Positions 1 to 64,000 of a DNA stretch of 64,000 nucleotides are shown in pieces (position 1 is the first letter of the stretch; every line of letters begins with the position of its first letter). Position numbers and translations under genes: made by a program. Below the pieces are notes generated by a model that was not told the DNA's origin, made no database searches, and saw nothing but the letters and a program-made list of their open reading frames with translations. The stretch covers positions 170,544 to 234,543 of the forward strand of contig NZ_JAPMLM010000072.1 of assembly GCF_026410195.1 (NCBI RefSeq). Direction: 5' to 3'. The stretch is from Xanthomarina sp. F2636L (GTDB lineage Bacteria; Bacteroidota; Bacteroidia; Flavobacteriales; Flavobacteriaceae).

Positions 1-3000
1 GGCGCTTGTGGTACTCTTGGTACCCCAATTATATGCTCAGATCCTAACTCTAGTACTATTACAGGGTTAACTATAGGAAACACATATTATGTTCAAGTTT
101 ACACATATACGGCTACAACTGGACAAAATACTAATTTTAATATTTGTATTGGCACTCCTCCTCCTCCTCCTACAAACGATGACCCTTGTGGTGCTGTAAG
201 TTTAACAGTAAATCCAGATTATTCCTGTTCAAACACAACATCTGGAACAATTGCTAGTGCAACAAACTCTGGTATTAATCCTTGTTTTGGAACTTCCGAT
301 GATGATGTCTGGTATCATTTTGTGGCTACTGGACCTAGTCATACTGTTGATTTAATAAATGTTGCAGGCAGTACAACCGACTTATATCATGCTGTATACG
401 GTCCATTTGCTAATGCTAATCCACCAAACTGTACAAATGCTACTGTTTCTGGCTCAAATATTAGTTGTTCAGACCCAAACTCTAGTACATTAACTGGCTT
501 GGTAACCGGCCAAACCTATTTTGTACAAGTCTATTCTTGGACATCAACATCTGGTCAAACATCTACTTTTGATATATGTATTGGAACACCTCCTCCACCT
601 CCAACTAACGATGAACCTTGTGGGGCAATCAGCTTAACGGTAAATTCAACTTGTATTGGCACTACAGGCTCTGTTGGAAGTGCAACCAATTCTGGTATAG
701 ATGCTTGTTCTGGAACTCCAAATGATGACGTTTGGTATAGCTTCGTGGCTACAAACACAAGTCAAACAGTAAGCCTATTTAATGTTTCTGGAAGCACTAC
801 AGATATGTACCATGCGGTATATGGTCCATTTACTCCACCAGATTGTAGTGTAGCAGTGGCAGATAATATTTCATGTAATGATTCTGACTCAACTGACTTA
901 ATTGGTTTAACTGTTGGAGCTACTTATTTCGTACAAGTATTTACTTGGTCATCTACAACAGGTGCTACCTCAACATTTAATATCTGTGTTACGGAACCTT
1001 GTACATCATCAGGAACAGTAGTAGCATCCCCTACCCTTTGCCCAACAATAATTATTGACGAACAAGGCAATAACCCGTTTATTGCAGACCCATTTGATTT
1101 AAACCCAAGTGCTTCACTAGATTGTGCAACGGACAATATAACCTTAGTGGCAAATCCTAATTTAAAGGAAACCACTAGTTATATCGTAGAGCAAATAACA
1201 TACCCTACAAGCCCTGCTCCAGATTATGGTTTTGCCGTATTAGCAGGAACTGTAAACTCACAACCTATATCTTCAGATGACACTTGGGCTGCCTCTAGAA
1301 CTAATCTTGGATTTAATTTTTGTTTTTATGAAAACTCATACACTCAAACGTTAGTTGGTGCAAATGGAGTAATTACTTTCGATAGCAGTATTACACCAGG
1401 TAGTGGTTCTGGCTATAGTTTTAACAATAACCTACCTAGTACTGTAGGAGCTTTATTTGAGCAAACTATTTATGGTGTCTATCACGATATCGACCCTTAC
1501 GGATTACCTGCAGACGCCATTAAAAGCCGAATAACTGGTTCTGCCCCTTGCAGGCAATTTCAAGTATCTTGGCATGATATCCCTATGTTTAGTGACAATT
1601 CAATTCTTTATACAGGTATGATTGTGCTTCATGAATCTACAAACATCATAGAAGTGTTTATAGAAGAAAAACGTATAGATAACGGAAATGTTTCTCCATG
1701 GAATGGCGGGAATGCTATTGTAGGAATTCAAGGAGATATCACACCTTTGGGTCCTAATAACCAATATGCTGTGGCCCCATGTAGAAATGGTCTTGACACC
1801 AATTGGGAAACAACAAACGAAGCTTGGCGTTTTACTCCAAATGGAGCTGCCATCGTACCTTCAAACATTACCTGGTACGAAGGCTCTGTAGCTGTTGGAA
1901 ATGAAATCCCTTCTAATGGAGATAACAGTGTTACGGTAAATGCAGCGAATTCATACTTTGCAGTAGCTGAGTTTAATACCTGTTCTGGTCCAGTAACTTT
2001 AACAGATGAAATAATTGTAGACCGAACAAGCAAAACTTGGATGGGCCATATAGATAACAACTGGTATGTAGATGGTAATTGGGAGCCTATTGGAGTTCCA
2101 ACTCCAATGGACTGTGTACTTATTCCAGACGCAACTATCTCAAACATAGAACCACCAATAGCTGATGAGAGTTATTTTACACCACCCACACCCCCAGTTC
2201 CAGCTTATGCTTTAAATTTAACCGTTGCTCCTACAGCGAGTCTGGAAGTAGCTTCTAACACTAAATTGCTTGTTACAGATTGGGTCCACTTAGATGGAAC
2301 TATTGATATTAGAGACTCTGGAAGTTTAATACAAATTACAGATGGTGCTACCAACGTGAATAACAACACGGGAAATGGTAATATAAACATGAGAAGAACT
2401 CCAACAATTGCAAGCTCTTATGATTATATTTATTGGTCATCTCCTGTTGAAGGATTTGGTATAACTAATGTTTCTCCCGGATCTTCATTAATATATCAAT
2501 GGATTCCAACCATTGCAGGTAATGGAGCTGGAAATCATGGAAATTGGCAAGCAACAACAGAAACCATGCTAAACGGAAAAGGGTATATTATTAGAAATGT
2601 AGCTGGTACTCCTACACCTGGTACACCAGAATTTGTAGGAAGACCTAACAATGGTGTCATTACAAAAGCTATAACAAGAGGAATCTACAATGGAGGGACT
2701 TATACCGGAGGAGGAACCACAATGGCTACCAGACATGATGACAACTGGAATTTGGTAGGTAATCCATATCCTTCTGCAATCTCTGCAGATCTGTTTATAG
2801 CAGAAAATGCAGCAATAATTGCCGATGACACCAATGCATCAATTGCCGGAACGGTATATTTATGGAGACATTTAGAAACCCCAAGTGATATAATTAATGA
2901 TCCTTTTTATGATGGCTTTGTTTATAATTACAACCCAAATGATTATATAGCCTATAATAGCACAGGGTCTAATCCAACTGGTTTTAATGGAGATATAGCA

Positions 3001-3828
3001 GCTGGACAAGCCTTTTTTGTACTCATGGAACATACGGCAACCACGCCTTCAAATATAATTTTTAATAATACCATGCGAAGCGAAACCTTAAATAACAGTC
3101 AATTTTATAGAACAGATGAATCTTCTGAAAGCTCTACTGAAATAGAAAAACATAGAATCTGGCTCGATTTAATTGCTCCGGATAATCATGCAAATTCCAT
3201 TCTAGTGGGGTATGTTGAAAACGCTACCAATGGTATCGATAGACTTTATGATGGCTTCGACCTAAGTAAAACCAGTACAAGATTCTACTCTTTATTAGAG
3301 GATGATGAGTTTTCTATCCAAGGAAAAACCTTACCTTTCATAGATACAGATTTGGTTCCCTTAGGAATTATTATTCCTCAAAATGGAAACTATACCATAG
3401 CTATAAATTCTGTAGATGGTCTCTTTGGGAATACAACTCAAGATATCTTTTTAGAAGATACATATACCGGAATGATTCACGATTTAAGAAGTGTACCTTA
3501 TAGTTTTAATTCAGAAGTTGGGACTTTTAACGATAGGTTTATACTACGTTATACAGATAACGCACTATCCGTTGAAGATTTTGAAACAAATGCAGGAATT
3601 TCGATTATAGCTCCAAATAACAGCTATATAAAAGTGACTTCAAGTTTAGAACCTATCAAATCTGTAGCAGTTTACGATGTTTTGGGGCGCTTGCTTTATA
3701 ACAGTAATAATATCCATAACACAGAACTTATTATTAAAAATATAACTAATTCAGATGGTGTTCTGTTTGTTAAAGCAACTTTAGAAAACGGACTTCAAAA
3801 AACTCAGAAAGTAATTATTAAACATTGA
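1..3828 (+). CDS. Giant T9SS-secreted repeat protein, 5' truncated by window edge
   Basis: The frame is open from base 1, so only the last 1275 residues are visible and the start lies outside the window. The N-terminal visible part is built of near-identical modules of 144 residues (432 bp period): a proline run with TNDxPCG, then paired cysteines, DVWY and GSTTDxYHAVYGPF, ending in TYFVQV and xICI. One partial and two full copies are present. A Trp-rich middle follows, and the last ~75 residues are a T9SS type A sorting domain (VAVYDVLGRLLY, ending KVIIKH). The protein is therefore expected to cross the outer membrane by T9SS and sit on or leave the surface. The modules resemble PPC/jelly-roll adhesion modules, but no enzymatic domain is visible. 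The function is probably adhesive, which is inference. Confidence 0.9.
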   Translation, partial: GACGTLGTPIICSDPNSSTITGLTIGNTYYVQVYTYTATTGQNTNFNICIGTPPPPPTNDDPCGAVSLTVNPDYSCSNTTSGTIASATNSGINPCFGTSDDDVWYHFVATGPSHTVDLINVAGSTTDLYHAVYGPFANANPPNCTNATVSGSNISCSDPNSSTLTGLVTGQTYFVQVYSWTSTSGQTSTFDICIGTPPPPPTNDEPCGAISLTVNSTCIGTTGSVGSATNSGIDACSGTPNDDVWYSFVATNTSQTVSLFNVSGSTTDMYHAVYGPFTPPDCSVAVADNISCNDSDSTDLIGLTVGATYFVQVFTWSSTTGATSTFNICVTEPCTSSGTVVASPTLCPTIIIDEQGNNPFIADPFDLNPSASLDCATDNITLVANPNLKETTSYIVEQITYPTSPAPDYGFAVLAGTVNSQPISSDDTWAASRTNLGFNFCFYENSYTQTLVGANGVITFDSSITPGSGSGYSFNNNLPSTVGALFEQTIYGVYHDIDPYGLPADAIKSRITGSAPCRQFQVSWHDIPMFSDNSILYTGMIVLHESTNIIEVFIEEKRIDNGNVSPWNGGNAIVGIQGDITPLGPNNQYAVAPCRNGLDTNWETTNEAWRFTPNGAAIVPSNITWYEGSVAVGNEIPSNGDNSVTVNAANSYFAVAEFNTCSGPVTLTDEIIVDRTSKTWMGHIDNNWYVDGNWEPIGVPTPMDCVLIPDATISNIEPPIADESYFTPPTPPVPAYALNLTVAPTASLEVASNTKLLVTDWVHLDGTIDIRDSGSLIQITDGATNVNNNTGNGNINMRRTPTIASSYDYIYWSSPVEGFGITNVSPGSSLIYQWIPTIAGNGAGNHGNWQATTETMLNGKGYIIRNVAGTPTPGTPEFVGRPNNGVITKAITRGIYNGGTYTGGGTTMATRHDDNWNLVGNPYPSAISADLFIAENAAIIADDTNASIAGTVYLWRHLETPSDIINDPFYDGFVYNYNPNDYIAYNSTGSNPTGFNGDIAAGQAFFVLMEHTATTPSNIIFNNTMRSETLNNSQFYRTDESSESSTEIEKHRIWLDLIAPDNHANSILVGYVENATNGIDRLYDGFDLSKTSTRFYSLLEDDEFSIQGKTLPFIDTDLVPLGIIIPQNGNYTIAINSVDGLFGNTTQDIFLEDTYTGMIHDLRSVPYSFNSEVGTFNDRFILRYTDNALSVEDFETNAGISIIAPNNSYIKVTSSLEPIKSVAVYDVLGRLLYNSNNIHNTELIIKNITNSDGVLFVKATLENGLQKTQKVIIKH

Positions 3829-3865
3829 AAAAGAACTCTTTAATCTCCAATTAATAGCCAACCAA

Positions 3866-3903
3866 AAAGTCCTTGATAATCATTTTTTCAAGGGCTTTTT
3901 TTT
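3866..3903 (+). terminator. Rho-independent terminator after the surface protein
   Basis: The stem AAAGTCCTTGA pairs with TCAAGGGCTTT with one G-T wobble. The loop is short and a run of eight T follows. It lies 38 bp after the stop codon of the repeat protein. Confidence 0.85.
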
Positions 3904-3969
3904 AAAGCAAATATTAAGATTCCTGATATTATTTTGAAGGTAATTTATATAGTTTAAAACAAAAATTAA

Positions 3970-4299
3970 TTAAAAATAATTAACAAAATTCCAAAAGGAT
4001 CTTGACCTTAAATAGTTAAGGTCTTTTTCGTTTGTATAAGATTCTTGTTCAAAAGAAATATTTCTATACGCCAAATGCCAGGATCTGTATTGATAAAAAC
4101 GCCATAGAAATTCCAAAATATACAGTATATAAAAAGGAAGAATTAATAATTCAATTTGCTGTCGAATATGAATCCGTTCATGATTAATTAAAATCTCATC
4201 TTGTTTTAAAGCTTTATGCTTCAGGAAAATAAAAGGCCAAACGCTAAGTCCTAAGTAATGTTTGGGCACTAGGAATTTTGAAATAACAATCATATCCAA
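3970..4299 (-). CDS. Small HExxH membrane-associated protein (M56-like, hypothetical)
   Basis: The product has 109 residues. Near residue 41 it carries NHERIHxRQQ, a HExxH motif as in zinc peptidases of the BlaR1/M56 type. A hydrophobic stretch follows (about residues 50-67, ELLILPFYILYILEFLWR) and the tail is YxNEKDLNYLxxRSFW. It is too short to be a full M56 peptidase and looks like just the metal-binding helix and one membrane segment. Similar short proteins are common in Flavobacteriia with no assigned role, so peptidase activity is unproven. The gene stands alone and is divergent from the DUF5522/hutU side. Confidence 0.7.
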   Translation of the reverse strand: MDMIVISKFLVPKHYLGLSVWPFIFLKHKALKQDEILINHERIHIRQQIELLILPFYILYILEFLWRFYQYRSWHLAYRNISFEQESYTNEKDLNYLRSRSFWNFVNYF

Positions 4300-4363
4300 A
4301 AATAATCAAAATTCAGTCCAAAGAACATCACTGTCTGATTATTTTAGCTAGAATCACACTCTC

Positions 4364-4418
4364 TAGATAGTCCGTAGATGATCCGTAGATGGCTCGTAGA
4401 TAGTCCGTACATGGTTCG
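4364..4418. repeat. Five tandem copies of an 11-bp unit, TAGATNNTCCG type
   Basis: The units TAGATAGTCCG, TAGATGATCCG, TAGATGGCTCG, TAGATAGTCCG and TACATGGTTCG follow without spacers. The period is exactly 11 bp, close to one helical turn. No reading frame covers it. Confidence 0.9.
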
Positions 4419-4540
4419 CACCGATTTTTCACCAGAATTTCAGCACAGAGAACCTATAAAAACCCCGTTATTTTCTTACAAACTATAATTTATACTAAAT
4501 AAGAAAACACATCTAAAACTGAGTCTAAGACCTAAATACT

Positions 4541-4568
4541 AATTATTAATTATTAATTATTAATTATT
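4541..4568. repeat. Four tandem AATTATT heptamers
   Basis: Perfect 7-bp repeats, four copies, in the non-coding region. Confidence 0.9.
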
Positions 4569-4666
4569 TTAAAATTTTTGATAAATATAAAATCAACATT
4601 TGCCATTGCGTAAATTTTAATTAAATACAACACCTTTATAATGAACATCTGATAAAAGTCTCCCCT

Positions 4667-4721
4667 TACCTTTCCCATACCTTTCCCATACCTTTCCTAT
4701 GGCTTCCCTATGGATAGTGTA
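4667..4721. repeat. Tandem 11-bp array, TACCTTTCCCA type
   Basis: Two copies of TACCTTTCCCA are followed by TACCTTTCCTA, TGGCTTCCCTA and a degenerate TGGATAGTGTA, all in 11-bp register. The reverse complement of this array recurs at 55531-55585. Confidence 0.9.
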
Positions 4722-4822
4722 TGAGAGCTGTAATTTTTTCTTACAAATCTAAGACAGTTATGGAATAACCTCTAATAACAACAATCCTCAATCAACAAGC
4801 GTTATTCATTAATCATTTCCAT

Positions 4823-4830
4823 TATATTTG
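4823..4830 (+). promoter_or_regulatory. Candidate Bacteroidota -7 box for the DUF5522 gene
   Basis: TATATTTG fits TAnnTTTG. It ends only 4 bp before the ATG, so a transcript starting from it would be essentially leaderless. No clear -33 TTTG is seen. Confidence 0.35.
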
Positions 4831-4834
4831 TAAT

Positions 4835-4987
4835 ATGAAGAAGATTATACCCTTAGAAGAAGGCGATTATTACCTAACTCCAGAAGGCTATCGCTGTTTT
4901 ACCGAGCAATACCTACTAAAAAGAGGATACTGTTGCGAAAGTGGATGCAGACATTGTCCATACGGATTTAATAAAAGAAAGCATTAG
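4835..4987 (+). CDS. DUF5522-type small cysteine-rich protein
   Basis: A 50-residue protein that matches the DUF5522 pattern: an N-terminal YYLTPEGYRCFTEQYLLKRG followed by the cluster CCESGCRHCPYG and a basic tail. Four cysteines and a histidine within 11 residues suggest a small zinc or Fe-S site. The function is not known. It precedes hutU on the same strand, 125 bp away, so the two may be functionally or transcriptionally linked, which is inference. The ATG is the only plausible start. Confidence 0.85.
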   Translation: MKKIIPLEEGDYYLTPEGYRCFTEQYLLKRGYCCESGCRHCPYGFNKRKH

Positions 4988-5112
4988 GAAATTGGCATAA
5001 GGTTTGAGTTGCGAGAAAATAGATAATAATAAATAAAGTAGAAAACGGTCAACGCGAATCAGAAATAATAACACAGCAGACAACAGACAACAGATAATAG
5101 ATAACTGAACAC

Positions 5113-7107
5113 ATGACATTCCAAGAACAAATACTAGAAGGCATACCAGAAAACTTACCACAAGTAAAACCTTTTAATAAGAGTGTAAATCACGCACCCA
5201 AACGAAAAGAAATTTTAACGATTGAAGAAAAAAAATTAGCACTTAAAAATGCTCTTCGTTATTTTGATAAAAAACATCATGAAACATTACTTCCTGAATT
5301 TAAAAGTGAACTAGAAACTTACGGAAGAATTTACATGTATCGTTTTCATCCTGAATACGACATCTACGCAAGACCTATTGAAGACTATCCGGCTAAATCC
5401 AAGCAGGCTGCAGCCATCATGTTGATGATTCAGAACAATTTAGATCATGCTGTGGCTCAACATCCTCATGAACTCATTACTTATGGTGGTAACGGTGGCG
5501 TTTTTTCTAATTGGGCACAATACCGGTTAACCATGAAGTATTTAGCTGAAATGACCGACGAACAAACCTTAGTGATGTACTCCGGACATCCAATGGGCTT
5601 ATTCCCTAGTCATAAAGAAGCACCACGAGTAGTGGTTACCAACGGGATGATGATTCCTAATTATTCCAAACCAGACGATTGGGAAAAATTTAATGCCCTT
5701 GGTATTACCCAATACGGACAAATGACGGCCGGAAGTTATATGTATATTGGTCCACAGGGCATAGTTCATGGAACAACCATTACCGTTTTAAACGGATTTA
5801 GAAAAATAAACAAAGACCCCAAAGGAAACCTATTTGTTACTTCTGGTTTAGGCGGCATGAGTGGCGCGCAACCAAAAGCAGGAAATATTGCTGGTTGTAT
5901 TACCGTTTGCGCAGAAGTGAACCCAAAAATAACTCAAGTACGTTTGGATCAAGGTTGGATTGATGAAAAAATCACAGATTTAGATGCCTTAGTAGAAAGA
6001 GTCAAGAAAGCAAAAGCTAACAAAGAAACCATTTCTATAGCCTATTTAGGAAATGTGGTTAATGTTTGGGAAAAATTTGATGAGGCAAACATCACTATCG
6101 ATCTGGGAAGCGATCAAACCTCGCTCCACAATCCGTGGGCTGGAGGTTATTACCCAGTAGACATTTCTTTTGATGATGCCAACAAAATGATGGCAACCAA
6201 CCCAGAATTATTTAAAGAAAAAGTCCAGGAAACCTTACGTCGTCATGCCAAAGCCATAAACAAGCATACAGAAAAGGGCACCTATTTCTTTGATTATGGA
6301 AACGCATTCCTCCTAGAAGCCTCTCGTGCTGGAGCAGACGTGATGTCTAAAAATCCTACTATAGGTAAAGAATTTAAATACCCTAGTTATGTTCAAGATA
6401 TTATGGGACCCATGTGTTTCGATTATGGATTTGGACCTTTCCGTTGGGTTTGTACCTCAGGAAAAGCAGAAGATTTAGCCAAAACAGATGCCATAGCTTG
6501 TCAGGTTTTAGAAGAAATGAAACTTAATTCTCCCAAAGAGATTCAGCAACAAATGGCAGATAATATCCAATGGATAAAAGGAGCTCAGGAAAATAAATTG
6601 GTAGTAGGGTCTCAAGCTAGAATTCTATATGCTGATGCCGAAGGCCGAATGAAAATAGCGCAAGCTTTTAACGATGCCATAGCAAAAGGAGAGATCGGTT
6701 TAGTGGTTTTAGGAAGAGACCATCATGATGTCTCAGGAACTGATTCGCCTTACAGAGAAACAAGTAACATCTACGATGGATCACGCTTTACAGCAGATAT
6801 GGCTATCCATAATGTGATTGGAGATAGCTTTAGAGGAGCAACATGGGTAAGCATCCATAATGGTGGTGGTGTTGGTTGGGGTGAAGTTATAAACGGAGGC
6901 TTTGGTATGGTTCTTGATGGTAGTATAGATGCAGAAAGACGCTTAAAGTCTATGCTTTTCTGGGATGTCAATAACGGTATTTCTAGAAGAAGTTGGGCAA
7001 GAAATGAAGGCGCTGTTTTTGCCATTAAAAGAGCCATGGAAGCCGAGCCTAATCTAAAAGTAACACTTCCAAACTTAGTTGATGAAAAATTGCTAAACTC
7101 GTTTTAA
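5113..7107 (+). CDS. hutU: Urocanate hydratase
   Basis: Converts urocanate to 4-imidazolone-5-propionate, the second step of histidine degradation, using tightly bound NAD+ as electrophile. The family signature YGGNGG is at residues 124-129. The conserved GPFRWVCTSG at 441-450 carries the cysteine (447) equivalent to the active-site cysteine of the family. At 664 residues it is about 100 longer than the proteobacterial enzyme, which I believe is usual for Bacteroidota. hutH, hutI and hutG are not in the window, so the rest of the pathway is elsewhere. The spacer before it is rich in the simple phrase ACAACAGA/ATAGATAA. Confidence 0.95.
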   Translation: MTFQEQILEGIPENLPQVKPFNKSVNHAPKRKEILTIEEKKLALKNALRYFDKKHHETLLPEFKSELETYGRIYMYRFHPEYDIYARPIEDYPAKSKQAAAIMLMIQNNLDHAVAQHPHELITYGGNGGVFSNWAQYRLTMKYLAEMTDEQTLVMYSGHPMGLFPSHKEAPRVVVTNGMMIPNYSKPDDWEKFNALGITQYGQMTAGSYMYIGPQGIVHGTTITVLNGFRKINKDPKGNLFVTSGLGGMSGAQPKAGNIAGCITVCAEVNPKITQVRLDQGWIDEKITDLDALVERVKKAKANKETISIAYLGNVVNVWEKFDEANITIDLGSDQTSLHNPWAGGYYPVDISFDDANKMMATNPELFKEKVQETLRRHAKAINKHTEKGTYFFDYGNAFLLEASRAGADVMSKNPTIGKEFKYPSYVQDIMGPMCFDYGFGPFRWVCTSGKAEDLAKTDAIACQVLEEMKLNSPKEIQQQMADNIQWIKGAQENKLVVGSQARILYADAEGRMKIAQAFNDAIAKGEIGLVVLGRDHHDVSGTDSPYRETSNIYDGSRFTADMAIHNVIGDSFRGATWVSIHNGGGVGWGEVINGGFGMVLDGSIDAERRLKSMLFWDVNNGISRRSWARNEGAVFAIKRAMEAEPNLKVTLPNLVDEKLLNSF

Positions 7108-7124
7108 CCTAAAACTCACTTGTT

Positions 7125-7718
7125 ATGAAAAAAGTATCATCACATCGAAAACACTTAAATTTTCTTAGTTTTTCGAACAAAAAATTATCTTTTATTTTAT
7201 TAAGCGCATTTCTATTGGTTACGGTTATGTCTTGTACCTCTGTTAGAGTAGCAGCCGATTTTGACAAGGAGGCTAATTTTTCTGAATACAAAACCTTTGC
7301 TTTTTACAAACCAGGCATTGACAAAGCTGAAATAAACGATTTAGATAAAAGACGCATGCTTCGAGCTATAGAATCTGAATTAATAACTAAAGGCTTCACC
7401 AAATCTGAAACTCCTGATTTATTAGTGAGTATTTTTACTAAATCTAGAGAAAAAGTAAACATTCAACCATCTGGAATGTATCCGTACGGTTATGGTTGGG
7501 GCTGGAGTCCTTATTACTATGGAAACTATAATACAGTAACCACTTCTACCGAAGGTATTCTATATGTAGACTTGATAGATGCTAATAAAAAAGAACTTGT
7601 TTGGCAAGGTGTTGGAACGGGCTACTTAAGTAGTAGTTCCAAAAAGAAAGAGGAACGTATTAAGGAATTTGTAGCCTCGATTATGGAGAAATATCCTCCT
7701 GGAGCTGAAAATAATTAA
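7125..7718 (+). CDS. DUF4136 lipoprotein
   Basis: A 197-residue protein with an N-terminal basic stretch, a hydrophobic segment and a lipobox (VMSC, near residue 37), so it is probably anchored in an envelope membrane. The body follows the DUF4136 pattern: VRVAADFDKEANFSEYKTFAF near the start, DLLVSIFTKSREKV in the middle, a Gly/Tyr-rich loop, then LYVDLIDANKKELVWQGVG. It starts 18 bp after hutU and may be read through from it, but nothing else links it to histidine metabolism. A downstream ATG within the long leader cannot be excluded. The role is unknown. Confidence 0.85.
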   Translation: MKKVSSHRKHLNFLSFSNKKLSFILLSAFLLVTVMSCTSVRVAADFDKEANFSEYKTFAFYKPGIDKAEINDLDKRRMLRAIESELITKGFTKSETPDLLVSIFTKSREKVNIQPSGMYPYGYGWGWSPYYYGNYNTVTTSTEGILYVDLIDANKKELVWQGVGTGYLSSSSKKKEERIKEFVASIMEKYPPGAENN

Positions 7719-7719
7719 C

Positions 7720-7752
7720 AAAAAAGACTCAATTAAATTGAGTCTTTTTTTA
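7720..7752. terminator. Bidirectional terminator
   Basis: AAAGACTCAA pairs with TTGAGTCTTT around a short loop. T runs follow on the + strand and an A run precedes, so it can serve both the DUF4136 gene and the convergent small gene. Confidence 0.85.
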
Positions 7753-7768
7753 TATTTATATAATTAAC

Positions 7769-8122
7769 TTATTTTTTATCTTTTACTAAAGATTTCTGAT
7801 AAGTTTCATATTGCTCTGGAGTAAGTATCTTTCTATAATATGCCTGAACCGTTTCATTTACAGTTTTTGTTCCATCTTTTCTTAAAGAATCTGTAATATC
7901 CTTTTTGTTTAAAGCACCCATATTTTGTTCAGCTTCAACTAGCATATGAAATATAGCAGATTGTTGCTCTCCTGTTAACTGTACAAGTTCATGCAACTCA
8001 TATGTTTTTTGTTTGGCAATTTCTTCAGGACTCTGTTGTCTTGCTGCATCTTGAGCAGAAGAAGATTGTATCCCAATAAAGAATATAGCGATAAAGCTAA
8101 ATAAAGAAAGGTATTTTTTCAT
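7769..8122 (-). CDS. Secreted Spy/CpxP-like small protein
   Basis: 117 residues with a clear signal peptide (hydrophobic segment about residues 5-23, ending SSSAQ). The mature part is helical and charged, with LTGEQQSAIFHMLVEAEQNM and a later ILTPEQYETYQK. This L-T-x-E-Q pattern is typical of Spy/CpxP/LTXXQ-type periplasmic proteins that sense or buffer misfolded envelope proteins. The assignment is by pattern only. It is monocistronic, convergent with the DUF4136 gene. Confidence 0.75.
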   Translation of the reverse strand: MKKYLSLFSFIAIFFIGIQSSSAQDAARQQSPEEIAKQKTYELHELVQLTGEQQSAIFHMLVEAEQNMGALNKKDITDSLRKDGTKTVNETVQAYYRKILTPEQYETYQKSLVKDKK

Positions 8123-8296
8123 GATAGTTTTTATTAATATTGATTTTAAAAAAATAAATATACAAAAATTATCAATATAGGAGTGCTTCTATGAAATTCT
8201 ATTATTGAAAATAAATTATTTCTTTAAGTTCAAAACATTTGTAATAAAGGTTCTCATATGAATTCTTAAAAAAATAAAAACTAAATCTAAAAAAAA

Positions 8297-8327
8297 CTTT
8301 AATAATCAGATTATTAGATTACCTTTG
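8297..8327 (+). promoter_or_regulatory. Promoter of the cold-shock gene
   Basis: The -7 box TACCTTTG (8320-8327) fits TAnnTTTG. A TTT-containing -33 region lies about 19 bp upstream. It predicts a leader of about 20 nt before the ATG at 8356. Confidence 0.6.
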
Positions 8328-8355
8328 TCGCTTAATTAAATAAATTATTATTATT

Positions 8356-8547
8356 ATGAGTACTGGTACAGTAAAATTTTTTAATGACTCTAAAGGTTTT
8401 GGATTCATAACAGAAGAAGGAAACAACAAAGAGCATTTTGTACACATTTCTGGCTTAATTGACGAAGTAAGAGAAGGTGACCAAGTTGAATTTGATTTAA
8501 CTGAAGGAAAAAAAGGATTAAACGCGATTAACGTAAAAGTTATCTAA
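8356..8547 (+). CDS. Cold-shock domain RNA chaperone
   Basis: 63 residues, a single cold-shock domain. RNP1 is KGFGFI (residues 13-18) and RNP2 is EHFVHIS (26-32). The N-terminus GTVKFFNDSKGFGFI is canonical for CspA-family single-stranded nucleic-acid chaperones that melt RNA structure. Slightly shorter than E. coli CspA (70). It has its own promoter and a strong terminator and is monocistronic. Confidence 0.95.
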   Translation: MSTGTVKFFNDSKGFGFITEEGNNKEHFVHISGLIDEVREGDQVEFDLTEGKKGLNAINVKVI

Positions 8548-8569
8548 TTATATACTTTTAAAGCTTTAA

Positions 8570-8605
8570 AAAAGAGCCTATCATTACGATAGGCTCTTTT
8601 TCTTT
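8570..8605. terminator. Terminator after the cold-shock gene
   Basis: AAAGAGCCTATC pairs perfectly with GATAGGCTCTTT around ATTAC and is followed by T runs. The A run before it makes it usable on both strands. Confidence 0.9.
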
Positions 8606-8644
8606 TTAAGATTATTCCAATAATCGATTTAAAACATTAATTTT

Positions 8645-8899
8645 TTAAGAATCGTCATTGTCTTCTTTGACTTTTATTTTTGTATCGCCGTCGTCGCCTT
8701 CCTTAATTTTCACCTTTTTATCTTCGGTTTCCATTTTAATTTTAGTGTCTGAAGCTCGATCTTTTACTTCGATATCTGCATCTTTAGCCTGCATCTCTTC
8801 TATCAACTCTTCTTTTTGAGTTTTATTTTCTTCCCTACATGATGTCAACGACATGGACATAAATAAAGCCATGAACGACATAAAAATTACTTTTTTCAT
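8645..8899 (-). CDS. Small, highly charged lipoprotein
   Basis: 84 residues. A signal peptide with lipobox SLTSC (Cys near residue 21) is followed by an almost wholly charged tail of Lys, Glu and Asp in IKMETEDKKVKIKEGDDGDTKIK-like alternation. The tail is probably an extended or beta-prone acidic segment. No family was recognised. Small Bacteroidota lipoproteins of this kind are often envelope-stress genes, but that cannot be shown here. Confidence 0.75.
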   Translation of the reverse strand: MKKVIFMSFMALFMSMSLTSCREENKTQKEELIEEMQAKDADIEVKDRASDTKIKMETEDKKVKIKEGDDGDTKIKVKEDNDDS

Positions 8900-8968
8900 A
8901 ATATTAAATTTTAGTGTTTATAATTTTGAATAAAATTACTCAACATTTAGACTATAATTTAACTCAAA

Positions 8969-11056
8969 TCAATAATTTAATAACTCATTTATCTTAGTCA
9001 TAACTTTCTCTGTAGATGGAATCATGGTCTGCTCCAAAGTTGTATTTAATGGAATCGCTGGCATATTTTCACTTCCAATAGTCATTACAGGTGCATCTAA
9101 AAACTTAAAACAGTCTTCTTGAATTTTTCCTGCTAAGGCTCGTGCAAAACTATTATTACTAGGTTCTTCGGTAACCACCAGACATTTCCCGGTTTTTTTA
9201 ACCGATTTCATTACGGTTTCTTCATCTAATGGATATAAAGTTCTCAAATCGATAACTTCAATTTGATTCTTCATTCCAAGCTCTTCCGAAGCATTCATGG
9301 CCCAGTGCACTCCCATGCCATAAGAAACAATAGTGATGGTTTCTACATTTTCTTGTTTCCATATCTCTTGTAGAACCCAAGCTTTTCCAAATGGTAATAC
9401 ATAATCTTCTGCAGGCTCAATAGAGGTTGCGCCTTGAGTTCCCGGCACCTTAGACCAATACAACCCTTTGTGTTCTAAAATCACAACGGGATTTGGATCG
9501 TAATAGGCAGCTTTCATCAAACCTTTTAAATCGGCTCCATTACTTGGATAGGCTATTTTAATGCCACGAATATTAGTAATAACGCTTTCTACAGAAGAGG
9601 AATGATAAGGTCCTCCACTGCCATAAGCGCCAATGGGCACACGAAGAATCATACTTACAGGCCATTTTCCGTTACTTAAATAACAGCTTCTACTAACTTC
9701 TGTAAATAACTGGTTTAACCCAGGCCAAATATAATCTGCAAATTGAACCTCAACAATAGGCTTTAAACCAACAGCACTCATTCCAACGGTTGAGCCTACA
9801 ATAAACGCTTCTTGAATTGGGGTATTAAAAACTCTGTCGTCTCCAAATTTTTGAGCTAAAGTGGCAGCCTCTCTAAAAACACCTCCTAATCTGCCTCCAA
9901 CATCTTGTCCGTACAGCAAACATTCTTTGTGTTTTCTCATAAGCTCTTCCACAGCAAATAAGGCACAATCTACCATCACCACTTTTTCTGCTCCTTTTGG
10001 AGATCGCTCTCCCTTTTCTTCTGTAATTGGGGTTGGAGCAAAATCGTTGGTAAATAAGTCTTCGGGCTTTGGATCTTCAGCTTTTAAAGCTTTCTCGTAA
10101 TCCGTTTGAACGGTTGTTTTTGCTGAATTCTCTATAGCTTCAATCTCTTTAGACGTAAAACCGTTGTCCAATAACTGTTGTTTGATTACTGGATATGGAT
10201 CCCGAGAGCGTGCTTCTTCTAAATCGTCTCGATACCATTCCATTCTTACCCCAGAAGTATGATGATTTAATAAAGGCACTTTAGCATGAACTAAAAACGG
10301 ACGATTTTCTTTTCTGATGGTTGCAATTACTTTCTGAATAGCTTGATAACTCTCTGTAAAATTAGCACCATCTATAGTTATAGCTTCCAAACCTTTAAAT
10401 CCTTTTGCATATTCGAAGGCATTTTGAGCTCTTGTTTCTGCAGCGTTGGCTGAAATATCCCAACCATTATCCTGTACCAAATATAAAATAGGCATTTGTT
10501 TTAAAACTGCCATTTGGAAAGCTTCAGAAACTTCCCCCTCGGTTACAGAGGCATCGCCTAATGAGCAAACAGAAATTGGATTTAGTTGAGATTCTTCGCT
10601 ATTGCTCTGAATGACATAAGGATTATTTAAACCCTGTTCTTCTAAGTATTTTAAACCCATAGCAACTCCGGTAGCGGGAATGGCTTGCATACCTGTGGCT
10701 GAAGATTGATGTGGAATTTTAGGTTTATCAGCATCTTTTAAACTAGGATGGGAATAATAAGTTTTTCCTCCAGAAAAGGGATCGTCTTTTTTAGCTAATA
10801 ATTGCAGCATGAGATCGTAAGGGGTTACACCAAATGACAATAACATAGCGTCGTCTCTATAATACGGAAAAGCATAATCTTGAGGTAATAATTGCATTCC
10901 TAAGGCTATTTGTATGGCTTCATGCCCTCTAGAAGTGGCATGTACATATTTAGACACTTGCTTAAAATTAGCTTCGTATAATTCTGCCATAGCTTTGGCC
11001 GTACAAAGAGTTGAAAATCCTTTTTCTAGTATGTCTTTACTTATCTTATTTTCCAC
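8969..11056 (-). CDS. Branched-chain 2-oxoacid dehydrogenase E1, fused alpha and beta
   Basis: The thiamine-diphosphate E1 of the complex that decarboxylates the 2-oxo acids of Val, Leu and Ile. The alpha part (about 1-330) has the ThDP site GDASVTEGEVSEAF, completed by the DNGWDIS segment. The beta part (about 355-695) starts VMVDCALFAVEELM and includes VGMSAVGLKPIVEVQFADY. The 695-residue fusion is common in Bacteroidota. Odd: residues about 147-157 (VIQSNSEESQ) sit where the fold expects a short link before NPISVCSLGD. They are encoded by a palindromic repeat otherwise found between genes (10588-10617). E2 and ilvE lie upstream on the same strand. Confidence 0.9.
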   Translation of the reverse strand: MENKISKDILEKGFSTLCTAKAMAELYEANFKQVSKYVHATSRGHEAIQIALGMQLLPQDYAFPYYRDDAMLLSFGVTPYDLMLQLLAKKDDPFSGGKTYYSHPSLKDADKPKIPHQSSATGMQAIPATGVAMGLKYLEEQGLNNPYVIQSNSEESQLNPISVCSLGDASVTEGEVSEAFQMAVLKQMPILYLVQDNGWDISANAAETRAQNAFEYAKGFKGLEAITIDGANFTESYQAIQKVIATIRKENRPFLVHAKVPLLNHHTSGVRMEWYRDDLEEARSRDPYPVIKQQLLDNGFTSKEIEAIENSAKTTVQTDYEKALKAEDPKPEDLFTNDFAPTPITEEKGERSPKGAEKVVMVDCALFAVEELMRKHKECLLYGQDVGGRLGGVFREAATLAQKFGDDRVFNTPIQEAFIVGSTVGMSAVGLKPIVEVQFADYIWPGLNQLFTEVSRSCYLSNGKWPVSMILRVPIGAYGSGGPYHSSSVESVITNIRGIKIAYPSNGADLKGLMKAAYYDPNPVVILEHKGLYWSKVPGTQGATSIEPAEDYVLPFGKAWVLQEIWKQENVETITIVSYGMGVHWAMNASEELGMKNQIEVIDLRTLYPLDEETVMKSVKKTGKCLVVTEEPSNNSFARALAGKIQEDCFKFLDAPVMTIGSENMPAIPLNTTLEQTMIPSTEKVMTKINELLNY
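10588..10617. repeat. Palindromic repeat inserted in frame in the E1 gene
   Basis: GAGATTCTTCGCT followed by an imperfect complement ending CTGAATGACA. It is the same family as the intergenic copies ending at 12385 and 14344, but lies inside the E1 reading frame and adds about ten residues. Confidence 0.8.
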
Positions 11057-11090
11057 GAATTCTCTAATTAACTATTAATATTTATTTTTT

Positions 11091-11218
11091 GCGTTAGGGA
11101 TTGAACGGTCTGTTTGAGCTCTTTTTTGTATTTCTGTTTAAACAGAAAACACAAAAAAAGCGAGTAGTGAAAGCCCGACCATTTGTTGCCATAAAGCAAC
11201 AAATGGTAACGCCCAAAT
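11091..11218. repeat. Composite palindromic element with GCGTTA/TAACGC ends
   Basis: The ends GCGTTAGGGATTGAA and GGTAACGCCC are terminal inverted. Between them lie two strong hairpins (one with a TTTCTGTTTAAACAGAAA core, and CATTTGTTGC with GCAACAAATG around 11181-11206) and the stretch GAAAGCCCGACC. A second copy in inverted orientation lies at 24868-24988 with different internal hairpins. Confidence 0.8.
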
Positions 11219-11222
11219 TCTT

Positions 11223-12290
11223 TTAAACCATAGCGTTCTCTACCTTAACCATCCAATTAAACTTGTCTTTAACCTTTCCTGTTTTAATACCGTTAAGCGT
11301 GTTATTGACATCCAGGCCAACCGGACTTTCGTTAGAGACATGAATAACATCTCCATTTAATCCAATGTCTTGAATATAAGCAATTCCAACGGCTGTACCA
11401 GTACCAAAAGCTTCTTCTAAAGTACCATTTTTAGAAGCTTCTTTAACTTCGTCTATACTTATGGCGCGTTCGATAACCTCGAAACCTTTGGCTTTTAATA
11501 ACTCCATAACACTAATACGGGTAATCCCGTCTAAAATGGCACCATCTCTACCAGGAGTAATAATTTTCCCATCAATTTTGAAGAAAATATTCATGGTACC
11601 AACTTCCTGAATGTACTTATGTTCTACAGCGTCTAACCACAATACCTGGTCGTAACCATTGGCTTTGGCTAATTCTGTTGGACGAATGGCTGCAGCATAA
11701 TTTCCGGCTGCTTTGGCTTCTCCTGTACCTCCAGCTACAGCTCTAATATATTTTTTCTCAGCCCATAACTTGATTCTTTTACTAAAGAAAGGCCCAGCTG
11801 GTGAAGCAATAATGATAAATTTATAATGCGTGGCTGCACGCATTCCAATAAAGGGCTCGTCTGCGTACATAAAAGGTCTTAAATACAAAGCACTTCCGTC
11901 TTGAGGTGGAATCCAGTTTTTTTCTAAAGCTACTAATTGCTTTAAACCTTCTACAAAAAGATCTTCAGGAAAGTCTGGCATTCCCATTCTGTCTGCACTA
12001 AAATTCAAGCGTTCTGCATTTTTATTGGGTCTAAATAACATAGGGTTCCCATGGGCATCAACGGTAGCTTTCATACCTTCAAAAATAGCTTGTCCGTAAT
12101 GTAAGGCCATGGCTGCTGGATGGGTTGCAATAGATTTTAAAGGTTCTATTCTAGGATTTACCCATTGACCGTTTTCATAATCGCAGATAAACATGTGATC
12201 TGTAAAAGTGGTTCCCAAAGGAATGTTGTTGAAGTCTAAAGCATCAACCCTAGATCTTTCTACTTTGTTTATTGAAATATTGTGTTTCAT
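11223..12290 (-). CDS. ilvE: Branched-chain amino acid aminotransferase
   Basis: PLP enzyme (fold type IV) that interconverts Leu/Ile/Val and their 2-oxo acids. At 355 residues it is of the long BCAT type. The PLP lysine is in GGTGEAKAAGNYA (about 188-200). The substrate region LRPFMYADEPFIGM and the phosphate-binding GTGTAVGIAYI near the C-terminus are present. It lies between the E1 and E2 genes of the branched-chain dehydrogenase on the same strand, so here it probably feeds catabolism. The spacer to E1 holds a composite repeat element, so co-transcription with E1 is uncertain. Confidence 0.93.
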   Translation of the reverse strand: MKHNISINKVERSRVDALDFNNIPLGTTFTDHMFICDYENGQWVNPRIEPLKSIATHPAAMALHYGQAIFEGMKATVDAHGNPMLFRPNKNAERLNFSADRMGMPDFPEDLFVEGLKQLVALEKNWIPPQDGSALYLRPFMYADEPFIGMRAATHYKFIIIASPAGPFFSKRIKLWAEKKYIRAVAGGTGEAKAAGNYAAAIRPTELAKANGYDQVLWLDAVEHKYIQEVGTMNIFFKIDGKIITPGRDGAILDGITRISVMELLKAKGFEVIERAISIDEVKEASKNGTLEEAFGTGTAVGIAYIQDIGLNGDVIHVSNESPVGLDVNNTLNGIKTGKVKDKFNWMVKVENAMV

Positions 12291-12304
12291 AATTATATTA
12301 GTTT

Positions 12305-12385
12305 GTCATTGTATAGAATCCCGATAACTATCGAGAAACGTAGCAACCTTTTAATGAGAGATTCTTCGCTATCGCTCAGAATGAC
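12305..12385. repeat. 81-bp element with GTCATT...AATGAC ends
   Basis: Starts GTCATTGTATAGAATCCCG and ends GATTCTTCGCTATCGCTCAGAATGAC, so the terminal hexamers are inverted repeats. It occupies nearly all of the spacer between ilvE and E2. The right half is the repeat found in frame in other genes. Confidence 0.75.
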
Positions 12386-12387
12386 AT

Positions 12388-13710
12388 TTATATTTTTCTA
12401 TTGATATCAAATTGTTCAAAATAATCTGCTACACGGCGCACAAAACTTCCACCTAAAAATCCGTCAACCACTCTATGATCGAAAGATAAAGATAAATACA
12501 TCATACTTCTGATTGCGATTTCATCACCTTTTTCAGTTTCGATGACCTCAGCTCGTTTTTTAATGATTCCCAGAGCTAAGATAGCGACTTCTGGTTGATT
12601 GATGATGGGTGTTCCCATAACAGATCCAAAAGTTCCAACATTGGAAATAGTAAACGTGCTTCCCTTAATATCGTCTGCTGTTAATTTATTTTCTCGCGCC
12701 TTATTTGCTAACTCATTGACATTTTCAGCTAAGGCTTTTAAATCTTTTGTATCGGCATTTTTCACAACCGGAACAATTAAATTTCCACTTGGTAAGGCGG
12801 TTGCCATTCCAATATTAATAGCTTCTTTTACAATAATATGACTCCCATCTACAGAAGCATTGATATTTGGGAAATCTTTAACTGCTTTCGCTACTGCTTC
12901 CACAAATAAAGGTGTAAAAGTCAGGCGTTCGCCGTATTTTTCTTGAAAGGCTTTTTTGTTGGCATCTCTCCAGTTAACCATATTGGTTAAATCGGCTTCC
13001 ACATAAGCGGTAACATGTGGCGAAGTGTGTTTAGAATACACCATATGATCTGCAATCATTTGTCGCATACGGTCCATTTCTATAATTTTTCCTTTGCCTT
13101 TATCGAAAGTTAATTGTGGTATTCTATAGGCTGTTGGATCTTGAGTAACAGCTTGTGCAAACTTATATGGTCGTCCGCCTTCTATATAATTAAACACATC
13201 GCTTTTACGAAGTCGGCCTTCATGACCTGTAGCTGGAATTCTGGCAAGTTCTTCGAAACTGATATGCTGTTCTTTGGCTATTTTTATAACCAAAGGTGAA
13301 AAGAATTGGTTTGAATTTGAAACGGAGAAAGAATTGGTTTGGGATTCCTCGATTTTCCTTGGAATGACAGTTGCCTTATTTGTTATATTTTTTTTCTTCT
13401 CCTGAGTATTCGATTTCAAATTTGATTTCGACTTCGATTTCTTCTCATCTGAGACCTCAAGAATAGCCATTACTTCGCCAACGGGAACTACATCTTGAGC
13501 TTGAAATAAAATTTTTATCAAAGTTCCTGAAACTGGAGCAGGCACTTCGTTATCCACTTTATCTGTTCCAACCTCTAAAATAACATCGCCTTCTTCAAAG
13601 CTATCGCCTTCCGATAGTAGCCAGCTAATGATGGTTCCTTCCGTAATTGACTCACCCATTTTGGGCATCTTCAATTCCCACGAACGTGGGAATCTCTTTT
13701 TATCTTCCAT
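12388..13710 (-). CDS. Dihydrolipoamide acyltransferase E2 (branched-chain complex)
   Basis: The core acyltransferase of the 2-oxoacid dehydrogenase complex. Lipoyl domain about 12-90 with the lipoylated lysine in GTDKVDNEV. E3/E1-binding domain SPLVIKIAKEQHISFEELARIPATG about 137-175. Catalytic domain with SFDHRVVDG at the C-terminus. Two odd insertions: FPRSWE at residues 6-12 is read from a CCCACGAACGTGGG palindrome, and VIPRKIEES (about 113-123) in the linker is read from another palindromic repeat. The ATG overlaps the end of the GIY-YIG gene by 11 nt. E3 is not in the window. Confidence 0.92.
   Translation of the reverse strand: MEDKKRFPRSWELKMPKMGESITEGTIISWLLSEGDSFEEGDVILEVGTDKVDNEVPAPVSGTLIKILFQAQDVVPVGEVMAILEVSDEKKSKSKSNLKSNTQEKKKNITNKATVIPRKIEESQTNSFSVSNSNQFFSPLVIKIAKEQHISFEELARIPATGHEGRLRKSDVFNYIEGGRPYKFAQAVTQDPTAYRIPQLTFDKGKGKIIEMDRMRQMIADHMVYSKHTSPHVTAYVEADLTNMVNWRDANKKAFQEKYGERLTFTPLFVEAVAKAVKDFPNINASVDGSHIIVKEAINIGMATALPSGNLIVPVVKNADTKDLKALAENVNELANKARENKLTADDIKGSTFTISNVGTFGSVMGTPIINQPEVAILALGIIKKRAEVIETEKGDEIAIRSMMYLSLSFDHRVVDGFLGGSFVRRVADYFEQFDINRKI
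13341..13369. repeat. Palindromic repeat in frame in the E2 linker
   Basis: GGGATTCCTCGATTTTCCTT followed by GGAATGACA, the same ends as the intergenic GATTC...GAATGACA family. It encodes about ten residues of the flexible linker. Confidence 0.7.
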
Positions 13711-13812
13711 GTCTTAATCTATTAAAATCTATATTCCAATTCATACTTAAATCCATCCAACTTGGATTCATACTTTCAATCAATTCTATTTTCCAAGAAC
13801 GATTCCATTTTT
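13633..13812. repeat. Direct repeat A: 3' end of GIY-YIG gene plus 5' end of E2 gene
   Basis: About 180 bp that recur with roughly 90% identity or more at 14059-14237. This copy carries the functional E2 start and the functional GIY-YIG end. Confidence 0.9.
13674..13694. repeat. CCCACGAACGTGGG palindrome in frame at the E2 start
   Basis: ATTCCCACGAACGTGGGAAT is a near-perfect palindrome. Degenerate relatives lie between genes at 26277, 31266 and 32109. Here it encodes residues 6-12 of E2. Confidence 0.7.
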
Positions 13813-14020
13813 TTAACCTTTTCTCTCTAATTATAGCTTCATTATCTTTTTCAAACTCTTCAAAATATACTAGTTTGTCGCAATTATATTTTGCAGTAAA
13901 AGAATTTGGATAGACTTTTAGTTTGTGCTCTTTTACTCGTTCTTCAATATTATCAGTAATACCTATATAAACTGTGCCCTTAAACTTATTTGCCATTATA
14001 TAGATATACCATTTACACAT
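13700..14020 (-). CDS. GIY-YIG endonuclease domain protein
   Basis: From the ATG at 14020 the product is 106 residues with KWYIYIM at the start and GTVYIGITDNIEERVKEHK after it, the GIY-YIG pattern, then the usual REKRLKKWNRSWKIELIE and NPxWxDL tail. This is the small stand-alone GIY-YIG group (UhpG/YhbQ-like), a nuclease superfamily with mostly unknown targets. The longer frame up to 14107 only reads a PAQAGIS palindromic repeat and is not likely translated. Its stop overlaps the E2 start by 11 nt. The flanking 180-bp duplication suggests it arrived by insertion beside E2. Confidence 0.85.
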   Translation of the reverse strand: MCKWYIYIMANKFKGTVYIGITDNIEERVKEHKLKVYPNSFTAKYNCDKLVYFEEFEKDNEAIIREKRLKKWNRSWKIELIESMNPSWMDLSMNWNIDFNRLRHGR

Positions 14021-14025
14021 GCTTA

Positions 14026-14136
14026 CTAATATTGAGATTCCTGCCTGCGCAGGAAGTTGGTTCCTTCTGTGATGCTTTCGCCCATTCTGGGCATCTTCAA
14101 TTCCCACGAACGTGGGAATTTCTCTTTATCTTCCAT
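14026..14136 (-). pseudogene. Truncated second copy of the E2 gene start
   Basis: A 36-codon frame starts MEDKEKFPRSWELKMPRMGE, almost the same as the E2 N-terminus, continues to SITEG and is then cut by a GATTCCTGCCTGCGCAGGAA palindrome and a stop. It is a relic of the E2 5' end, left upstream of the GIY-YIG gene. Confidence 0.85.
14034..14055. repeat. GAGATTCCTGCCTGCGCAGGAA palindrome
   Basis: Exact core CCTGC-CTGC-GCAGG, the same family as 25041-25062, 26411-26433 and 32158-32181. It lies at the break between the E2 relic and the GIY-YIG leader. Confidence 0.85.
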
Positions 14137-14237
14137 ATCTTAATCTATTAAAATCTATATTCCAATTCAAACTTAAATCCATCCAACTTGGATTCATACT
14201 TTCAATCAATTCTATTTTCCAAGCACGATTCCATTTT
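14059..14237. repeat. Direct repeat B: relic of GIY-YIG tail and E2 start
   Basis: The second copy of the 180-bp segment. On the - strand it reads the last ~33 residues of a GIY-YIG protein (ending FNRLRYGR and stop) and then the E2 start relic. The GIY-YIG head of this copy is missing. Confidence 0.85.
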
Positions 14238-14278
14238 ATGTGTCTTTAACTTAAGTTTTGACATTGTTATTATATTTT

Positions 14279-14344
14279 GTCATTGTGAGAACCAAGGGCT
14301 TGATAATCTTAAAAAAAAAGATTCTTCACTTCGTTCTGAATGAC
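14279..14344. repeat. 66-bp element with GTCATT...AATGAC ends
   Basis: Inverted terminal hexamers enclose GTGAGAACCAAGGGC, an A run and GATTCTTCACTTCGTTCTG. It fills the spacer between paaY and the duplicated E2 region. Confidence 0.75.
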
Positions 14345-14348
14345 ATTT

Positions 14349-14945
14349 TTATTTTTTCATAAAATCCCTCAACGTATCGTAAACTCCTTCCTGCATTTTC
14401 ATGTTTTCCGGAATCTCTCTCAATGGCTCTACTTCTTTTAAACTCTCGTGACAATCATCTGGTAATTGCTGGTATAACTGGGTACCTTTTGTTTTCCATG
14501 CCATCATCTCATCGCTTACTTGCCTAATCACTTTTGCTGGATTCCCAACAACCAAACTACGCTTTGGAATAATGGTTTCTGCTTTTACAAATGCCATGGC
14601 TCCAACAATACTTTCGTCTCCAATTTCGGCATCGTCCATAATTACCGAGTTCATTCCAATTAAGCAATTCCGACCTAAATTAGCTCCATGAATTATGGCT
14701 CCATGCCCCACATGAGCACTTTCCTTAAGCGTAATTGATTTTCCAGGGAACATATGAACGGTACAGTTTTCCTGAACATTCACCCCATCTTCTAAAATAA
14801 TTTGTCCCCAATCTCCTCGAATGGCAGCTCCCGGACCAATATAACAGTTTTTGCCAATAATAACGTTTCCAGTAACGGCTGCAAGAGGATGCACGAAACT
14901 GGATTCGTGTACTACTGGTGTGTAATCTTTGAATGCGTAAATCAT
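14349..14945 (-). CDS. paaY: PaaY-type hexapeptide-repeat protein
   Basis: 198 residues, a left-handed beta-helix of hexapeptide repeats (VIIGKNCYIGPGAAIRGDWG onward to about 140) with the zinc-binding histidines of the gamma-carbonic-anhydrase/PaaY group (HMFPG, HVGHGAIIHG). A C-terminal helix carries PLREIPE as in PaaY. PaaY is a thioesterase that rescues CoA trapped by spontaneous rearrangement products of the phenylacetate pathway. It lies near, but separated from, the main paa operon by the CHAT operon. Confidence 0.85.
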   Translation of the reverse strand: MIYAFKDYTPVVHESSFVHPLAAVTGNVIIGKNCYIGPGAAIRGDWGQIILEDGVNVQENCTVHMFPGKSITLKESAHVGHGAIIHGANLGRNCLIGMNSVIMDDAEIGDESIVGAMAFVKAETIIPKRSLVVGNPAKVIRQVSDEMMAWKTKGTQLYQQLPDDCHESLKEVEPLREIPENMKMQEGVYDTLRDFMKK

Positions 14946-15019
14946 GTGTGAGTTGTTAGTTTTGAGCTGTGAGCTTGATTAATATTTAGTTTTTAGTTGG
15001 TAGTTTTTAGTTGTTAGTA

Positions 15020-15394
15020 TTACGTCGGTTTATTTTTCAAATGTTTCATTAAAGACGATAGCATTTTATTTATTTCCACAAGTAAGGAGCGGTTATTTTC
15101 GCTCTGTTCAAAACTTATATAGTTCCTCAAATAAGCTTTTGTTGTAGCGGCTACACATTCTCTAGAACTATCTCTTGCAATTCTCAAGTAATTTAAAAAA
15201 CTTGCGTCTGAACTACCAGAGCCTTCAGCAGTATTAAATGCTATGGAATCTGCTGCTCGTGCAAACTGAGCCGACAATCTATAGTTTTCAATTTTAGGAA
15301 AATCATTTAACTGTTGATGCACCAACTCCACAAACTCTATGGCTTTTTGATATACTTTTAAATCTTCGAAATTAAAATGATATATACTTTTCAT
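15020..15394 (-). CDS. Four-helix-bundle protein, 23S-rRNA IVP family (copy 1)
   Basis: 124 residues starting MKSIYHFNFEDLKVYQKAIEF, with the family motifs FEDLxVYQKA, LSAQFARAADSIAFNTAEG and FLNYLRIARDSSREC. This family was first seen inside 23S rRNA intervening sequences and is related to the Avd protein of diversity-generating retroelements. No rRNA and no reverse transcriptase are near. Two further members lie at 27802 and 29499 within the phenylacetate genes. The function is unknown. Confidence 0.85.
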   Translation of the reverse strand: MKSIYHFNFEDLKVYQKAIEFVELVHQQLNDFPKIENYRLSAQFARAADSIAFNTAEGSGSSDASFLNYLRIARDSSRECVAATTKAYLRNYISFEQSENNRSLLVEINKMLSSLMKHLKNKPT

Positions 15395-15437
15395 CTGAAA
15401 TCTAACTTCTTTCTACCCGGTACATTCTACCCTCCAA

Positions 15438-16190
15438 CTACTCAAACTTTTTCAATTTTTCTTTTGTAAAATCAGACAACACTAGTCTTCCACTGGTTTC
15501 AGCTCGTTCTGCTAATAATTCATCCCAATGATCTGTTCCATTCCAAAACACCTTTTTCATTTCTAACATGGCTTCCGGATTATATGTACATAAATGCTCA
15601 GCTGTATTTTTAACTGCTTCGTCTAAGGCTTCTGTCGTATCGAAAACATGTGTGTATAATCCTTTTTCTTTAGCCCATTCTGGGGCATAAAACGAATTGG
15701 CATCTATAGCAATTTGACTCATAGCACTTAATCCCATTTTACGTTCAATTGCTGGGCCAACCACGAATGGTCCGATACCTATATTTAATTCACTTAACTT
15801 AATAGCAGCAAATTTTGTTGCCATACAATAATCGGTTGATGCTGCTAGACCTACGCCTCCACCAACTGTTTTTCCTTGAATGCGTCCCACAATAAATTTC
15901 GGACATTTTCGCATGGCATTAATCACATTTGCAAAGCCAGAAAAGAATACTTTTCCGGTTGCCGCATCATTGATATTGATTAATTCATTGAAGCTTGCTC
16001 CAGCGCAAAAGGTTCGGTCTCCTCCACTTTTTAATACTATGACTTTAATATCATTATTCTCTCCTGCTTCCGTTATAGTTTTAGCTAGTTTAGCTAACAA
16101 ATCTCCAGGTAAGGAATTGTGTGCGGGATGGAAGAATTCTATGTAGCCTACTTCGTTTTCTATTTCTACGTTTACGTATGGTTTAGACAT
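15438..16190 (-). CDS. Enoyl-CoA hydratase/isomerase family protein
   Basis: 250 residues, crotonase fold. Oxyanion-hole segments are FCAGASFNEL (about 61-70) and GKTVGGGVGLAASTDYC (about 105-121). One acidic residue aligns with the second catalytic Glu (SELNIGIGPF), but the position of the first Glu in true hydratases (GEK in the rat enzyme) reads ATK here, so it may be an isomerase or hydrolase rather than a hydratase. It probably belongs with the phenylacetate genes (paaY and a four-helix gene lie downstream). It is divergent from the CHAT operon. Confidence 0.85.
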   Translation of the reverse strand: MSKPYVNVEIENEVGYIEFFHPAHNSLPGDLLAKLAKTITEAGENNDIKVIVLKSGGDRTFCAGASFNELININDAATGKVFFSGFANVINAMRKCPKFIVGRIQGKTVGGGVGLAASTDYCMATKFAAIKLSELNIGIGPFVVGPAIERKMGLSAMSQIAIDANSFYAPEWAKEKGLYTHVFDTTEALDEAVKNTAEHLCTYNPEAMLEMKKVFWNGTDHWDELLAERAETSGRLVLSDFTKEKLKKFE

Positions 16191-16217
16191 CTTAAATTAT
16201 TATAAATTGTGAATATT

Positions 16218-16225
16218 CAAAGTTA
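16218..16225 (-). promoter_or_regulatory. -7 box for the crotonase gene
   Basis: CAAAGTTA on the + strand reads TAACTTTG on the - strand, fitting TAnnTTTG, with a leader of about 20 nt to the start at 16190. Confidence 0.5.
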
Positions 16226-16319
16226 CAATAAAACTTAAACTTCACATTATTACTTTTTGTTAATAAGATTTTTATAAGCGCCTTTAAAAGCATAGATATT
16301 TAACCTATTGATTCAAAAT

Positions 16320-16367
16320 ATACGACATTCATCGTATTTTATTCTATTCAAGATATGTATAAGTTTG
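16320..16367 (+). promoter_or_regulatory. Promoter and possible operator of the CHAT operon
   Basis: The -7 box TAAGTTTG (16360-16367) lies about 20 bp after a TTTT run. Overlapping the upstream part is a perfect inverted repeat ATACGA-CATTCA-TCGTAT (16320-16337), a possible regulator site. Confidence 0.5.
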
Positions 16368-16418
16368 AAACTGTTAAGCATACTGAATTATGTGACAGCA
16401 TTAAATTAATACATTCGA

Positions 16419-18389
16419 ATGAAAAATTTATATTTATTTTTATTATCCATTTCGTGTTTTCTTGGCTATTCTCAAGATTACATTCTCAATGAAAACTTTA
16501 AAGAAGCTAGAGATATAAAGTTTAGATTAGCATTTGAACCCGATTGGAATCGTGATTTCTTTATTGAAACTAACGTTAGGCCTACAATTACAAAAACACC
16601 AAATAAAGAGCTAGCACAATTATTATTTGGCTTTGATGAGGATTCAGATAGTTATTATGGCTTAGCAATTCAATATTCTTCTAATCTAAATATATATGCA
16701 GATTATTATGCGGTAAGTAGTATTAACAATTCCACATTTATTGAAAATAATAATGAATGGCAACCGACTTCTATAGTAAATCATTCTGCATATAATAGAC
16801 TACAAATTTATAAAATTGATGATGAACTATATTTTTCTATAAACGATCAGGTTGTAGCTCATATTTCCGAAATCAAAGCAAAAGGAAAGGAACTGCGCTT
16901 AAGGACTGGAGAATCAGGAATTTCTTGTGAGTATATCCATGCCTACTATTTAAATGATATAAATAAACAGGATTTTAAAAGTAAACTAACAACGCAGCTT
17001 GCGCAATACAAAACATCTAAAATCCATCATAAAATTGCAAACGATTACCCTAAGGTAGAAGCGTTAAAGCCACCTGCAAAACTCCCTAAATCATCGGATG
17101 AAATTAGCACCTATCTTCCAGAATATGACGCCATTGTAGTTAGCAATCTTAATTATTACGACCTTAAAACATTTAATTTACTCTCTAATGAAGATTTACA
17201 ACTGCGTCTTAAAAAAACTGTGATTAGAAATAATCTTAGTAGAAATGCTGAAATTTTAATGCCCAATAAACCAATGCAAATACTAGAAGGTTATAAATAT
17301 ATAGATTGGCTTAACGATAAAGAGATTTTGGTTTGCAATAATAAAAATTATCGTGTTTATACGTATAATTTAGACACAAAAACCTATAAAAAACTTTTTA
17401 AAGGTACTTATGGGCAAAAAAATTTCCTTTCAAACAATAAACGTTATTTATCCATGGGCTGGCATGTTTATGATATGTTAACAGGAAAGGAAATTAAATT
17501 TCCAAACAATTTCAATAGAAGAGGTAAAATACTAAGTTGTTTTGATGAGTATATTATTCTTCAAGAAGATCTATTTGCGACCTATAAAATTAATATAAAA
17601 ACAGGCAAAAAAGAGTTTTTAAGGGAGGAAGGAACTTACCAAGGCCAATATTTTATAGAGACTAATGGTCGTGAGCTAAATATTACAGACCTTATTACAG
17701 GTAAAAAGGTGGTTTCTAATCTTCAACTACTAACAGGAACAGGTAAGAGGTATACATTCACGTATTTTCCAGAACGGAATGAGGTATTTGTTAGTGGCTA
17801 TGTAGACATATCACCACAGTTTTATTTTTCATACAATGATGCGGTAAAAAACACTTCGGCTTATATTGTGAATACAAAAACGAATGAAATCACACCATTT
17901 TTACTTTATAAAACTTCTACAGAAATGAAGAAAAATGAAGAAGCTTTACAAGCAACGCGAGCCAAAGGAAAACAAGAGGTAAAGCAGTTTTTAAGTCAGT
18001 TTAAAACATTTGGGAATAGTTACACACTTAATTATAACAACTATGATTATGTCAATATTTCAAGCGACCCATTAATGAATAAAAACGGAATTGGTGGTAT
18101 TACACATGCCATTGGTAAATTTTGTACTTATGATGGTGGTGCTGTTTTAGCATTGGGCATTTCAAACAATCAATATACAGTAGAGTTAATTACAGTAACC
18201 TACAGTGTGCGTGGCGTTCATGTAAGGAGAAAAATATTAGGAACTACACAGGTTGTTAATGGTAATACAACACAAATAGCCCATGTATATATTAATAGAG
18301 ATAGTATGGATGACACCAAATACACACTTGTTGTTGATGATGGTAGAAGATCAGAAACAAAACTAATAAGCAACTGTAACTTATATTAA
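16419..18389 (+). CDS. Secreted protein, likely lectin-like and beta-propeller domains (CHAT operon gene 1)
   Basis: 656 residues with a signal peptide ending FLGYSQ. Residues about 20-175 look like a concanavalin/LamG-type beta sandwich (alternating beta segments, FEPDWNRDFFIETNV). Residues about 225-470 alternate short beta segments with the pattern xxVYxxxTGKE, as in a WD/quinoprotein-type propeller. Cysteines are scattered and there is no T9SS tail. No family was recognised with certainty. It is the first gene of a co-directional trio with a MORN-type protein and a CHAT peptidase (spacers 46 and 33 bp) and may bind the ligand or substrate for that peptidase, which is inference. Confidence 0.75.
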   Translation: MKNLYLFLLSISCFLGYSQDYILNENFKEARDIKFRLAFEPDWNRDFFIETNVRPTITKTPNKELAQLLFGFDEDSDSYYGLAIQYSSNLNIYADYYAVSSINNSTFIENNNEWQPTSIVNHSAYNRLQIYKIDDELYFSINDQVVAHISEIKAKGKELRLRTGESGISCEYIHAYYLNDINKQDFKSKLTTQLAQYKTSKIHHKIANDYPKVEALKPPAKLPKSSDEISTYLPEYDAIVVSNLNYYDLKTFNLLSNEDLQLRLKKTVIRNNLSRNAEILMPNKPMQILEGYKYIDWLNDKEILVCNNKNYRVYTYNLDTKTYKKLFKGTYGQKNFLSNNKRYLSMGWHVYDMLTGKEIKFPNNFNRRGKILSCFDEYIILQEDLFATYKINIKTGKKEFLREEGTYQGQYFIETNGRELNITDLITGKKVVSNLQLLTGTGKRYTFTYFPERNEVFVSGYVDISPQFYFSYNDAVKNTSAYIVNTKTNEITPFLLYKTSTEMKKNEEALQATRAKGKQEVKQFLSQFKTFGNSYTLNYNNYDYVNISSDPLMNKNGIGGITHAIGKFCTYDGGAVLALGISNNQYTVELITVTYSVRGVHVRRKILGTTQVVNGNTTQIAHVYINRDSMDDTKYTLVVDDGRRSETKLISNCNLY

Positions 18390-18435
18390 GATTAATCTTA
18401 TCAAACAAAAATATAAACTATAAAATATAATAATT

Positions 18436-19179
18436 ATGAAAAACGTATTAAAATTAGTCATGCTATTATTTTGCGGCTCTGTAGTCGCACAAATAAGTTA
18501 TGCCAATCAAATAGGTAAAAAAGAAGTAAAAAAAGAGTTAGTTTCTTTTCATGAAAACACGGACGCTAATGGAAATGTAACTTATGGATTTTTAATGGAT
18601 GGCTTGGCTGTTGGTGGGCAAATGTTAGTTACAACCGATGGCAAAAGTATCTATCAAACTTTTAATAAGAATCATGAATTAGATGGCACAAAAATAATTA
18701 TGGACCGAAACTCAGGTAGTATTGAATTATATACCTACCGAAAAAACGAGAAAAATGGTCCTGCATTTAAAATTGCGGGAGGAGAAATTGCATGGGAAAA
18801 GCAATTTAAAAATGATAAAGCTACTGGAAAAGATTATAAAGTAAATCATAGTTTTGATTACTATGCTGATAAAAACTCTGAAAGTTTTGACGGTTTTACA
18901 ATTGAAAAATACAACGGTTCTTACGCCTTAGGCTATTTTGCTTACGGCAGAAGAGCATATCCAATTATTCATATTTGGGATGAAGGTAGTTCATTTTATG
19001 GTCAGTGCATACAAGGTTTGCGCAAAGAATTTGGTGTGTATTTTTATGATGATGGTAGCAAGTATATTGGTGCTTGGCATAATAATTATAAAGAAGGTTT
19101 AGGGTTTATGATGGATAAAGATGGAAAAGTGACCGAAAAAGGATATTATAAAAAAGGCAGTTTAGACATCGCAATATAA
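18436..19179 (+). CDS. Secreted MORN-repeat-like protein (CHAT operon gene 2)
   Basis: 247 residues with a signal peptide (about 1-20). The body has several MORN-like hairpins; the clearest are about 200-245, with FYDDGSKYIGAWHNNYKEGLG and KVTEKGYYKKG. MORN repeats are short beta hairpins that bind lipids or act as scaffolds. The gene lies between the propeller protein and the CHAT peptidase in the same operon. The precise role is unknown. Confidence 0.75.
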   Translation: MKNVLKLVMLLFCGSVVAQISYANQIGKKEVKKELVSFHENTDANGNVTYGFLMDGLAVGGQMLVTTDGKSIYQTFNKNHELDGTKIIMDRNSGSIELYTYRKNEKNGPAFKIAGGEIAWEKQFKNDKATGKDYKVNHSFDYYADKNSESFDGFTIEKYNGSYALGYFAYGRRAYPIIHIWDEGSSFYGQCIQGLRKEFGVYFYDDGSKYIGAWHNNYKEGLGFMMDKDGKVTEKGYYKKGSLDIAI

Positions 19180-19212
19180 AACCTGTTCAAAAAAAATCAA
19201 ATAAGTAAAATA

Positions 19213-22071
19213 TTGATTATGAAAAATAAAATCTTAACGCTCTTATGTTTGGTATTTGCTGCAACAAACGTAGCGATTGCTCAAAATACATTTAATGATT
19301 ATTATAATCATTATATAGAAGGTTATGACACTAAAGATCTAGCAAAGATGAAAAAAGGAAGTGAAGATTTAATGACACACTTCTCAGATGAGTTTGCAGG
19401 CTTTTATTTACATGCTTACTATCAAATTTTAAACAATGATTTAAATGCTGCCCAATCTGCTAACCAACAAGCTATCAATATTCAGCCTTTGTTAGAGTAT
19501 GCTTATTATACTCAAGCATATATAGACTTTTTAAAGGGGAATACCGATTCGGCCTTTCAGAACTTAGAGTGGGCAGCACAGTTGAGCACTTTTCCAACTT
19601 CAGATGATATTGTAAATGACATGAGTTTGATAGAACAAATTAGTGGAAAAGATTTAACAACATTAAAAACTAAATGGACCAGCTTTTATGAAAACAAAAA
19701 AATTGATAATCAAAAAGCATTAGCATTAGGACAATGTGTTAATGGAGTTTTTACTCAAGGCAAAACCTGCGATAACCTAGACCAACTTTTTGCACACTAT
19801 ATAAATTTACCTAATTCCAATCCAGTTTTTCAAACTATACTACCAAGTTTAAAAGCGGTTAGTTTATATTATAAAGGTAATTCTAAGGCGAGTGTAGAGC
19901 AGTTTGAAAAATTTAAGAAGTTGAGTGAAAACAATACTAAATTATATTGGCGAAGAAGCCACGCACTTCATTTTTTATCTGTTATAAAAAATAATTCCTT
20001 TAATAGTCGTGGTGCACTTTTAGATATCAACGAAGCTTTAAACGCATACAAAAACCTAGATTATCCTTCTATTCATCAAGCCTCTATGACCTTTCATAAA
20101 ATTAATGTACTCAATGCCTTAGAGGCACAAGATGAAGAAATAATTCAAACAGCCTATCAACTTGAAGGTATTGCAAATCAAATTAACAACGATTATTTTA
20201 AAGCAAAAGCATACGGAACTATTGGGACTCGCAATTTTTTTAGTTTAGACCCTGAAGAAAAAGCCAAAGCACATAGTTATGTTATGAAAGCTTATACTAT
20301 TGCAAATCAATTAAACGATCAAGCACTCATCCAATCTACCAAAAACAACTATGCAATTATTAAAGCCGAACAAGGCTTTTATACGGAAGCTAGTGAACTT
20401 ATAGAAGAAGTAGCACAAGATTATTTATCTAAGAAAGAATATCAAAAAGCACAACATGCCTATAATAATTTGGGTGCAATTTTTTATAAGAAAGAAGATT
20501 ATATTAATAGCAATAAACAATTCGAAAAAAGCATTGCTCTAATTGAAAACGTTAAAGAGTCATTAAATGCTAAACAGAAACTAGAATATATGAACCGTGT
20601 TTCTGATACTTATGAATTTCTAATTATGGGACTTAAACAAACCAATGAAATTGGAAAGCTATTTAAAATTCAAGAAGAGAACAGAGGTAATTACTTACGA
20701 GACTTATTAGATAAAAGCATTCCAACTGCAAGCCTTAATGATGCTCAAAACATGTTGAAAGACGATGAGCTTTTATTAACCTATTCCATTGGTAAACCAG
20801 GCGAAATAATCATTTCTGCAATTACTAAAAACAATGCAGAAATACGCTATAATTATCCGTTAGACGATTTAATTAAACTAAAAAAGACCTATACAGATCG
20901 TATAAAAAAAGTACCACCTTCTCTTAACAAATACATGCAAGACTACAATGTAGACTATGTTAATGGTAAGTTGGTACGTCTTGGTAATAAAGAAAAGAAT
21001 TTTAGCAAGGACGATTTTATAACTTTGGTAGAGTGGTCTAGAGATGTGTTAGACAATTCAGACAAACCAGATTATCAAAACGTTTTAAACGATTTTATGC
21101 ATTTTTGGTACAACCTAACATTGCTACCAGTTCAAGACCTTACTAGTCAATACAAAAATGTGATAATAAGCGCTGCCTCAGAACTCAACTATTTACCTTT
21201 TGAAGCGTTTATTAATCCGAAAAACAACTATTTTATAACCACAAATAATGTGCGTTATATACCAAATGTAAGTGTATGGAAATATATTTCTAATCGAAAT
21301 TACGCGGCAGACCGAAAATCGGTAATTGCTTTTGGTGGTGCCCAATACCAACCTTCTGGTAATGTAACGGCAACCGTAAGAAATATGGAAGATTTTTACA
21401 AAATATCTGATGCGGTATCTAAAAAAATAGATCAAGGTATTTATAACTTTAAACCAGAATTAGAAGCCATTGGCTTTGGTGGTGCTAATTATTTAGGCGG
21501 AACACTAGAAGAGGTACAATATATTGGGACACTGGCTAATGATGCAAAAATAGTTACTGGAATGGATATGACAGAAAGTGATTTTAAAAACCGGAATTCA
21601 AGTGGCGAATTAGCAGAATACAAAAATCTAATTATTTCTACACACGGATTTACTGGTGATGTTATTCCTGAATTTAGTGGATTAATGTTTTCTCAACCAG
21701 ACAATGGAGATGGCAATGAAGATACTTTTTTATTAGCGCCAGAAATTGCTAAGCTTAACTTAAATGCAGATTTAGTTATTATGAGTGCTTGCGACACGGG
21801 AGTTGGAAAACTCTATGAAGGTGAAGGTATAAATGGGTTAAACACCTCATTTTTAGTAGCTGGATCTAACAGCACTCTTCTTTCACTTTGGCCTGTAGAC
21901 GATTCTGGAACAGCTTTAACTATGCAGTTGCTGTTTACAAACATCATCCAAAATAATTTGGAAGCAAATATGGTTTTAAATGAAATTAAAAGAGCCTTTA
22001 TTAAAGGGGAATTTGGCGAACGTGGAAAGTCACCTAAATTGTGGGCTCCATTTATTTATAATGGTAGATAA
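19213..22071 (+). CDS. Secreted TPR-CHAT peptidase (CHAT operon gene 3)
   Basis: 952 residues; the true start may be the third codon (MKNKILTLLC). A signal peptide ends AIAQ. About 12 TPR-like helices follow (about 40-480), then a C-terminal CHAT domain. The caspase-like dyad is visible: His near 812 in IISTHGF and Cys near 860 in IMSACDTGVGKLYEGEG, followed by LSLWPVDDSGTALTMQLLFTN. CHAT proteins are caspase-related proteases; cytosolic TPR-CHAT proteins act in Craspase and death-like systems. A signal peptide places this one in the envelope, which is unusual. The neighbouring genes are probable partners. Confidence 0.9.
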   Translation: MIMKNKILTLLCLVFAATNVAIAQNTFNDYYNHYIEGYDTKDLAKMKKGSEDLMTHFSDEFAGFYLHAYYQILNNDLNAAQSANQQAINIQPLLEYAYYTQAYIDFLKGNTDSAFQNLEWAAQLSTFPTSDDIVNDMSLIEQISGKDLTTLKTKWTSFYENKKIDNQKALALGQCVNGVFTQGKTCDNLDQLFAHYINLPNSNPVFQTILPSLKAVSLYYKGNSKASVEQFEKFKKLSENNTKLYWRRSHALHFLSVIKNNSFNSRGALLDINEALNAYKNLDYPSIHQASMTFHKINVLNALEAQDEEIIQTAYQLEGIANQINNDYFKAKAYGTIGTRNFFSLDPEEKAKAHSYVMKAYTIANQLNDQALIQSTKNNYAIIKAEQGFYTEASELIEEVAQDYLSKKEYQKAQHAYNNLGAIFYKKEDYINSNKQFEKSIALIENVKESLNAKQKLEYMNRVSDTYEFLIMGLKQTNEIGKLFKIQEENRGNYLRDLLDKSIPTASLNDAQNMLKDDELLLTYSIGKPGEIIISAITKNNAEIRYNYPLDDLIKLKKTYTDRIKKVPPSLNKYMQDYNVDYVNGKLVRLGNKEKNFSKDDFITLVEWSRDVLDNSDKPDYQNVLNDFMHFWYNLTLLPVQDLTSQYKNVIISAASELNYLPFEAFINPKNNYFITTNNVRYIPNVSVWKYISNRNYAADRKSVIAFGGAQYQPSGNVTATVRNMEDFYKISDAVSKKIDQGIYNFKPELEAIGFGGANYLGGTLEEVQYIGTLANDAKIVTGMDMTESDFKNRNSSGELAEYKNLIISTHGFTGDVIPEFSGLMFSQPDNGDGNEDTFLLAPEIAKLNLNADLVIMSACDTGVGKLYEGEGINGLNTSFLVAGSNSTLLSLWPVDDSGTALTMQLLFTNIIQNNLEANMVLNEIKRAFIKGEFGERGKSPKLWAPFIYNGR

Positions 22072-22129
22072 ATAATACACAGAATCCAGGTCTATTCAAC
22101 CTGTTATTTTTGATAACTTTATGAAACAA

Positions 22130-22168
22130 AACAGCTTATTGAAATAAGATTCAATAAGCTGTTCTTTT
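22130..22168 (+). terminator. Terminator of the CHAT operon
   Basis: AACAGCTTATTGA pairs perfectly with TCAATAAGCTGTT and is followed by CTTTTA. A weaker CGGC-GCCG hairpin with five T follows at 22187-22207. Confidence 0.8.
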
Positions 22169-22225
22169 ATTTAAAATAAACCTCTACGGCTTTTTATTGC
22201 CGTTTTTACCAGTAAACTCTATTAA

Positions 22226-24766
22226 TTATATAAGTTCAAATTGTTCAAAATGATGATTCAAATGCTTTCTTTCTAATAAATACGATTCATATTTATTTAA
22301 TTCACCAAAAACTAAGTTTTTCAATTTTGCTTCTGGATGTTCTTTAAAATACTCAATATATTTTTTACGTTGTGCTTTAAATTTCTCAATTGCAGTTTCT
22401 AAATCTGGATGTTCTAAATCGTCTAAGGTATCTTTTTCTAACTGAGGAAACTGAGAGTTTTTTGGGAACTTCTCATAGTTGTATAAGCTTGCATGCACTT
22501 TCTCTAAATATTTTTCTGGTGTAGCAATTTCAAAATCCTGAATCTCACCTGAAGCAATTTTATAAGTATATTCCAAATGCTCAATCATGTGTTGCGGCGT
22601 CATAATTCCCCATTTTGGCTTCATGTTTTCTTTTAATTTTGAAAGACATTCAGATATTTTTTCTTCTGTCATTTCAACAAAAACCTCTTGTTTTTTTTGA
22701 ACCATCGTCAGAATAGTTGCTACTGCTACTAACGGATTATCTTTATCCGTCTTATCTTTTTCTGGCCTGTTTTCAAAATTAGCATCAAACACCTCTACAT
22801 GCCATTTTACAATACCACTAGGATGTTCTGCCGAAGCCACATCTCTATCTACTTTTTCTTTACAGGTTAAACGCACATAAATGGTATCGTTATGATATAA
22901 TGGTCGTAAAAAACGAATACTATCTAAACCATAATTTGCTGCAACTGGTCCTTTATTTGGATACACAAATAATCCTGCTGCTGCCGAAATTATAAAATAG
23001 CCATGCGCTGTTCTTTTCTCAAAAATACTGCCATCCAAGGATGTAATATCTGTATGTGCATAGAAATGATCCCAAGTCAGGTTTGCAAAATTAATAATAT
23101 CGGTATCTGTAAATGTTCGCTTATGTGTTTTTAGCGACATGCCTGGTTGAATGTCTTCCCAATGGTATTTAAATGGATGATTTTCTGCCTCTTTATACTT
23201 TGCGTTTTGCTGATAAATTCCTGTGATTTCTGTCAAAGTTGTTGGCGAACCTTGTATGGCTGTACGTTGTAAATAATGTTTAATACCTCGCATACCTCCC
23301 ATTTCTTCGCCTCCACCAGCACGTCCTGGACCACCGTGAACTAAATATGGTAATGGCGAACCATGACCTGTACTTTCTTTTGCCATATCGCGATTAATGA
23401 CTAAAATACGTCCATGATGAGAGGCTGCATTTACAACATAATCTGTTGCTAGCTTGTCGTTGTAAGTTGCAATAGACGATACTAAAGAGCCTTTACCCAT
23501 TTGAGCCAATGTAACAGCTTCATCTAAGTTTTTGTAAGGCATAATGGTACTTACCGGACCAAAGGCTTCTGTTTCATGAACAGCTAAATTGGTAAATGGG
23601 TTGTCTTCACGAAGTAAAATCGGACTTAAAAAAGCTCCTTTTTCCGCATCTGCTCCAATGGTTTCAATTTTATCTAAATCGCCATATACAATACGAGCTG
23701 TTTTGGCCAATTCTTGTACACGATCTCGAACTTCAGTAACTTGATCTTTACTTACTAAAGCACCCATTCTAACTTCTTTTAGTCGTGGATCTCCAATAGT
23801 TATTTTCCCTAAAGCTTTTCCTAAGGCAATCTGAACATCTTCAACCAGATTCTGTGGCACAATAATTCTGCGAATTGCGGTACACTTCTGACCGCATTTT
23901 ACAGTCATTTCATTTCTTACCTCTTTAATAAAAAGATCAAATTCTGGTGTTCCCGGTACGGCATCTTCACCCAAAACGGAAGCGTTTAAAGAGTCTGCTT
24001 CCATATTAAATGGTACAGATTCTTGAATGATGCGTTTATGTGATTTTAACAATCTACCGGTTGTTGCAGAACCTGTAAAGGTTACGACATCTTGAGACTC
24101 TACGGTATCTAGAATGGTTCTTGCAGAACCAGTAATTAATTGCAATGCTCCTTCTGGCAAAATACCGGAAGCAATTATTTCACGTACAACCGCTTCAGTT
24201 AAGAAAGAGGTGTTAGTTGCCGGTTTTACCACAGCAGGAACGCCTGCCATCCAGTTACTTGCACATTTTTCTAACATGCCCCAAACTGGGAAGTTAAAGG
24301 CATTAATATGAACGGCAACTCCACGTTTTGGAACCATAATATGATGTGCCATAAAACGGCCACCACGAGATAAATCGATTGGATCGCCTTCTACGTGATA
24401 AGACTGATTTGGAAAAAGTTTACGCAAAGACGCATTAGCGAATAAGTTTCCAAAACCTCCTTCAATATCTATCCAGCTATCAACTTTTGTAGCTCCAGTT
24501 CTATAGCTTATTTCGTAAAAAGTAGCTTTCTTTTTCATTAGATAAAGCGCTAAACTTTTCAACATGTTGCCGCGTTCTTGAAAGGTCATTTTCCTTAGTT
24601 TCTCGCCACCTTTTGTTCTTCCGTATTGAAGAATTTCACCAAAGTCTAAACCTTCTGTATCTGAAAGTGCTACAATCTCTCCGGTTATGGCATCAAACAT
24701 TGGAACTCCCTCGCCTTTACCTTCTCTCCATTGTCCTGTAACGTAATTTTGTATTTTTTTCATCAA
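22226..24766 (-). CDS. paaZ: PaaZ, oxepin-CoA hydrolase/aldehyde dehydrogenase with C-terminal DUF1569 domain
   Basis: Opens the oxepin-CoA ring and oxidises the semialdehyde in phenylacetate breakdown. Aldehyde dehydrogenase domain about 1-520 with the catalytic cysteine in TVKCGQKCTAIRR and glutamate in FNMEADSLN. MaoC-type hydratase about 535-680 with DHFYAHTD and RTAHGYF. At 846 residues it is about 165 longer than the usual ~681. The extra C-terminus (about 690-846) has the DUF1569/DinB-like pattern QHMIEHLEYTY and HHFEQFE. Last gene of the long paa operon. The role of the added domain is unknown. Confidence 0.9.
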   Translation of the reverse strand: MMKKIQNYVTGQWREGKGEGVPMFDAITGEIVALSDTEGLDFGEILQYGRTKGGEKLRKMTFQERGNMLKSLALYLMKKKATFYEISYRTGATKVDSWIDIEGGFGNLFANASLRKLFPNQSYHVEGDPIDLSRGGRFMAHHIMVPKRGVAVHINAFNFPVWGMLEKCASNWMAGVPAVVKPATNTSFLTEAVVREIIASGILPEGALQLITGSARTILDTVESQDVVTFTGSATTGRLLKSHKRIIQESVPFNMEADSLNASVLGEDAVPGTPEFDLFIKEVRNEMTVKCGQKCTAIRRIIVPQNLVEDVQIALGKALGKITIGDPRLKEVRMGALVSKDQVTEVRDRVQELAKTARIVYGDLDKIETIGADAEKGAFLSPILLREDNPFTNLAVHETEAFGPVSTIMPYKNLDEAVTLAQMGKGSLVSSIATYNDKLATDYVVNAASHHGRILVINRDMAKESTGHGSPLPYLVHGGPGRAGGGEEMGGMRGIKHYLQRTAIQGSPTTLTEITGIYQQNAKYKEAENHPFKYHWEDIQPGMSLKTHKRTFTDTDIINFANLTWDHFYAHTDITSLDGSIFEKRTAHGYFIISAAAGLFVYPNKGPVAANYGLDSIRFLRPLYHNDTIYVRLTCKEKVDRDVASAEHPSGIVKWHVEVFDANFENRPEKDKTDKDNPLVAVATILTMVQKKQEVFVEMTEEKISECLSKLKENMKPKWGIMTPQHMIEHLEYTYKIASGEIQDFEIATPEKYLEKVHASLYNYEKFPKNSQFPQLEKDTLDDLEHPDLETAIEKFKAQRKKYIEYFKEHPEAKLKNLVFGELNKYESYLLERKHLNHHFEQFELI

Positions 24767-24780
24767 TAAATTTATTTATC

Positions 24781-24802
24781 GTTTCCGTGAAAACGGAAAT
24801 CT
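24781..24802. repeat. TTTCCGTGAAAACGGAAA palindrome
   Basis: A small hairpin repeat directly upstream of paaZ, degenerate relative of the CCCACGAAAGTGGG family. Confidence 0.6.
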
Positions 24803-24867
24803 ATTTATGTTCTTTCGATCTAATTCCAATAAAATAGAAATCTTTCGAAGTAACATTATTTTTATTT

Positions 24868-24988
24868 GGGCGTTACCTAAAGGTCGGGCTTTCCGTTATA
24901 TCTTTTTTATTTGTTCTCGATACAAAATTGCAAAAAAGCAATTTTACTCGAACTGACATAAAAAAGGATGCCACTTCAATCCCTAACG
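24868..24988. repeat. Composite element, inverted copy of 11091-11218
   Basis: GGGCGTTACC and GGTCGGGCTTTC at the left and TTCAATCCCTAACGC at the right match the 11-kb copy in reverse. The middle holds a different palindrome (24913-24957). Confidence 0.8.
24913..24957. repeat. 45-bp palindrome GTTCTCGA...CGAACTGAC
   Basis: AAAATTGC pairs with GCAATTTT around an A run, flanked by GTTCTCGA and CTCGAAC. A near-identical 45-bp copy is at 30711-30755. Confidence 0.85.
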
Positions 24989-25040
24989 CACTTACTTGCT
25001 ATGTTATTTACCTTTCTCAAAGTAGGAACCTATTTGCAAT

Positions 25041-25062
25041 GAGATTCCTGTCTGCGCAGGTA
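25041..25062. repeat. GATTCCTGTCTGCGCAGG palindrome
   Basis: Member of the PAQAGIS-type palindrome family, next to the stop of paaJ. Confidence 0.7.
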
Positions 25063-25063
25063 T

Positions 25064-26281
25064 TTAGACATTTTCAATTATCGCTGCATAACCTTGTCCA
25101 ACACCAATACACATGGTTACCAATGCGTACTTTTTACCAGTTTCCTTTAGCTCTAAAGCTGCAGAATACGTGGTTCTTGCTCCGGTAGCACCTAATGGAT
25201 GACCAATAGCAATGGCGCCTCCATTTGGATTTAATCTCGGATCATCGTCTTTTAATCCCCAAGCACGTGTACAAGCTAAGGCCTGAGCTGCAAAAGCTTC
25301 GTTGAGCTCGATTACGTCCATATCGTCCATAGTTAATCCTGCTTTTTTTAAGGCTTTATTAGAAGCTTCCACAGGACCTATTCCCATAATTCTAGGTTCT
25401 ACCCCAACTACTGCAGAACTTACAATTCTTGCTAAGGGTTTTAAATTGTATTTTTTTACAGCATCTTCTGAAGCGATGATTGTTGCTGCTGCACCATCAT
25501 TTAATCCTGATGAATTTCCTGCAGTTACGCTTCCGCCTTCTTTTTTAAAGGCCGCTCTTAATTTTCCTAAAACTTCTAAAGAGGTTGTTGGTTTTACAAA
25601 TTCGTCTTTTGAAAATAAGATTGGGGCTTTTTTACGTTGCGGAATTTCTACAGTTACAATTTCTTTTGCTAAGCGTCCATTTTCTTGTGCTTTGGCAGCT
25701 TTCATCTGACTCCAATAAGCAAATTTATCTTGGTCTTCACGAGAAATATTGTATTTCTCCACAAGATTTTCAGCTGTTTGCCCCATGCCATCGGTTCCGA
25801 ACATTTTTTCCATTTTCGGATTAATAAAACGCCATCCGAAACTAGAATCGTACATCTTGGCGTCTGTTCCAAAACCTTTAGAAGGCTTTGCTATTACGTA
25901 AGGTCCACGAGTCATATTTTCGACACCTCCAGAAATAAATAAATCGCCATCTCCAGCTTTAATCGCTCTGTTGGCATGAATGATAGCCGATAATCCAGAA
26001 CTACACAATCTATTAACCGTTTCTCCGGGAACTGTAAATGGCAATCCTGCTAAAAGTGACGCCATTCTAGCCACATTCCGATTGTCCTCTCCGGCCTGAT
26101 TGGCACAACCCATTATCACATCATCATAAGCATCGCTTGGAATGTTTGGGTTTCGTTTTACAATTTCTTTAATAACTAAAGCGCCTAAATCGTCCGTTCT
26201 AACAGCCGATAAAGTGCCTTGATAATTTCCTATTGGTGTTCTAATTCCGTCTATAATATATGCTTCCATAGTATTGCCCAC
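25064..26281 (-). CDS. paaJ: 3-oxoadipyl-CoA/acetyl-CoA thiolase
   Basis: Thiolytic cleavage of 3-oxoadipyl-CoA to succinyl-CoA and acetyl-CoA, the last step of the phenylacetate pathway. It has the nucleophile LCSSGLSAI (Cys near 93), the GHPLGATGAR histidine and the C-terminal CIGVGQG cysteine. At 405 residues it fits the PcaF/PaaJ group. The first methionine may be the fifth residue (MEAYIIDGIRTPIG). It lies between the zinc peptidase and paaZ on the same strand. PaaJ and a general thiolase cannot be fully told apart by eye. Confidence 0.9.
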   Translation of the reverse strand: MGNTMEAYIIDGIRTPIGNYQGTLSAVRTDDLGALVIKEIVKRNPNIPSDAYDDVIMGCANQAGEDNRNVARMASLLAGLPFTVPGETVNRLCSSGLSAIIHANRAIKAGDGDLFISGGVENMTRGPYVIAKPSKGFGTDAKMYDSSFGWRFINPKMEKMFGTDGMGQTAENLVEKYNISREDQDKFAYWSQMKAAKAQENGRLAKEIVTVEIPQRKKAPILFSKDEFVKPTTSLEVLGKLRAAFKKEGGSVTAGNSSGLNDGAAATIIASEDAVKKYNLKPLARIVSSAVVGVEPRIMGIGPVEASNKALKKAGLTMDDMDVIELNEAFAAQALACTRAWGLKDDDPRLNPNGGAIAIGHPLGATGARTTYSAALELKETGKKYALVTMCIGVGQGYAAIIENV

Positions 26282-26325
26282 GAAAGTGGGTATCTTTTTA
26301 ATTACATTCCCACGAAAATAGGAAT
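26277..26325. repeat. Two CCCACGAAA-type palindromes before paaJ
   Basis: CCCACGAAAGTGGG (26278-26290) and TTCCCACGAAAATAGGAA (about 26306-26323), in the leader of paaJ. Confidence 0.6.
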
Positions 26326-26410
26326 TGTATGGTTTGAAATTTTTATTTATACTTAAGAAACTTGTTTGCTAAAGTTTGTGACTTAAGTTTGTGTTGGTTT
26401 TATTTACTCA

Positions 26411-26433
26411 AAGATTCCTGCTTTAACAGGAAA
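26411..26433. repeat. GATTCCTGCTTTAACAGGAA palindrome
   Basis: Degenerate member of the GATTCCTGCCTGCGCAGGAA family, between the zinc peptidase stop and the paaJ leader. Confidence 0.6.
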
Positions 26434-26436
26434 TGA

Positions 26437-27297
26437 TTAATTCAACAATGCAGAAAAGGTATCTCCATTTCTAATATCTCCCGTTCTAAAACCTTTCATA
26501 AACCACTCCATGCGCTGCTCAGAGGTTCCGTGTGTAAAACTGTCTGAATTTACACTACCTCTTGTTCGTTTTTGAATGGCATCATCTCCAACTGCGTTGG
26601 CGGCACTTAAGGCTTCCTCGATATCTCCTTCTTGTAAATATTTTCTATTGTGATGTGCCCATACGCCTGCATAAAAATCGGCTTGCAACTCTTGTGCAAC
26701 CGACAATTTATTAGCCTGAACTTCTCCAGATTGTTGTTGTAATTGTCTTACTTTTTGCGATGTTCCTGTTATGGTTTGTATGTGATGGCCTATTTCGTGC
26801 GCAGTCACGTAAGCAATGGCAAAATCCCCCCCTTTGGCTCCGAATCGGGTTTTTAGTTCATTAAAAAAAACTAAATCCATATATACTTTTTGATCGGCAG
26901 GACAATAGAATGGTCCAGATGCTGAACTGGCATTTCCGCAAGCTGTTGAAACAGCATTTGTAAATAATACCATTTTTGGTTCTTTATAATTTCCGAGATT
27001 ATTTTCTCTAAAAATTTTGCTCCAAACGTCTTCGGTATCTGCTAAAATAGTCGCCATAAAATCTCCCATTTCCTTTTCTTCGCTGGTCAATTCGCGTTGC
27101 TCCACTTGTTGTGTAGATTGGCCGCTATTTATTTGCTCTAAAATGGGTGCTATTTGCTGACCTGTTTCTCCTCCAAATAGTTGTAAAAGAATGACAACTA
27201 CTGCAATTACTCCACCACCAGCAACTAACTTACCTTTGTTGCCCATACCACGACGGTCTTCAAGATTTCCACTTTTTCTTCTACCTTTCCATTTCAT
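26437..27297 (-). CDS. Neutral zinc metallopeptidase, YpfJ family
   Basis: 286 residues: a basic N-terminus, one membrane anchor (about 26-44, VAGGGVIAVVVILLQLF) and a large extracytoplasmic part. The zinc motif HEIGHH is in VTAHEIGHHIQTI (about 167), with the further YpfJ signatures CPADQKVYMDL and QELQADFYAGVWAHH. The substrate is unknown. It sits between paaI and paaJ in the paa operon with no known link to phenylacetate; a passenger gene is likely. Confidence 0.9.
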   Translation of the reverse strand: MKWKGRRKSGNLEDRRGMGNKGKLVAGGGVIAVVVILLQLFGGETGQQIAPILEQINSGQSTQQVEQRELTSEEKEMGDFMATILADTEDVWSKIFRENNLGNYKEPKMVLFTNAVSTACGNASSASGPFYCPADQKVYMDLVFFNELKTRFGAKGGDFAIAYVTAHEIGHHIQTITGTSQKVRQLQQQSGEVQANKLSVAQELQADFYAGVWAHHNRKYLQEGDIEEALSAANAVGDDAIQKRTRGSVNSDSFTHGTSEQRMEWFMKGFRTGDIRNGDTFSALLN

Positions 27298-27368
27298 ACT
27301 AATATTGTTTAATTTCTTAAGTTATTATATCTAATCCCGAAAACTCGGAATAAAAACTTCACAGAAAG

Positions 27369-27788
27369 TTAGTCATTTTCTTCCCAACTTTTACTTGTGC
27401 GATATACAACACCTTTAAAAAGCGCTACTAATTCTTCTCCTCTTTTAACTTCAATGATGTTGAAGCCCAGCTTATTCTTTACATTTTCTATAACCGATTC
27501 GGCAACTATATAATCTCCTTCATCAAGAGCTTCAATATGATTGATACTCGTTTCTATAGAAACCGCATATTTACCATGTGTGTTGGCTGCAAATCCAAAA
27601 GCTGTATCTGCCAATGAATAGCTAATGCCACCATGCGCTTTATTCATGCTGTTAAGCATGTCTTTTCTAATGGTCATTCCAACTTTGCATCGACCGATTT
27701 CACATTCGAGAATCTCGATGCCTAGCCATGTGCTGTAGGCGTCTTGGGATAGCATTTTATGTGGGATTTGTTCTGGTAGTAAAGGCAT
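27369..27788 (-). CDS. paaI: Hotdog-fold acyl-CoA thioesterase PaaI
   Basis: 139 residues, single hotdog domain. The PaaI signature is NKAHGGISYSLADTAFGFAAN (about 49-69), with HGG forming the substrate turn and Asp in LADTAF the catalytic acid. PaaI frees CoA from dead-end ring-hydroxylated phenylacetyl-CoA products. Located in the paa operon after paaH and a four-helix gene. Confidence 0.92.
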   Translation of the reverse strand: MPLLPEQIPHKMLSQDAYSTWLGIEILECEIGRCKVGMTIRKDMLNSMNKAHGGISYSLADTAFGFAANTHGKYAVSIETSINHIEALDEGDYIVAESVIENVKNKLGFNIIEVKRGEELVALFKGVVYRTSKSWEEND

Positions 27789-27801
27789 TAGTTCTTAGGG
27801 A

Positions 27802-28179
27802 TTAGGGATTAGTTCGTTCTAAGGTTTTTCTTCTTAATGAAGACATCATTTTTGTTAATTCAGAAATTAATTTTCTATTCTCTTCATCTTTTTCAAAGCT
27901 AATATAAAATCTTCTTTTAGCTTTTGTACTACAACTCACACATTCATTTGCATTATAAATAGCATAATTTATATGCTTAACGAATTGAGCGTCTAAACCA
28001 GGATATCCTTCGGCAATATTTAAGGCTATGGAATCTGCCGCTCTCCTAAACTGCGATGAAAGCGCATAAAGTTCGTGATTTGGAAAATCCTTTACTAAAG
28101 CATCTACCACTTCTCCAAAATCCATAGCTTTTTGATAAACTTGTAGATCTTCAAATTTAAAATGATAGTTACTCTTCAT
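27802..28179 (-). CDS. Four-helix-bundle protein, 23S-rRNA IVP family (copy 2)
   Basis: 125 residues starting MKSNYHFKFEDLQVYQKAMDF, with SSQFRRAADSIALNIAEG and NYAIYNANECVSC. Close paralogue of the 15020-15394 gene in pattern and in its position between catabolic genes. Its flanks are simple-phrase spacers (TAGGGATTAGGGATTAG after the stop, CCTAATGCCTAATGCC before the start). The function is unknown. Confidence 0.85.
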   Translation of the reverse strand: MKSNYHFKFEDLQVYQKAMDFGEVVDALVKDFPNHELYALSSQFRRAADSIALNIAEGYPGLDAQFVKHINYAIYNANECVSCSTKAKRRFYISFEKDEENRKLISELTKMMSSLRRKTLERTNP

Positions 28180-28219
28180 ATTAATTCCTTTTTCCTAATG
28201 CCTAATGCCTAACGCCATG

Positions 28220-29440
28220 TTAATTAAAAAACGTCTTATTTCCTTTGTTCATTCGTCGTAATAACGGACTACAACGGTATCTATCTTCGTGGTATTCATT
28301 ATATAATTCATCCATTTTATCTACGCACCAATCGATTCCTTTTTCATCTGCCCAAGCTAATAAACCTTTTGGATAATTGACTCCTTTGGTCATAGCGTTG
28401 TCTATATCTTTGGCTGATGCTATGTTTAAAAATAGTGCGTCTGCTGCTTCGTTGATTAGCATTATTAGGATTCTGTTGAAAATTTGTTGTGATAATTTTT
28501 CATCTTGAGATTCTTCGCTGTCGCTCTGAATAACACGTTTTCCGTTTTCATCATAATCGTAATAGCCTTTACCAGATTTTCTACCTAAATAACCGGCTTC
28601 TGCAAAGCGTTTTTGTGTGAAAGCTGGTTTATATCTTGGATCGAAGTAGAAAGCTGTAAATACGGTTTCGGTTACGGTATAATTGACATCGTTTCCAATA
28701 AAGTCCATAAGCTCGAACGGCCCCATTCTAAAACCACCTGCTTCTTTCATAGCTGCATCAATCATGGCAAAGTCCGCTATACCTTCTTCATATATTCTAA
28801 GAGCTTCGCCGTAAAATGGTCTAGCTACACGGTTGACTATAAATCCAGGTGTGTCTTTTGCAACAGCTACCGTTTTTTTCCAATCGGAAATGGTTTGAAT
28901 AGACTTTTCTAATACTTCTTTTGATGTTTGGATGGCAGGAATTACCTCAACCAATTTCATTAAAGGTGCTGGATTGAAAAAATGGATGCCTATACAACGT
29001 TCAGGTTTTTGAAGTGATGAAGCAATGGAAGCAATGGACAAGCTAGATGTGTTTGATGCGATAATACAATCGGTAGAAACATAGCTTTCTAATTCAGAAA
29101 ATACTTTTTTCTTAACCTCTAAGCTTTCAACAATGGCTTCGATTGTCAGGTTTGAATCTGACAAGTCTTTTAATTTATCAACGTAAGAGATGTTAGATTG
29201 GATTCGTGATTTTTCAGTAGCATCAATACGTCCTTTTTCTACTAACCGTGCTAATATTTTTTCTAAAGCAGCTTTTGCTTTATCTAAAGCCGATTGATAT
29301 GTATCGTATAATTTCACCTTACAACCAGCTGTAGCAGCAACTTGTGCGATACCACTTCCCATGGTTCCTGAACCTATTATTCCTACAAATTTAATTGTAG
29401 ATTGCAGATTAACGATATTTGATTTTTGATTTTCACTCAT
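28220..29440 (-). CDS. paaH: 3-hydroxyacyl-CoA (3-hydroxyadipyl-CoA) dehydrogenase
   Basis: NAD-dependent oxidation of 3-hydroxyadipyl-CoA. Rossmann motif GIIGSGTMGSGIAQV at the N-terminus, catalytic HFFNPAPLMKLVEVIPA and the C-terminal domain GPFELMDFIGNDVN. I chose the start at 29440 (MSENQ) because the longer frame reads a simple-phrase spacer. Odd: VIQSDSEESQ, about 320-330 counted from the longer frame, is read from a palindromic repeat (28507-28536) and separates the two C-terminal helical domains. Confidence 0.9.
   Translation of the reverse strand: MSENQKSNIVNLQSTIKFVGIIGSGTMGSGIAQVAATAGCKVKLYDTYQSALDKAKAALEKILARLVEKGRIDATEKSRIQSNISYVDKLKDLSDSNLTIEAIVESLEVKKKVFSELESYVSTDCIIASNTSSLSIASIASSLQKPERCIGIHFFNPAPLMKLVEVIPAIQTSKEVLEKSIQTISDWKKTVAVAKDTPGFIVNRVARPFYGEALRIYEEGIADFAMIDAAMKEAGGFRMGPFELMDFIGNDVNYTVTETVFTAFYFDPRYKPAFTQKRFAEAGYLGRKSGKGYYDYDENGKRVIQSDSEESQDEKLSQQIFNRILIMLINEAADALFLNIASAKDIDNAMTKGVNYPKGLLAWADEKGIDWCVDKMDELYNEYHEDRYRCSPLLRRMNKGNKTFFN
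28507..28536. repeat. Palindromic repeat inserted in frame in paaH
   Basis: GAGATTCTTCGCTGTCGCTCTGAATAACA, nearly the same as the in-frame element of the E1 gene and read in the same frame (VIQSxSEESQ). Confidence 0.8.
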
Positions 29441-29498
29441 ACTAAATAATTGCAGATTGCAGATTAACGGTTTTTGATTTTTTTGAACATCATACAAT

Positions 29499-29861
29499 TT
29501 ACGGTTTTAGTTTTGTTGATGCTGTTTTAATACTGACAACGAATATGGAAATTAGTTCATCGTTTTCTTTCAGTAACTTCTCTAATTTATCCAAATCTAA
29601 GATAAGACTTGCTCCCTTCTGAATTTTTAAATTTATATACGATTCTCTTAGTTCTTTTAAACAAACTTTCATTTTATGTAAAAAATCTCTGGTAGATTCG
29701 CCACTTCTAGCTTCACCATAATTTAAAGCTACAGATGTAGAAGATCTAATTAATTGTTTTGCTAAATGTTCTGAAGCGAAAGATTTATCAATTTTCTTAG
29801 TTATCAATATCACATCTATTGCAAATTGTATTAATCTGTCTTCAAGTTGAATTGCTTTCAT
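29499..29861 (-). CDS. Four-helix-bundle protein, 23S-rRNA IVP family (copy 3)
   Basis: 120 residues, a diverged member: LIQFAIDVILITKKI, LIRSSTSVALNYGEARSGES and FLHKMKVCLKELRES. It fits the subgroup with DRLIxFA at the start rather than FEDLxVYQKA, so it is probably an independent acquisition. It lies between paaG and paaH. The function is unknown. Confidence 0.85.
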   Translation of the reverse strand: MKAIQLEDRLIQFAIDVILITKKIDKSFASEHLAKQLIRSSTSVALNYGEARSGESTRDFLHKMKVCLKELRESYINLKIQKGASLILDLDKLEKLLKENDELISIFVVSIKTASTKLKP

Positions 29862-29910
29862 TATTTGTCCTATATTCAGAAATCAACAATCGTTAATCTT
29901 AAATCATTAA

Positions 29911-30690
29911 TCACCTTCCTTTAAAGTTTGGCTTACGTTTTTCAATAAATGCTGCAACCCCTTCTTTATAATCTTCACTTTGTGCTGCTTCTATTTGTAT
30001 TTTAGATTCTAACGCTAATTGTTGTTCTAATGTGTTTGTCATCGATTTGTTAAATAACTCTTTAATCAAACCAAGTGCTTTTGTTGGCATGTTTGCCAGT
30101 TTTAAAGCAAGCTTATTTGTTTCTTCTTCAAAACTGTCTAAAGGAATCATTTTATAAATCATTCCCATTCTTTCTGCCTCTTCTGCTGAAATCTTATCGC
30201 CCAACATAGCCAAAGCTTGTGCTTTTTGAAAACCAATTAGTCTTGGAAGAAAGTAAGTTCCTGCGCTATCTGGCACTAAACCAATTAAACTAAAGGCTTG
30301 AATAAAGCTTACTTTTTCATGCGCAACAACGATATCGCAAGCTAATGCAATATTTGCTCCTGCTCCTGCTGCCACACCGTTTATTGCTCCGATGATTGGT
30401 TTTTTAATGCTTCGGATTCGTGTAATGATGGGATTGTAGTGTTCTTCTAATATTTTTTTGAAGCCAGGATTTAATTCTGGATCTGTAACTTCTTTTAAAT
30501 CTTGACCGGCACAAAATGCTTTTCCGTTTCCTGTTAGAATAATAGCTCTCACTTCGGAATTGTTTTCGCAATCATCCAAAATGCTTTGTAAACTTAAAGC
30601 CATGTCTCGATTGAAACTATTGAAGACTTCAGGTCTGTTTAATGTAATGGTTGCTATTTTGTTTTCTATTTTTAGTTGGATTGAGTTCAT
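29911..30690 (-). CDS. paaG: 1,2-epoxyphenylacetyl-CoA isomerase PaaG
   Basis: Crotonase-fold isomerase that turns ring-1,2-epoxyphenylacetyl-CoA into oxepin-CoA. FCAGQDLKE and GVAAGAGANIALACDIV form the oxyanion hole; the catalytic Asp is in LVPDSAGTYFLPRLIG. I place the start at 30690 (MNSIQLKIENKIATITLNRP), 33 nt inside the longest frame, because the upstream codons run toward the palindromic repeat at 30711-30755. Follows paaD in the operon. Confidence 0.92.
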   Translation of the reverse strand: MNSIQLKIENKIATITLNRPEVFNSFNRDMALSLQSILDDCENNSEVRAIILTGNGKAFCAGQDLKEVTDPELNPGFKKILEEHYNPIITRIRSIKKPIIGAINGVAAGAGANIALACDIVVAHEKVSFIQAFSLIGLVPDSAGTYFLPRLIGFQKAQALAMLGDKISAEEAERMGMIYKMIPLDSFEEETNKLALKLANMPTKALGLIKELFNKSMTNTLEQQLALESKIQIEAAQSEDYKEGVAAFIEKRKPNFKGR

Positions 30691-30710
30691 ATATTCTTTA
30701 TATTTTGTTG

Positions 30711-30755
30711 GTTCTCGATACAAAATTGCAAAAAAGCAATTTCATTCGAACTGAC
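30711..30755. repeat. 45-bp palindrome, second copy
   Basis: Differs from 24913-24957 at only about three positions. It occupies most of the spacer between paaD and paaG. Confidence 0.85.
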
Positions 30756-30761
30756 GAAAGC

Positions 30762-31268
30762 CTATTTTAAACATTTAAAATAATCGAATGGTTCTTGGCA
30801 ATCATCGCATTGAAATTGGGCTTTACATGCTGTAGAACCAAACTGACTGACCATTTTTGTATTTGTGGATCCGCATTGTGGACATTTAACCAAACGTTTT
30901 CCATGTAGCAACACATCTTTATCGGCTTCTGCACCTAATGGCGCTGCTATTCCATAATCTTCAAGTGCTTTTCTACCTCTTGGGGTTATCCAATCGGTTG
31001 TCCATGCTGGGGCAAGAATCAGTTCGATTTCAGATTGATAACCTGCTTCTTTTAAAGCTGCTTTAATATCGTCTCCAATAACATCCATGGCAGGACAGCC
31101 ACTGTAGGTTGGTGTAATTTGCACCTTAACCATATTGTTTTCAATAACAGCAGAACGAACCACACCCATATCCATAATAGATAGAACTGGAATTTCCGGA
31201 TCGGAAACCTGTTCTAAGATTGGAATTAAAATGTTGTCTATGTTTTGTTCTGTTGTTGTCATGTTCAC
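30762..31268 (-). CDS. paaD: Phenylacetyl-CoA epoxidase subunit PaaD
   Basis: 168 residues. MIP18/DUF59 domain about 10-95 with DPEIPVLSIMDMGVV and YSGCPAMDVI, then a C-terminal four-cysteine zinc ribbon (CPQCGS, CDDCQEPF). PaaD is needed for maturation or iron supply of the PaaABCE monooxygenase. The start may be the second Met. It is followed by paaG and preceded by paaC. Confidence 0.95.
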   Translation of the reverse strand: MNMTTTEQNIDNILIPILEQVSDPEIPVLSIMDMGVVRSAVIENNMVKVQITPTYSGCPAMDVIGDDIKAALKEAGYQSEIELILAPAWTTDWITPRGRKALEDYGIAAPLGAEADKDVLLHGKRLVKCPQCGSTNTKMVSQFGSTACKAQFQCDDCQEPFDYFKCLK

Positions 31269-31344
31269 TTCCCGTGAAAACGGAATCTTATATTTTTTAA
31301 TTTAAATATGATTGAGACTCTTCGGCTGCGCTCAGAGTGACATT
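31266..31344. repeat. Two small palindromic repeats between paaC and paaD
   Basis: TTCCCGTGAAAACGGAA (about 31269-31285) and GACTCTTCGGCTGCGCTCAGAGTGACA (31316-31342), members of two of the repeat families seen elsewhere. Confidence 0.7.
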
Positions 31345-31350
31345 TCGGTT

Positions 31351-32103
31351 TTACCATTCCATATTTGGATAAGCGCGTTGCATATATTGCAGTTCGGCTA
31401 GTAAATATCCCATATGTTCTGTGTGGATGCCTTGTTTTCCTCCTTTTTGAAAATATTTAGATTCTGGAATGGTCAGAGTTGACTCTTGTAAGACGTCTGC
31501 CACTTTTTGATAATAAGCTTCTTTTAATGTTGTAACATCTACACCTATTCCTTCTGCTACCATTTCTTTATCTGCATCGGTTTGATGGAATAACTCGTCT
31601 GTATAGGTCCATAAATCGTCTATAGCTGTCTGCATACGCTTATTACTTTCTTCGGTGCCATCTCCTAAACGCTTGATCCAATCTGTAGAAAAACGCTGGT
31701 GATAACTTACCTCTTTAAGCGATTTTGTTGCAATTGCAGATAAAGTTAAATCTTTACTTTTTTGTAATTCTGTCAAGAATAAAAAATGGTACACATCGAA
31801 TAAAAACTGACGTCCCATAGTATAAGCGAAATCGGTATCAGGTTGCTCTACTAAAAGCACATTTAAATATTCACGTTCGTGACGCAGCATAGCAATATCA
31901 TCTTCCGTTCGTTTATCACCTGCAACTTTTGCAGCATATTGATAATAACTGCGCACTTGACCAAATAAATCTAAAGAGATATTAGTACAGGCAATATCTG
32001 TTTCTAAACTTGGCCCATGTCCCGTTAAGGCTCCCATTCTTTGACCAAGAATCAGGCTGTTATCTGCTATTCCTAGAATGTAATTGTATAGGTTTTGTTT
32101 CAT
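31351..32103 (-). CDS. paaC: Phenylacetyl-CoA epoxidase subunit PaaC
   Basis: 250 residues, ferritin-like helical fold without a full diiron site, the structural partner of PaaA. Family segments: ADNSLILGQRMGALTGHGPSLETD near the N-terminus, then RHEREYLN, KEVSYHQRFSTDWIKRLGDG and HTEHMGYLLAELQYMQRAYP at the end. Gene order paaABCD is conserved. Confidence 0.95.
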   Translation of the reverse strand: MKQNLYNYILGIADNSLILGQRMGALTGHGPSLETDIACTNISLDLFGQVRSYYQYAAKVAGDKRTEDDIAMLRHEREYLNVLLVEQPDTDFAYTMGRQFLFDVYHFLFLTELQKSKDLTLSAIATKSLKEVSYHQRFSTDWIKRLGDGTEESNKRMQTAIDDLWTYTDELFHQTDADKEMVAEGIGVDVTTLKEAYYQKVADVLQESTLTIPESKYFQKGGKQGIHTEHMGYLLAELQYMQRAYPNMEW

Positions 32104-32108
32104 GTTTA

Positions 32109-32181
32109 CTTCCCACGAAAGTGGAAATCTTTTTTAATTAAACATTTATTTTTTTATGAGATTCCTGCCTGCGCAGGAATT
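32109..32181. repeat. Two small palindromic repeats between paaB and paaC
   Basis: TTCCCACGAAAGTGGAA (32110-32126) and GAGATTCCTGCCTGCGCAGGAA (32158-32179), one of each intergenic family. Confidence 0.75.
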
Positions 32182-32472
32182 TTACATGTGCTTAACCTCA
32201 TCAGGTAGTTCATAAAATGTAGGGTGACGATACACCTTATCTTGAGCTGGCTCAAACATTTCGCCATTATGCTCTGGATTGGATGCTGTGATATTTTTGC
32301 TTTCCACAACCCAAATGCTAACACCTTCGTTTCTTCTGGTATACACGTCTCTTGCATTTTCTAATGCCATATCTGCATCTGCCGCATGAAGACTACCAAA
32401 GTGTCTGTGTTCTAATCCGTTTTTACTTCTTACGAAGATTTCCCAAAGTGGCCAGTTTTTTGTTTTTGACAT
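32182..32472 (-). CDS. paaB: Phenylacetyl-CoA epoxidase subunit PaaB
   Basis: From the start at 32472 (MSKTKNWPLWEIFVRSKNGL) the product is 96 residues, the usual PaaB length, with HFGSLHAADADMALENARDVYTRR typical of the family. PaaB bridges PaaAC heterodimers in the complex. The longer frame to 32523 reads a TTGATTGTTGA spacer and was rejected. Confidence 0.95.
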   Translation of the reverse strand: MSKTKNWPLWEIFVRSKNGLEHRHFGSLHAADADMALENARDVYTRRNEGVSIWVVESKNITASNPEHNGEMFEPAQDKVYRHPTFYELPDEVKHM

Positions 32473-32550
32473 GTTATTGTTGATTGTTGACTGTTGATTG
32501 TTATTTGTTGATTCTAAAATCACAAATCGTTAATCTTTAATCATAAATTA

Positions 32551-33507
32551 TTAAACTACTTGTTTTTCTTTTCTTTCTTGTTGTTTTTCAGCATAAGCCA
32601 TAGCTGCATCTCTAACCCATTCGCCTCTTTCCCAAGCTCCAACACGTGCTTTCATGCGTTCTTTATTCATTGGTCCATGACCTTTAACGACTTGCCAAAA
32701 CTCATCCCAGTCGATTTCTCCAAAATCATAACTTCCTTTTTCTTCATTCCATTTTAAATCCGGGTCTGGAATGCTCAATCCTAAAATATCGGCTTGTGGT
32801 ACTGTCTGATCTATAAATTGCTGACGCAGATCGTCGTTAGACTTTCTTTTTAGTTTCCATTTCATGGATTGTTCTGTATGCACAGATTCGGCATCAGTAG
32901 GACCTAACATCATTAAAGATGGCCACCACCAACGATTTAAGGCATCTTGCGCCATGTCCTTTTGTTCTGGTGTTCCGTTAGAAAGTTTAAGCATGATTTC
33001 GTAGCCTTGTCTCTGATGAAAACTCTCTTCCTTACATACACGAACCATCGCTCTAGCGTAAGGGCCGAAAGAGGTATTGCACAATGGCACTTGATTTATA
33101 ATGGCTGCTCCATCTACCAACCAGCCAATAGCACCCATATCTGCCCATGTTATTGTTGGGTAATTAAAAATGGATGAATATTTGGCTTTTCCTGAATGTA
33201 ATTGCTCGTATAATTCATCTCGAGAAATCCCTAAGGTTTCGCAAGCGCTATACAAATATAAACCATGGCCTGCTTCGTCTTGAACTTTAGCCAAAAGAGC
33301 CACTTTACGTCTTAAAGAAGGCGCTCTGGTAATCCAATTCCCTTCTGGAAGCATGCCGACAACTTCGGAGTGCGCATGTTGAGATATTTGCCTGATATGC
33401 GTTTTACGGTACTTTTCTGGCATCCAATCTTTCGGTTCGATTTTTTCGTCTCTTGCGATACGTTCTTCGAATTGCTTTTCTAAATATTTTATTTGTTCTT
33501 CACTCAT
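32551..33507 (-). CDS. paaA: Phenylacetyl-CoA epoxidase catalytic subunit PaaA
   Basis: The diiron monooxygenase subunit that epoxidises phenylacetyl-CoA. 318 residues. Diiron ligand helices: [16 protein letters not shown] (ExxH) and [13 protein letters not shown] (ExxxH region), with [13 protein letters not shown] upstream. The last ~60 residues are the PaaA-specific [19 protein letters not shown] and KGHGP. Sits after paaE in the operon, across a spacer of 150 bp that holds repeats. Confidence 0.95.
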
Positions 33508-33522
33508 TGTTCTTGATTTAGA

Positions 33523-33655
33523 AACCTGTCTGGTTTTAAAAACTTAACAGGTTGGTGTTGACTTGCGTGTTAAGGATTACTCCTCCATTCTATTTTTTTT
33601 AAAAATACGAAATCGTGAATACTTCGTATTTGTAGCGACATCCTTTTTTTTAAAG
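33523..33655. repeat. Repeat-filled spacer between paaA and paaE
   Basis: An AACCTG...CAGGTT hairpin (33523-33553) is followed by a degenerate relative of the GCGTTA element: GCGTGTTAAGGATT at 33564, an ATACGAA/TTCGTAT hairpin, and AGCGACATCC with a T run. Confidence 0.5.
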
Positions 33656-33660
33656 GAATT

Positions 33661-34749
33661 TTACACATCAAAATCTACTACTACTTTATCTGATGTTGGT
33701 ACTGCCTGACAACTAAGCACATAGTTTTGCTTGACTTCTTTATCTTCTAGCGCATAGTTGATTTTCATTTCAACAGAGCCTTCTTTTATCTGACATTTAC
33801 AGGTGCTACAAACCCCACCTTTACAAGCAAAAGGCAAGTCGGCACCAGCACCAAGAGCTGCATCCAGAATATTGTCGTATTCTTTTGTCATAGTGAAATC
33901 GAATTCTTTTCCACCATCAATAATAGTTACTTTAGTCCCTTCTACATTTTGTTTGGATAAACGTTCTGCTCTTTCAATATCTTCGTCTGAAAGTCCTGTA
34001 ACAAACAACTCAAAATGCACCAAATCTTTGGGTAATCCGGCGTCTATTAAATAATTACTCACATAATTTACCATTTTTTCTGGACCACATAAAAAGACTT
34101 CACTTGTATCTGGAATATCGATGAAGGTTCTTGTAAGCACCTGCATTTTTTCATCGTTAAATCTTCCGTTAAACAGTTCGATATCTCTTCGTTCTTTGGT
34201 TAAAAAATAATAAATTTCCAACCTCCCAAAATACGTGTTACGCAACTGCTCTAATTCCTCTTTAAAGATAATAGATTTTGCTGTTTTATTTACATAAAAC
34301 AATTTACATGTTGCTTTGGGCTCAGTAGCAAGATGCGTTTTAATCATAGATAAAACAGGCGTAATACCACTACCGGCAGCAAAAAACAAATAATTCTTTG
34401 CTTTTTCTTTATTGCAGTCTACCCCAAAAGTTCCACTAGGCGTCATAACTTCTAGCATATCTCCAGTTTGTAACTCGTTATTTACGAATGCTGAAAATTT
34501 TCCGCCAGGAATTAATTTGACAGCTACTTTCCATTGCTTATCTAACGGACTTGAACATAATGAATACGACCTACGAACGTCTTCTCCATCAATTATTGCT
34601 TTTAAAGTCAGGTGTTGTCCTTGTCTAAATTTAAAGATGTCTTGAGATGTTTCTGGCACCTCAAAAGTAATAACCGAAGTGTCTTGGGTTTCTTTATATA
34701 TATCTGCAACTTTTAAGTTGTAAAATTCAGCCATAGTTTTCTTATTCAT
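33661..34749 (-). CDS. paaE: Phenylacetyl-CoA epoxidase reductase PaaE
   Basis: Electron donor to the PaaA diiron site. 362 residues. FAD-binding domain with RSYSLCSS (about 60-67), NAD domain with AAGSGITPVLSM, and a C-terminal plant-type [2Fe-2S] ferredoxin with CKGGVCSTCKC and a distal cysteine in VLSCQA. The start could also be the sixth codon (MAEFYNL). First structural gene after the TetR gene; a palindromic operator and two -7 boxes lie just upstream. Confidence 0.95.
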   Translation of the reverse strand: MNKKTMAEFYNLKVADIYKETQDTSVITFEVPETSQDIFKFRQGQHLTLKAIIDGEDVRRSYSLCSSPLDKQWKVAVKLIPGGKFSAFVNNELQTGDMLEVMTPSGTFGVDCNKEKAKNYLFFAAGSGITPVLSMIKTHLATEPKATCKLFYVNKTAKSIIFKEELEQLRNTYFGRLEIYYFLTKERRDIELFNGRFNDEKMQVLTRTFIDIPDTSEVFLCGPEKMVNYVSNYLIDAGLPKDLVHFELFVTGLSDEDIERAERLSKQNVEGTKVTIIDGGKEFDFTMTKEYDNILDAALGAGADLPFACKGGVCSTCKCQIKEGSVEMKINYALEDKEVKQNYVLSCQAVPTSDKVVVDFDV

Positions 34750-34752
34750 ATG

Positions 34753-34772
34753 AAACTAACACTTGTTAGTTT
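34753..34772. promoter_or_regulatory. 20-bp palindromic operator, likely TetR site
   Basis: AAACTAACA-CT-TGTTAGTTT is a perfect 9+2+9 palindrome between the TetR gene and paaE, just downstream of the paaE -7 boxes, where a bound repressor would block initiation. The core TAACACTTGTTA recurs at 37635-37650. Confidence 0.75.
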
Positions 34773-34778
34773 GGTTTA

Positions 34779-34794
34779 CAAAATTACAAAATTA
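34779..34794 (-). promoter_or_regulatory. Tandem -7 boxes for the paa operon
   Basis: Two adjacent CAAAATTA octamers read TAATTTTG on the - strand, both fitting TAnnTTTG, 30-45 bp before the paaE start. Confidence 0.5.
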
Positions 34795-34802
34795 AATCTA
34801 AA

Positions 34803-35372
34803 CTATTTGTTAATTCCATGAATGAGAACATCACTTAATTGAGCACTGAGTTTCTTAATACTTACAGCTTCTTTCTTTGGAATCCAAATGTATAAGGAGC
34901 GTAAGGTTGAAAGCATAGAAAACATCATAATTTCTGGGTTTTTATTAGCAATTTCATTATTTTTTATTCCATTTACTAAAATACTTCGGAAACTTTCCTC
35001 ATACCCAGCTCGTAGACCTAAATAGTAATCCAATTGCTCTTCCAGGTGCATCCAATCGTTATTTAACGATGCCATCCCAAAAGTGTTTTTACTTGTTATA
35101 GATATATGAAGGGTAACAATCTCTTTTAATTTATCTATAGAAGATTTTTCTGAAGCCTTAATCTGCTCTATACCTTCTGTAAATTCCTCAGCCAGAGCAA
35201 TAATTATTTCTTTAAGAATTTCCTGTTTGGAACTTATATGATTGTATAAACTTGCTGCTTTTATTCCCATAGAAGTAGCAATATCTCTCATGGTTACAGC
35301 ACTATAACCTTTTTCCTTAAAGAGTTTGGCTGCTACATTTATAATTTCGTTTTTACGTGTTTCTTGTTTCAT
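34803..35372 (-). CDS. TetR-family regulator of the paa operon
   Basis: 189 residues. N-terminal helix-turn-helix KLFKEKGYSAVTMRDIATSMGIKAASLYNHISSKQEIL (family consensus), then a helical ligand domain. By position, as the gene before paaE in the same direction with a perfect palindrome between them, it is probably the repressor that answers to phenylacetyl-CoA (PaaR role). This is inference from context. It is divergent from the phenylalanine hydroxylase gene. Confidence 0.88.
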   Translation of the reverse strand: MKQETRKNEIINVAAKLFKEKGYSAVTMRDIATSMGIKAASLYNHISSKQEILKEIIIALAEEFTEGIEQIKASEKSSIDKLKEIVTLHISITSKNTFGMASLNNDWMHLEEQLDYYLGLRAGYEESFRSILVNGIKNNEIANKNPEIMMFSMLSTLRSLYIWIPKKEAVSIKKLSAQLSDVLIHGINK

Positions 35373-35419
35373 TGGCTACTAAGATACTGATAAATTATTC
35401 TATAAAATCTCTGGATTAG

Positions 35420-35454
35420 ACTTAACTATTACCAAGCTTTAATCTGTAACTTTG
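35420..35454 (+). promoter_or_regulatory. Promoter of phenylalanine hydroxylase
   Basis: -7 box TAACTTTG at 35447-35454, 36 bp before the ATG. The -33 region is weak (TTAACTATT). Confidence 0.5.
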
Positions 35455-35490
35455 CACACATATTTTTCAATTTAGAAAGCTATACTGCTT

Positions 35491-37236
35491 ATGGATACTA
35501 AAATAGAAACAAACCCATTAATAGACCGATTACCTCCACATTTAAAACAGTTTATTAAGCCACAGAATTATAAAGATTATTCACCAATTAATCAGGCTGT
35601 TTGGCGCTATGTGATGCGAAAAAACGTCTCTTATTTAAGTACAATTGCCCACGAATCTTATTTAAATGGTCTTGAAAAAACTGGAATTTCTATAGATAAT
35701 GTACCCAGCATGTATGGCATGAATAGAATTCTTAAAAACATTGGATGGGCAGCTGTTGCCGTAGATGGGTTTATACCTCCAAATGCTTTCATGGAATTTC
35801 AAGCGTATAAAATATTGGTGATAGCTTCCGATATCCGTCAGCTAGAAAACATAGAATACACTCCAGCACCAGATATTATTCACGAATCTGCCGGGCATGC
35901 TCCAATAATTGCAAATCCTGATTATGCGGAATACCTTAGACGTTTTGGGGAAGTTGGCGCGAAGGCCATTTTATCTTCTCATGATAACGATATGTATGAA
36001 GCTGTTAGAAGACTGTCTATTTTAAAAGAAGCCACAAACTCCAGTGAAAGAGAAATTCAAGAAGCTGAAGATTTAGTCCATGAGCTACAGAATAAAAAAG
36101 TACCACTTTCTGAAATGGCAAAAATCAGAAATTTACATTGGTGGACGGTTGAATACGGTTTAATTGGAACCATAGAAAATCCTAAAATTTATGGAGCGGG
36201 ATTACTATCTTCTATAGGCGAAAGTAAATGGTGTATGAGAGATGAAGTTGAAAAAATACCATATTCTTTAGATGCTGCTGAACAAGAATTTGATATTACT
36301 AAACCGCAACCTCAACTTTATGTAACTCCAGATTTTGCTTATTTAATGGAGGTTTTAGATGAATTTTCTAATACCATGGCTTTGCGAAAAGGTGGGTTTA
36401 GAGGGTTACAAAAACTAATCGATTCTCAGAAAATTGGTAGTATTGAGTTGAATACGGGTTTACAGATTTCGGGTGTTTTTACCGACATGATAACCGACGA
36501 AGACAATCGTGTAGTCTATTTTAAAACCGAAGGTCCAACAGCTTTAGCCAATCGTGAAAAAGAGTTAATAGGTTTAGGAACCGAGGCAAACCCTGATGGG
36601 TTTAGCTCTCCAATTGGTAAATTAAAAGGGATTAATTTAGCTATTGAAGACATGGGTCCAAGAGATTTAAAAGCTTATAATTTTTACGATGGAAAACGAA
36701 TTTCTTTTGAATATGAAAGTGGTATCATAGTAGAAGGTTTAAATACTACTGGAATTAGAAACTTATTTGGAAAGCTTATTTTAATTGAGTTTGAGGATTG
36801 CACCGTGAGCTATAAAGATGAGATTTTGTTTTCTCCAAATGATGGAATTTTTAGATTGGCCGTAGGCTCGTCTATTGTTTCTGCCTATGCTGGTGCTGCC
36901 GACTTTAGATCATTTAATAATTTATACCATGTATCCAGCACAGAAACCATCAAACAAGAAAAAAACTCGAAAACTATAGAATTAGAAAGTTTGTATGCTT
37001 TTGTAAGAGACATGAGGGATTCTAATAAAATAGATATTTTAAAACTCCGAGCCATGTTTGATGATTTGAAAGTAAATCACCCATTAGAATGGCTGATTAT
37101 ACTGGAGATACTGGAAATTTTACAAGAACAAAATAGTAAAGAATTACATGCTGAACTATTAGAGCATTTAAAAAACATCCAACTGCAGAAACCTAAAATT
37201 GCCCATCTTATTGAAGATGGTTTGGCTTTATTTTAA
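35491..37236 (+). CDS. phhA: Aromatic amino acid (phenylalanine) hydroxylase, extended
   Basis: Pterin-dependent, non-haem iron hydroxylation of Phe to Tyr. Iron ligands: HESAGHAP (both histidines, about 130-137) and the glutamate in WWTVEYGLIG (about 216). At 581 residues it is about twice the proteobacterial PhhA. The second half (about 300-581) has no recognised domain and contains the segments TDMITDEDNRVVYFKTEGPTAL and GPRDLKAYNFYDGKRISFEYESG. This long form is common in Flavobacteriia. It faces away from the paa regulator, matching an aromatic catabolism district. Confidence 0.9.
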   Translation: MDTKIETNPLIDRLPPHLKQFIKPQNYKDYSPINQAVWRYVMRKNVSYLSTIAHESYLNGLEKTGISIDNVPSMYGMNRILKNIGWAAVAVDGFIPPNAFMEFQAYKILVIASDIRQLENIEYTPAPDIIHESAGHAPIIANPDYAEYLRRFGEVGAKAILSSHDNDMYEAVRRLSILKEATNSSEREIQEAEDLVHELQNKKVPLSEMAKIRNLHWWTVEYGLIGTIENPKIYGAGLLSSIGESKWCMRDEVEKIPYSLDAAEQEFDITKPQPQLYVTPDFAYLMEVLDEFSNTMALRKGGFRGLQKLIDSQKIGSIELNTGLQISGVFTDMITDEDNRVVYFKTEGPTALANREKELIGLGTEANPDGFSSPIGKLKGINLAIEDMGPRDLKAYNFYDGKRISFEYESGIIVEGLNTTGIRNLFGKLILIEFEDCTVSYKDEILFSPNDGIFRLAVGSSIVSAYAGAADFRSFNNLYHVSSTETIKQEKNSKTIELESLYAFVRDMRDSNKIDILKLRAMFDDLKVNHPLEWLIILEILEILQEQNSKELHAELLEHLKNIQLQKPKIAHLIEDGLALF

Positions 37237-37344
37237 GAGTTTTTTTCATTTTAGAATAGTAACATTATTGTTAAATAACCAATCCTATCATAAATATTTA
37301 GTTTATTCATTTTTTCCATTGATGAAAAAACGAACCAAAAAAAT

Positions 37345-37503
37345 CTAGGCTTACGAAACTTTATCTAAATTTTTTGCTAGTCCTCTAAATTTTAGGAACT
37401 CGCCATTAAATATAGTCCTTTGAGGACTAATCCGACTGACTCAAACAGCCTAAAATTTTACGAGGCCTACACTTCAAATTTTACGATAAACTTTCGATAG
37501 GCC
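37345..37503. repeat. Large imperfect inverted repeat with nested hairpins
   Basis: Left arm GAAACTTTATCTAAATTT and CCTCTAAATTTTAGG match, in reverse complement, AAATTTTACGATAAACTTTC and CCTAAAATTTTACGAGG on the right. A perfect TAGTCCT-TTG-AGGACTA hairpin (37413-37429) sits near the centre. Confidence 0.75.
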
Positions 37504-37634
37504 AAAAATGAGCTTTATAAAAACAACCCTAAAGGTTAAAACACCATGAAAACCTGCGTAAATAAAGACTTTGAGAGTTCGTTATAATTTTTTTTTAAGA
37601 AGCTATTGTTAAACAATTTATAAATAAAGTGTCA

Positions 37635-37650
37635 TGTAACACTTGTTACA
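37635..37650. promoter_or_regulatory. Palindrome TGTAACA-CT-TGTTACA upstream of rhodanese
   Basis: Perfect 7+2+7 palindrome that shares the 12-bp core TAACACTTGTTA with the paa operator at 34753-34772. It lies 44 bp before the rhodanese ATG. Confidence 0.6.
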
Positions 37651-37693
37651 AAGTTTTTGAAATAAAATAAAGTACTTTGTAAAAAATTAAATT

Positions 37694-37999
37694 ATGGGAT
37701 TATTAGATTTTCTAACTGGGAATAAAAGTGATAAAATAAAAGACTTTCAATCTAGAAAAGCTATTATTATTGATGTAAGAACAAAAGAAGAATTTAGTCA
37801 AGGTGCTATTACGGGTTCTAAAAATATTCCTCTTCAAACTTTAAAAGGGAAAATTAATGATATTAAAAAATTAAACAGACCTGTTATTGCTTGTTGTGCT
37901 AGTGGTATGCGTTCTGGAAGTGCCGCTTCTATTTTAAACAGCAATGGTATTGAAGCCATTAATGGCGGAGGCTGGAGTAGCTTACGCAATAAGTTATAA
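37694..37999 (+). CDS. Single-domain rhodanese
   Basis: 101 residues. Rhodanese fold with DVRTKEEFSQGAITGSKNIPL and the active-site loop CCASGMRSGSA, where the cysteine carries the persulfide. Such proteins move sulfane sulfur; the acceptor is unknown. Monocistronic. The upstream palindrome shared with the paa operator suggests control by the same or a related TetR protein. Confidence 0.92.
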   Translation: MGLLDFLTGNKSDKIKDFQSRKAIIIDVRTKEEFSQGAITGSKNIPLQTLKGKINDIKKLNRPVIACCASGMRSGSAASILNSNGIEAINGGGWSSLRNKL

Positions 38000-38037
38000 A
38001 TAGCTTTTACAGCTTAGCGTCTCTTTATGGGGGAGTT

Positions 38038-38661
38038 TTAATCTTTAAAAACTTCAAGGTTTTGAAAATCGTTTGAAGAGTTGATAGCATCTCCATTATA
38101 TTTAAGAGTCCAACCTAAAGAGTTTGTAAGAATATAGAATTTAGCCAATTCGCTTAGTAGTCTATTTTGAGCATTCGATTTTAAATTAGAGGCTTCTACT
38201 TTTTTTAGTAAACTTTGTTTTACGGATTCTTTTATGGTATTATAATCTTTGGCTTCAAACGGGTTTAGATAATCTGCTTGAACATCATAATATTCAAAAT
38301 CTGGATGAATGCTTATTTCTTCTTCTGGAATAGATGTAATTATTAATTCTTTATTCTTTTCATCTAAAACATATTCCAACTTACTTAAGTCGTAAGCAAC
38401 CGTAACATCTGCATTTGCAACTACCAAAGCCTTTTTTTCTACATTTATTAAATTAGAAAATAAGGCTTTAGAATTTTTATAGGTAAATACCTGACTAAAA
38501 TGTCCTTCTGTAACTACAAGCTTCCCCACATTTTTAATGGATTCTTGTATTAAAGCGGAGTCTTCGTGAAGGGTTGTTTTATTATCTTTTTGGTCTTCGC
38601 AAAACTTAAAAGTTAAAAGCACAACTAAAGCAATGATGATTCCCAATAGTATTTTTCTCAT
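38038..38661 (-). CDS. DUF4230 membrane-anchored protein
   Basis: 207 residues with one N-terminal membrane segment (about 4-19) and a body that matches DUF4230: LVVTEGHFSQVF, VADVTVAYDLSKL-type and SIPEEEISIHPDFEYYDVQ, ending with TNSLGWTLKYN. The function is unknown. It lies 47 bp downstream of the response regulator gene on the same strand and may be in its operon. Confidence 0.85.
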   Translation of the reverse strand: MRKILLGIIIALVVLLTFKFCEDQKDNKTTLHEDSALIQESIKNVGKLVVTEGHFSQVFTYKNSKALFSNLINVEKKALVVANADVTVAYDLSKLEYVLDEKNKELIITSIPEEEISIHPDFEYYDVQADYLNPFEAKDYNTIKESVKQSLLKKVEASNLKSNAQNRLLSELAKFYILTNSLGWTLKYNGDAINSSNDFQNLEVFKD

Positions 38662-38708
38662 AACTCAAAAGTACATAAAAAATTAATGAGATAATAGTAC
38701 CCCAACTA

Positions 38709-39362
38709 TTAAGGAATAAGGTTGTTTTTCTTAGCTTTTTGCAAGGCTTCAATTTTATTGTGTACTTGAAGTTTTTTATAAATATTCTCAATATGTTTTC
38801 TAACAGTTCCTGTAGAAAGTATTAAATTTTCTGCAATAGCATTATAACTTAATCCCTTACTTAAGTGTTCTAAAACTTCAACCTCTCTAGCTGTTAATTT
38901 AATATCTTCTTGTTCCTCTCTATTTTCAATACTCAGTGGGTTTCTAAGAAGTTTTAAGGTTTTTAAAGCGATGGAAGGATTCATAGCAGCACCACCATTT
39001 AGGGTTTCTATAATTCCGTCGTGAAGATCTTGAGCGTTTATTTCTTTTAATAAATATCCATCAGCTCCCGCTTTAATAGACTTAAAAATGTTTTCATCGT
39101 TATCGAAAACGGTAAGCATAATTATTTTAATATGCGGATATTTTTGTTTGACAATTTCTGTTGCTTCAATGCCATTTAAGATTGGCATTTCTATATCCAT
39201 TAAAATTAAATCTATATTCCTATTATCTTCTAATTTCGCTAATAAATCTGAACCATCGGTAGCTGAAAATTTAAAATTCAAATCTTCAAAAAAAGAGAGT
39301 TTTTCTTTTACAGTATTTATTAGAAAAGCATTGTCGTCAACTATAGCTATTTTAATATTCAT
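38709..39362 (-). CDS. NarL-type response regulator
   Basis: 217 residues. Receiver domain 1-125 with VDDN and the phosphoacceptor Asp in LILMDIEMPILNG; the switch Thr and Lys are visible (IIMLTV, GYLLKE). LuxR-type HTH about 150-210 (LTAREVEVLEHLSKGLSYNAIAENL). Partner of the upstream histidine kinase (spacer 58 bp). Confidence 0.93.
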   Translation of the reverse strand: MNIKIAIVDDNAFLINTVKEKLSFFEDLNFKFSATDGSDLLAKLEDNRNIDLILMDIEMPILNGIEATEIVKQKYPHIKIIMLTVFDNDENIFKSIKAGADGYLLKEINAQDLHDGIIETLNGGAAMNPSIALKTLKLLRNPLSIENREEQEDIKLTAREVEVLEHLSKGLSYNAIAENLILSTGTVRKHIENIYKKLQVHNKIEALQKAKKNNLIP

Positions 39363-39420
39363 ATATTATTTCTTAGTAATTCAACCTTTTATTTATTCAT
39401 AATAACAGAAAGAATGAGGT

Positions 39421-41370
39421 TTAAATTGATTTAAACACTCTTACGGTTGTTCCTTTATTTATTTCAGATTTTATTTCGAATTCAGCATCCAATTCATGAG
39501 CACGTTTTTTCATATTATTTAAACCGTTTCCTAACTCTACTTCCTTATAATTGAATCCAGTTCCGTTATCTGAAATCGTCATTATATAAATAGCATTTTC
39601 AAAAGTAAAATCAACATCTATTTTAGTAGCCTTGGCATATTTTATAGAATTATTAATAGCTTCTTGAATAATTCTATAGATATTCATTCCTTGCACAGAG
39701 GTAAACATCTTGTGTTTCCCCATGTCTTCGTCTACATTAAAACTAAAAACTATAGCATGCGCGGATTTATTGGCTTTCTCAATGAAATTTGAAATTCTCG
39801 ATTGTAAATCTTCAAAAGTTATTTCATTTTTATTCATGGCCCAAATAGTGTCTCGTAACTCGTAAATAGTCGAAGAAGCAAAGTCGCTAATAGATTTTAG
39901 TTTTTCGTTTAAATTGTCTGAAAGTTTAAAGCCATATTTTAAATTATCTACAGACGAAATAATAAAAGTTAATTGGGCGCCAATATTATCGTGCAGATCT
40001 CTACTAATATGTAAGCGTTGCTCTTGGAGTTTATTTTGGGTTTCAATTTTGGCCAAAGCCTCTTTTAATTCATTCTCTTTTTTAAGCTGCTTATGTTTGA
40101 GTTTTTGCTGATTGTATAATAAATACCCAAATAGAGATAAAACAATAGCTAAAATAATCAAACTTATAATTTGATAGTTTTTTCTATTTAAATCAGATTC
40201 TTTTTGCGAAATTTCAGTTTGTTGTAATAAAATTTCTTTTTCCTTTTTTTCCGTTTGATATTTAGTTTCTAATTCGCTACTTAATTTTAAAGCTTTTTCC
40301 TGCAACACTAAATCTTGATTCTTTACATATAAATTTGTGTAATATGCTACACTATCCGGTTTAGACTCACTTGCATAAACCGGAATAAGCTGTAAATACA
40401 CCTGCAAACTCTTTTCAACCATAGCTTCATCCTTAAAAATCTTTAAACTTTCTAAAAGGATGGATTTTGCCTTACTAAATTCTCCTAAATTATTATAGAC
40501 TCCTGCTAGACTTAATTTAGAACTAGCCAATTCTGTTCCTAAATTTGTTTTCTCTCTAATTTCTATAGATTTCTGTATATATTCTCTAGCTAATTTATAT
40601 TCTTTTTTATCGTTATAAATAGTTCCTAAATTATTATAAGCAGAACCTAAAGTTGGAAATGCATCTGCTTTTTCTGCTTCTTTTATTCCTTTATGTAAAT
40701 AAGTAATAGCATTTGCAGTATCCGTTTTAAACAAATAAAGACTAGCCATACTTACATATGAATTACTTAAATATTCAAACTGATTATTTTTCTTAAAAAA
40801 AGCAATATTATCATTTAAATACTGTTGCGATTTAGTATAGTTTTTTAATGCCATATAAATATTTGCAATATTACTTTTAAGAGAATTTGCTACAACTTCA
40901 TTTCCACTACTTTCATAAAATTTCAGCGATTTAAGAAAATAAATCATAGAACTATCTAATAATGTCTTCCTATAAAAAATATTACCCAATTTAGAATTTA
41001 CTGCTGCTATTCCAGAAGAGTCCTGCAGCTTATTTCTAATTTTTAAAGATTTCCGCAATAGGTTTTCAGACTGATTAAGGTCTCCTTTTAAATAATAAAC
41101 TGTGGCATAATCATTAAGAGTTTGAGCCAAGAATACAGAGTCGTTCATTTTTTTAGCCATAGACATAGCTTTCTTTCCATAAACCAAGGCAGAATCAGTT
41201 GAGACTGTACAATAATACCAAGTTAAATCTCCATAGATTTTAGCTTTTTTAACTTCATCTGGATTATTTAAAAGCTGAATTTTTAAACTATCTATAATTT
41301 TTTGCGGGCTTTGTGAAAACGCATTTAAATTAAGTTGTAAAACAAAAATCAGGAATAGTAACTTCTTCAT
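39421..41370 (-). CDS. TPR sensor histidine kinase (NarX/DesK-like HisKA_3)
   Basis: 649 residues. Signal peptide ending NAFSQ, TPR repeats about 50-370 outside the cytoplasmic membrane, a membrane segment about 392-414, a short coiled coil, a HisKA_3 dimer domain with the phosphoacceptor in SRDLHDNIGAQL, then HATPase with ISDNGTGFN and GNGLNNMKKRAHEL. This TPR-kinase layout is common in Flavobacteriia; the ligand is unknown. Follows a small membrane protein by 4 bp. Confidence 0.93.
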   Translation of the reverse strand: MKKLLFLIFVLQLNLNAFSQSPQKIIDSLKIQLLNNPDEVKKAKIYGDLTWYYCTVSTDSALVYGKKAMSMAKKMNDSVFLAQTLNDYATVYYLKGDLNQSENLLRKSLKIRNKLQDSSGIAAVNSKLGNIFYRKTLLDSSMIYFLKSLKFYESSGNEVVANSLKSNIANIYMALKNYTKSQQYLNDNIAFFKKNNQFEYLSNSYVSMASLYLFKTDTANAITYLHKGIKEAEKADAFPTLGSAYNNLGTIYNDKKEYKLAREYIQKSIEIREKTNLGTELASSKLSLAGVYNNLGEFSKAKSILLESLKIFKDEAMVEKSLQVYLQLIPVYASESKPDSVAYYTNLYVKNQDLVLQEKALKLSSELETKYQTEKKEKEILLQQTEISQKESDLNRKNYQIISLIILAIVLSLFGYLLYNQQKLKHKQLKKENELKEALAKIETQNKLQEQRLHISRDLHDNIGAQLTFIISSVDNLKYGFKLSDNLNEKLKSISDFASSTIYELRDTIWAMNKNEITFEDLQSRISNFIEKANKSAHAIVFSFNVDEDMGKHKMFTSVQGMNIYRIIQEAINNSIKYAKATKIDVDFTFENAIYIMTISDNGTGFNYKEVELGNGLNNMKKRAHELDAEFEIKSEINKGTTVRVFKSI

Positions 41371-41374
41371 ATAA

Positions 41375-41662
41375 TTAATTGTAATGCTCCTCGAATATAA
41401 TCTTTTTAGTGATAAGTAGCTCTTTTGTTATTTCAAATAATTGATTGAGTAAGGACTTATTGTAGTTTTCCAAATAAGCATTTTTTTGAATAACCTGTTC
41501 TTGTTTCAGTTGTTCAAAACTTAACTGATTTTGCAATCTTAAATAACTTTCTTTAAAAACTTTAGTGTTCCATTGAGTAACAACAACTACTCTAAAACTA
41601 AATACTATTAAAACACCAATAAGTGTGAATAAAATAAACGAAAAAAGAAGATTTAAATCCAT
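41375..41662 (-). CDS. Small membrane protein with coiled coil
   Basis: 95 residues: one N-terminal membrane helix (about 4-28) and a Gln/Glu/Leu-rich coiled coil (LQNQLSFEQLKQEQVIQ). Ends 4 bp before the histidine kinase start, so the two are translationally coupled. It may be an accessory of the kinase. No family recognised. Confidence 0.7.
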   Translation of the reverse strand: MDLNLLFSFILFTLIGVLIVFSFRVVVVTQWNTKVFKESYLRLQNQLSFEQLKQEQVIQKNAYLENYNKSLLNQLFEITKELLITKKIIFEEHYN

Positions 41663-41957
41663 AATTAAATACTTTATTAAGTTTAAAAAAAAGCATGCTT
41701 AAATTTTCATTTTAGACATAAAAAAAACATCAAACTCAATCCCTCAAAAGATAGATATTGCCTGATGTTTATTTATAAAATTGATTAATAGCATGATGAA
41801 AATACAATTTAATGGTAGATATTACATAATTATTCGACAAAACGATAGTTAAAAAAGATTAAGCGCAATAACCTACCTTATTACGCTTAATCAGGTATAA
41901 TCCTAACAACAAGGCTCTTATTGTCAAGATGTTCTAAATCTATCTAAACAAGATTTC
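41663..41957. other. 295-bp spacer with two hairpins
   Basis: Holds the terminator at 41851-41892 and a looser AAACATCA...TGATGTTT pair (41725-41770). No gene seen. Confidence 0.7.
41851..41892 (-). terminator. Terminator of the DUF6252-type lipoprotein gene
   Basis: GATTAAGCG with AATAA pairs with TTATT and CGCTTAATC. On the - strand it is followed by six T. Confidence 0.8.
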
Positions 41958-42479
41958 TTATTGTTTTTTAAGATTAAAAGCTCCTTCTGTAACGCTTTTA
42001 GTTGAGCCATCATTAGCATTTTTACAAGTAAAATTAAAGGTCCCTTTTACATGAGTATCTGTCTCTTCAGAAATTTTAATTTCACCAATTACACCAGAAT
42101 CTTGATAAGGCGCATTCCATGTTTGCGTATTCATTGGATCGCTAATATTTGGTTCTGCATAAGAAGCAGTTCTAAACACATTATCGTCGCTTAGTTGGTA
42201 GGTTCCAACACCATCATATCCATTAATAATCATACTAATCGCTTGAGATTGTGTGTTTCCTTGCATCACCAAAGTGGTTTGTCCACCACCAGTTGTAGCA
42301 TTAGCAAAAGAAGTCATTTCTAAAGATGTAAATGAACTTCCATTAATTTTTGCTGTAATAGTTCCTGAAGCTGCTCCTCCACCTCCAGCATCTCCACCAT
42401 CATCATCGTCTGAGCAAGAAGAAAGTGTTATTAAAGAAAAGCACATTAAAAATAAGGTAAGATGTTTTAAAGTTTTCAT
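41958..42479 (-). CDS. Lipoprotein of DUF6252 type
   Basis: From the start at 42479 (MKTLKHL) 173 residues. Lipobox LSSC, then the acidic/glycine spacer SDDDDGGDAGGGG that in Bacteroidota favours export to the cell surface. The body is beta-rich with ITAKINGSSFTSLEM and the C-terminal GTFNFTCKNANDGSTKSVTEGAFNL typical of DUF6252. The longer start at 42515 is unlikely because it would precede the signal peptide with a charged run. Confidence 0.8.
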   Translation of the reverse strand: MKTLKHLTLFLMCFSLITLSSCSDDDDGGDAGGGGAASGTITAKINGSSFTSLEMTSFANATTGGGQTTLVMQGNTQSQAISMIINGYDGVGTYQLSDDNVFRTASYAEPNISDPMNTQTWNAPYQDSGVIGEIKISEETDTHVKGTFNFTCKNANDGSTKSVTEGAFNLKKQ

Positions 42480-42587
42480 TGTTGAAATATTTTTAGGGGG
42501 TTTATAATACTCCAAATTTGCAACTTAAAGACGTAGTAATCAATACGAAGAAATACGTATATTTTAAAAAAAGAGAAAAGAGACAGA

Positions 42588-43547
42588 TTAAAATATAATA
42601 TGTGAGAAATTTGTTTGAAGCTTTTCTATTCTATCTGAAAGCTTTTGAAGAAAAAGTTTATGTGCTTTAGAATCTGGATTGAAAGGTTTATGCTGAAGTC
42701 CTTTTTGAATAGCATCTACTTCTTCCATAATATGTGAAGCTTTTTCTGAAATCCAGACCAATATAAATTTCTCCCAAATATAATTGATGGCTGTTTGGTT
42801 TGGATGAATCATGTCTTCGGCATAAAAACGATAATCGCGCAACTCATCCATCATGATTTCGTAGGATGGGAAATAATAAAGACCTCTCGACTGCGCTCGA
42901 GGTGACAGAACAGAATGAATAGCAGAAATTAAATGCGCCTTACTTTGCGTGTTTTCAACAAAGCCATCTTTTAAATGTCTTACAGGAGATACTGTAAAAA
43001 TAATAGTCACCTCATTATTTACACTTCTTATAAGTGCAATAATTGATTCCAACGTTTCGACAATCTCGTTAATTGAAAGCAGTTCTTTTAAAAACTTTTT
43101 TTGTGGTATTTTATGACAGTTTGCAACTACCTCATCTCTTTCAATAAATCTATACACCCAGGCAGTTCCTAGGGTAATAATAATGTGAGACGAACTCTCA
43201 AGCTGATTGGCCGTTATTGGAATTTGGCTATTAAGTGTGTTTAAAAGCGTTAGTTTATCGGGGTTACTTAATTTGGAATGGGCTTCAAAACAATGCCATT
43301 GTTCATTTTGAAAAAGCACATCCTCTTCTGTATAAACTTTTTGATTAATAGCATGTGTGATAAAACTCTCAATAGCTTGTGGATGAAATAAAATTCCAAA
43401 CGGGTTTTGAAGCGTTTGAAACTTAAAATAATCTAATTTTCCTCCTATGTTTTCCACAAAACACGATCCAATTAACAACAACTTGGTATGATAATCTATT
43501 TGATTATGCTGTTGTTTAATTAATGGTATGTTTGTTTGAAGGTTCAT
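42588..43547 (-). CDS. GSCFA-domain protein (SGNH-hydrolase-like)
   Basis: 319 residues with the naming motif GSCFVENIGGKL (about 32-43), ITLGTAWVY, FTVSPVRHLKDG and the catalytic-type DMIHPNQTAINYIWEKF near the end, so a Ser-Asp-His hydrolase relative. The substrate is not known. Odd: SVLSPRAQSRGLYYF (about 210-224) is read from a palindrome GACCTCTCGACTGCGCTCGAGGTGACA inserted in frame (42881-42909). Confidence 0.88.
   Translation of the reverse strand: MNLQTNIPLIKQQHNQIDYHTKLLLIGSCFVENIGGKLDYFKFQTLQNPFGILFHPQAIESFITHAINQKVYTEEDVLFQNEQWHCFEAHSKLSNPDKLTLLNTLNSQIPITANQLESSSHIIITLGTAWVYRFIERDEVVANCHKIPQKKFLKELLSINEIVETLESIIALIRSVNNEVTIIFTVSPVRHLKDGFVENTQSKAHLISAIHSVLSPRAQSRGLYYFPSYEIMMDELRDYRFYAEDMIHPNQTAINYIWEKFILVWISEKASHIMEEVDAIQKGLQHKPFNPDSKAHKLFLQKLSDRIEKLQTNFSHIIF
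42881..42909. repeat. Palindromic repeat in frame in the GSCFA gene
   Basis: GACCTCTCGACTGCGCTCGAGGTGACA: CCTCGA-type arms and the same GTGACA end as the other in-frame elements. Confidence 0.75.
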
Positions 43548-43627
43548 TTAGTCACGAATTTCACTAATTATCACAAATTTTAAATATGCAAGACTATTTA
43601 GCAGAGATTCGCAAAGTTTACCAAAGA

Positions 43628-43675
43628 TTCACAGAGAGATTTGAATTTAAAAAAATCTCTGTGAGTCTCTGTGTA
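43628..43675. repeat. CACAGAG/CTCTGTG hairpin repeats
   Basis: CACAGAGAGATTT pairs with AAATCTCTGTG, followed by GAGTCTCTGTG; the left flank AAAGATTCACAGAG repeats the phrase. Spacer between alaS and the GSCFA gene. Confidence 0.7.
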
Positions 43676-43695
43676 AAAACTGAGCTATTAGTTTA

Positions 43696-46302
43696 TTACA
43701 AATAACTTTTAGCAGCTTCCAAAGCAGCTTCAATTCCTCCTGGATTTTTACCTCCTGCAGTTGCAAAGAAAGGTTGTCCGCCACCACCACCTTGGATGTG
43801 TTTTCCTAATTCTCTAACTATTTGCCCTGCATTCAAGCCTTTACTTTCTACCAGTCCTTTAGATACGTAACAAGACAATAAAGCCTTCCCTTCGTTTTCT
43901 GCTCCAAATAACAAGAATAAATTATCAAACTGACTGCCTAATTCAAAACATAAATCTTTAATGCCTCCAGCATCTAAATCTATTTTCTTTGCTAAAAACT
44001 GAATGCCATTTATTTCTGTTAATTCGTTTTTAAGATCGCCTTTTAGATTTTTTGCTTTGTCTTTTAATAGAGCCTCCACTTGTTTTTTAAGACTACTATT
44101 TTCTTCTTGTAAATTTTGCAGCGCTTTAACAGGTTCGTTATTATTTAATAACACTTTTATATCATTAAACGTCTTATTAATATCTACAAAATAATCTTTT
44201 AAAGCATCGTTTGTAATGGCTTCAATACGACGAATTCCTGCAGCGACAGCTCCTTCAGATACAATTTTAAAGAACCAAATATCACCTGTATTCTTCACAT
44301 GTGTACCACCACACAATTCGATGGATTGACCAAAACGAACCATTCTAACGGTATCTCCATATTTTTCACCAAACAAAGCCATGGCTCCTTCTTCCAAAGC
44401 TTGATCCATTGGAATGTTTCTTTTTTCCTGAAGTGGTAATTTTCCAGCAATTCGTGCATTAACAAAAATTTCAACATCGCGTAATTCTTCAGATGTTAGT
44501 TTTGAAAAGTGTGAAAAATCAAAACGCAAGTATTTTGAGTGCACAGCAGATCCTTTTTGTTCCACATGACTCCCTAAAACTTCACGTAATGCTTGGTGCA
44601 ATAAATGTGTTGCCGTATGGTTACACTCTGTTCTATAACGCTGTTTAGAATCTACAGTTGCCGTGAAATTTTCGTTTAAATTTTCTGGTAAATCTTTAGC
44701 AAAATGCATCACTACATTACTCTCTTTTTTAGTATCTAGAATATAAGTGATATTTCCATTTCCATCTTCCAAATAGCCCTTGTCTCCAACTTGTCCTCCA
44801 CCTTCAGCATAAAATGGCGTGAGATTAAAAACCAGTTGATACATATCTCCATCTTTCTTGGATGTTACTTTTCTATAACGTGTAATTTTTACTTTTGCTT
44901 CTAAAGCATCATAGCCTATAAATTCTTGTACAGCATCATCTATTAAAACAGTCCAATCGTCTGTGGACATTTCGCTTGCTGCACGAGAACGCTTCTTTTG
45001 TTTTTCTAATTGGTCTTTAAAACCTTTTTCATCCAGTTTTAAATTTTGTTCAGAAAGTATCAATGCTGTTAGGTCTATTGGAAAACCATAAGTATCATAC
45101 AATTCAAAAGCTTTTTCTCCTGAAACTGTATCTCCTGAAGTACTTTTAACAATACCATCCAATAGCACCAAACCTTGATCCAAAGTTCTTAAAAAAGAGG
45201 CTTCTTCTTCTTTAATAACGTTTTCAATAAGTTGCTTTTGAGCTATCAATTCAGGGAAAGCATCTCCCATTTTTTTACTTAAAACATCAACCAATCTATA
45301 TATAAACGGTTCTTTTTGATCTAAAAAAGTAAAGCTATAACGAATGGCGCGACGTAAAATACGACGAATAACATATCCAGCTCCAGTATTGCTTGGCAAC
45401 TGTCCATCTGCTATAGAAAAAGCGACTGCACGAACGTGATCTGAAATAACGCGTATGGCAACATCTACTTTCTCTTCTTTACCATAATCTTTATCTGTAA
45501 TGGTTTCGATTTCTCTAATTATTGGTGTAAAAACATCCGTATCGTAATTAGACTGTACACCTTGTAACACCATACACAAGCGCTCGAATCCCATTCCTGT
45601 ATCGATATGTTTGTTAGGTAAAACTTCAAGCAACCCATTCGCTTTCCGGTTGTATTGCATAAAAACTAAGTTCCAAATTTCTACTACTTGAGGGTGATCC
45701 ATATTAACTAAGGATTTTCCATCTACCTTTGCTTTTTCTTCAGCTGAACGAATATCTACATGAATTTCGCTACAAGGTCCACAAGGTCCCTGGTCTCCCA
45801 TTTCCCAAAAATTATCTTTTTTATTTCCCATCAAGATACGATCTTCTGGAACAAATTGCTTCCATAAATCGAAAGCCTCTTGATCCATAGGAATATCGTC
45901 TCCTTTATCGCCTTCAAAAACGGTTACATACAAAATATCTTTATCTACACCATATACATCGACAAGAAGTTCCCAAGCCCAAGCAATGGCTTCTTTTTTA
46001 AAGTAGTCTCCAAAACTCCAATTCCCAAGCATTTCGAAAAGCGTGTGGTGATAAGTATCATAACCTACTTCCTCTAAATCGTTGTGTTTTCCAGAGACAC
46101 GTAAACATTTCTGACTATCTGCAATACGATTATTTTTTGGTTTGGTATTTCCTAAAAAGTATTCTTTAAAAGGCGCCATTCCTGAGTTTACAAACATGAG
46201 GGTTGGATCGTCCTTCAACACCATGGGAGCAGATGGTACAATACTGTGTTTTTTCTCTTTAAAAAAACTTAAAAATTTCGAACGTACTTCTTGAGACTTC
46301 AT
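43696..46302 (-). CDS. alaS: Alanyl-tRNA synthetase
   Basis: 868 residues, full length. Class II catalytic core at the N-terminus ([36 protein letters not shown]), tRNA-binding middle, editing domain with [11 protein letters not shown] and [11 protein letters not shown] zinc-binding residues, and the C-terminal C-Ala domain with [16 protein letters not shown]. Monocistronic, divergent from the M23 peptidase. Confidence 0.98.
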
Positions 46303-46370
46303 TTATTTATTTTGAAAGCTTGATTTTGTTAAATTTTCTATAAAACGAGACGTTTTTTACTATTTCTCTG

Positions 46371-46378
46371 CAAATCTA
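46371..46378 (-). promoter_or_regulatory. -7 box of alaS
   Basis: CAAATCTA reads TAGATTTG on the - strand, fitting TAnnTTTG. Confidence 0.45.
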
Positions 46379-46457
46379 TTTTAAATTTCGGATTGAGAGA
46401 TGCTACTTTCTTATTTTATCGTTTAGTTTTTACTAAATTTACAATGAAAATATTTTG

Positions 46458-46465
46458 TAGGTTTG
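46458..46465 (+). promoter_or_regulatory. -7 box of the M23-MerR operon
   Basis: TAGGTTTG, followed by a 68-bp gap to the ATG at 46534. Confidence 0.45.
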
Positions 46466-46533
46466 TTCGTTTTGGATACTAATTGATAAATCGTTAAATA
46501 TTAATTCCATGCAAAAATAGCATAAATTAGATA

Positions 46534-47505
46534 ATGAGTAAGGTAAAATATTATTATGATTCAGATACGCTTTCTTACAGAAAAATAGAGCGTAAAAAAA
46601 CAAGAACGGTAAAATACATGTCGTTGTTTATACTGGCTTCTGCTATATTTGCTTTTTTATTTGTTTTTATTGCCAGTCAGTATATAGAGTCTCCACGTGA
46701 AAAAGGTTTAAAACACGAATTACAAAATGCCCAATTCCAATTAGAGTTATTGAATAAGAAGATGGACGAAACCGAAACGGTTTTGGCAAATATTGCCGAT
46801 AGAGATAACAATATTTACAGATTATACTTTGAAGCTAACCCAATTCCTGATGAACAAAGAAAAGCAGGTTTTGGAGGTATTAATAGATATAAGAATCTGG
46901 AAGGATTTGATAATTCTAAGTTAATCATACAAAGTCATAAACGTTTAGATCAACTACAAAAGCAACTAGTGGTGCAATCTAAATCTTTAGACGAAATAAC
47001 CAAGCTTGCCGAAGAGAAAGAAAAATTATTAACAGCTATTCCAGCTATCCAGCCCGTAAATAACGAAGATTTAACAAGAATGGCTTCTGGTTATGGTATT
47101 AGAACAGATCCTTTTACAAAAGCAAGAAAGATGCATTGGGGTATGGATTTTACGGCGCCTCGTGGCACGCCAATTTATGCTACAGGAGATGGTGTCGTTA
47201 TTAGGGCAGATAATGGCTCAGCAGGATATGGAAATCATGTAAGAATAGACCATGGTTATGGATATATCAGTCTTTATGCACATATGTATAAATATAACGT
47301 AAAGAAAAATCAGAGAGTAAAACGTGGAGATATTATTGGTTTTGTTGGAAGTACAGGACGATCTGAAGCCCCACATTTACATTACGAGATTTTTAAAGAC
47401 GAGCAACGTATCAACCCTTTAAATTTCTATTACGGAAGTTTATCTGCTGAAGAATTTAATAAATTACTTGAACATGCTTCCTTAGAAAACCAATCTTTAG
47501 ACTAA
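46534..47505 (+). CDS. M23 family peptidase
   Basis: 323 residues. N-terminal membrane anchor (about 29-50), a coiled coil about 60-175, and a C-terminal LytM domain. Zinc ligands are visible in MHWGMDFTAPRGTPIYA (His and Asp) and the PHLHYEIF HxH. This anchored form usually acts as cell-wall hydrolase or as an activator of amidases. Its stop overlaps the MerR start (TAATG). Confidence 0.93.
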   Translation: MSKVKYYYDSDTLSYRKIERKKTRTVKYMSLFILASAIFAFLFVFIASQYIESPREKGLKHELQNAQFQLELLNKKMDETETVLANIADRDNNIYRLYFEANPIPDEQRKAGFGGINRYKNLEGFDNSKLIIQSHKRLDQLQKQLVVQSKSLDEITKLAEEKEKLLTAIPAIQPVNNEDLTRMASGYGIRTDPFTKARKMHWGMDFTAPRGTPIYATGDGVVIRADNGSAGYGNHVRIDHGYGYISLYAHMYKYNVKKNQRVKRGDIIGFVGSTGRSEAPHLHYEIFKDEQRINPLNFYYGSLSAEEFNKLLEHASLENQSLD

Positions 47506-47834
47506 TGCAAATAGAATTACCTGAAAAACGATATTATAGTATTGGCGAAGTAGCTAACGCCTTTGATGTAAATACATCTTTAATTCGTTTTTGGGAAAAA
47601 GAATTCGATATCTTAAAACCTAAGAAAAACGCAAAAGGAAACAGGAAATTCACACCAGAAGATATTAAGAATTTAAAATTTATTTTTCATTTGGTAAAAG
47701 AAAGAGGCTTCACTCTTGAAGGTGCAAAAATTCATCTTAAGGAAGAAAAGAAAAAGCCTTTAGAAACCTTCGAGATTATTAGCAAATTGAAAAATGTTAA
47801 AGCACAGCTTCTTAAAATTAAAGAACAACTGTAA
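47505..47834 (+). CDS. MerR-family regulator
   Basis: 109 residues: an HTH of the MerR type (YYSIGEVANAFDVNTSLIRFWEKEFDIL KPKK) and a dimer helix. There is no effector domain and no metal cysteines. Overlaps the M23 gene by 1 nt, so it is translationally coupled. In Flavobacteriia this gene commonly follows this M23 gene. Confidence 0.9.
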   Translation: MQIELPEKRYYSIGEVANAFDVNTSLIRFWEKEFDILKPKKNAKGNRKFTPEDIKNLKFIFHLVKERGFTLEGAKIHLKEEKKKPLETFEIISKLKNVKAQLLKIKEQL

Positions 47835-47891
47835 CAATCTTATTACTTTTACAACTAATAGAACAAACACGAACACTTAAAACAATATATC

Positions 47892-48491
47892 ATGAAAAAA
47901 TGGTTAATTCCAGTAATTATCTTAGCTGTCCTTGGTTTTGGTATTTACAATTGGGCTGTAGGATTTAATAATACAGCTGTTACACTTAATGAAAATGTAG
48001 GCGAAGCATGGGGAAATGTCCAAACTTCTTACCAACGAAGAAACGATTTAATTGGAAATCTTGTCAACACAGTTAAAGGTGCTGCCGATTTTGAAAGAAG
48101 CACACTAGAAGCTGTAATAAAAGCTAGAAGTGAGGCTACCAAAACAACTATCGACCCTTCTAATATTACACCAGAGCAATTAGCACAATTCAACCAAGCA
48201 CAAGGTGGTTTAAGTAGTGCATTATCAAGATTACTTGTAACTGTAGAGCGTTATCCAGATTTGAAAGCCAATCAGAATTTTCTTAAACTACAAGATGAAT
48301 TAACAAGCACGGAAAACACCATTCAAACCGCTAGAACACGTTATAACGAAGCTATTAAACCATTTAATACACATGTAAAAACATTTCCTAACTCTATATT
48401 AGCTGGTATTTTTAACTTTGAAGCTAAACCATATTTCGATGCTGAAGCTGGAGCAGAAAAACCAGTGGATGTTGAATTCGATTTTAACTAG
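47892..48491 (+). CDS. lemA: LemA family protein
   Basis: 199 residues: an N-terminal membrane helix (about 4-24), then the LemA pattern VGEAWGNVQTSYQRRNDLIGNLVNTVKG and NTHVKTFPNSILAGIFNFEAKPYF. LemA proteins are periplasm-facing helical proteins of unclear function. First of a run LemA-TPM-TPM. Confidence 0.95.
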   Translation: MKKWLIPVIILAVLGFGIYNWAVGFNNTAVTLNENVGEAWGNVQTSYQRRNDLIGNLVNTVKGAADFERSTLEAVIKARSEATKTTIDPSNITPEQLAQFNQAQGGLSSALSRLLVTVERYPDLKANQNFLKLQDELTSTENTIQTARTRYNEAIKPFNTHVKTFPNSILAGIFNFEAKPYFDAEAGAEKPVDVEFDFN

Positions 48492-48496
48492 AAAAC

Positions 48497-48934
48497 ATGT
48501 CTAAAATAGAAGATTTTTTAACGGCACAAGAAGAACAAGAGATTGTAAACGCCATACGTAAGGCCGAAAAAAACACATCTGGAGAAATTCGAGTACATCT
48601 TGAAAAATCTTCTAAAATAGACGTTTTTGATCGTGCTATGGAAGTATTTCATTATTTAAAAATGGACAATACCAAAGAGCAAAATGGGGTTTTAATTTAT
48701 GTAGCAGTAGAAGATAAAACCTTTGTTATTTTTGGAGACAAAGGTATTAACGATATTGTGGGAAAAGACTTTTGGACTTCCACTAAAGACGTGATTCAGG
48801 CGCAGTTTAAATCTGGAAACTTCAAGCAAGGTCTTGTGGATGGGATTTTAAAAGCTGGAGTTGTATTAGAAAAACACTTTCCTTGGCAACACAACGATAT
48901 CAACGAGTTACCCAACGACATATCTAAAGGCTAA
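48497..48934 (+). CDS. TPM-domain protein (short)
   Basis: 145 residues, no signal peptide visible. TPM phosphatase-like fold with IRKAEKNTSGEIRVHLE and KDFWTSTKDVIQAQFKSGNFKQGLVDGI. Starts 5 bp after lemA and overlaps the next gene by 1 nt (TAATG). Confidence 0.93.
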   Translation: MSKIEDFLTAQEEQEIVNAIRKAEKNTSGEIRVHLEKSSKIDVFDRAMEVFHYLKMDNTKEQNGVLIYVAVEDKTFVIFGDKGINDIVGKDFWTSTKDVIQAQFKSGNFKQGLVDGILKAGVVLEKHFPWQHNDINELPNDISKG

Positions 48935-49752
48935 TGATGACAATGCAACAAATAAAATTTGTAATTATTCTCTTTGTCAGTTTGTGTTTTTCGCAAAAGA
49001 TAGTGGCTCAATTCGATATTCCTGAAATTCCAAAAGAACAAACCAGTGTTTACGATTATATGTCGCTGCTTTCTCCTTCTGAAAAAAGCAGTCTAGAACA
49101 AAAACTAATTAAATATTCCGACACCACCTCAACACAAATTGTTGTAGTAATTATTCCTACTTCTAAAGGTGAAAACATTGGACTTTTATCTGCCAAATGG
49201 GCTCATGAATGGGGTATTGGACAAGCTAAAGAAGACAATGGCGTGTTTATTTTATTAGCTAGAGACGACAGAAAAATATGGATTTCACCAGGCTATGGTG
49301 TAGAACATAAATTAACAGCTGGAATTGTAGGCGAACTTACTAGAAATGTGATAATCCCAGAATTTAAAAAAGATGATTATTACAGTGGCTTAGACAAAGG
49401 AACCGATGCTATTTTTGAGGTTTTAATGGGAGAATATCAAGGCACTCGAAGGTCTTCAAAAGATTCCGGGTTTCCTTTTGGTTTAATATTTTTTCTATTT
49501 ATAATTTTCATTTTCATTCTAATCTCTATATCCAAAAACAGACGAGGAGGCAAAGGAGGTCCTGGCAGTAATTCAGGAGGTGGCTTTAGCATTCTCGACG
49601 CGATTATTTTAAGTAATATGGGAAGGGGAAGTTATGGTGGCTCATCAGGTGGTTTTGGAAGTTCTTCCGGTGGTGGATTCTCTGGGGGAGGTTTTGGAGG
49701 AGGCTTCGGAGGTGGAGGTTTCTCTGGAGGTGGTGCTGGTGGAAGCTGGTAA
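48934..49752 (+). CDS. TPM-domain membrane protein, YgcG type
   Basis: 272 residues; the start may be any of three close Met codons. Signal peptide ending KIVAQ, TPM domain about 30-170 (VYDYMSLLSPSEKSSLEQKL, WISPGYGVEHKLT), a membrane helix about 185-200, and a Gly/Ser-rich tail of about 55 residues with GGFSGGGFGGG. Typical YgcG end. Third gene of the LemA group. Confidence 0.93.
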   Translation: MMTMQQIKFVIILFVSLCFSQKIVAQFDIPEIPKEQTSVYDYMSLLSPSEKSSLEQKLIKYSDTTSTQIVVVIIPTSKGENIGLLSAKWAHEWGIGQAKEDNGVFILLARDDRKIWISPGYGVEHKLTAGIVGELTRNVIIPEFKKDDYYSGLDKGTDAIFEVLMGEYQGTRRSSKDSGFPFGLIFFLFIIFIFILISISKNRRGGKGGPGSNSGGGFSILDAIILSNMGRGSYGGSSGGFGSSSGGGFSGGGFGGGFGGGGFSGGGAGGSW

Positions 49753-49911
49753 AACTTAGTTTGTAGTTAGCAATTCTTAAGATTTAAATTTCAACGTTCA
49801 AAATTGAAACTGAAATTAAAACGCTTTCATATATTAACCTATATCGAATAACACATTGACCTAACCTAATATAATAGATTCAAAAAAGAAGTCTTTTCTA
49901 TTTTATTTCAT

Positions 49912-52722
49912 CTAGTCAAAGAAGTACATGTCATCATTACCAGACTCTCCTTTTTTACCCAAACTATTAAATTTCCAACTAAAACTCAACATAAAATAAC
50001 GTTGCAATACGCTGCTTTGAGAGTCTTGTATATAGTTTTGTGTGGCACTTCTTCTGGCATTGGTATTTTGATTTAATAAATCGTATACTTTTAAGGTCAT
50101 TAGGGCTTTATCTTGCATAAAAGAGTATGCTAATGAGCTATTCCAAAACCAAGCACTCTGCTGAAAACTACTTGATATGCTAGGGTCGTAATTATATTTA
50201 ACATCATTTCGCCACTCAAAATTCTTTGGCAAAAACAAGGCAGAGGTTATTCTTAATTGATGAAATAGAAAACTGGTATCTTCAAAGGTCTCTAAATTGT
50301 ATTTGTTATTTGTAAAGCGAATGCTATATCGAGGTCTTATTTCAAAAATACCTTTCCACTCAAAGGTAAAATCTATTTCTGGCGTCAAGGAATTTACATG
50401 ACTTGCATATTGTACACCATTATTAAAATTGACATTTCTATAAATATTTCCATTAAGCCCCAGCCCTACTTTTACTGTTCTTAAGCTGTCCAGGTTGATC
50501 TTTTTACTATAATCCACTCCTCCAAAACCACTATAATCGCCATTCACATTGGCGTAGGTAGTAACTCTTTCTAAATCTTCAGTAATTATAGACCTTGAAA
50601 CTACTTTATTATCTGTAAACGCCAATCCAAAATACCCATAAAAACCGGTTCGTTTTTGAAAATCGAAAGCATTGAAACTTCCGTAAAAATTATGCTTTGT
50701 TTCTGGTTCTAAATTTGGATTCCCAACAATGGTATTTAAAGGATCTGACACATTTGCAAAGGCTTGCAACTGATATAATTCCGGTGGTGAACTTCGTAAT
50801 CTATAACTAACACTTACCGAAGTTTTATTGCTTAATTTATATCTAATATTGGAATTTAATTGTATGTTTTCAAACTTACGTTCTATATTGAATTCAGGCC
50901 TTAAAAGATCATTATTTCCTAAAGTTCTAAAAAGATAAGAAGCTCCAAAACTAGCTGAAAATTTATCAACCCTATAACTTAAAGACATACCTGGCACGCT
51001 GGTTTCATCTGTGTATTCAAAATCTGTACTTAATGCCTGATTAAAGATGTTGTAATTACCTTCTGCATCTTTATCAAAGGTGCTTTTAGTATCGTCTGTT
51101 TTTGTATTGGAATAGTTATAATCAAAGTCTATAAAAAGCTTTTTATCTATAAGAGGCAATCTATAACTCAAAGTAGTACTAAGAGTGTTGGTGTTGCCGT
51201 TGCCATCGGTAAATTGATCGCGACTGGTTTGGTCTATTAACACATAATCCGGATTAGTAGGATCAAGCAAATCTTCGCCATAAATATTTGTTAAGGAATT
51301 TAAATAATCGTCCGATTCTCTGGAAATTAATTCAAAATTCACTTTCGCTTTAATAAAACCGCCTTTAGATCCAAACTTTTTGGTAACACTTAAGTTATTA
51401 CTAAAATTATTGGCTAGATTATCTACTTTGGAATTTGAAGTAGATTCGTTGGTCAAAACTTTTGAATTATTTAAAGATTCTTCATATCCATTATATGTAT
51501 TTTCACTTTTAGAATAGCGAAAAGAAGGAACTATATTTATTAATAACGTGGAATCTACCTCAATGTCAAAACCCAAATTAGCGCTATGACTATTGCTATT
51601 ATTATAACTACTATTTCTGGAATTAGTATAGTAACGGGAGTCTGGTAAAATATTCTCACGCTGAGTAGCTGTTTCGTTTTCTGAGATGCTTCCAGAGTGA
51701 AAATAATCGGCAGAAACATCTGTTTTCTTCCCAATAACATCGGCATAATTTGCACCAACATTTTGAGATTTTGTAATTCCAGCACCACCTCCAAAAGAAC
51801 GACCGTCTATGGTAAAGGCTCCAGTACTAGATATGGACATACTGTTTGCATGTCCAAACATTTTTTGTATTTCGCCAAAACTAAATCCTGGGGAATTGAT
51901 ATTATTCCCGCCAGCTAAAACACTCACACGCTGGTCGTTATTAAAATAATTTAGCATGCCTGCAAACTCATATCGTTCATCAGTTCCTCCTCCAGCAGCT
52001 ACACGTCCAAAAACGCCTTTATTTTTATCTTCACTAATGGTTAGGTTTATGGTTTTATCTTCGCCATCCGTCTCTTCTCCTGTAAAGGCTTCCGATTTGG
52101 TTTTGGTATCCACAATCTGTACTTTGTCAATAATATCTTTGGTTAAATTCTTGGTAGTAATGGTTGGATCATCTCCAAAAAACGGTTTGCCATTAACAAG
52201 TATTTTACTCACCTCTTTTCCGTTAACTTTTATTTTCCCGTCCTCTCCTACTTCAACTCCTGGAAGTTCTTTTAGCAAATCTTCTACCGTGGCATCCTTT
52301 TTAGTTTTAAAGGATTTTACATTAAATTCTAAAGTATCTTTTTTTAATGTAATTGGCGCCTGGGAAGTAATAAGCACTTCATTTAACGCATTGGAATTTA
52401 CTTCTAACGAAAGCGTGTTAAGTTGGATGATTTCCTTACTTAACTCGATTTTTTTAAAATAGGTTTTATATCCTACATAAGAAATATACAGATTTACCTG
52501 CGTGTCGTTAATCTTATCTTCCAAAGAAAAACGTCCATCTTTATCTGTAATGGTATAGGTAATAACCGTACTATCTTTTACACGTTCTAAATGAACCGTA
52601 GCCGACTCTAAAGGAGATTGATCTTCAGCAGAAATTACAGTCCCTGAGATCTGAAATTTATTGGATTGAGAAAACACAATTGAAACCCATAAAAAAACTA
52701 GGGTAAAAAAAAAGTACTTCAT
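49912..52722 (-). CDS. Outer-membrane beta-barrel protein with CarboxypepD_reg-like and plug domains
   Basis: 936 residues. Signal peptide to SIVFSQ; a carboxypeptidase-regulatory-like domain (about 25-110, ISGTVISAEDQSPLESATVHLE); a TonB plug-like region (about 110-235, KDATVEDLLKELPGVEVGEDGKIKVNGKEV); then a 22-strand-type barrel of the family annotated as outer membrane beta-barrel (OMP_b-brl_3). It is TonB-dependent-receptor-like, but the TonB box is not obvious. The substrate is unknown. Monocistronic. Confidence 0.9.
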   Translation of the reverse strand: MKYFFFTLVFLWVSIVFSQSNKFQISGTVISAEDQSPLESATVHLERVKDSTVITYTITDKDGRFSLEDKINDTQVNLYISYVGYKTYFKKIELSKEIIQLNTLSLEVNSNALNEVLITSQAPITLKKDTLEFNVKSFKTKKDATVEDLLKELPGVEVGEDGKIKVNGKEVSKILVNGKPFFGDDPTITTKNLTKDIIDKVQIVDTKTKSEAFTGEETDGEDKTINLTISEDKNKGVFGRVAAGGGTDERYEFAGMLNYFNNDQRVSVLAGGNNINSPGFSFGEIQKMFGHANSMSISSTGAFTIDGRSFGGGAGITKSQNVGANYADVIGKKTDVSADYFHSGSISENETATQRENILPDSRYYTNSRNSSYNNSNSHSANLGFDIEVDSTLLINIVPSFRYSKSENTYNGYEESLNNSKVLTNESTSNSKVDNLANNFSNNLSVTKKFGSKGGFIKAKVNFELISRESDDYLNSLTNIYGEDLLDPTNPDYVLIDQTSRDQFTDGNGNTNTLSTTLSYRLPLIDKKLFIDFDYNYSNTKTDDTKSTFDKDAEGNYNIFNQALSTDFEYTDETSVPGMSLSYRVDKFSASFGASYLFRTLGNNDLLRPEFNIERKFENIQLNSNIRYKLSNKTSVSVSYRLRSSPPELYQLQAFANVSDPLNTIVGNPNLEPETKHNFYGSFNAFDFQKRTGFYGYFGLAFTDNKVVSRSIITEDLERVTTYANVNGDYSGFGGVDYSKKINLDSLRTVKVGLGLNGNIYRNVNFNNGVQYASHVNSLTPEIDFTFEWKGIFEIRPRYSIRFTNNKYNLETFEDTSFLFHQLRITSALFLPKNFEWRNDVKYNYDPSISSSFQQSAWFWNSSLAYSFMQDKALMTLKVYDLLNQNTNARRSATQNYIQDSQSSVLQRYFMLSFSWKFNSLGKKGESGNDDMYFFD

Positions 52723-52803
52723 GGTTTTGATTGATAGCTTAGTAACAATTAAAACGAAAGTACTTAGTTTTTCGTGTGAATTTTCTTAATAAAAGTATAA
52801 TTT

Positions 52804-54108
52804 TTATTTTTTACGCATATAAACACTTACTGGAACACCATTAAAATTGAAATGTTCACGAAGTTTGTTTTCTAAAAAGCGTTTGTAAGGATCTCTTACA
52901 TACTGAGGTAAATTACAGAAAAATGCAAATTGCGGTTGTGGAGTTGGCAATTGCATGATATATTTTATTTTTACAAATTTTCCTTTATATGCTGGAGGTG
53001 GATTGTGTTCTATAATTGGAAGTAAAACTTCATTTAACTTGCTTGTTTTAATCTTCTTAGTTCGGTTGTTATAAACTTCAACAGCCGTTTCAATAGCTTT
53101 AAAAATACGTTGCTTGTTTAATACTGAAATAAAAACAATCGGCACATCGGTAAAAGGTTCAATTTCTCTTCTAATAATTTTTTCAAATTCATTAGTTGAT
53201 TTATGGTCTTTCTCAACCAAATCCCATTTATTAACCAATATTACAATCCCTTTTCTGTTGCGTTCTGCCAGCCAGAAAATGTTTTGTACCTGACCGTCAA
53301 AACCACGAGTGGCATCCATAACTAACAAGCATACATCGGCATGTTCTATGGCACGAACACTTCGCATAACAGAATAGAATTCTAAATCGTCTTTAACTTT
53401 AGCTTTTCGTCTAATTCCAGCCGTATCCACCAAATTGAATTCAAAACCAAAACGATTGTATTTAGTATCTATAGAATCTCTGGTTGTTCCTGCAATATCT
53501 GTAACAATATATCTTTCTTCGCCAATTAGTGCATTTATAAAAGACGACTTCCCGGCATTTGGTCTTCCTACTACAGCAAAACGAGGTAGCTCAGCTTCTT
53601 CAACATTTTCTTTTTCGGGTAAGGCTTCAACAAGAGCATCTAATAAATCTCCGGTTCCACTTCCATTAATACTGGCAATGGTGAAATATTCGCCTAAACC
53701 TAAAGAATAAAATTCCACAGCATCTTCAGCTCTTTTGGCATTATCTACTTTATTAACTACTAAAAAAACGGGTTTTTTAACTTTTCTAAGCAAGGTTGCT
53801 ACATCTTCGTCCATTCCTGTCACGCCAGATTCTACATCTACCATAAAAATAATAGCATCAGCCTCATCGATAGCTAATTCAACTTGTTTGTCTATTTCTG
53901 CTTCAAAAATATCGTCGCTTCCTTTAACATAACCTCCTGTATCAATTAGCGAAAATTCTTTTCCATTCCAGTCACTCTTTCCGTAATGTCTGTCTCTTGT
54001 TACACCACTAACTGCATCCACTATCGCTTCTCTTCGTTGTATTAAACGATTAAAAAAGGTCGATTTTCCAACATTAGGTCTTCCTACTATAGCAACTATG
54101 TTACTCAT
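52804..54108 (-). CDS. der: Ribosome-assembly GTPase Der (EngA)
   Basis: 434 residues from the start at 54108 ([17 protein letters not shown]). Two G domains, P-loops GRPNVGKS and GRPNAGKS, switch motifs DTGGY and DTAGI, NKVD and NKWD, and a C-terminal KH-like domain. Acts in 50S assembly. The upstream 22 codons of the longer frame precede the P-loop and are not part of the family. Confidence 0.97.
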
Positions 54109-54126
54109 TTTAAATAAATTTTGATG

Positions 54127-54134
54127 CAAATATA
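54127..54134 (-). promoter_or_regulatory. -7 box of der
   Basis: CAAATATA reads TATATTTG on the - strand. Confidence 0.45.
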
Positions 54135-54191
54135 ATGATATGCTTATGATTTCGTTGTATTTTGTATCTCTCAAAAAAAATATATTTACAA

Positions 54192-54923
54192 ATGAAAAAT
54201 AACATTACAGCCATTATCTTTTCTTTAGCTATTGTAATTTCTGCATTCTTACTAGGAAATGCTTTTATGAATAGGAATCAAGCTGATGGTACTATTTCGG
54301 TTACTGGCTTAGGAAAAGCTGATTTTACATCAGATTTAATTGTTTGGGAAGGTTCTTTTTCTAAAGAAAGCTTTGATCTTAGACAAGCTTATAACGATCT
54401 TGAAGATGATAAAAAAATTATTTCCGAATATTTACTTTCTAAAGGAATTACAGAGAAGGAATTGGTTTTTAATGCTGTAAATAGCAGAAAAAATACTCGT
54501 GGAAAATACAATAAAGAAGGCCAATATATTGGGGAAGAATTTTTAGGGTATATCTTAACACAATCCTTACAAATAGATTCTAATGATGTTGAAAAAGTTG
54601 AATTGATTTCAAGAGAAATTACCGAACTTCTAAATAAAGGAATTCAATTTTACTCCCAATCGCCTAGATATTATTATACAAAATTAGCCGATTTAAAAAT
54701 TGAAATGATATCGAAAGCCACCTCCGACGCAAAACATCGAGCAGATATGATTGCTGAAAATTCTGGAGGAAAACTAGGAGAATTAATTTCGGCTAAAATG
54801 GGAATTTTTCAAATTACCGGTCAGAATTCTGACGAAGATTATTCTTGGGGAGGGACGTTTAATACAGAATCTAAGGAAAAAACAGCTTCTATTACCATGA
54901 AATTAGATTATAAAGTGAAATAA
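54192..54923 (+). CDS. SIMPL-domain protein
   Basis: 243 residues from ATG 54192 ([10 protein letters not shown]); the longer frame begins inside the divergent promoter. Membrane segment about 6-24, then the SIMPL fold: [20 protein letters not shown] and [19 protein letters not shown]. Periplasmic oligomeric proteins of unknown activity. The next gene starts 13 bp downstream. Confidence 0.88.
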
Positions 54924-54936
54924 CTTAAAAACATAT

Positions 54937-55443
54937 ATGTCCAACTCCTCAACAATCAATGAAGTGGTTTTAAGACCACGTTTCAAATTTGAAAAAGACC
55001 GAAATAATGAAGATTTACTAAGTCTATTTGACAAAGCAAAAAAAGAGCAATCTAATTTTATTGTGTCTCGAATAGACAATCATGTATTTCTTAAATTGCC
55101 AAAACAAAAGCAGCATTTTTGGTCGCCACAATTACATTTGGAAATAGATGAAATAAATGAAAACTCCAGTACGATTCGTGGCTTATTTGGACCCAACCCA
55201 ACGGTTTGGACTATGTTTATGTTTTTTCATTTTTTGGTTGGTTGTTTGTTCTTAGGCTTTGGAGCGTGGGGATATTCTAATTGGTCTTTAGAAACATCTT
55301 ATGGCATCCAAATAAGTATGATGATTTTTATGGTTATTGTATGGATTGTTTTATACTTTGTTGGACAGATGGGTAAAAAAGTTGGCATGAACGACATGCA
55401 TCTGCTTCATAGATTTATGAGAGATACACTTCGTAATCAGTAG
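54937..55443 (+). CDS. Conserved hypothetical membrane protein
   Basis: 168 residues: a soluble N-terminal part (about 1-85, NEVVLRPRFKFEKDRNNEDLLSLFDKA) and two membrane helices (about 92-112 and 127-147), with the C-terminus MNDMHLLHRFMRDTL. No named domain recognised. Co-directional with the SIMPL gene. Confidence 0.8.
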   Translation: MSNSSTINEVVLRPRFKFEKDRNNEDLLSLFDKAKKEQSNFIVSRIDNHVFLKLPKQKQHFWSPQLHLEIDEINENSSTIRGLFGPNPTVWTMFMFFHFLVGCLFLGFGAWGYSNWSLETSYGIQISMMIFMVIVWIVLYFVGQMGKKVGMNDMHLLHRFMRDTLRNQ

Positions 55444-55530
55444 TATTCAATATTTAGAGAGGTTGTCTGAGGGATTCTTATAAAAAACTTTCTATTCTCA
55501 TAGAAAAACCATAGGATGGCATAAAGAAGC

Positions 55531-55585
55531 CATAGATAAGGTATGGGAAAGGTATGGGAAAGGTATGGGAAAGGTATTGATAAAC
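55531..55585. repeat. Tandem 11-bp array, TATGGGAAAGG type
   Basis: CATAGATAAGG, three copies of TATGGGAAAGG and TATTGATAAAC in perfect 11-bp register, with degenerate units upstream from about 55510. It is the reverse complement of the array at 4667-4721. Lies between two convergent genes. Confidence 0.9.
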
Positions 55586-55663
55586 TAGGAAAAAGCATCA
55601 ATTAGGGATAAATAGTTTTTAGTTTACTAAATTTTAATTCCTAATACCTATTTACCAAGTATG

Positions 55664-56545
55664 TTACTGATTATACCCAAAACGCTTTAACTGTCTTTGG
55701 TCGTTTCTCCAGTTTTTATTCACTTTTACATAAAGTTCCAAATGGACTTGCTTACCAAAAAATTTCTCTAAATCCTTTCTAGCTTCTACTCCAACACGTT
55801 TTAAAGCGGACCCTTTATGACCAATAATGATGCCTTTTTGGGTTTCTCTTTCCACCATAATTACAGAACGCATTCTAATAATTTCATCTTCTTCAAAAAA
55901 TTCTTCTGTATCTATTTCAACAGCATAAGGAATCTCCTTTTTATAATGCATTAAAATTTTTTCTCTTATAGTTTCGTTTACAAAAAAACGTTCTGGCTTA
56001 TCTGTTAATTGATCTTTTGGATAGAAAGGTGGCGATTCGGGAAGCAATTCTATGATACGATTAAAAACCTCTTTTACCTGAAATCCTTCCAAAGCCGAAA
56101 TAGCAAATATTTCTGCATTTGGCACTTTTACAGCCCAACTTTGCACTTGTTCTTCAAGCTGTTCTTGATCGGATTTATCGATTTTATTTAGCAGCAATAA
56201 AACAGGGATTTTTGAACTGGTAATCTTATTAAAAAAGGTTTCATCTTTTAATTCTTTTTCACCAATTTCAACCATATAGATTAGCACATCAGCATCTTCA
56301 AAAGCCGATTTTACAAAACCCATCATGGATTCTTGTAGCTCGTAGGCTGGCTTTATAATTCCTGGTGTATCAGACAAAATCATTTGAAAATCTTCCCCAT
56401 TAACAATACCTAGAATTCTATGGCGTGTTGTTTGTGCTTTCGAAGTAATAATAGATAACTTCTCACCCACAAACGCATTCATTAATGTCGATTTTCCAAC
56501 GTTTGGATTTCCTATAATATTTACAAAACCTGCTTTATGCATCAT
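55664..56545 (-). CDS. era: GTPase Era
   Basis: 293 residues. G domain with GNPNVGKST, DTPG and NKID, then a KH domain with IIGHKGSALKRVGVEARKDLEKFF that binds the 3' end of 16S rRNA during 30S assembly. The start may be the second Met. Confidence 0.97.
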   Translation of the reverse strand: MMHKAGFVNIIGNPNVGKSTLMNAFVGEKLSIITSKAQTTRHRILGIVNGEDFQMILSDTPGIIKPAYELQESMMGFVKSAFEDADVLIYMVEIGEKELKDETFFNKITSSKIPVLLLLNKIDKSDQEQLEEQVQSWAVKVPNAEIFAISALEGFQVKEVFNRIIELLPESPPFYPKDQLTDKPERFFVNETIREKILMHYKKEIPYAVEIDTEEFFEEDEIIRMRSVIMVERETQKGIIIGHKGSALKRVGVEARKDLEKFFGKQVHLELYVKVNKNWRNDQRQLKRFGYNQ

Positions 56546-56560
56546 AATATTTTAATACGG

Positions 56561-56568
56561 CAAAGATA
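56561..56568 (-). promoter_or_regulatory. -7 box of era
   Basis: CAAAGATA reads TATCTTTG on the - strand, about 16 bp before the start. Confidence 0.5.
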
Positions 56569-56752
56569 GTTTTAATAATTTTAAACCTAACATTCTCTAA
56601 ATAAGATATGATAAAATGTTTTTTTAAGCATTATTATTACAAGCATAAGTGATTTTAAGATTGGTAACTTTTCAACTTATTAAACATTTTGTAGTTATTT
56701 TTTTAATACTTTAGTGCTATAATTTAAATCTGTTTTAAAGCATCTTTTTTAA

Positions 56753-57439
56753 GTGATAAACAAATCATTTTTTATAGTTTTATTAATAGCATGTATTTTT
56801 ATCATGCCTACGTATAGTTTAGCTCAAGATGTTAAAATTGACTCAACAGATTTTAGCGATATGACTCCCTTTAGAAAAGGCAGATGGCTTACAGGACTTA
56901 CAGGATCTATAGGCTCAGGATCTTTTGAAAACACAAAAACCGATAACAAATCTATTAGTAATTGGTACAGAATAGAAATTGGTACAGGAAAATTTTTAAT
57001 AGACCGTTTAAATATAGGTTTATCTGCAAATATGGAACGAAGTAATATAGAAAATGAAAATTCTGAAAATACTTCTGAAACCTTTTTTGTTGGACCAAAA
57101 GGAACTTATTTTTTATCCCCAAGTCATGTGGGGTCTGTTTTTTTTAGTTTATCGCCTGGATATGCTCTCTACAGAGATACTGTGGGAGACTTAGTAGATG
57201 GTGTATATATTGAAAACATTAACGGTGGTGGTGGTTTTGGGTTTCTTTCAACCTTTGGTTTTGCTTATGTCATTCAAGATCGCGTAACTTTTGAACTTGG
57301 TTTAAACTACAATGTATATTGGTTAGATTTAAAACAGGAAACAAATATTAACGATAGCACAAAAAACGTGACTTACGAACTGAGTAATTTATCCTTTTCA
57401 TTCGGATTTAAAATACTGTTAGACTCGAAACCTCTTTAA
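56753..57439 (+). CDS. Outer-membrane beta-barrel protein, small
   Basis: 228 residues, read from a GTG start (MINKSFFIVLL). Signal peptide ending SLAQ. The body alternates amphipathic strands with GFGFLSTFGFAYVIQDRVTFELGLNYN and ends with an outer-membrane-type strand (NLSFSFGFKI). Probably an 8-10-strand barrel. The stop overlaps the next start (TAATG), so it is coupled to the Omp85-like gene. Confidence 0.82.
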   Translation: MINKSFFIVLLIACIFIMPTYSLAQDVKIDSTDFSDMTPFRKGRWLTGLTGSIGSGSFENTKTDNKSISNWYRIEIGTGKFLIDRLNIGLSANMERSNIENENSENTSETFFVGPKGTYFLSPSHVGSVFFSLSPGYALYRDTVGDLVDGVYIENINGGGGFGFLSTFGFAYVIQDRVTFELGLNYNVYWLDLKQETNINDSTKNVTYELSNLSFSFGFKILLDSKPL

Positions 57440-58551
57440 TGAAAAAACTACTTTTCTTCATATTGATTTGTTTTTTATTTAGCCCTTCTGGTTTCGGTCA
57501 GAATAAGGACGTTGTTATTAAGTCCGATACAATCAATAAAAACAAGAAATTACAATTTGTAGCTATTCCCATTGTGTTTTATACGCCTGAAACCAGTTTT
57601 GGTTTTGGTGCTGGAGCTCAAGTTTTTTTATTGAAACAGAAAAATATTTATAATGATCGGGTATCCAATATTTTTGTAGATTTTATAATGACATCGAATA
57701 AACAGTTTATAATTGATGTAATTCCACAAATATATTTTGGTAAAGGCGATTATTTTCTAGATATGAATTTTAAGTGGAAAATATTTCCTAATAATTTCTG
57801 GGGAATTGGGAATACCACTCCAAACAGTAATGAGGAGTCTTACGACATGACTTCACAGATATTAAAGGTTAGTTTTTTAAAAAGATTACCTCCAGCCCTA
57901 AATTTTGGCTTTGAATATATTTATGAAAATCATGATGTTACAAAGGTTGAAGAAGGAGGTCTTTTTACAACTGGAGATATTACTGGTAGTGATGGCGCTG
58001 TAATTAGTGGCTTTGGGGTTATCTTTAATTTAGACTCTCGAGATAATGTAGGCTCGCCACTTTCAGGGCATTTACTTAAAATGAACGCACAATTTTCTAG
58101 TGAACTTTTTGGTGCAACTGAAAACTATAATAAGTTTATTACCGATTTACGTACTTATCAAAAACTAGGAGAAAAGAGTATTATTGCTCTACAATTATAC
58201 TACGAAGGCAATTTTGGCAATCCGCCTTTTCAAGGTTTAGCCTGGTATGGAGGAGGAAATCGAGCTCGTGGATATTATCAAGGTCGTTTTATAGATAAAA
58301 GCTTATATCTTTTTCAAGCAGAATACAGATACCGTTTTAATCCTAGATGGGCCTTAGCTGGCTTTGGATTATTTGGAAAAGTAGCACACGACCAAAAGCA
58401 ACTTTTTAGTTTAAACGATTTAAAACCAAGTGCTGGAGGTGGACTTAGGTTTAAACTTTTAAAAACACAAGATACCTGGGTTCGTTTAGATGCCGGAATT
58501 GGTGTGGATGGCAGTAGCGGTATTTACTTTGGAATAAATGAGGCATTTTAA
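57439..58551 (+). CDS. Omp85/BamA-like surface antigen protein
   Basis: 370 residues with a signal peptide to GFGQ. No POTRA domains fit in this length. The C-terminal barrel has the family strand GGGNRARGYYQGRFIDK (the VRGF-like motif) and LFQAEYRYRFNPRWALAGFGLFG. It is the POTRA-less bacterial surface antigen group, with unknown substrate. Translationally coupled to the small barrel gene. Confidence 0.85.
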   Translation: MKKLLFFILICFLFSPSGFGQNKDVVIKSDTINKNKKLQFVAIPIVFYTPETSFGFGAGAQVFLLKQKNIYNDRVSNIFVDFIMTSNKQFIIDVIPQIYFGKGDYFLDMNFKWKIFPNNFWGIGNTTPNSNEESYDMTSQILKVSFLKRLPPALNFGFEYIYENHDVTKVEEGGLFTTGDITGSDGAVISGFGVIFNLDSRDNVGSPLSGHLLKMNAQFSSELFGATENYNKFITDLRTYQKLGEKSIIALQLYYEGNFGNPPFQGLAWYGGGNRARGYYQGRFIDKSLYLFQAEYRYRFNPRWALAGFGLFGKVAHDQKQLFSLNDLKPSAGGGLRFKLLKTQDTWVRLDAGIGVDGSSGIYFGINEAF

Positions 58552-58852
58552 TACCAGTATATAAAACTACTTCTGGTGATTTAAACTTTAATAATTTTAG
58601 CACACTTTTTAACTTATAAATATCTCTTACTCTTATATCTGTATGGCACTCTACTGGTTTTATCTTTATAGATTATATTAATTATACGAGCTAAGTAAAA
58701 TCAATAAGTCAGAAAAACTCAATTAGAGGCTCCTTCGAACATATATTTATAAACCCTAAAGCAAGTGTTTTATATAGCCTTTTAATTTATTAAATTAGTA
58801 ACTTCAATCAACTGAAAGTAATTGAGAACATCTATTTTCACAAAAAACATAT
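58552..58852. other. 301-bp spacer, nothing recognised
   Basis: A/T-rich, with no frame, strong hairpin or repeat that I can support. Confidence 0.6.
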
Positions 58853-59419
58853 ATGATTAAAACCAGAATTGGAACCAAGAATGACATAAATGGCATTCTT
58901 TCTCTACAAGAAAAATACCTATATAAAAACCTAAATAACTTAGAACGAAAAGAAGGTTTTGTAACAACTCCTTTTACCATCAATCAAATTGAAGAAATAA
59001 TTAAAGTGAATGGAGTTTTTGTTGCTATAAATAAGGAAAATGAACTTGTTGCATATGCTTTTGCCGGAAGCTGGAGCTACTTTGAACAATGGGAAATTTT
59101 CAACTTTATGGTATCTCGATTTCCTAAATTATCTTTTCATGGAAATATAATTACCACAGAGAACAGTTTTCAATATGGTCCCGTGTGCATCGATAAAAAA
59201 TATAGAGGAAAGGGATTATTAAATTTAATTTTTGAAGAAATGAGAATGGAGTTTCTAAAAAAATATCCCATCTCTATTACTTTTATAAATAAGGTAAATG
59301 TTATTTCTGAGAAAGCTCATACTAAAAAATTGGGTTGGGAAATAATAGACGAATTTGAGTTTAATAACAACGCTTATATTGGATTAGCCTTTAATATGAA
59401 ACATTCTGTGTTGAATTAG
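58853..59419 (+). CDS. GNAT acetyltransferase
   Basis: 188 residues, single GNAT fold, acetyl-CoA motif A in QYGPVCIDKKYRGKGLLNLIFEEM (about 100-125). The substrate is unknown. Stands alone before the octapeptide-repeat gene. Confidence 0.85.
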   Translation: MIKTRIGTKNDINGILSLQEKYLYKNLNNLERKEGFVTTPFTINQIEEIIKVNGVFVAINKENELVAYAFAGSWSYFEQWEIFNFMVSRFPKLSFHGNIITTENSFQYGPVCIDKKYRGKGLLNLIFEEMRMEFLKKYPISITFINKVNVISEKAHTKKLGWEIIDEFEFNNNAYIGLAFNMKHSVLN

Positions 59420-59451
59420 ATTTATAATTATTGTATTTTTAATCGACACAC

Positions 59452-60021
59452 ATGATTAATATGAAAACCAAGTATATAACATTTGTTTTATTACTAGCAA
59501 TTATGCCATTATTTGCTCAGATGTTACCTTCTAGTCAGAATCCCAAATATACTTCAAGGATTAATCCTAAGTTTAATTCTAATATAAATCCAAAATACAA
59601 CTCTAAAATAAATCCTAAGTACACTTCTAGCTTAAACCCTAAATATAATTCAAGTTTAAATCCCAATTATTCGTCAAATATTAATCCTAACTACACATCA
59701 CATCTAAATCCAAAATACAACTCTAAAATCAATCCAAAATATAGGGCTAATTTAGATCCAAGATATGCTACATGGGAAGGAAAATACTTATTTAATGAGA
59801 TGGCAGAACCATTTGGAATTCTTATTTATGCCAACTCGAATATCTATCTATTTTATGATATGGATGGCGAATGGATAGGGTATTTTGTTCGCGCAAAAAC
59901 CAATTACAATTTATTTACGCTTGATGGAGACTGGACGGGAAAATATTTATGCTCAGACTCCGAAAGTGGTTATAACCTCTTTGAGGAAGGTGGTGAATGG
60001 ACTGAAAGTTATGTTAAGTAA
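59452..60021 (+). CDS. Secreted protein with NPKYNSxI octapeptide repeats
   Basis: 189 residues (or 186 from the internal ATG at 59461). Signal peptide ending LFAQ. Residues about 27-108 are ten octapeptides of the type NPKYNSKI or NPKYTSSL, in 24-bp steps, ending DPRYATW. A C-terminal part then has three DGEW/EGGEW hairpins (about 110-185). The repeat looks like a regular solenoid or extended rod; no function is known. Confidence 0.85.
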   Translation: MINMKTKYITFVLLLAIMPLFAQMLPSSQNPKYTSRINPKFNSNINPKYNSKINPKYTSSLNPKYNSSLNPNYSSNINPNYTSHLNPKYNSKINPKYRANLDPRYATWEGKYLFNEMAEPFGILIYANSNIYLFYDMDGEWIGYFVRAKTNYNLFTLDGDWTGKYLCSDSESGYNLFEEGGEWTESYVK

Positions 60022-60056
60022 ATTACATACTATTTTATAAATTCTTTTAAAAGCGC

Positions 60057-61172
60057 ATGAAAAGAACATTGGTTAAATTTAGAAATAGTGGATTTCGAAA
60101 TTTTATACGGAAGCATGAAAAATATGCACCTATTATTTTTTTTATAGGTGGTTTTATTTTCGATTCCTTAACTCTAGGTCGTATTGATCGGGTCTATGAT
60201 TTAACCATCTTGTGTTTACATATGAGTTCTTTAACCATAGCATTATATCTCTTTAATTTAATGGATGATGGTAAATGGAAAAACACCATACTAGAGCGTT
60301 ATAAAGAATATTTGCCCTTAGCCATTCAGTTTTTCTTTGGCGGTCTTTCCAGTGCTTATGTTATTTATTTTTCCAGAAGCGTTTCCCTTTCCAAAACCAT
60401 AACCTTTTTCATTATTCTTCTGGCATTACTTTTTGCTAACGAAATGCTAAAAAAACGAATCTCTAATAAATATTTACAATTTGGAGTTTATTTTTTTGTC
60501 AGTTTTACCTTTTTCACCTTTATGATTCCTGTATTCATTAAAGAAATGAATACAACTATTTTTATTTTTTCTGGTTTAGTTAGTTTAATTATTACCCTCC
60601 TATTAATAACAATCATTTACATCAAAAGTCCTAGCACACGATTAGAAATTCACATTACAAAAATGCTTGGAATTATTTTAATCATGTATGCTAGCATTAA
60701 CATATTTTATTTCTTCAATCTTATTCCGCCAGTGCCACTAGCTTTAGATGTGGGGATTGTGGCTCATAATATTCAAAAAGAAGACAATAGATATGCTGTG
60801 ACTTATGAACGAGATGATTGGTATGTGTTTTGGCGAGACCACCGAATAAAATTCATCCATCAACCCAATGAGAACGTTTATATTTTCACCTCTATATTTG
60901 CGCCAACCGAAATTAAAAAATCCATAAAACATCGTTGGAAATGGTATAATGAAAACTCGGGAGAATGGGATATAATTGAAGACATTGGCTATGAAATTAC
61001 TGGTGGTAGAAATGCCGGATTCCGTGGTTATACATTTAAAAACAACATCAAATCAGGCTTATGGAAAGTGGATGTTATTACCGAAGAAGAATTAGTTATT
61101 GGAGTTGTTGACTTTGAGATAATAATAAGTTCTGAGATGCAACCTAAACGCATGGTTGAAAGAAAATTTTAA
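60057..61172 (+). CDS. DUF2914 membrane protein
   Basis: 371 residues. About six or seven membrane helices (about 25-230), then a soluble beta-rich DUF2914 domain (about 250-355) with HRWKWYNENSGEWDIIEDIGYEITGGRNAGFRGYTFK (family consensus). DUF2914 domains occur in envelope proteins of unknown role. Co-directional with the repeat protein. Confidence 0.85.
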   Translation: MKRTLVKFRNSGFRNFIRKHEKYAPIIFFIGGFIFDSLTLGRIDRVYDLTILCLHMSSLTIALYLFNLMDDGKWKNTILERYKEYLPLAIQFFFGGLSSAYVIYFSRSVSLSKTITFFIILLALLFANEMLKKRISNKYLQFGVYFFVSFTFFTFMIPVFIKEMNTTIFIFSGLVSLIITLLLITIIYIKSPSTRLEIHITKMLGIILIMYASINIFYFFNLIPPVPLALDVGIVAHNIQKEDNRYAVTYERDDWYVFWRDHRIKFIHQPNENVYIFTSIFAPTEIKKSIKHRWKWYNENSGEWDIIEDIGYEITGGRNAGFRGYTFKNNIKSGLWKVDVITEEELVIGVVDFEIIISSEMQPKRMVERKF

Positions 61173-61274
61173 AGCTTTTAGAAATTACGTGACTAAACCA
61201 ATCTTCTGAACGGTATTTATGATATAGAAAAACTTCATTCTATATAAGAATATAAAAACTCGGCATAAAAGTTT

Positions 61275-61304
61275 TTTTTAATTAAGGAATTTTATCTAAC
61301 TTTA
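61275..61304 (+). promoter_or_regulatory. Likely promoter of the recombinase gene
   Basis: TTTT at 61275-61278 and TAACTTTA at 61297-61304 (one base off TAnnTTTG) with 18 bp between. The leader to the ATG at 61321 is short. Confidence 0.4.
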
Positions 61305-61320
61305 ATAAAATCAGCATTTT

Positions 61321-62529
61321 ATGAAACCAATTATTACACTAAAGCCTCTTTATTACAAAGACAAAAGCCAGATAGCCATTGGATTTTCATTTAATGAAAA
61401 GACAAAATCTTATATAAAAAAATTCCAAGGCGTTAATTGGAGCAAAACCCATAGTACATATTACGTAGCGCACAATCAAAACACCTTACATGAGTTATTT
61501 ACATATTTAAGAAAAGGCGAGTTCTATATAGATTATAAATCTTTAAAATATGTTAGAAAAGAGCATATTACAACCATTTCCAAGGTAAAATCTCCAGATA
61601 AGCTAACCTTATTTCAAGCATTATCTAAAGAACAGAAAACCATATTAAAAGAGTATGTAGCATATTTACGTGGAAAGCGATTAAGCGAAAGCACGGTATC
61701 TTCTTATGGATTTTTTATTCTTCGTTTTTTAAATCATCATAAAACCATAGACAAATCACATTGGAACACTCGAAGCATCGAAACTTTTATAGAACAAGTA
61801 ATTAGCAAAGAGTATTATAGTATTAGTAGTCATAGGCAATGTGTAAGTGCGTTTAAGCATTTTACAGTTTTGTGCAATTTAGAAAATTTTGATGCCAGTA
61901 ATTTTGAACGACCTAAGAAAAGTAATTATTTACCTATTGTTTTATCTAAGGAAGCAATTATAGATTTAATGCAGGTAACTAAAAATTTAAAGCACAGAAC
62001 CATCATAGGATTACTTTATTCTGGAGGTTTGCGAATTGGTGAATTATTAAATTTAAAGCTAAACGATTTGGATTTAGATAGAAGTCAAATACATATTAAA
62101 CAAGCTAAAGGTCGTAAAGATCGTGTTGTTGGAATGAGTGAAGCTATAAAACCCTTACTGTATAATTATGTACACACTTACAGACCAGAAAAGTTTTTAA
62201 TTGAAGGTCGAGATGGAGATAAGTATTCAGCTAGTAGTATTCGGTTTTTCTTAAAACAAGCTTGCAAATTAGCTGGAATAACGAAGCCTGTAACACCTCA
62301 TACTTTAAGGCATAGTTATGCAACGCATATGCTAGAAAATGGGATTGATTTACGGTATATTCAAGCTTTATTAGGGCATGTAAAACCAGAAACTACCATG
62401 ATTTACACCCATGTAGCCAAAAAGGATATTTTAAAAATTAGAAACCCATTGGATGTCATGATTGAGGAGATGCAACTAAAAGACAAAGACAACAAAAAAG
62501 TTTTGATATCCCGAAATTTTAAAGACTAA
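61321..62529 (+). CDS. Tyrosine recombinase, integron-integrase-like
   Basis: 402 residues. Core-binding SAM-like domain about 108-195 and catalytic domain about 205-380. The active residues are visible: Arg in YSGGLRIGEL, Lys in KGRKDRV, HTLRH (His and Arg), His in LLGH and the Tyr nucleophile in TTMIYTHV. The segment AGITKPVTPHTLRHSYATHMLENGIDLR resembles IntI closely, yet the ~20-residue IntI-specific insertion after motif KDRV is absent. A ~100-residue N-terminal extension of the type seen in Bacteroidota integrases is present. It points into the cassette array and ends 28 bp before the attI-like site. It is probably the array's integrase. Confidence 0.9.
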   Translation: MKPIITLKPLYYKDKSQIAIGFSFNEKTKSYIKKFQGVNWSKTHSTYYVAHNQNTLHELFTYLRKGEFYIDYKSLKYVRKEHITTISKVKSPDKLTLFQALSKEQKTILKEYVAYLRGKRLSESTVSSYGFFILRFLNHHKTIDKSHWNTRSIETFIEQVISKEYYSISSHRQCVSAFKHFTVLCNLENFDASNFERPKKSNYLPIVLSKEAIIDLMQVTKNLKHRTIIGLLYSGGLRIGELLNLKLNDLDLDRSQIHIKQAKGRKDRVVGMSEAIKPLLYNYVHTYRPEKFLIEGRDGDKYSASSIRFFLKQACKLAGITKPVTPHTLRHSYATHMLENGIDLRYIQALLGHVKPETTMIYTHVAKKDILKIRNPLDVMIEEMQLKDKDNKKVLISRNFKD

Positions 62530-62534
62530 ACAGC

Positions 62535-62542
62535 TATATTTG
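62535..62542 (+). promoter_or_regulatory. -7 box in front of the attI-like site (Pc-like)
   Basis: TATATTTG fits TAnnTTTG; the predicted start is close to 62549, just before the recombination point at 62557. No good -33 is seen. Confidence 0.4.
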
Positions 62543-62549
62543 ATTTTAT

Positions 62550-62566
62550 ATAACACGTTGTGCACT
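62550..62566 (+). other. attI-like recombination site
   Basis: AACACGTTGT (62552-62561) is identical to the last ten bases of the second attC-like site (63991-64000), and TATAACAC precedes it. The proposed exchange point is after G62557, where the first cassette begins TTGTGCACT. Confidence 0.7.
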
Positions 62567-62602
62567 ATTTGAGAAAACCGTTACATCGAATTGAAAACAG
62601 TG

Positions 62603-63022
62603 ATGAAATTAACAAATGAACAGTTTACAGAAGTTGCTTTTATTTTCGAAAAAGAAAACGGAAATTCTCATTCGGATTTTGAAAAAAGTGTAATTGCGGA
62701 ATCAAAACTGACCGAATACAAACCGTCTGAATTAGAACAGATAATTGTCAACGGACTGAACTCTGGAATATATAAAACCGAGGAAGAGCGAGTTAGCGGA
62801 TATTGGAGTTTATCAAAAATCGGAAATCGGAATTTGATAACGGAATATAAAAAGTGGTTGCGAACGGAATTGGAAAACGAAAATGGAATTGCAGTTTTTC
62901 AAATATTAATCGGACTTGACCGACTTGATGAACCTGTGTTTAATGAAAAACGGACTGGACAAGCTGTAAACGAAACGGAATTGAATTTACGTGATGCAAA
63001 AAAGTATCTAAATGAAAAATAA
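62603..63022 (+). CDS. Cassette 1 gene, hypothetical protein
   Basis: 139 residues from ATG 62603; a TTG (62591) or GTG (62600) start is also possible. Helical, with SGYWSLSKIGNRNLITEYKKWLRTELE and FQILIGLDRLDEPVFNE. No signal peptide and no domain recognised; the C-terminal half resembles a short helical repeat. It begins about 45 bp after the cassette boundary and stops 7 bp before the R''-like box, the tight packing typical of integron cassettes. Its base use (many CGG, GAACGG, CGGAATTG) differs from that of the host genes. Confidence 0.75.
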   Translation: MKLTNEQFTEVAFIFEKENGNSHSDFEKSVIAESKLTEYKPSELEQIIVNGLNSGIYKTEEERVSGYWSLSKIGNRNLITEYKKWLRTELENENGIAVFQILIGLDRLDEPVFNEKRTGQAVNETELNLRDAKKYLNEK

Positions 63023-63026
63023 AAAC

Positions 63027-63164
63027 AGTGCACAACAATGTATAACCGCAATTACGGCGGATTCGACTACGTCCGAATCCACTCGGAATTGCTAACGTCT
63101 GTGCTAAACCCAAAAATAACGCATATAAACCCGTAACTGACGGTTATACGAGACCGTTGTAAGC
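63027..63164 (+). other. attC-like site 1, end of cassette 1
   Basis: Opens AGTGCACAAC, closes GTTGTAAGC. The outer stem is ACAAC-3-GTATAACCG (63032-63048) against CGGTTATAC-6-GTTGT (63141-63160); a second stem pairs CCG..TTACGG with CCGTAA..CGG. The 5' arm spacer is 3 nt shorter. The exchange point is proposed after G63156. Confidence 0.8.
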
Positions 63165-63179
63165 AATTAAAGGAAACCC

Positions 63180-63866
63180 GTGAAAAACAGAATATTCTCA
63201 TTAATTATTATTGTTTTTATTTCCAATTCTTGTGGAATATTTAAAACGCATCACAAGGATAAACTTATTGATTTTGAAAACAATCAGGTACCGAAAAACA
63301 CTTTAAAACTGAATGGTTACTATTTTGCGGAATTGGAACGTGAAGCCAATAATTCTGACAATACCCAAGAAACAAAAATAAAATATCTATCTGCTTTTTT
63401 TATTTACGAAGACGGCTTTATAGTTAATATTCGTGGAATTGACGGACTTACGAATTATTACTGTGCGGAAAATGAAACTTATGAGAATACCTATGAACGA
63501 GCGCATAAAGTAATTGAATTAATGCTTGAGTCTCAAAACTCTGAAGACAAAAGAACCAAGCGAATTTGCGGATTTGAACCAAACGATATTGGTAATAAAG
63601 GTTTAGCTAAAGTTAATAATGATAGTATTAGAATACAGTTTTACAGCATTGAAATGCAAAAACCTGGAAAAGATTCTTTTAATTCTGCTTATTTATACGA
63701 AATCAATGGAGTGATTAAATCCGACTCAAGCTTTGTGATAAATAGTGAGACAGAATTTAGAACTAATAAAAGAACAACTGAAAATACTTTGTTCCGATTT
63801 AGACAAACTAAACAGAAACCGAATATTGAAAATTACTTTAAAAAGAATAATAACCGATTTAAATAA
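63180..63866 (+). CDS. Cassette 2 gene, lipoprotein of unknown function
   Basis: 228 residues read from a GTG start 23 bp after the cassette boundary. Lipobox SNSC (near residue 18) and a beta-rich body (NTLKLNGYYFAELE, YLSAFFIYEDGFIVNIRGIDG), cysteines at two later positions, and a basic tail. It stops 2 bp before the R''-like box. No family recognised; lipoproteins of this kind are frequent cassette cargo. Confidence 0.75.
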   Translation: MKNRIFSLIIIVFISNSCGIFKTHHKDKLIDFENNQVPKNTLKLNGYYFAELEREANNSDNTQETKIKYLSAFFIYEDGFIVNIRGIDGLTNYYCAENETYENTYERAHKVIELMLESQNSEDKRTKRICGFEPNDIGNKGLAKVNNDSIRIQFYSIEMQKPGKDSFNSAYLYEINGVIKSDSSFVINSETEFRTNKRTTENTLFRFRQTKQKPNIENYFKKNNNRFK

Positions 63867-63867
63867 C

Positions 63868-64000
63868 TGCTTACAACAACGTGTATAATTCATTGCTAGT
63901 ACTCGCCTACTTACGAAAATCCTCGCGGTTTTTCTATTCGGTTTGTATTTGCTAAATTAGTTGCTCAAACACGCAACGAAATCATACACAAACACGTTGT
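63868..64000 (+). other. attC-like site 2, end of cassette 2
   Basis: Opens TGCTTACAAC and ends GTTGT at the window edge. Outer stem ACAAC-5-GTATAATT (63873-63890) against AATCATAC-8-GTTGT (63980-64000), then ATTGC against GCAA. The 5' arm spacer is again 3 nt shorter. The next cassette starts at 63997. Confidence 0.78.

Follow-up and report, generated by a model that had tools for sequence, protein, structure and literature searches.

Integrons are the described systems closest to the locus reported here. A passage of a 2022 survey counts one complete integron in Bacteroidetes proper, in Salinibacter ruber; that of strain M1 was found with standard IntI and attC models by IntegronFinder 2.0 (PMC9024848, in part). 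A passage of one paper credits the I2 helix with having enabled single-strand recombination (PMC7790495), and an excerpt of another describes the extra insertion as not fully conserved in an integron-like subgroup (PMC8138268), which may make a recombinase without it less unusual. The Polaribacter phage P12002L carries a CALIN, a cluster of attC sites without an integrase, for which no recombinase is described (PMC9892861). IntI1 recombined one of its two published sites, the top strand gave no recombinants, and the junctions were reported as GTTRRRY (PMC9892861).

We analyzed a 64,000-nucleotide stretch of the Xanthomarina sp. F2636L genome (the window), whose end we read, with a probability of about 0.8, as the head of an integron-like system: a tyrosine recombinase, a likely attI, and hairpin-ended cassettes that would be recombined via the folded bottom strand. 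All features lie on the forward strand. The recombinase gene (402 aa, 61321-62529) is oriented towards the cassettes and begins with an N-terminal extension of about 77 residues (61321-61551), delimited by alignment and a structure model. It is followed by a candidate attI-like site (62531-62563), in which TATATTTGATTTTATATAACAC precedes the first GTT, 27 bp past the stop. Cassette 1 (62557-63155) runs from GTT through an open reading frame and AAC to its own 3' site. It comprises an R'-like arm (62557-62570), a gene of 143 aa (62591-63022), an R''-like arm (63023-63036), and an attC-like site of 125 nt from AAC to GTT (63034-63158; alignments A1 and A2). Cassette 2 (63156-63995) has the same layout, with arms at 63156-63169 and 63864-63877, a GTG-started gene of 228 aa (63180-63866), and a 124-nt attC-like site (63875-63998). 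Family searches found no family for either gene. An integron-style cut, G^TT, would shift the cassettes to 62558-63156 and 63157-63996. The positions and letters given in the earlier note for the recombinase and both units were correct on recheck.

Each unit opens with a sequence complementary to the one that closes it. In unit 1, GTTGTGCACTATTT opens at 62557 and AAACAGTGCACAAC closes at 63036; in unit 2, GTTGTAAGCAATTA opens at 63156 and TAACTGCTTACAAC closes at 63877. Both pairs match at 13 of 14 bases, with position 11 as the sole mismatch. The earlier note had described an exact complement of ten end bases; this holds, and the arm is longer, consisting of 10 bp, a nearly fixed mismatch, and 3 bp. 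Ten-base GTT/AAC pairs spaced 250-2500 nt apart occurred three times in the last 4 kb (shuffled mean 0.39, maximum 3; 300 shuffles) and 13 times in the whole window (mean 7.0, maximum 17; 100 shuffles). Chance as the source of the paired ends is thus only modestly excluded within the window alone, and the weight of the observation comes from units outside it, in the same genome and its relatives.

There, 42 of 45 units of the host genome pair their own ends at 6-7 of seven variable bases. Across all 45, own-end pairing averaged 6.56/7, versus 2.74 with other units and 2.83 across a site, as the earlier note's claim of pairing within but not across units had it; the total was equalled in none of 10,000 shuffles. 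Of the three exceptions, one contains N letters (contig C73), one spans a short site initially missed (C66), and one is unexplained (C53). Similarly, 145 of 155 units from ten related genomes pair their own ends at at least 5/7 (random pairs, 11%; across the site, 21%). All 145 paired units of the relatives have A at position 11 of the start, where no top-strand pairing occurs; among the 45 host units, two pair at this position. Complementarity of R'' and R' within a single cassette, as in integrons, is therefore found in both sets.

The array continues well past the window, as the earlier note had expected. The contig stops exactly where the window stops, and further units lie on other contigs, including C49, which opens with the cassette 2 unit and repeats unit 2 in its first 846 bases. 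Overall, the host genome has 59 matches to the site model, and a single-contig genome from the same family holds two arrays, with 49 and 55 delimited units. The longest open reading frame runs along the array in 118 of 142 units from the host genome and G021 and against it in 24, giving arrays of mostly one-gene, same-direction cassettes; six additional units lack a frame of 35 aa. Among 60 genomes, 37 of the 40 that have sites and 1 of the 20 that lack them gave a recombinase match at E 1e-40, a co-occurrence confounded by kinship, and some of the 38 matches are short (about 280 aa) and possibly other tyrosine recombinases. One genome has 35 sites and no recombinase match at this threshold (G026), and another shows the converse (G049); site matches at the loci of G049 and G055 were weak, reaching at most 32.7 bits. 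Of four related loci with names, L103 and L105 have strong sites after the recombinase, and each other locus has a single weak match. The palindromes are not scattered without cassettes or a recombinase, a case the earlier note had considered; a cassette structure adjoins this recombinase family.

The sequence between the recombinase and the first unit resembles that of G004, G031 and G003 and, more distantly, that of G021, G013, G033 and G032. In 11 of 12 loci, a unit start that matches the end of the first unit at 6-7 of seven bases lies 27-141 bp after the recombinase gene, and at the tested loci the first fitting start is preceded by a type-specific sequence; in G005, no fitting start adjoins the recombinase. 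As in integrons, an apparent attI-like site thus adjoins the recombinase. Compared with the flanks fetched from G002, G003, G004, G005, G013 and G031, the left flank of the window shares only the gene and about 70 bp.

The cassettes appear to move whole, as units. Duplicated cassettes had the site that follows them in common in 92 of 92 pairs and the site that precedes them in 4 of 93. A single cassette family supplies 78 of these 93 pairs, and a single genome supplies nine of the ten clusters. Without one 13-copy cassette, the following site was common in 14/14 pairs and the preceding site in 0/15. Two cassettes recur at 99.9% and 100% identity in a relative with 86% identity at era, and their neighbours are unrelated between the genomes. 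The cassette content is not constant, the other case raised in the earlier note: species differ in their cassettes, which recur as exact units. We infer that the head recombinase likely catalyzes the movement.

To describe the sites, we built a covariance model (R1) from 44 host-genome sites. It scores the window's sites at 72.2 and 129.1 bits and recovers the first one, itself among the 44, which a scan with a sequence HMM missed. The core GTTRRRY fits 7 of 193 unit starts and RYYYAAC fits 9 (seven of 200 units were omitted for N letters or other ends); the 186 non-fitting starts agree with the earlier note's assignment to another site family. An Rfam search of 40 kb of arrays returned no match. 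The stem is 95.3% paired across cells, with 94 two-sided changes versus a shuffled mean of 27, and pairing falls to 32-51% when the alignment is slid out of register. No bulge in the modelled stem is shared by every site: column 18 is filled in 7 of 44, and in 11 of 44 column 23 is empty with a base opposite.

Wobble pairs favor one strand. Among 128 distinct sites of the relatives, three stem positions of the bottom strand are G.T in 127, 117 and 128 sites, and its wobble cells total 419 G.T versus 3 A.C; the 44 host sites have 139 versus 10. RNAalifold found nine pairs on the top strand and more on the bottom one, since A.C becomes G.T there. Folding of the bottom strand, which the earlier note had suggested, showed a consistent in silico preference: all 39 circularized sites (of 45 units, those that yielded a usable one) fold more stably on the bottom strand than on the top. 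In the linear window sites, whose arms are unjoined, the hairpin is not the best fold and stability is unremarkable (bottom z -2.74 and -0.77; top z -2.59 and -0.26), so support for the hairpin comes from the circular form and from covariation. Because the stem covaries and G.T wobbles occur on the bottom strand only, that strand is probably the recombination substrate.

The window recombinase matches Pfam Phage_integrase (2.1e-40). R238, K263, H327, R330, H353 and Y362, which we take to be its catalytic residues, are invariant among 45 sequences (alignment A6). The N-terminal extension, predicted to fold as beta-beta-alpha-beta-beta-alpha-beta, is present in 23 aligned homologues; no Pfam family scored over the cut-off for it, and its best PDB hit (E 0.047) was unconvincing. 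The additional domain specific to IntI (I2) is absent from the recombinase, and we therefore call the system integron-like rather than a proven IntI member; the Bacteroidota-type integron proposed in the earlier note is supported in its array and paired ends, and its function is predicted. The segment that corresponds to 70 aa in IntI4 (2a3v) is 27 aa long, and the structure model has no helix at residues 287-304.

It is unlikely, in our judgment, that this is an ordinary integron whose recombinase is related to IntI but lacks the extra domain and whose sites are attC sites drifted in sequence. The short spacing is not one copy's loss: of 23 homologues, 21 have 57 aa between KDR and HxLRH and one has 58 (one unmeasured), versus 99 aa in 5/5 IntI, all five close to IntI1. 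In favor of an IntI relative are the matches to TIGR02249 (190.2 and 195.7 bits, though under the curated cut-off of 265), the tail NPLD/SPLD, which resembles the SPLD of IntI1, and IntI4, which is among the nearest folds with a TM-score above that of XerA. NF040815 (recomb_XerA_Arch, site-specific tyrosine recombinase/integron integrase; cut-off 220) is passed by the C71 recombinase (233.7) and missed by the window's (209.9), and NCBI gives several homologues the name "site-specific tyrosine recombinase/integron integrase". The incomplete conservation of the insertion and the use of one phage site by IntI1, both cited above, point the same way; the role stated for I2 in single-strand recombination and the rarity of GTTRRRY point against it. 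In our tree, IntI stands apart at 100/100 and the other group is weak (68/43); with IntI sequences all near IntI1 and no XerA, the tree did not discriminate between a placement inside and one outside IntI.

It is improbable that the sites are used double-stranded, as in Xer systems, with hairpins that matter only as terminators or in RNA folding. The closest solved sequence is that of XerA, which acts on double-stranded sites and also leads the fold search by E-value, and isolated linear sites fold unremarkably. In the circle, however, the arms lie about 125 nt apart and meet only via the hairpin; one-strand G.T wobbles would be superfluous for a double-stranded target, and the sense strand of an RNA would carry A.C mismatches rather than wobbles. 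Quite improbable is a head recombinase that is incidental to cassettes moved by another enzyme, either XerC/XerD of the host or an IntI encoded elsewhere. The array contigs C49, C57, C60 and C73 of the host genome are recombinase-free fragments, and G026 carries sites without a match. A TIGR02249 scan of 60 relatives at E 1e-50 was silent, as was its control, leaving an absence of IntI unsupported. This reading must nevertheless contend with the fitting starts and type-specific sequences behind the recombinase gene and with the two recombinase types that head two arrays in the host genome.

We thus favor recombination of folded cassettes by the head recombinase. A cassette circle would join both ends into R''-spacer-L''-loop-L'-spacer-R', whose bottom strand could fold into a near-continuous double-stranded arm-spacer-arm target. 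A recombinase without the I2 helix may bind this target in a manner similar to that of Xer proteins on dif. Strand and orientation would be set by the fixed wobbles, which would destabilize the hairpin of the top strand and take the place of the extrahelical bases read by I2. The head recombinase would excise and insert cassettes via the folded bottom strand, and insertion at attI would place new cassettes directly behind its gene. We consider it an even bet that these arrays are a second natural kind of integron, widespread in Flavobacteriaceae, with an I2-less Xer-like recombinase, single-stranded hairpins and strand choice by fixed G.T wobbles, either an independent invention or a pre-I2 survivor. 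Should the recombinase work without I2, a natural system would be available for testing the accepted origin of single-strand cassette recombination. Integron surveys can select by the IntI-specific domain, according to a passage of one of them (PMC2426708), and such surveys may pass over these arrays. The arrays are also a gene reservoir, with defence-like genes and cassettes exchanged between species.

How do these arrays compare with known systems? The Salinibacter ruber M1 integron, set beside them by description only, has a host of the same phylum. The P12002L CALIN likely belongs to the same site family: R1 gave seven matches at E 1.2e-4 or better, likely the published sites, and two pairs flank methyltransferase genes. 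None of the eight cores of four R1 sites, read by eye, fits GTTRRRY, and the phage genes, unlike those of the bacterial arrays, lie mostly opposite to the site orientation. Ordinary IntI may also use such sites, as IntI1 recombined one site of this phage (PMC9892861). XerA, XerC and XerD with dif share the catalytic core, and XerA is the nearest solved sequence; they differ in that here there are cassette arrays, and the recombinases score 168-191 bits against XerC and XerD equivalog cut-offs of 330-335. The host genome also has other tyrosine recombinase genes, one of them XerD-like (L033). Integrons differ in their IntI-specific domain, their GTTRRRY core and the orientation of the integrase; here the recombinase has an N-terminal extension and faces the array, the arm is 10+3 bp with a nearly fixed mismatch, and the modelled stem has bottom-strand G.T wobbles at fixed positions and no universal bulge. 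Integrons are alike in their arrays of dozens of mostly one-direction cassettes, each with an inverted-repeat end site and ends complementary within the cassette, in the site beside the recombinase, and in unit-wise duplication and transfer.

The final 2.7 kb of the window comprises a 402-aa tyrosine recombinase (61321-62529), the first unit-opening GTT at 62557, and two units. Each unit is a cassette that opens with GTT in an R'-like arm, carries an ORF, closes with AAC in an R''-like arm, and is followed by an attC-like 3' site. On re-examination, the sequence letters and coordinates of the earlier note proved correct, and in both units the start complements the end at 13 of 14 bases. Because such complementary end pairs are only modestly rare within the window alone, the case rests on evidence outside it. 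A 189-aa predicted protein located outside the array (59452-60021) carries many NPKYNS/NPKYTS-type repeats.

We scored the pairing of unit starts and ends at the seven variable arm bases. In the same genome, 42 of 45 units paired with their own end at six or seven positions, with a mean of 6.56 over all 45, versus 2.74 for arms drawn from different units and 2.83 for the arms flanking one site; the own-end total was reached in none of 10,000 shuffles. The three non-pairing units were one containing N letters (C73), one spanning a short site initially missed (C66), and one that is unexplained (C53). Of 155 units from ten relatives, 145 paired at five or more of the seven positions, a level seen in 11% of random pairs and 21% of pairs across a site. 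The complementarity within but not across units, initially noticed in two cassettes, extends to both sets. All 145 paired units of the relatives have A at position 11 of their start, opposed by C (132 units), G (12), or A (one), and this A is therefore always unpaired on the top strand; among the 45 own units, position 11 pairs in 2.

The contig carrying the window, C70, terminates at the window end, and the array had been predicted to continue beyond it. Indeed, searching the genome with the array segment as DNA gave 35 matches. R1, a covariance model of the attC-like site trained on 44 sites, all from this genome, gave 59 at E 0.01; the R1 matches lie on ten contigs (C49, C51, C53, C54, C57, C60, C66, C70, C71, and C73). 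At the head of the C71 array stands a second recombinase that shares 39% identity with that of the window. The final 846 bases of C70 (63155-64000), exactly cassette 2, are identical to the start of C49 (L036, 1-846), representing either a second copy of this cassette or an assembly overlap. A 1439-bp insertion sequence with two ORFs, which we take to be IS3-like (L040, 6132-7570; L041, 1-1439 and 11045-12483; L044, 11230-12668; L039, 12128-13566), splits at least three attC-like sites at one identical place near the site middle (model position 54-59 of 125) and also occurs at contig ends.

The earlier note had called for such a covariance model, and R1 recovered sites among relatives (40 of 60 at E 1e-3), the order, and the phylum (69 and 49 of 395 genomes, respectively, at E 1e-8, with eight candidates scored per genome and the own genome counted in). 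R1 also gave strong matches in classes of the phylum other than this one, including G574 (C15:168480-168603, 134.7 bits) and further genomes of family f38.

The bottom-strand stem of the site comprises 20 pairs, with 95.3% of cells paired, versus 32-51% in slid controls; two-sided changes were found in 11 stem pairs (94 cells versus a shuffled mean of 27). Among 128 distinct sites of relatives, whose alignment was fitted to the model and is thus biased towards pairing, G.T occupies three stem positions in 127, 117, and 128 sites, and G.T cells outnumber A.C cells by 419 to 3; the 44 own sites hold 139 and 10. The earlier note had asked for the bottom strands of the two window sites to be folded. 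Once circularised, the bottom strand folds more stably in 39 of 39 sites (39 of the 45 own units, the other six having no usable site), whereas in the isolated linear window sites the hairpin was not the best fold (bottom-strand z of -2.74 and -0.77). The core departs from the classical consensus, as had been claimed: among 193 of the 200 units (seven were excluded), 7 fit GTTRRRY and 9 fit RYYYAAC. Within the modelled stem, the 44 sites share no common bulge: 7 of them fill column 18, and 11 leave column 23 empty across from a base. Several genomes contain a longer variant of the site, ~185-190 nt in length (L037, 14636-14823; L041, 3787-3976; many sites of G021).

Duplicated cassettes revealed what moves. 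We compared whole units that are near-identical, 93 pairs from 34 units in 10 clusters. Nine clusters lie inside the related one-contig genome G021, whose two arrays have 49 and 55 delimited units. Identity of the following (3') site reached 90% in 92 of 92 pairs and that of the preceding (5') site in 4 of 93, while the next unit was shared in 3 of 92 and the previous one in 3 of 93; random site pairs reached 90% identity in 1 of 150. A single 13-copy cassette accounts for 78 of the 93 pairs, and after its removal 14 of 14 pairs shared the 3' site and 0 of 15 the 5' site. A unit therefore travels with its 3' site and without its 5' site. The 13 near-identical copies of this 438-bp cassette in the G021 arrays (L083-L089), two of them lacking an ORF of 35 aa, are perhaps non-coding. 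The own genome has two cassettes in common with G005, at 99.9% (915 bp) and 100% (394 bp) identity. The 120 bases 3' of them are 99.2% identical, with neighbouring units at background (58-64%) and a chromosomal gene, presumably era, at 86%. Whole-unit matches (75% length, 70% identity) were found for 7 of 45 own units in six sampled genomes, whose arrays were covered in part. Content was scanned in 115 of 138 located longest ORFs (~60 aa or more; 23 shorter ones were dropped). Among the first 25 families listed per library were WapI-like immunity proteins and transposases (three each), short-chain dehydrogenases (two), and HamA, PtuA, HerA, and cytosine methylase (one each). Together, these analyses demonstrate the array anatomy, the arm pairing rules, and unit-wise mobility.

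Ranked by sequence, the solved proteins closest to the window recombinase are XerA and an archaeal XerC-like protein, followed by IntI4. Foldseek E-values gave the same order; TM-scores were higher for IntI4 (0.57-0.66 versus 0.54-0.56). In the tree, which did not include XerA, the IntI group stands apart at 100/100 and the other group is weak (68/43). The NCBIfam model "site-specific tyrosine recombinase/integron integrase" is passed by the C71 recombinase and not by that of the window, and several homologues bear this name at NCBI. Fifteen recombinase loci were inspected. At 12 of them a downstream site was available for testing, and a fitting unit start lay 27-141 bp after the recombinase in 11, G005 being the exception; G049 and G055 showed only weak site matches, and the G012 contig ends too soon. 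The reading frame of the G032 recombinase is broken. The first GTT is preceded by TATATTTGA..TTATATAAC or similar at window-type loci and by a different, palindromic sequence at C71-type loci. In G007 (L119, 102-2647), a C71-type recombinase lies beside the era-linked gene block that accompanies the window type here (56000-58553), and a single chromosomal locus thus seems to have held both. The recombinases carry a ~77-aa uncharacterised N-terminal domain (61321-61551), lacking in IntI1 and the own XerD-like protein, that might be a hairpin reader.

No description of these arrays appeared among the literature matches listed, a search with bioRxiv and most subscription journals outside its scope, and "wobble" had no occurrence in the papers text-searched. 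The nearest case (PMC9892861) is an attC-site cluster in Polaribacter phage P12002L, where IntI1 recombined one of two tested sites from the bottom strand and its top strand yielded no recombinants. R1 matches this phage seven times (E of 1.2e-4 or lower), which makes it probable that this family of sites was already encountered as attC, though not together with this recombinase. Several sites lie in this virulent phage (L128, 5910-14816; L127, 14503-14624), where most genes run against the usual site orientation; it is a possible cassette vehicle.

In a circular cassette, both arms would meet through the hairpin, and the bottom strand would offer an arm-spacer-arm target, which the head recombinase would cut within GTT; the wobbles would set the strand. 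According to published work on integrons, extrahelical bases are docked by the additional domain I2, which is missing from Xer proteins (PMC7790495). A stretch of 70 residues in IntI4 corresponds to 27 in the window recombinase, whose AlphaFold model (mean pLDDT 81.1, pTM 0.52, low in 355-371) shows no helix where I2 would lie. Between KDR and HxLRH, 21 of 23 homologues, not all of them known array heads, have 57 residues and one has 58 (one was unmeasured), versus 99 in five of five IntI, all close to IntI1. The domain is termed necessary in an archaeal integron paper (PMC9668308), and one survey chose integrases by it, reporting intI in the Bacteroidetes/Chlorobi group (PMC2426708). The weight of its absence is tempered by a report that the insertion is essential, yet incompletely conserved in an integron-like subgroup (PMC8138268). 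A modelled stem with no common extrahelical base and a recombinase without I2 form a consistent pair of absences, and we infer that the two are linked.
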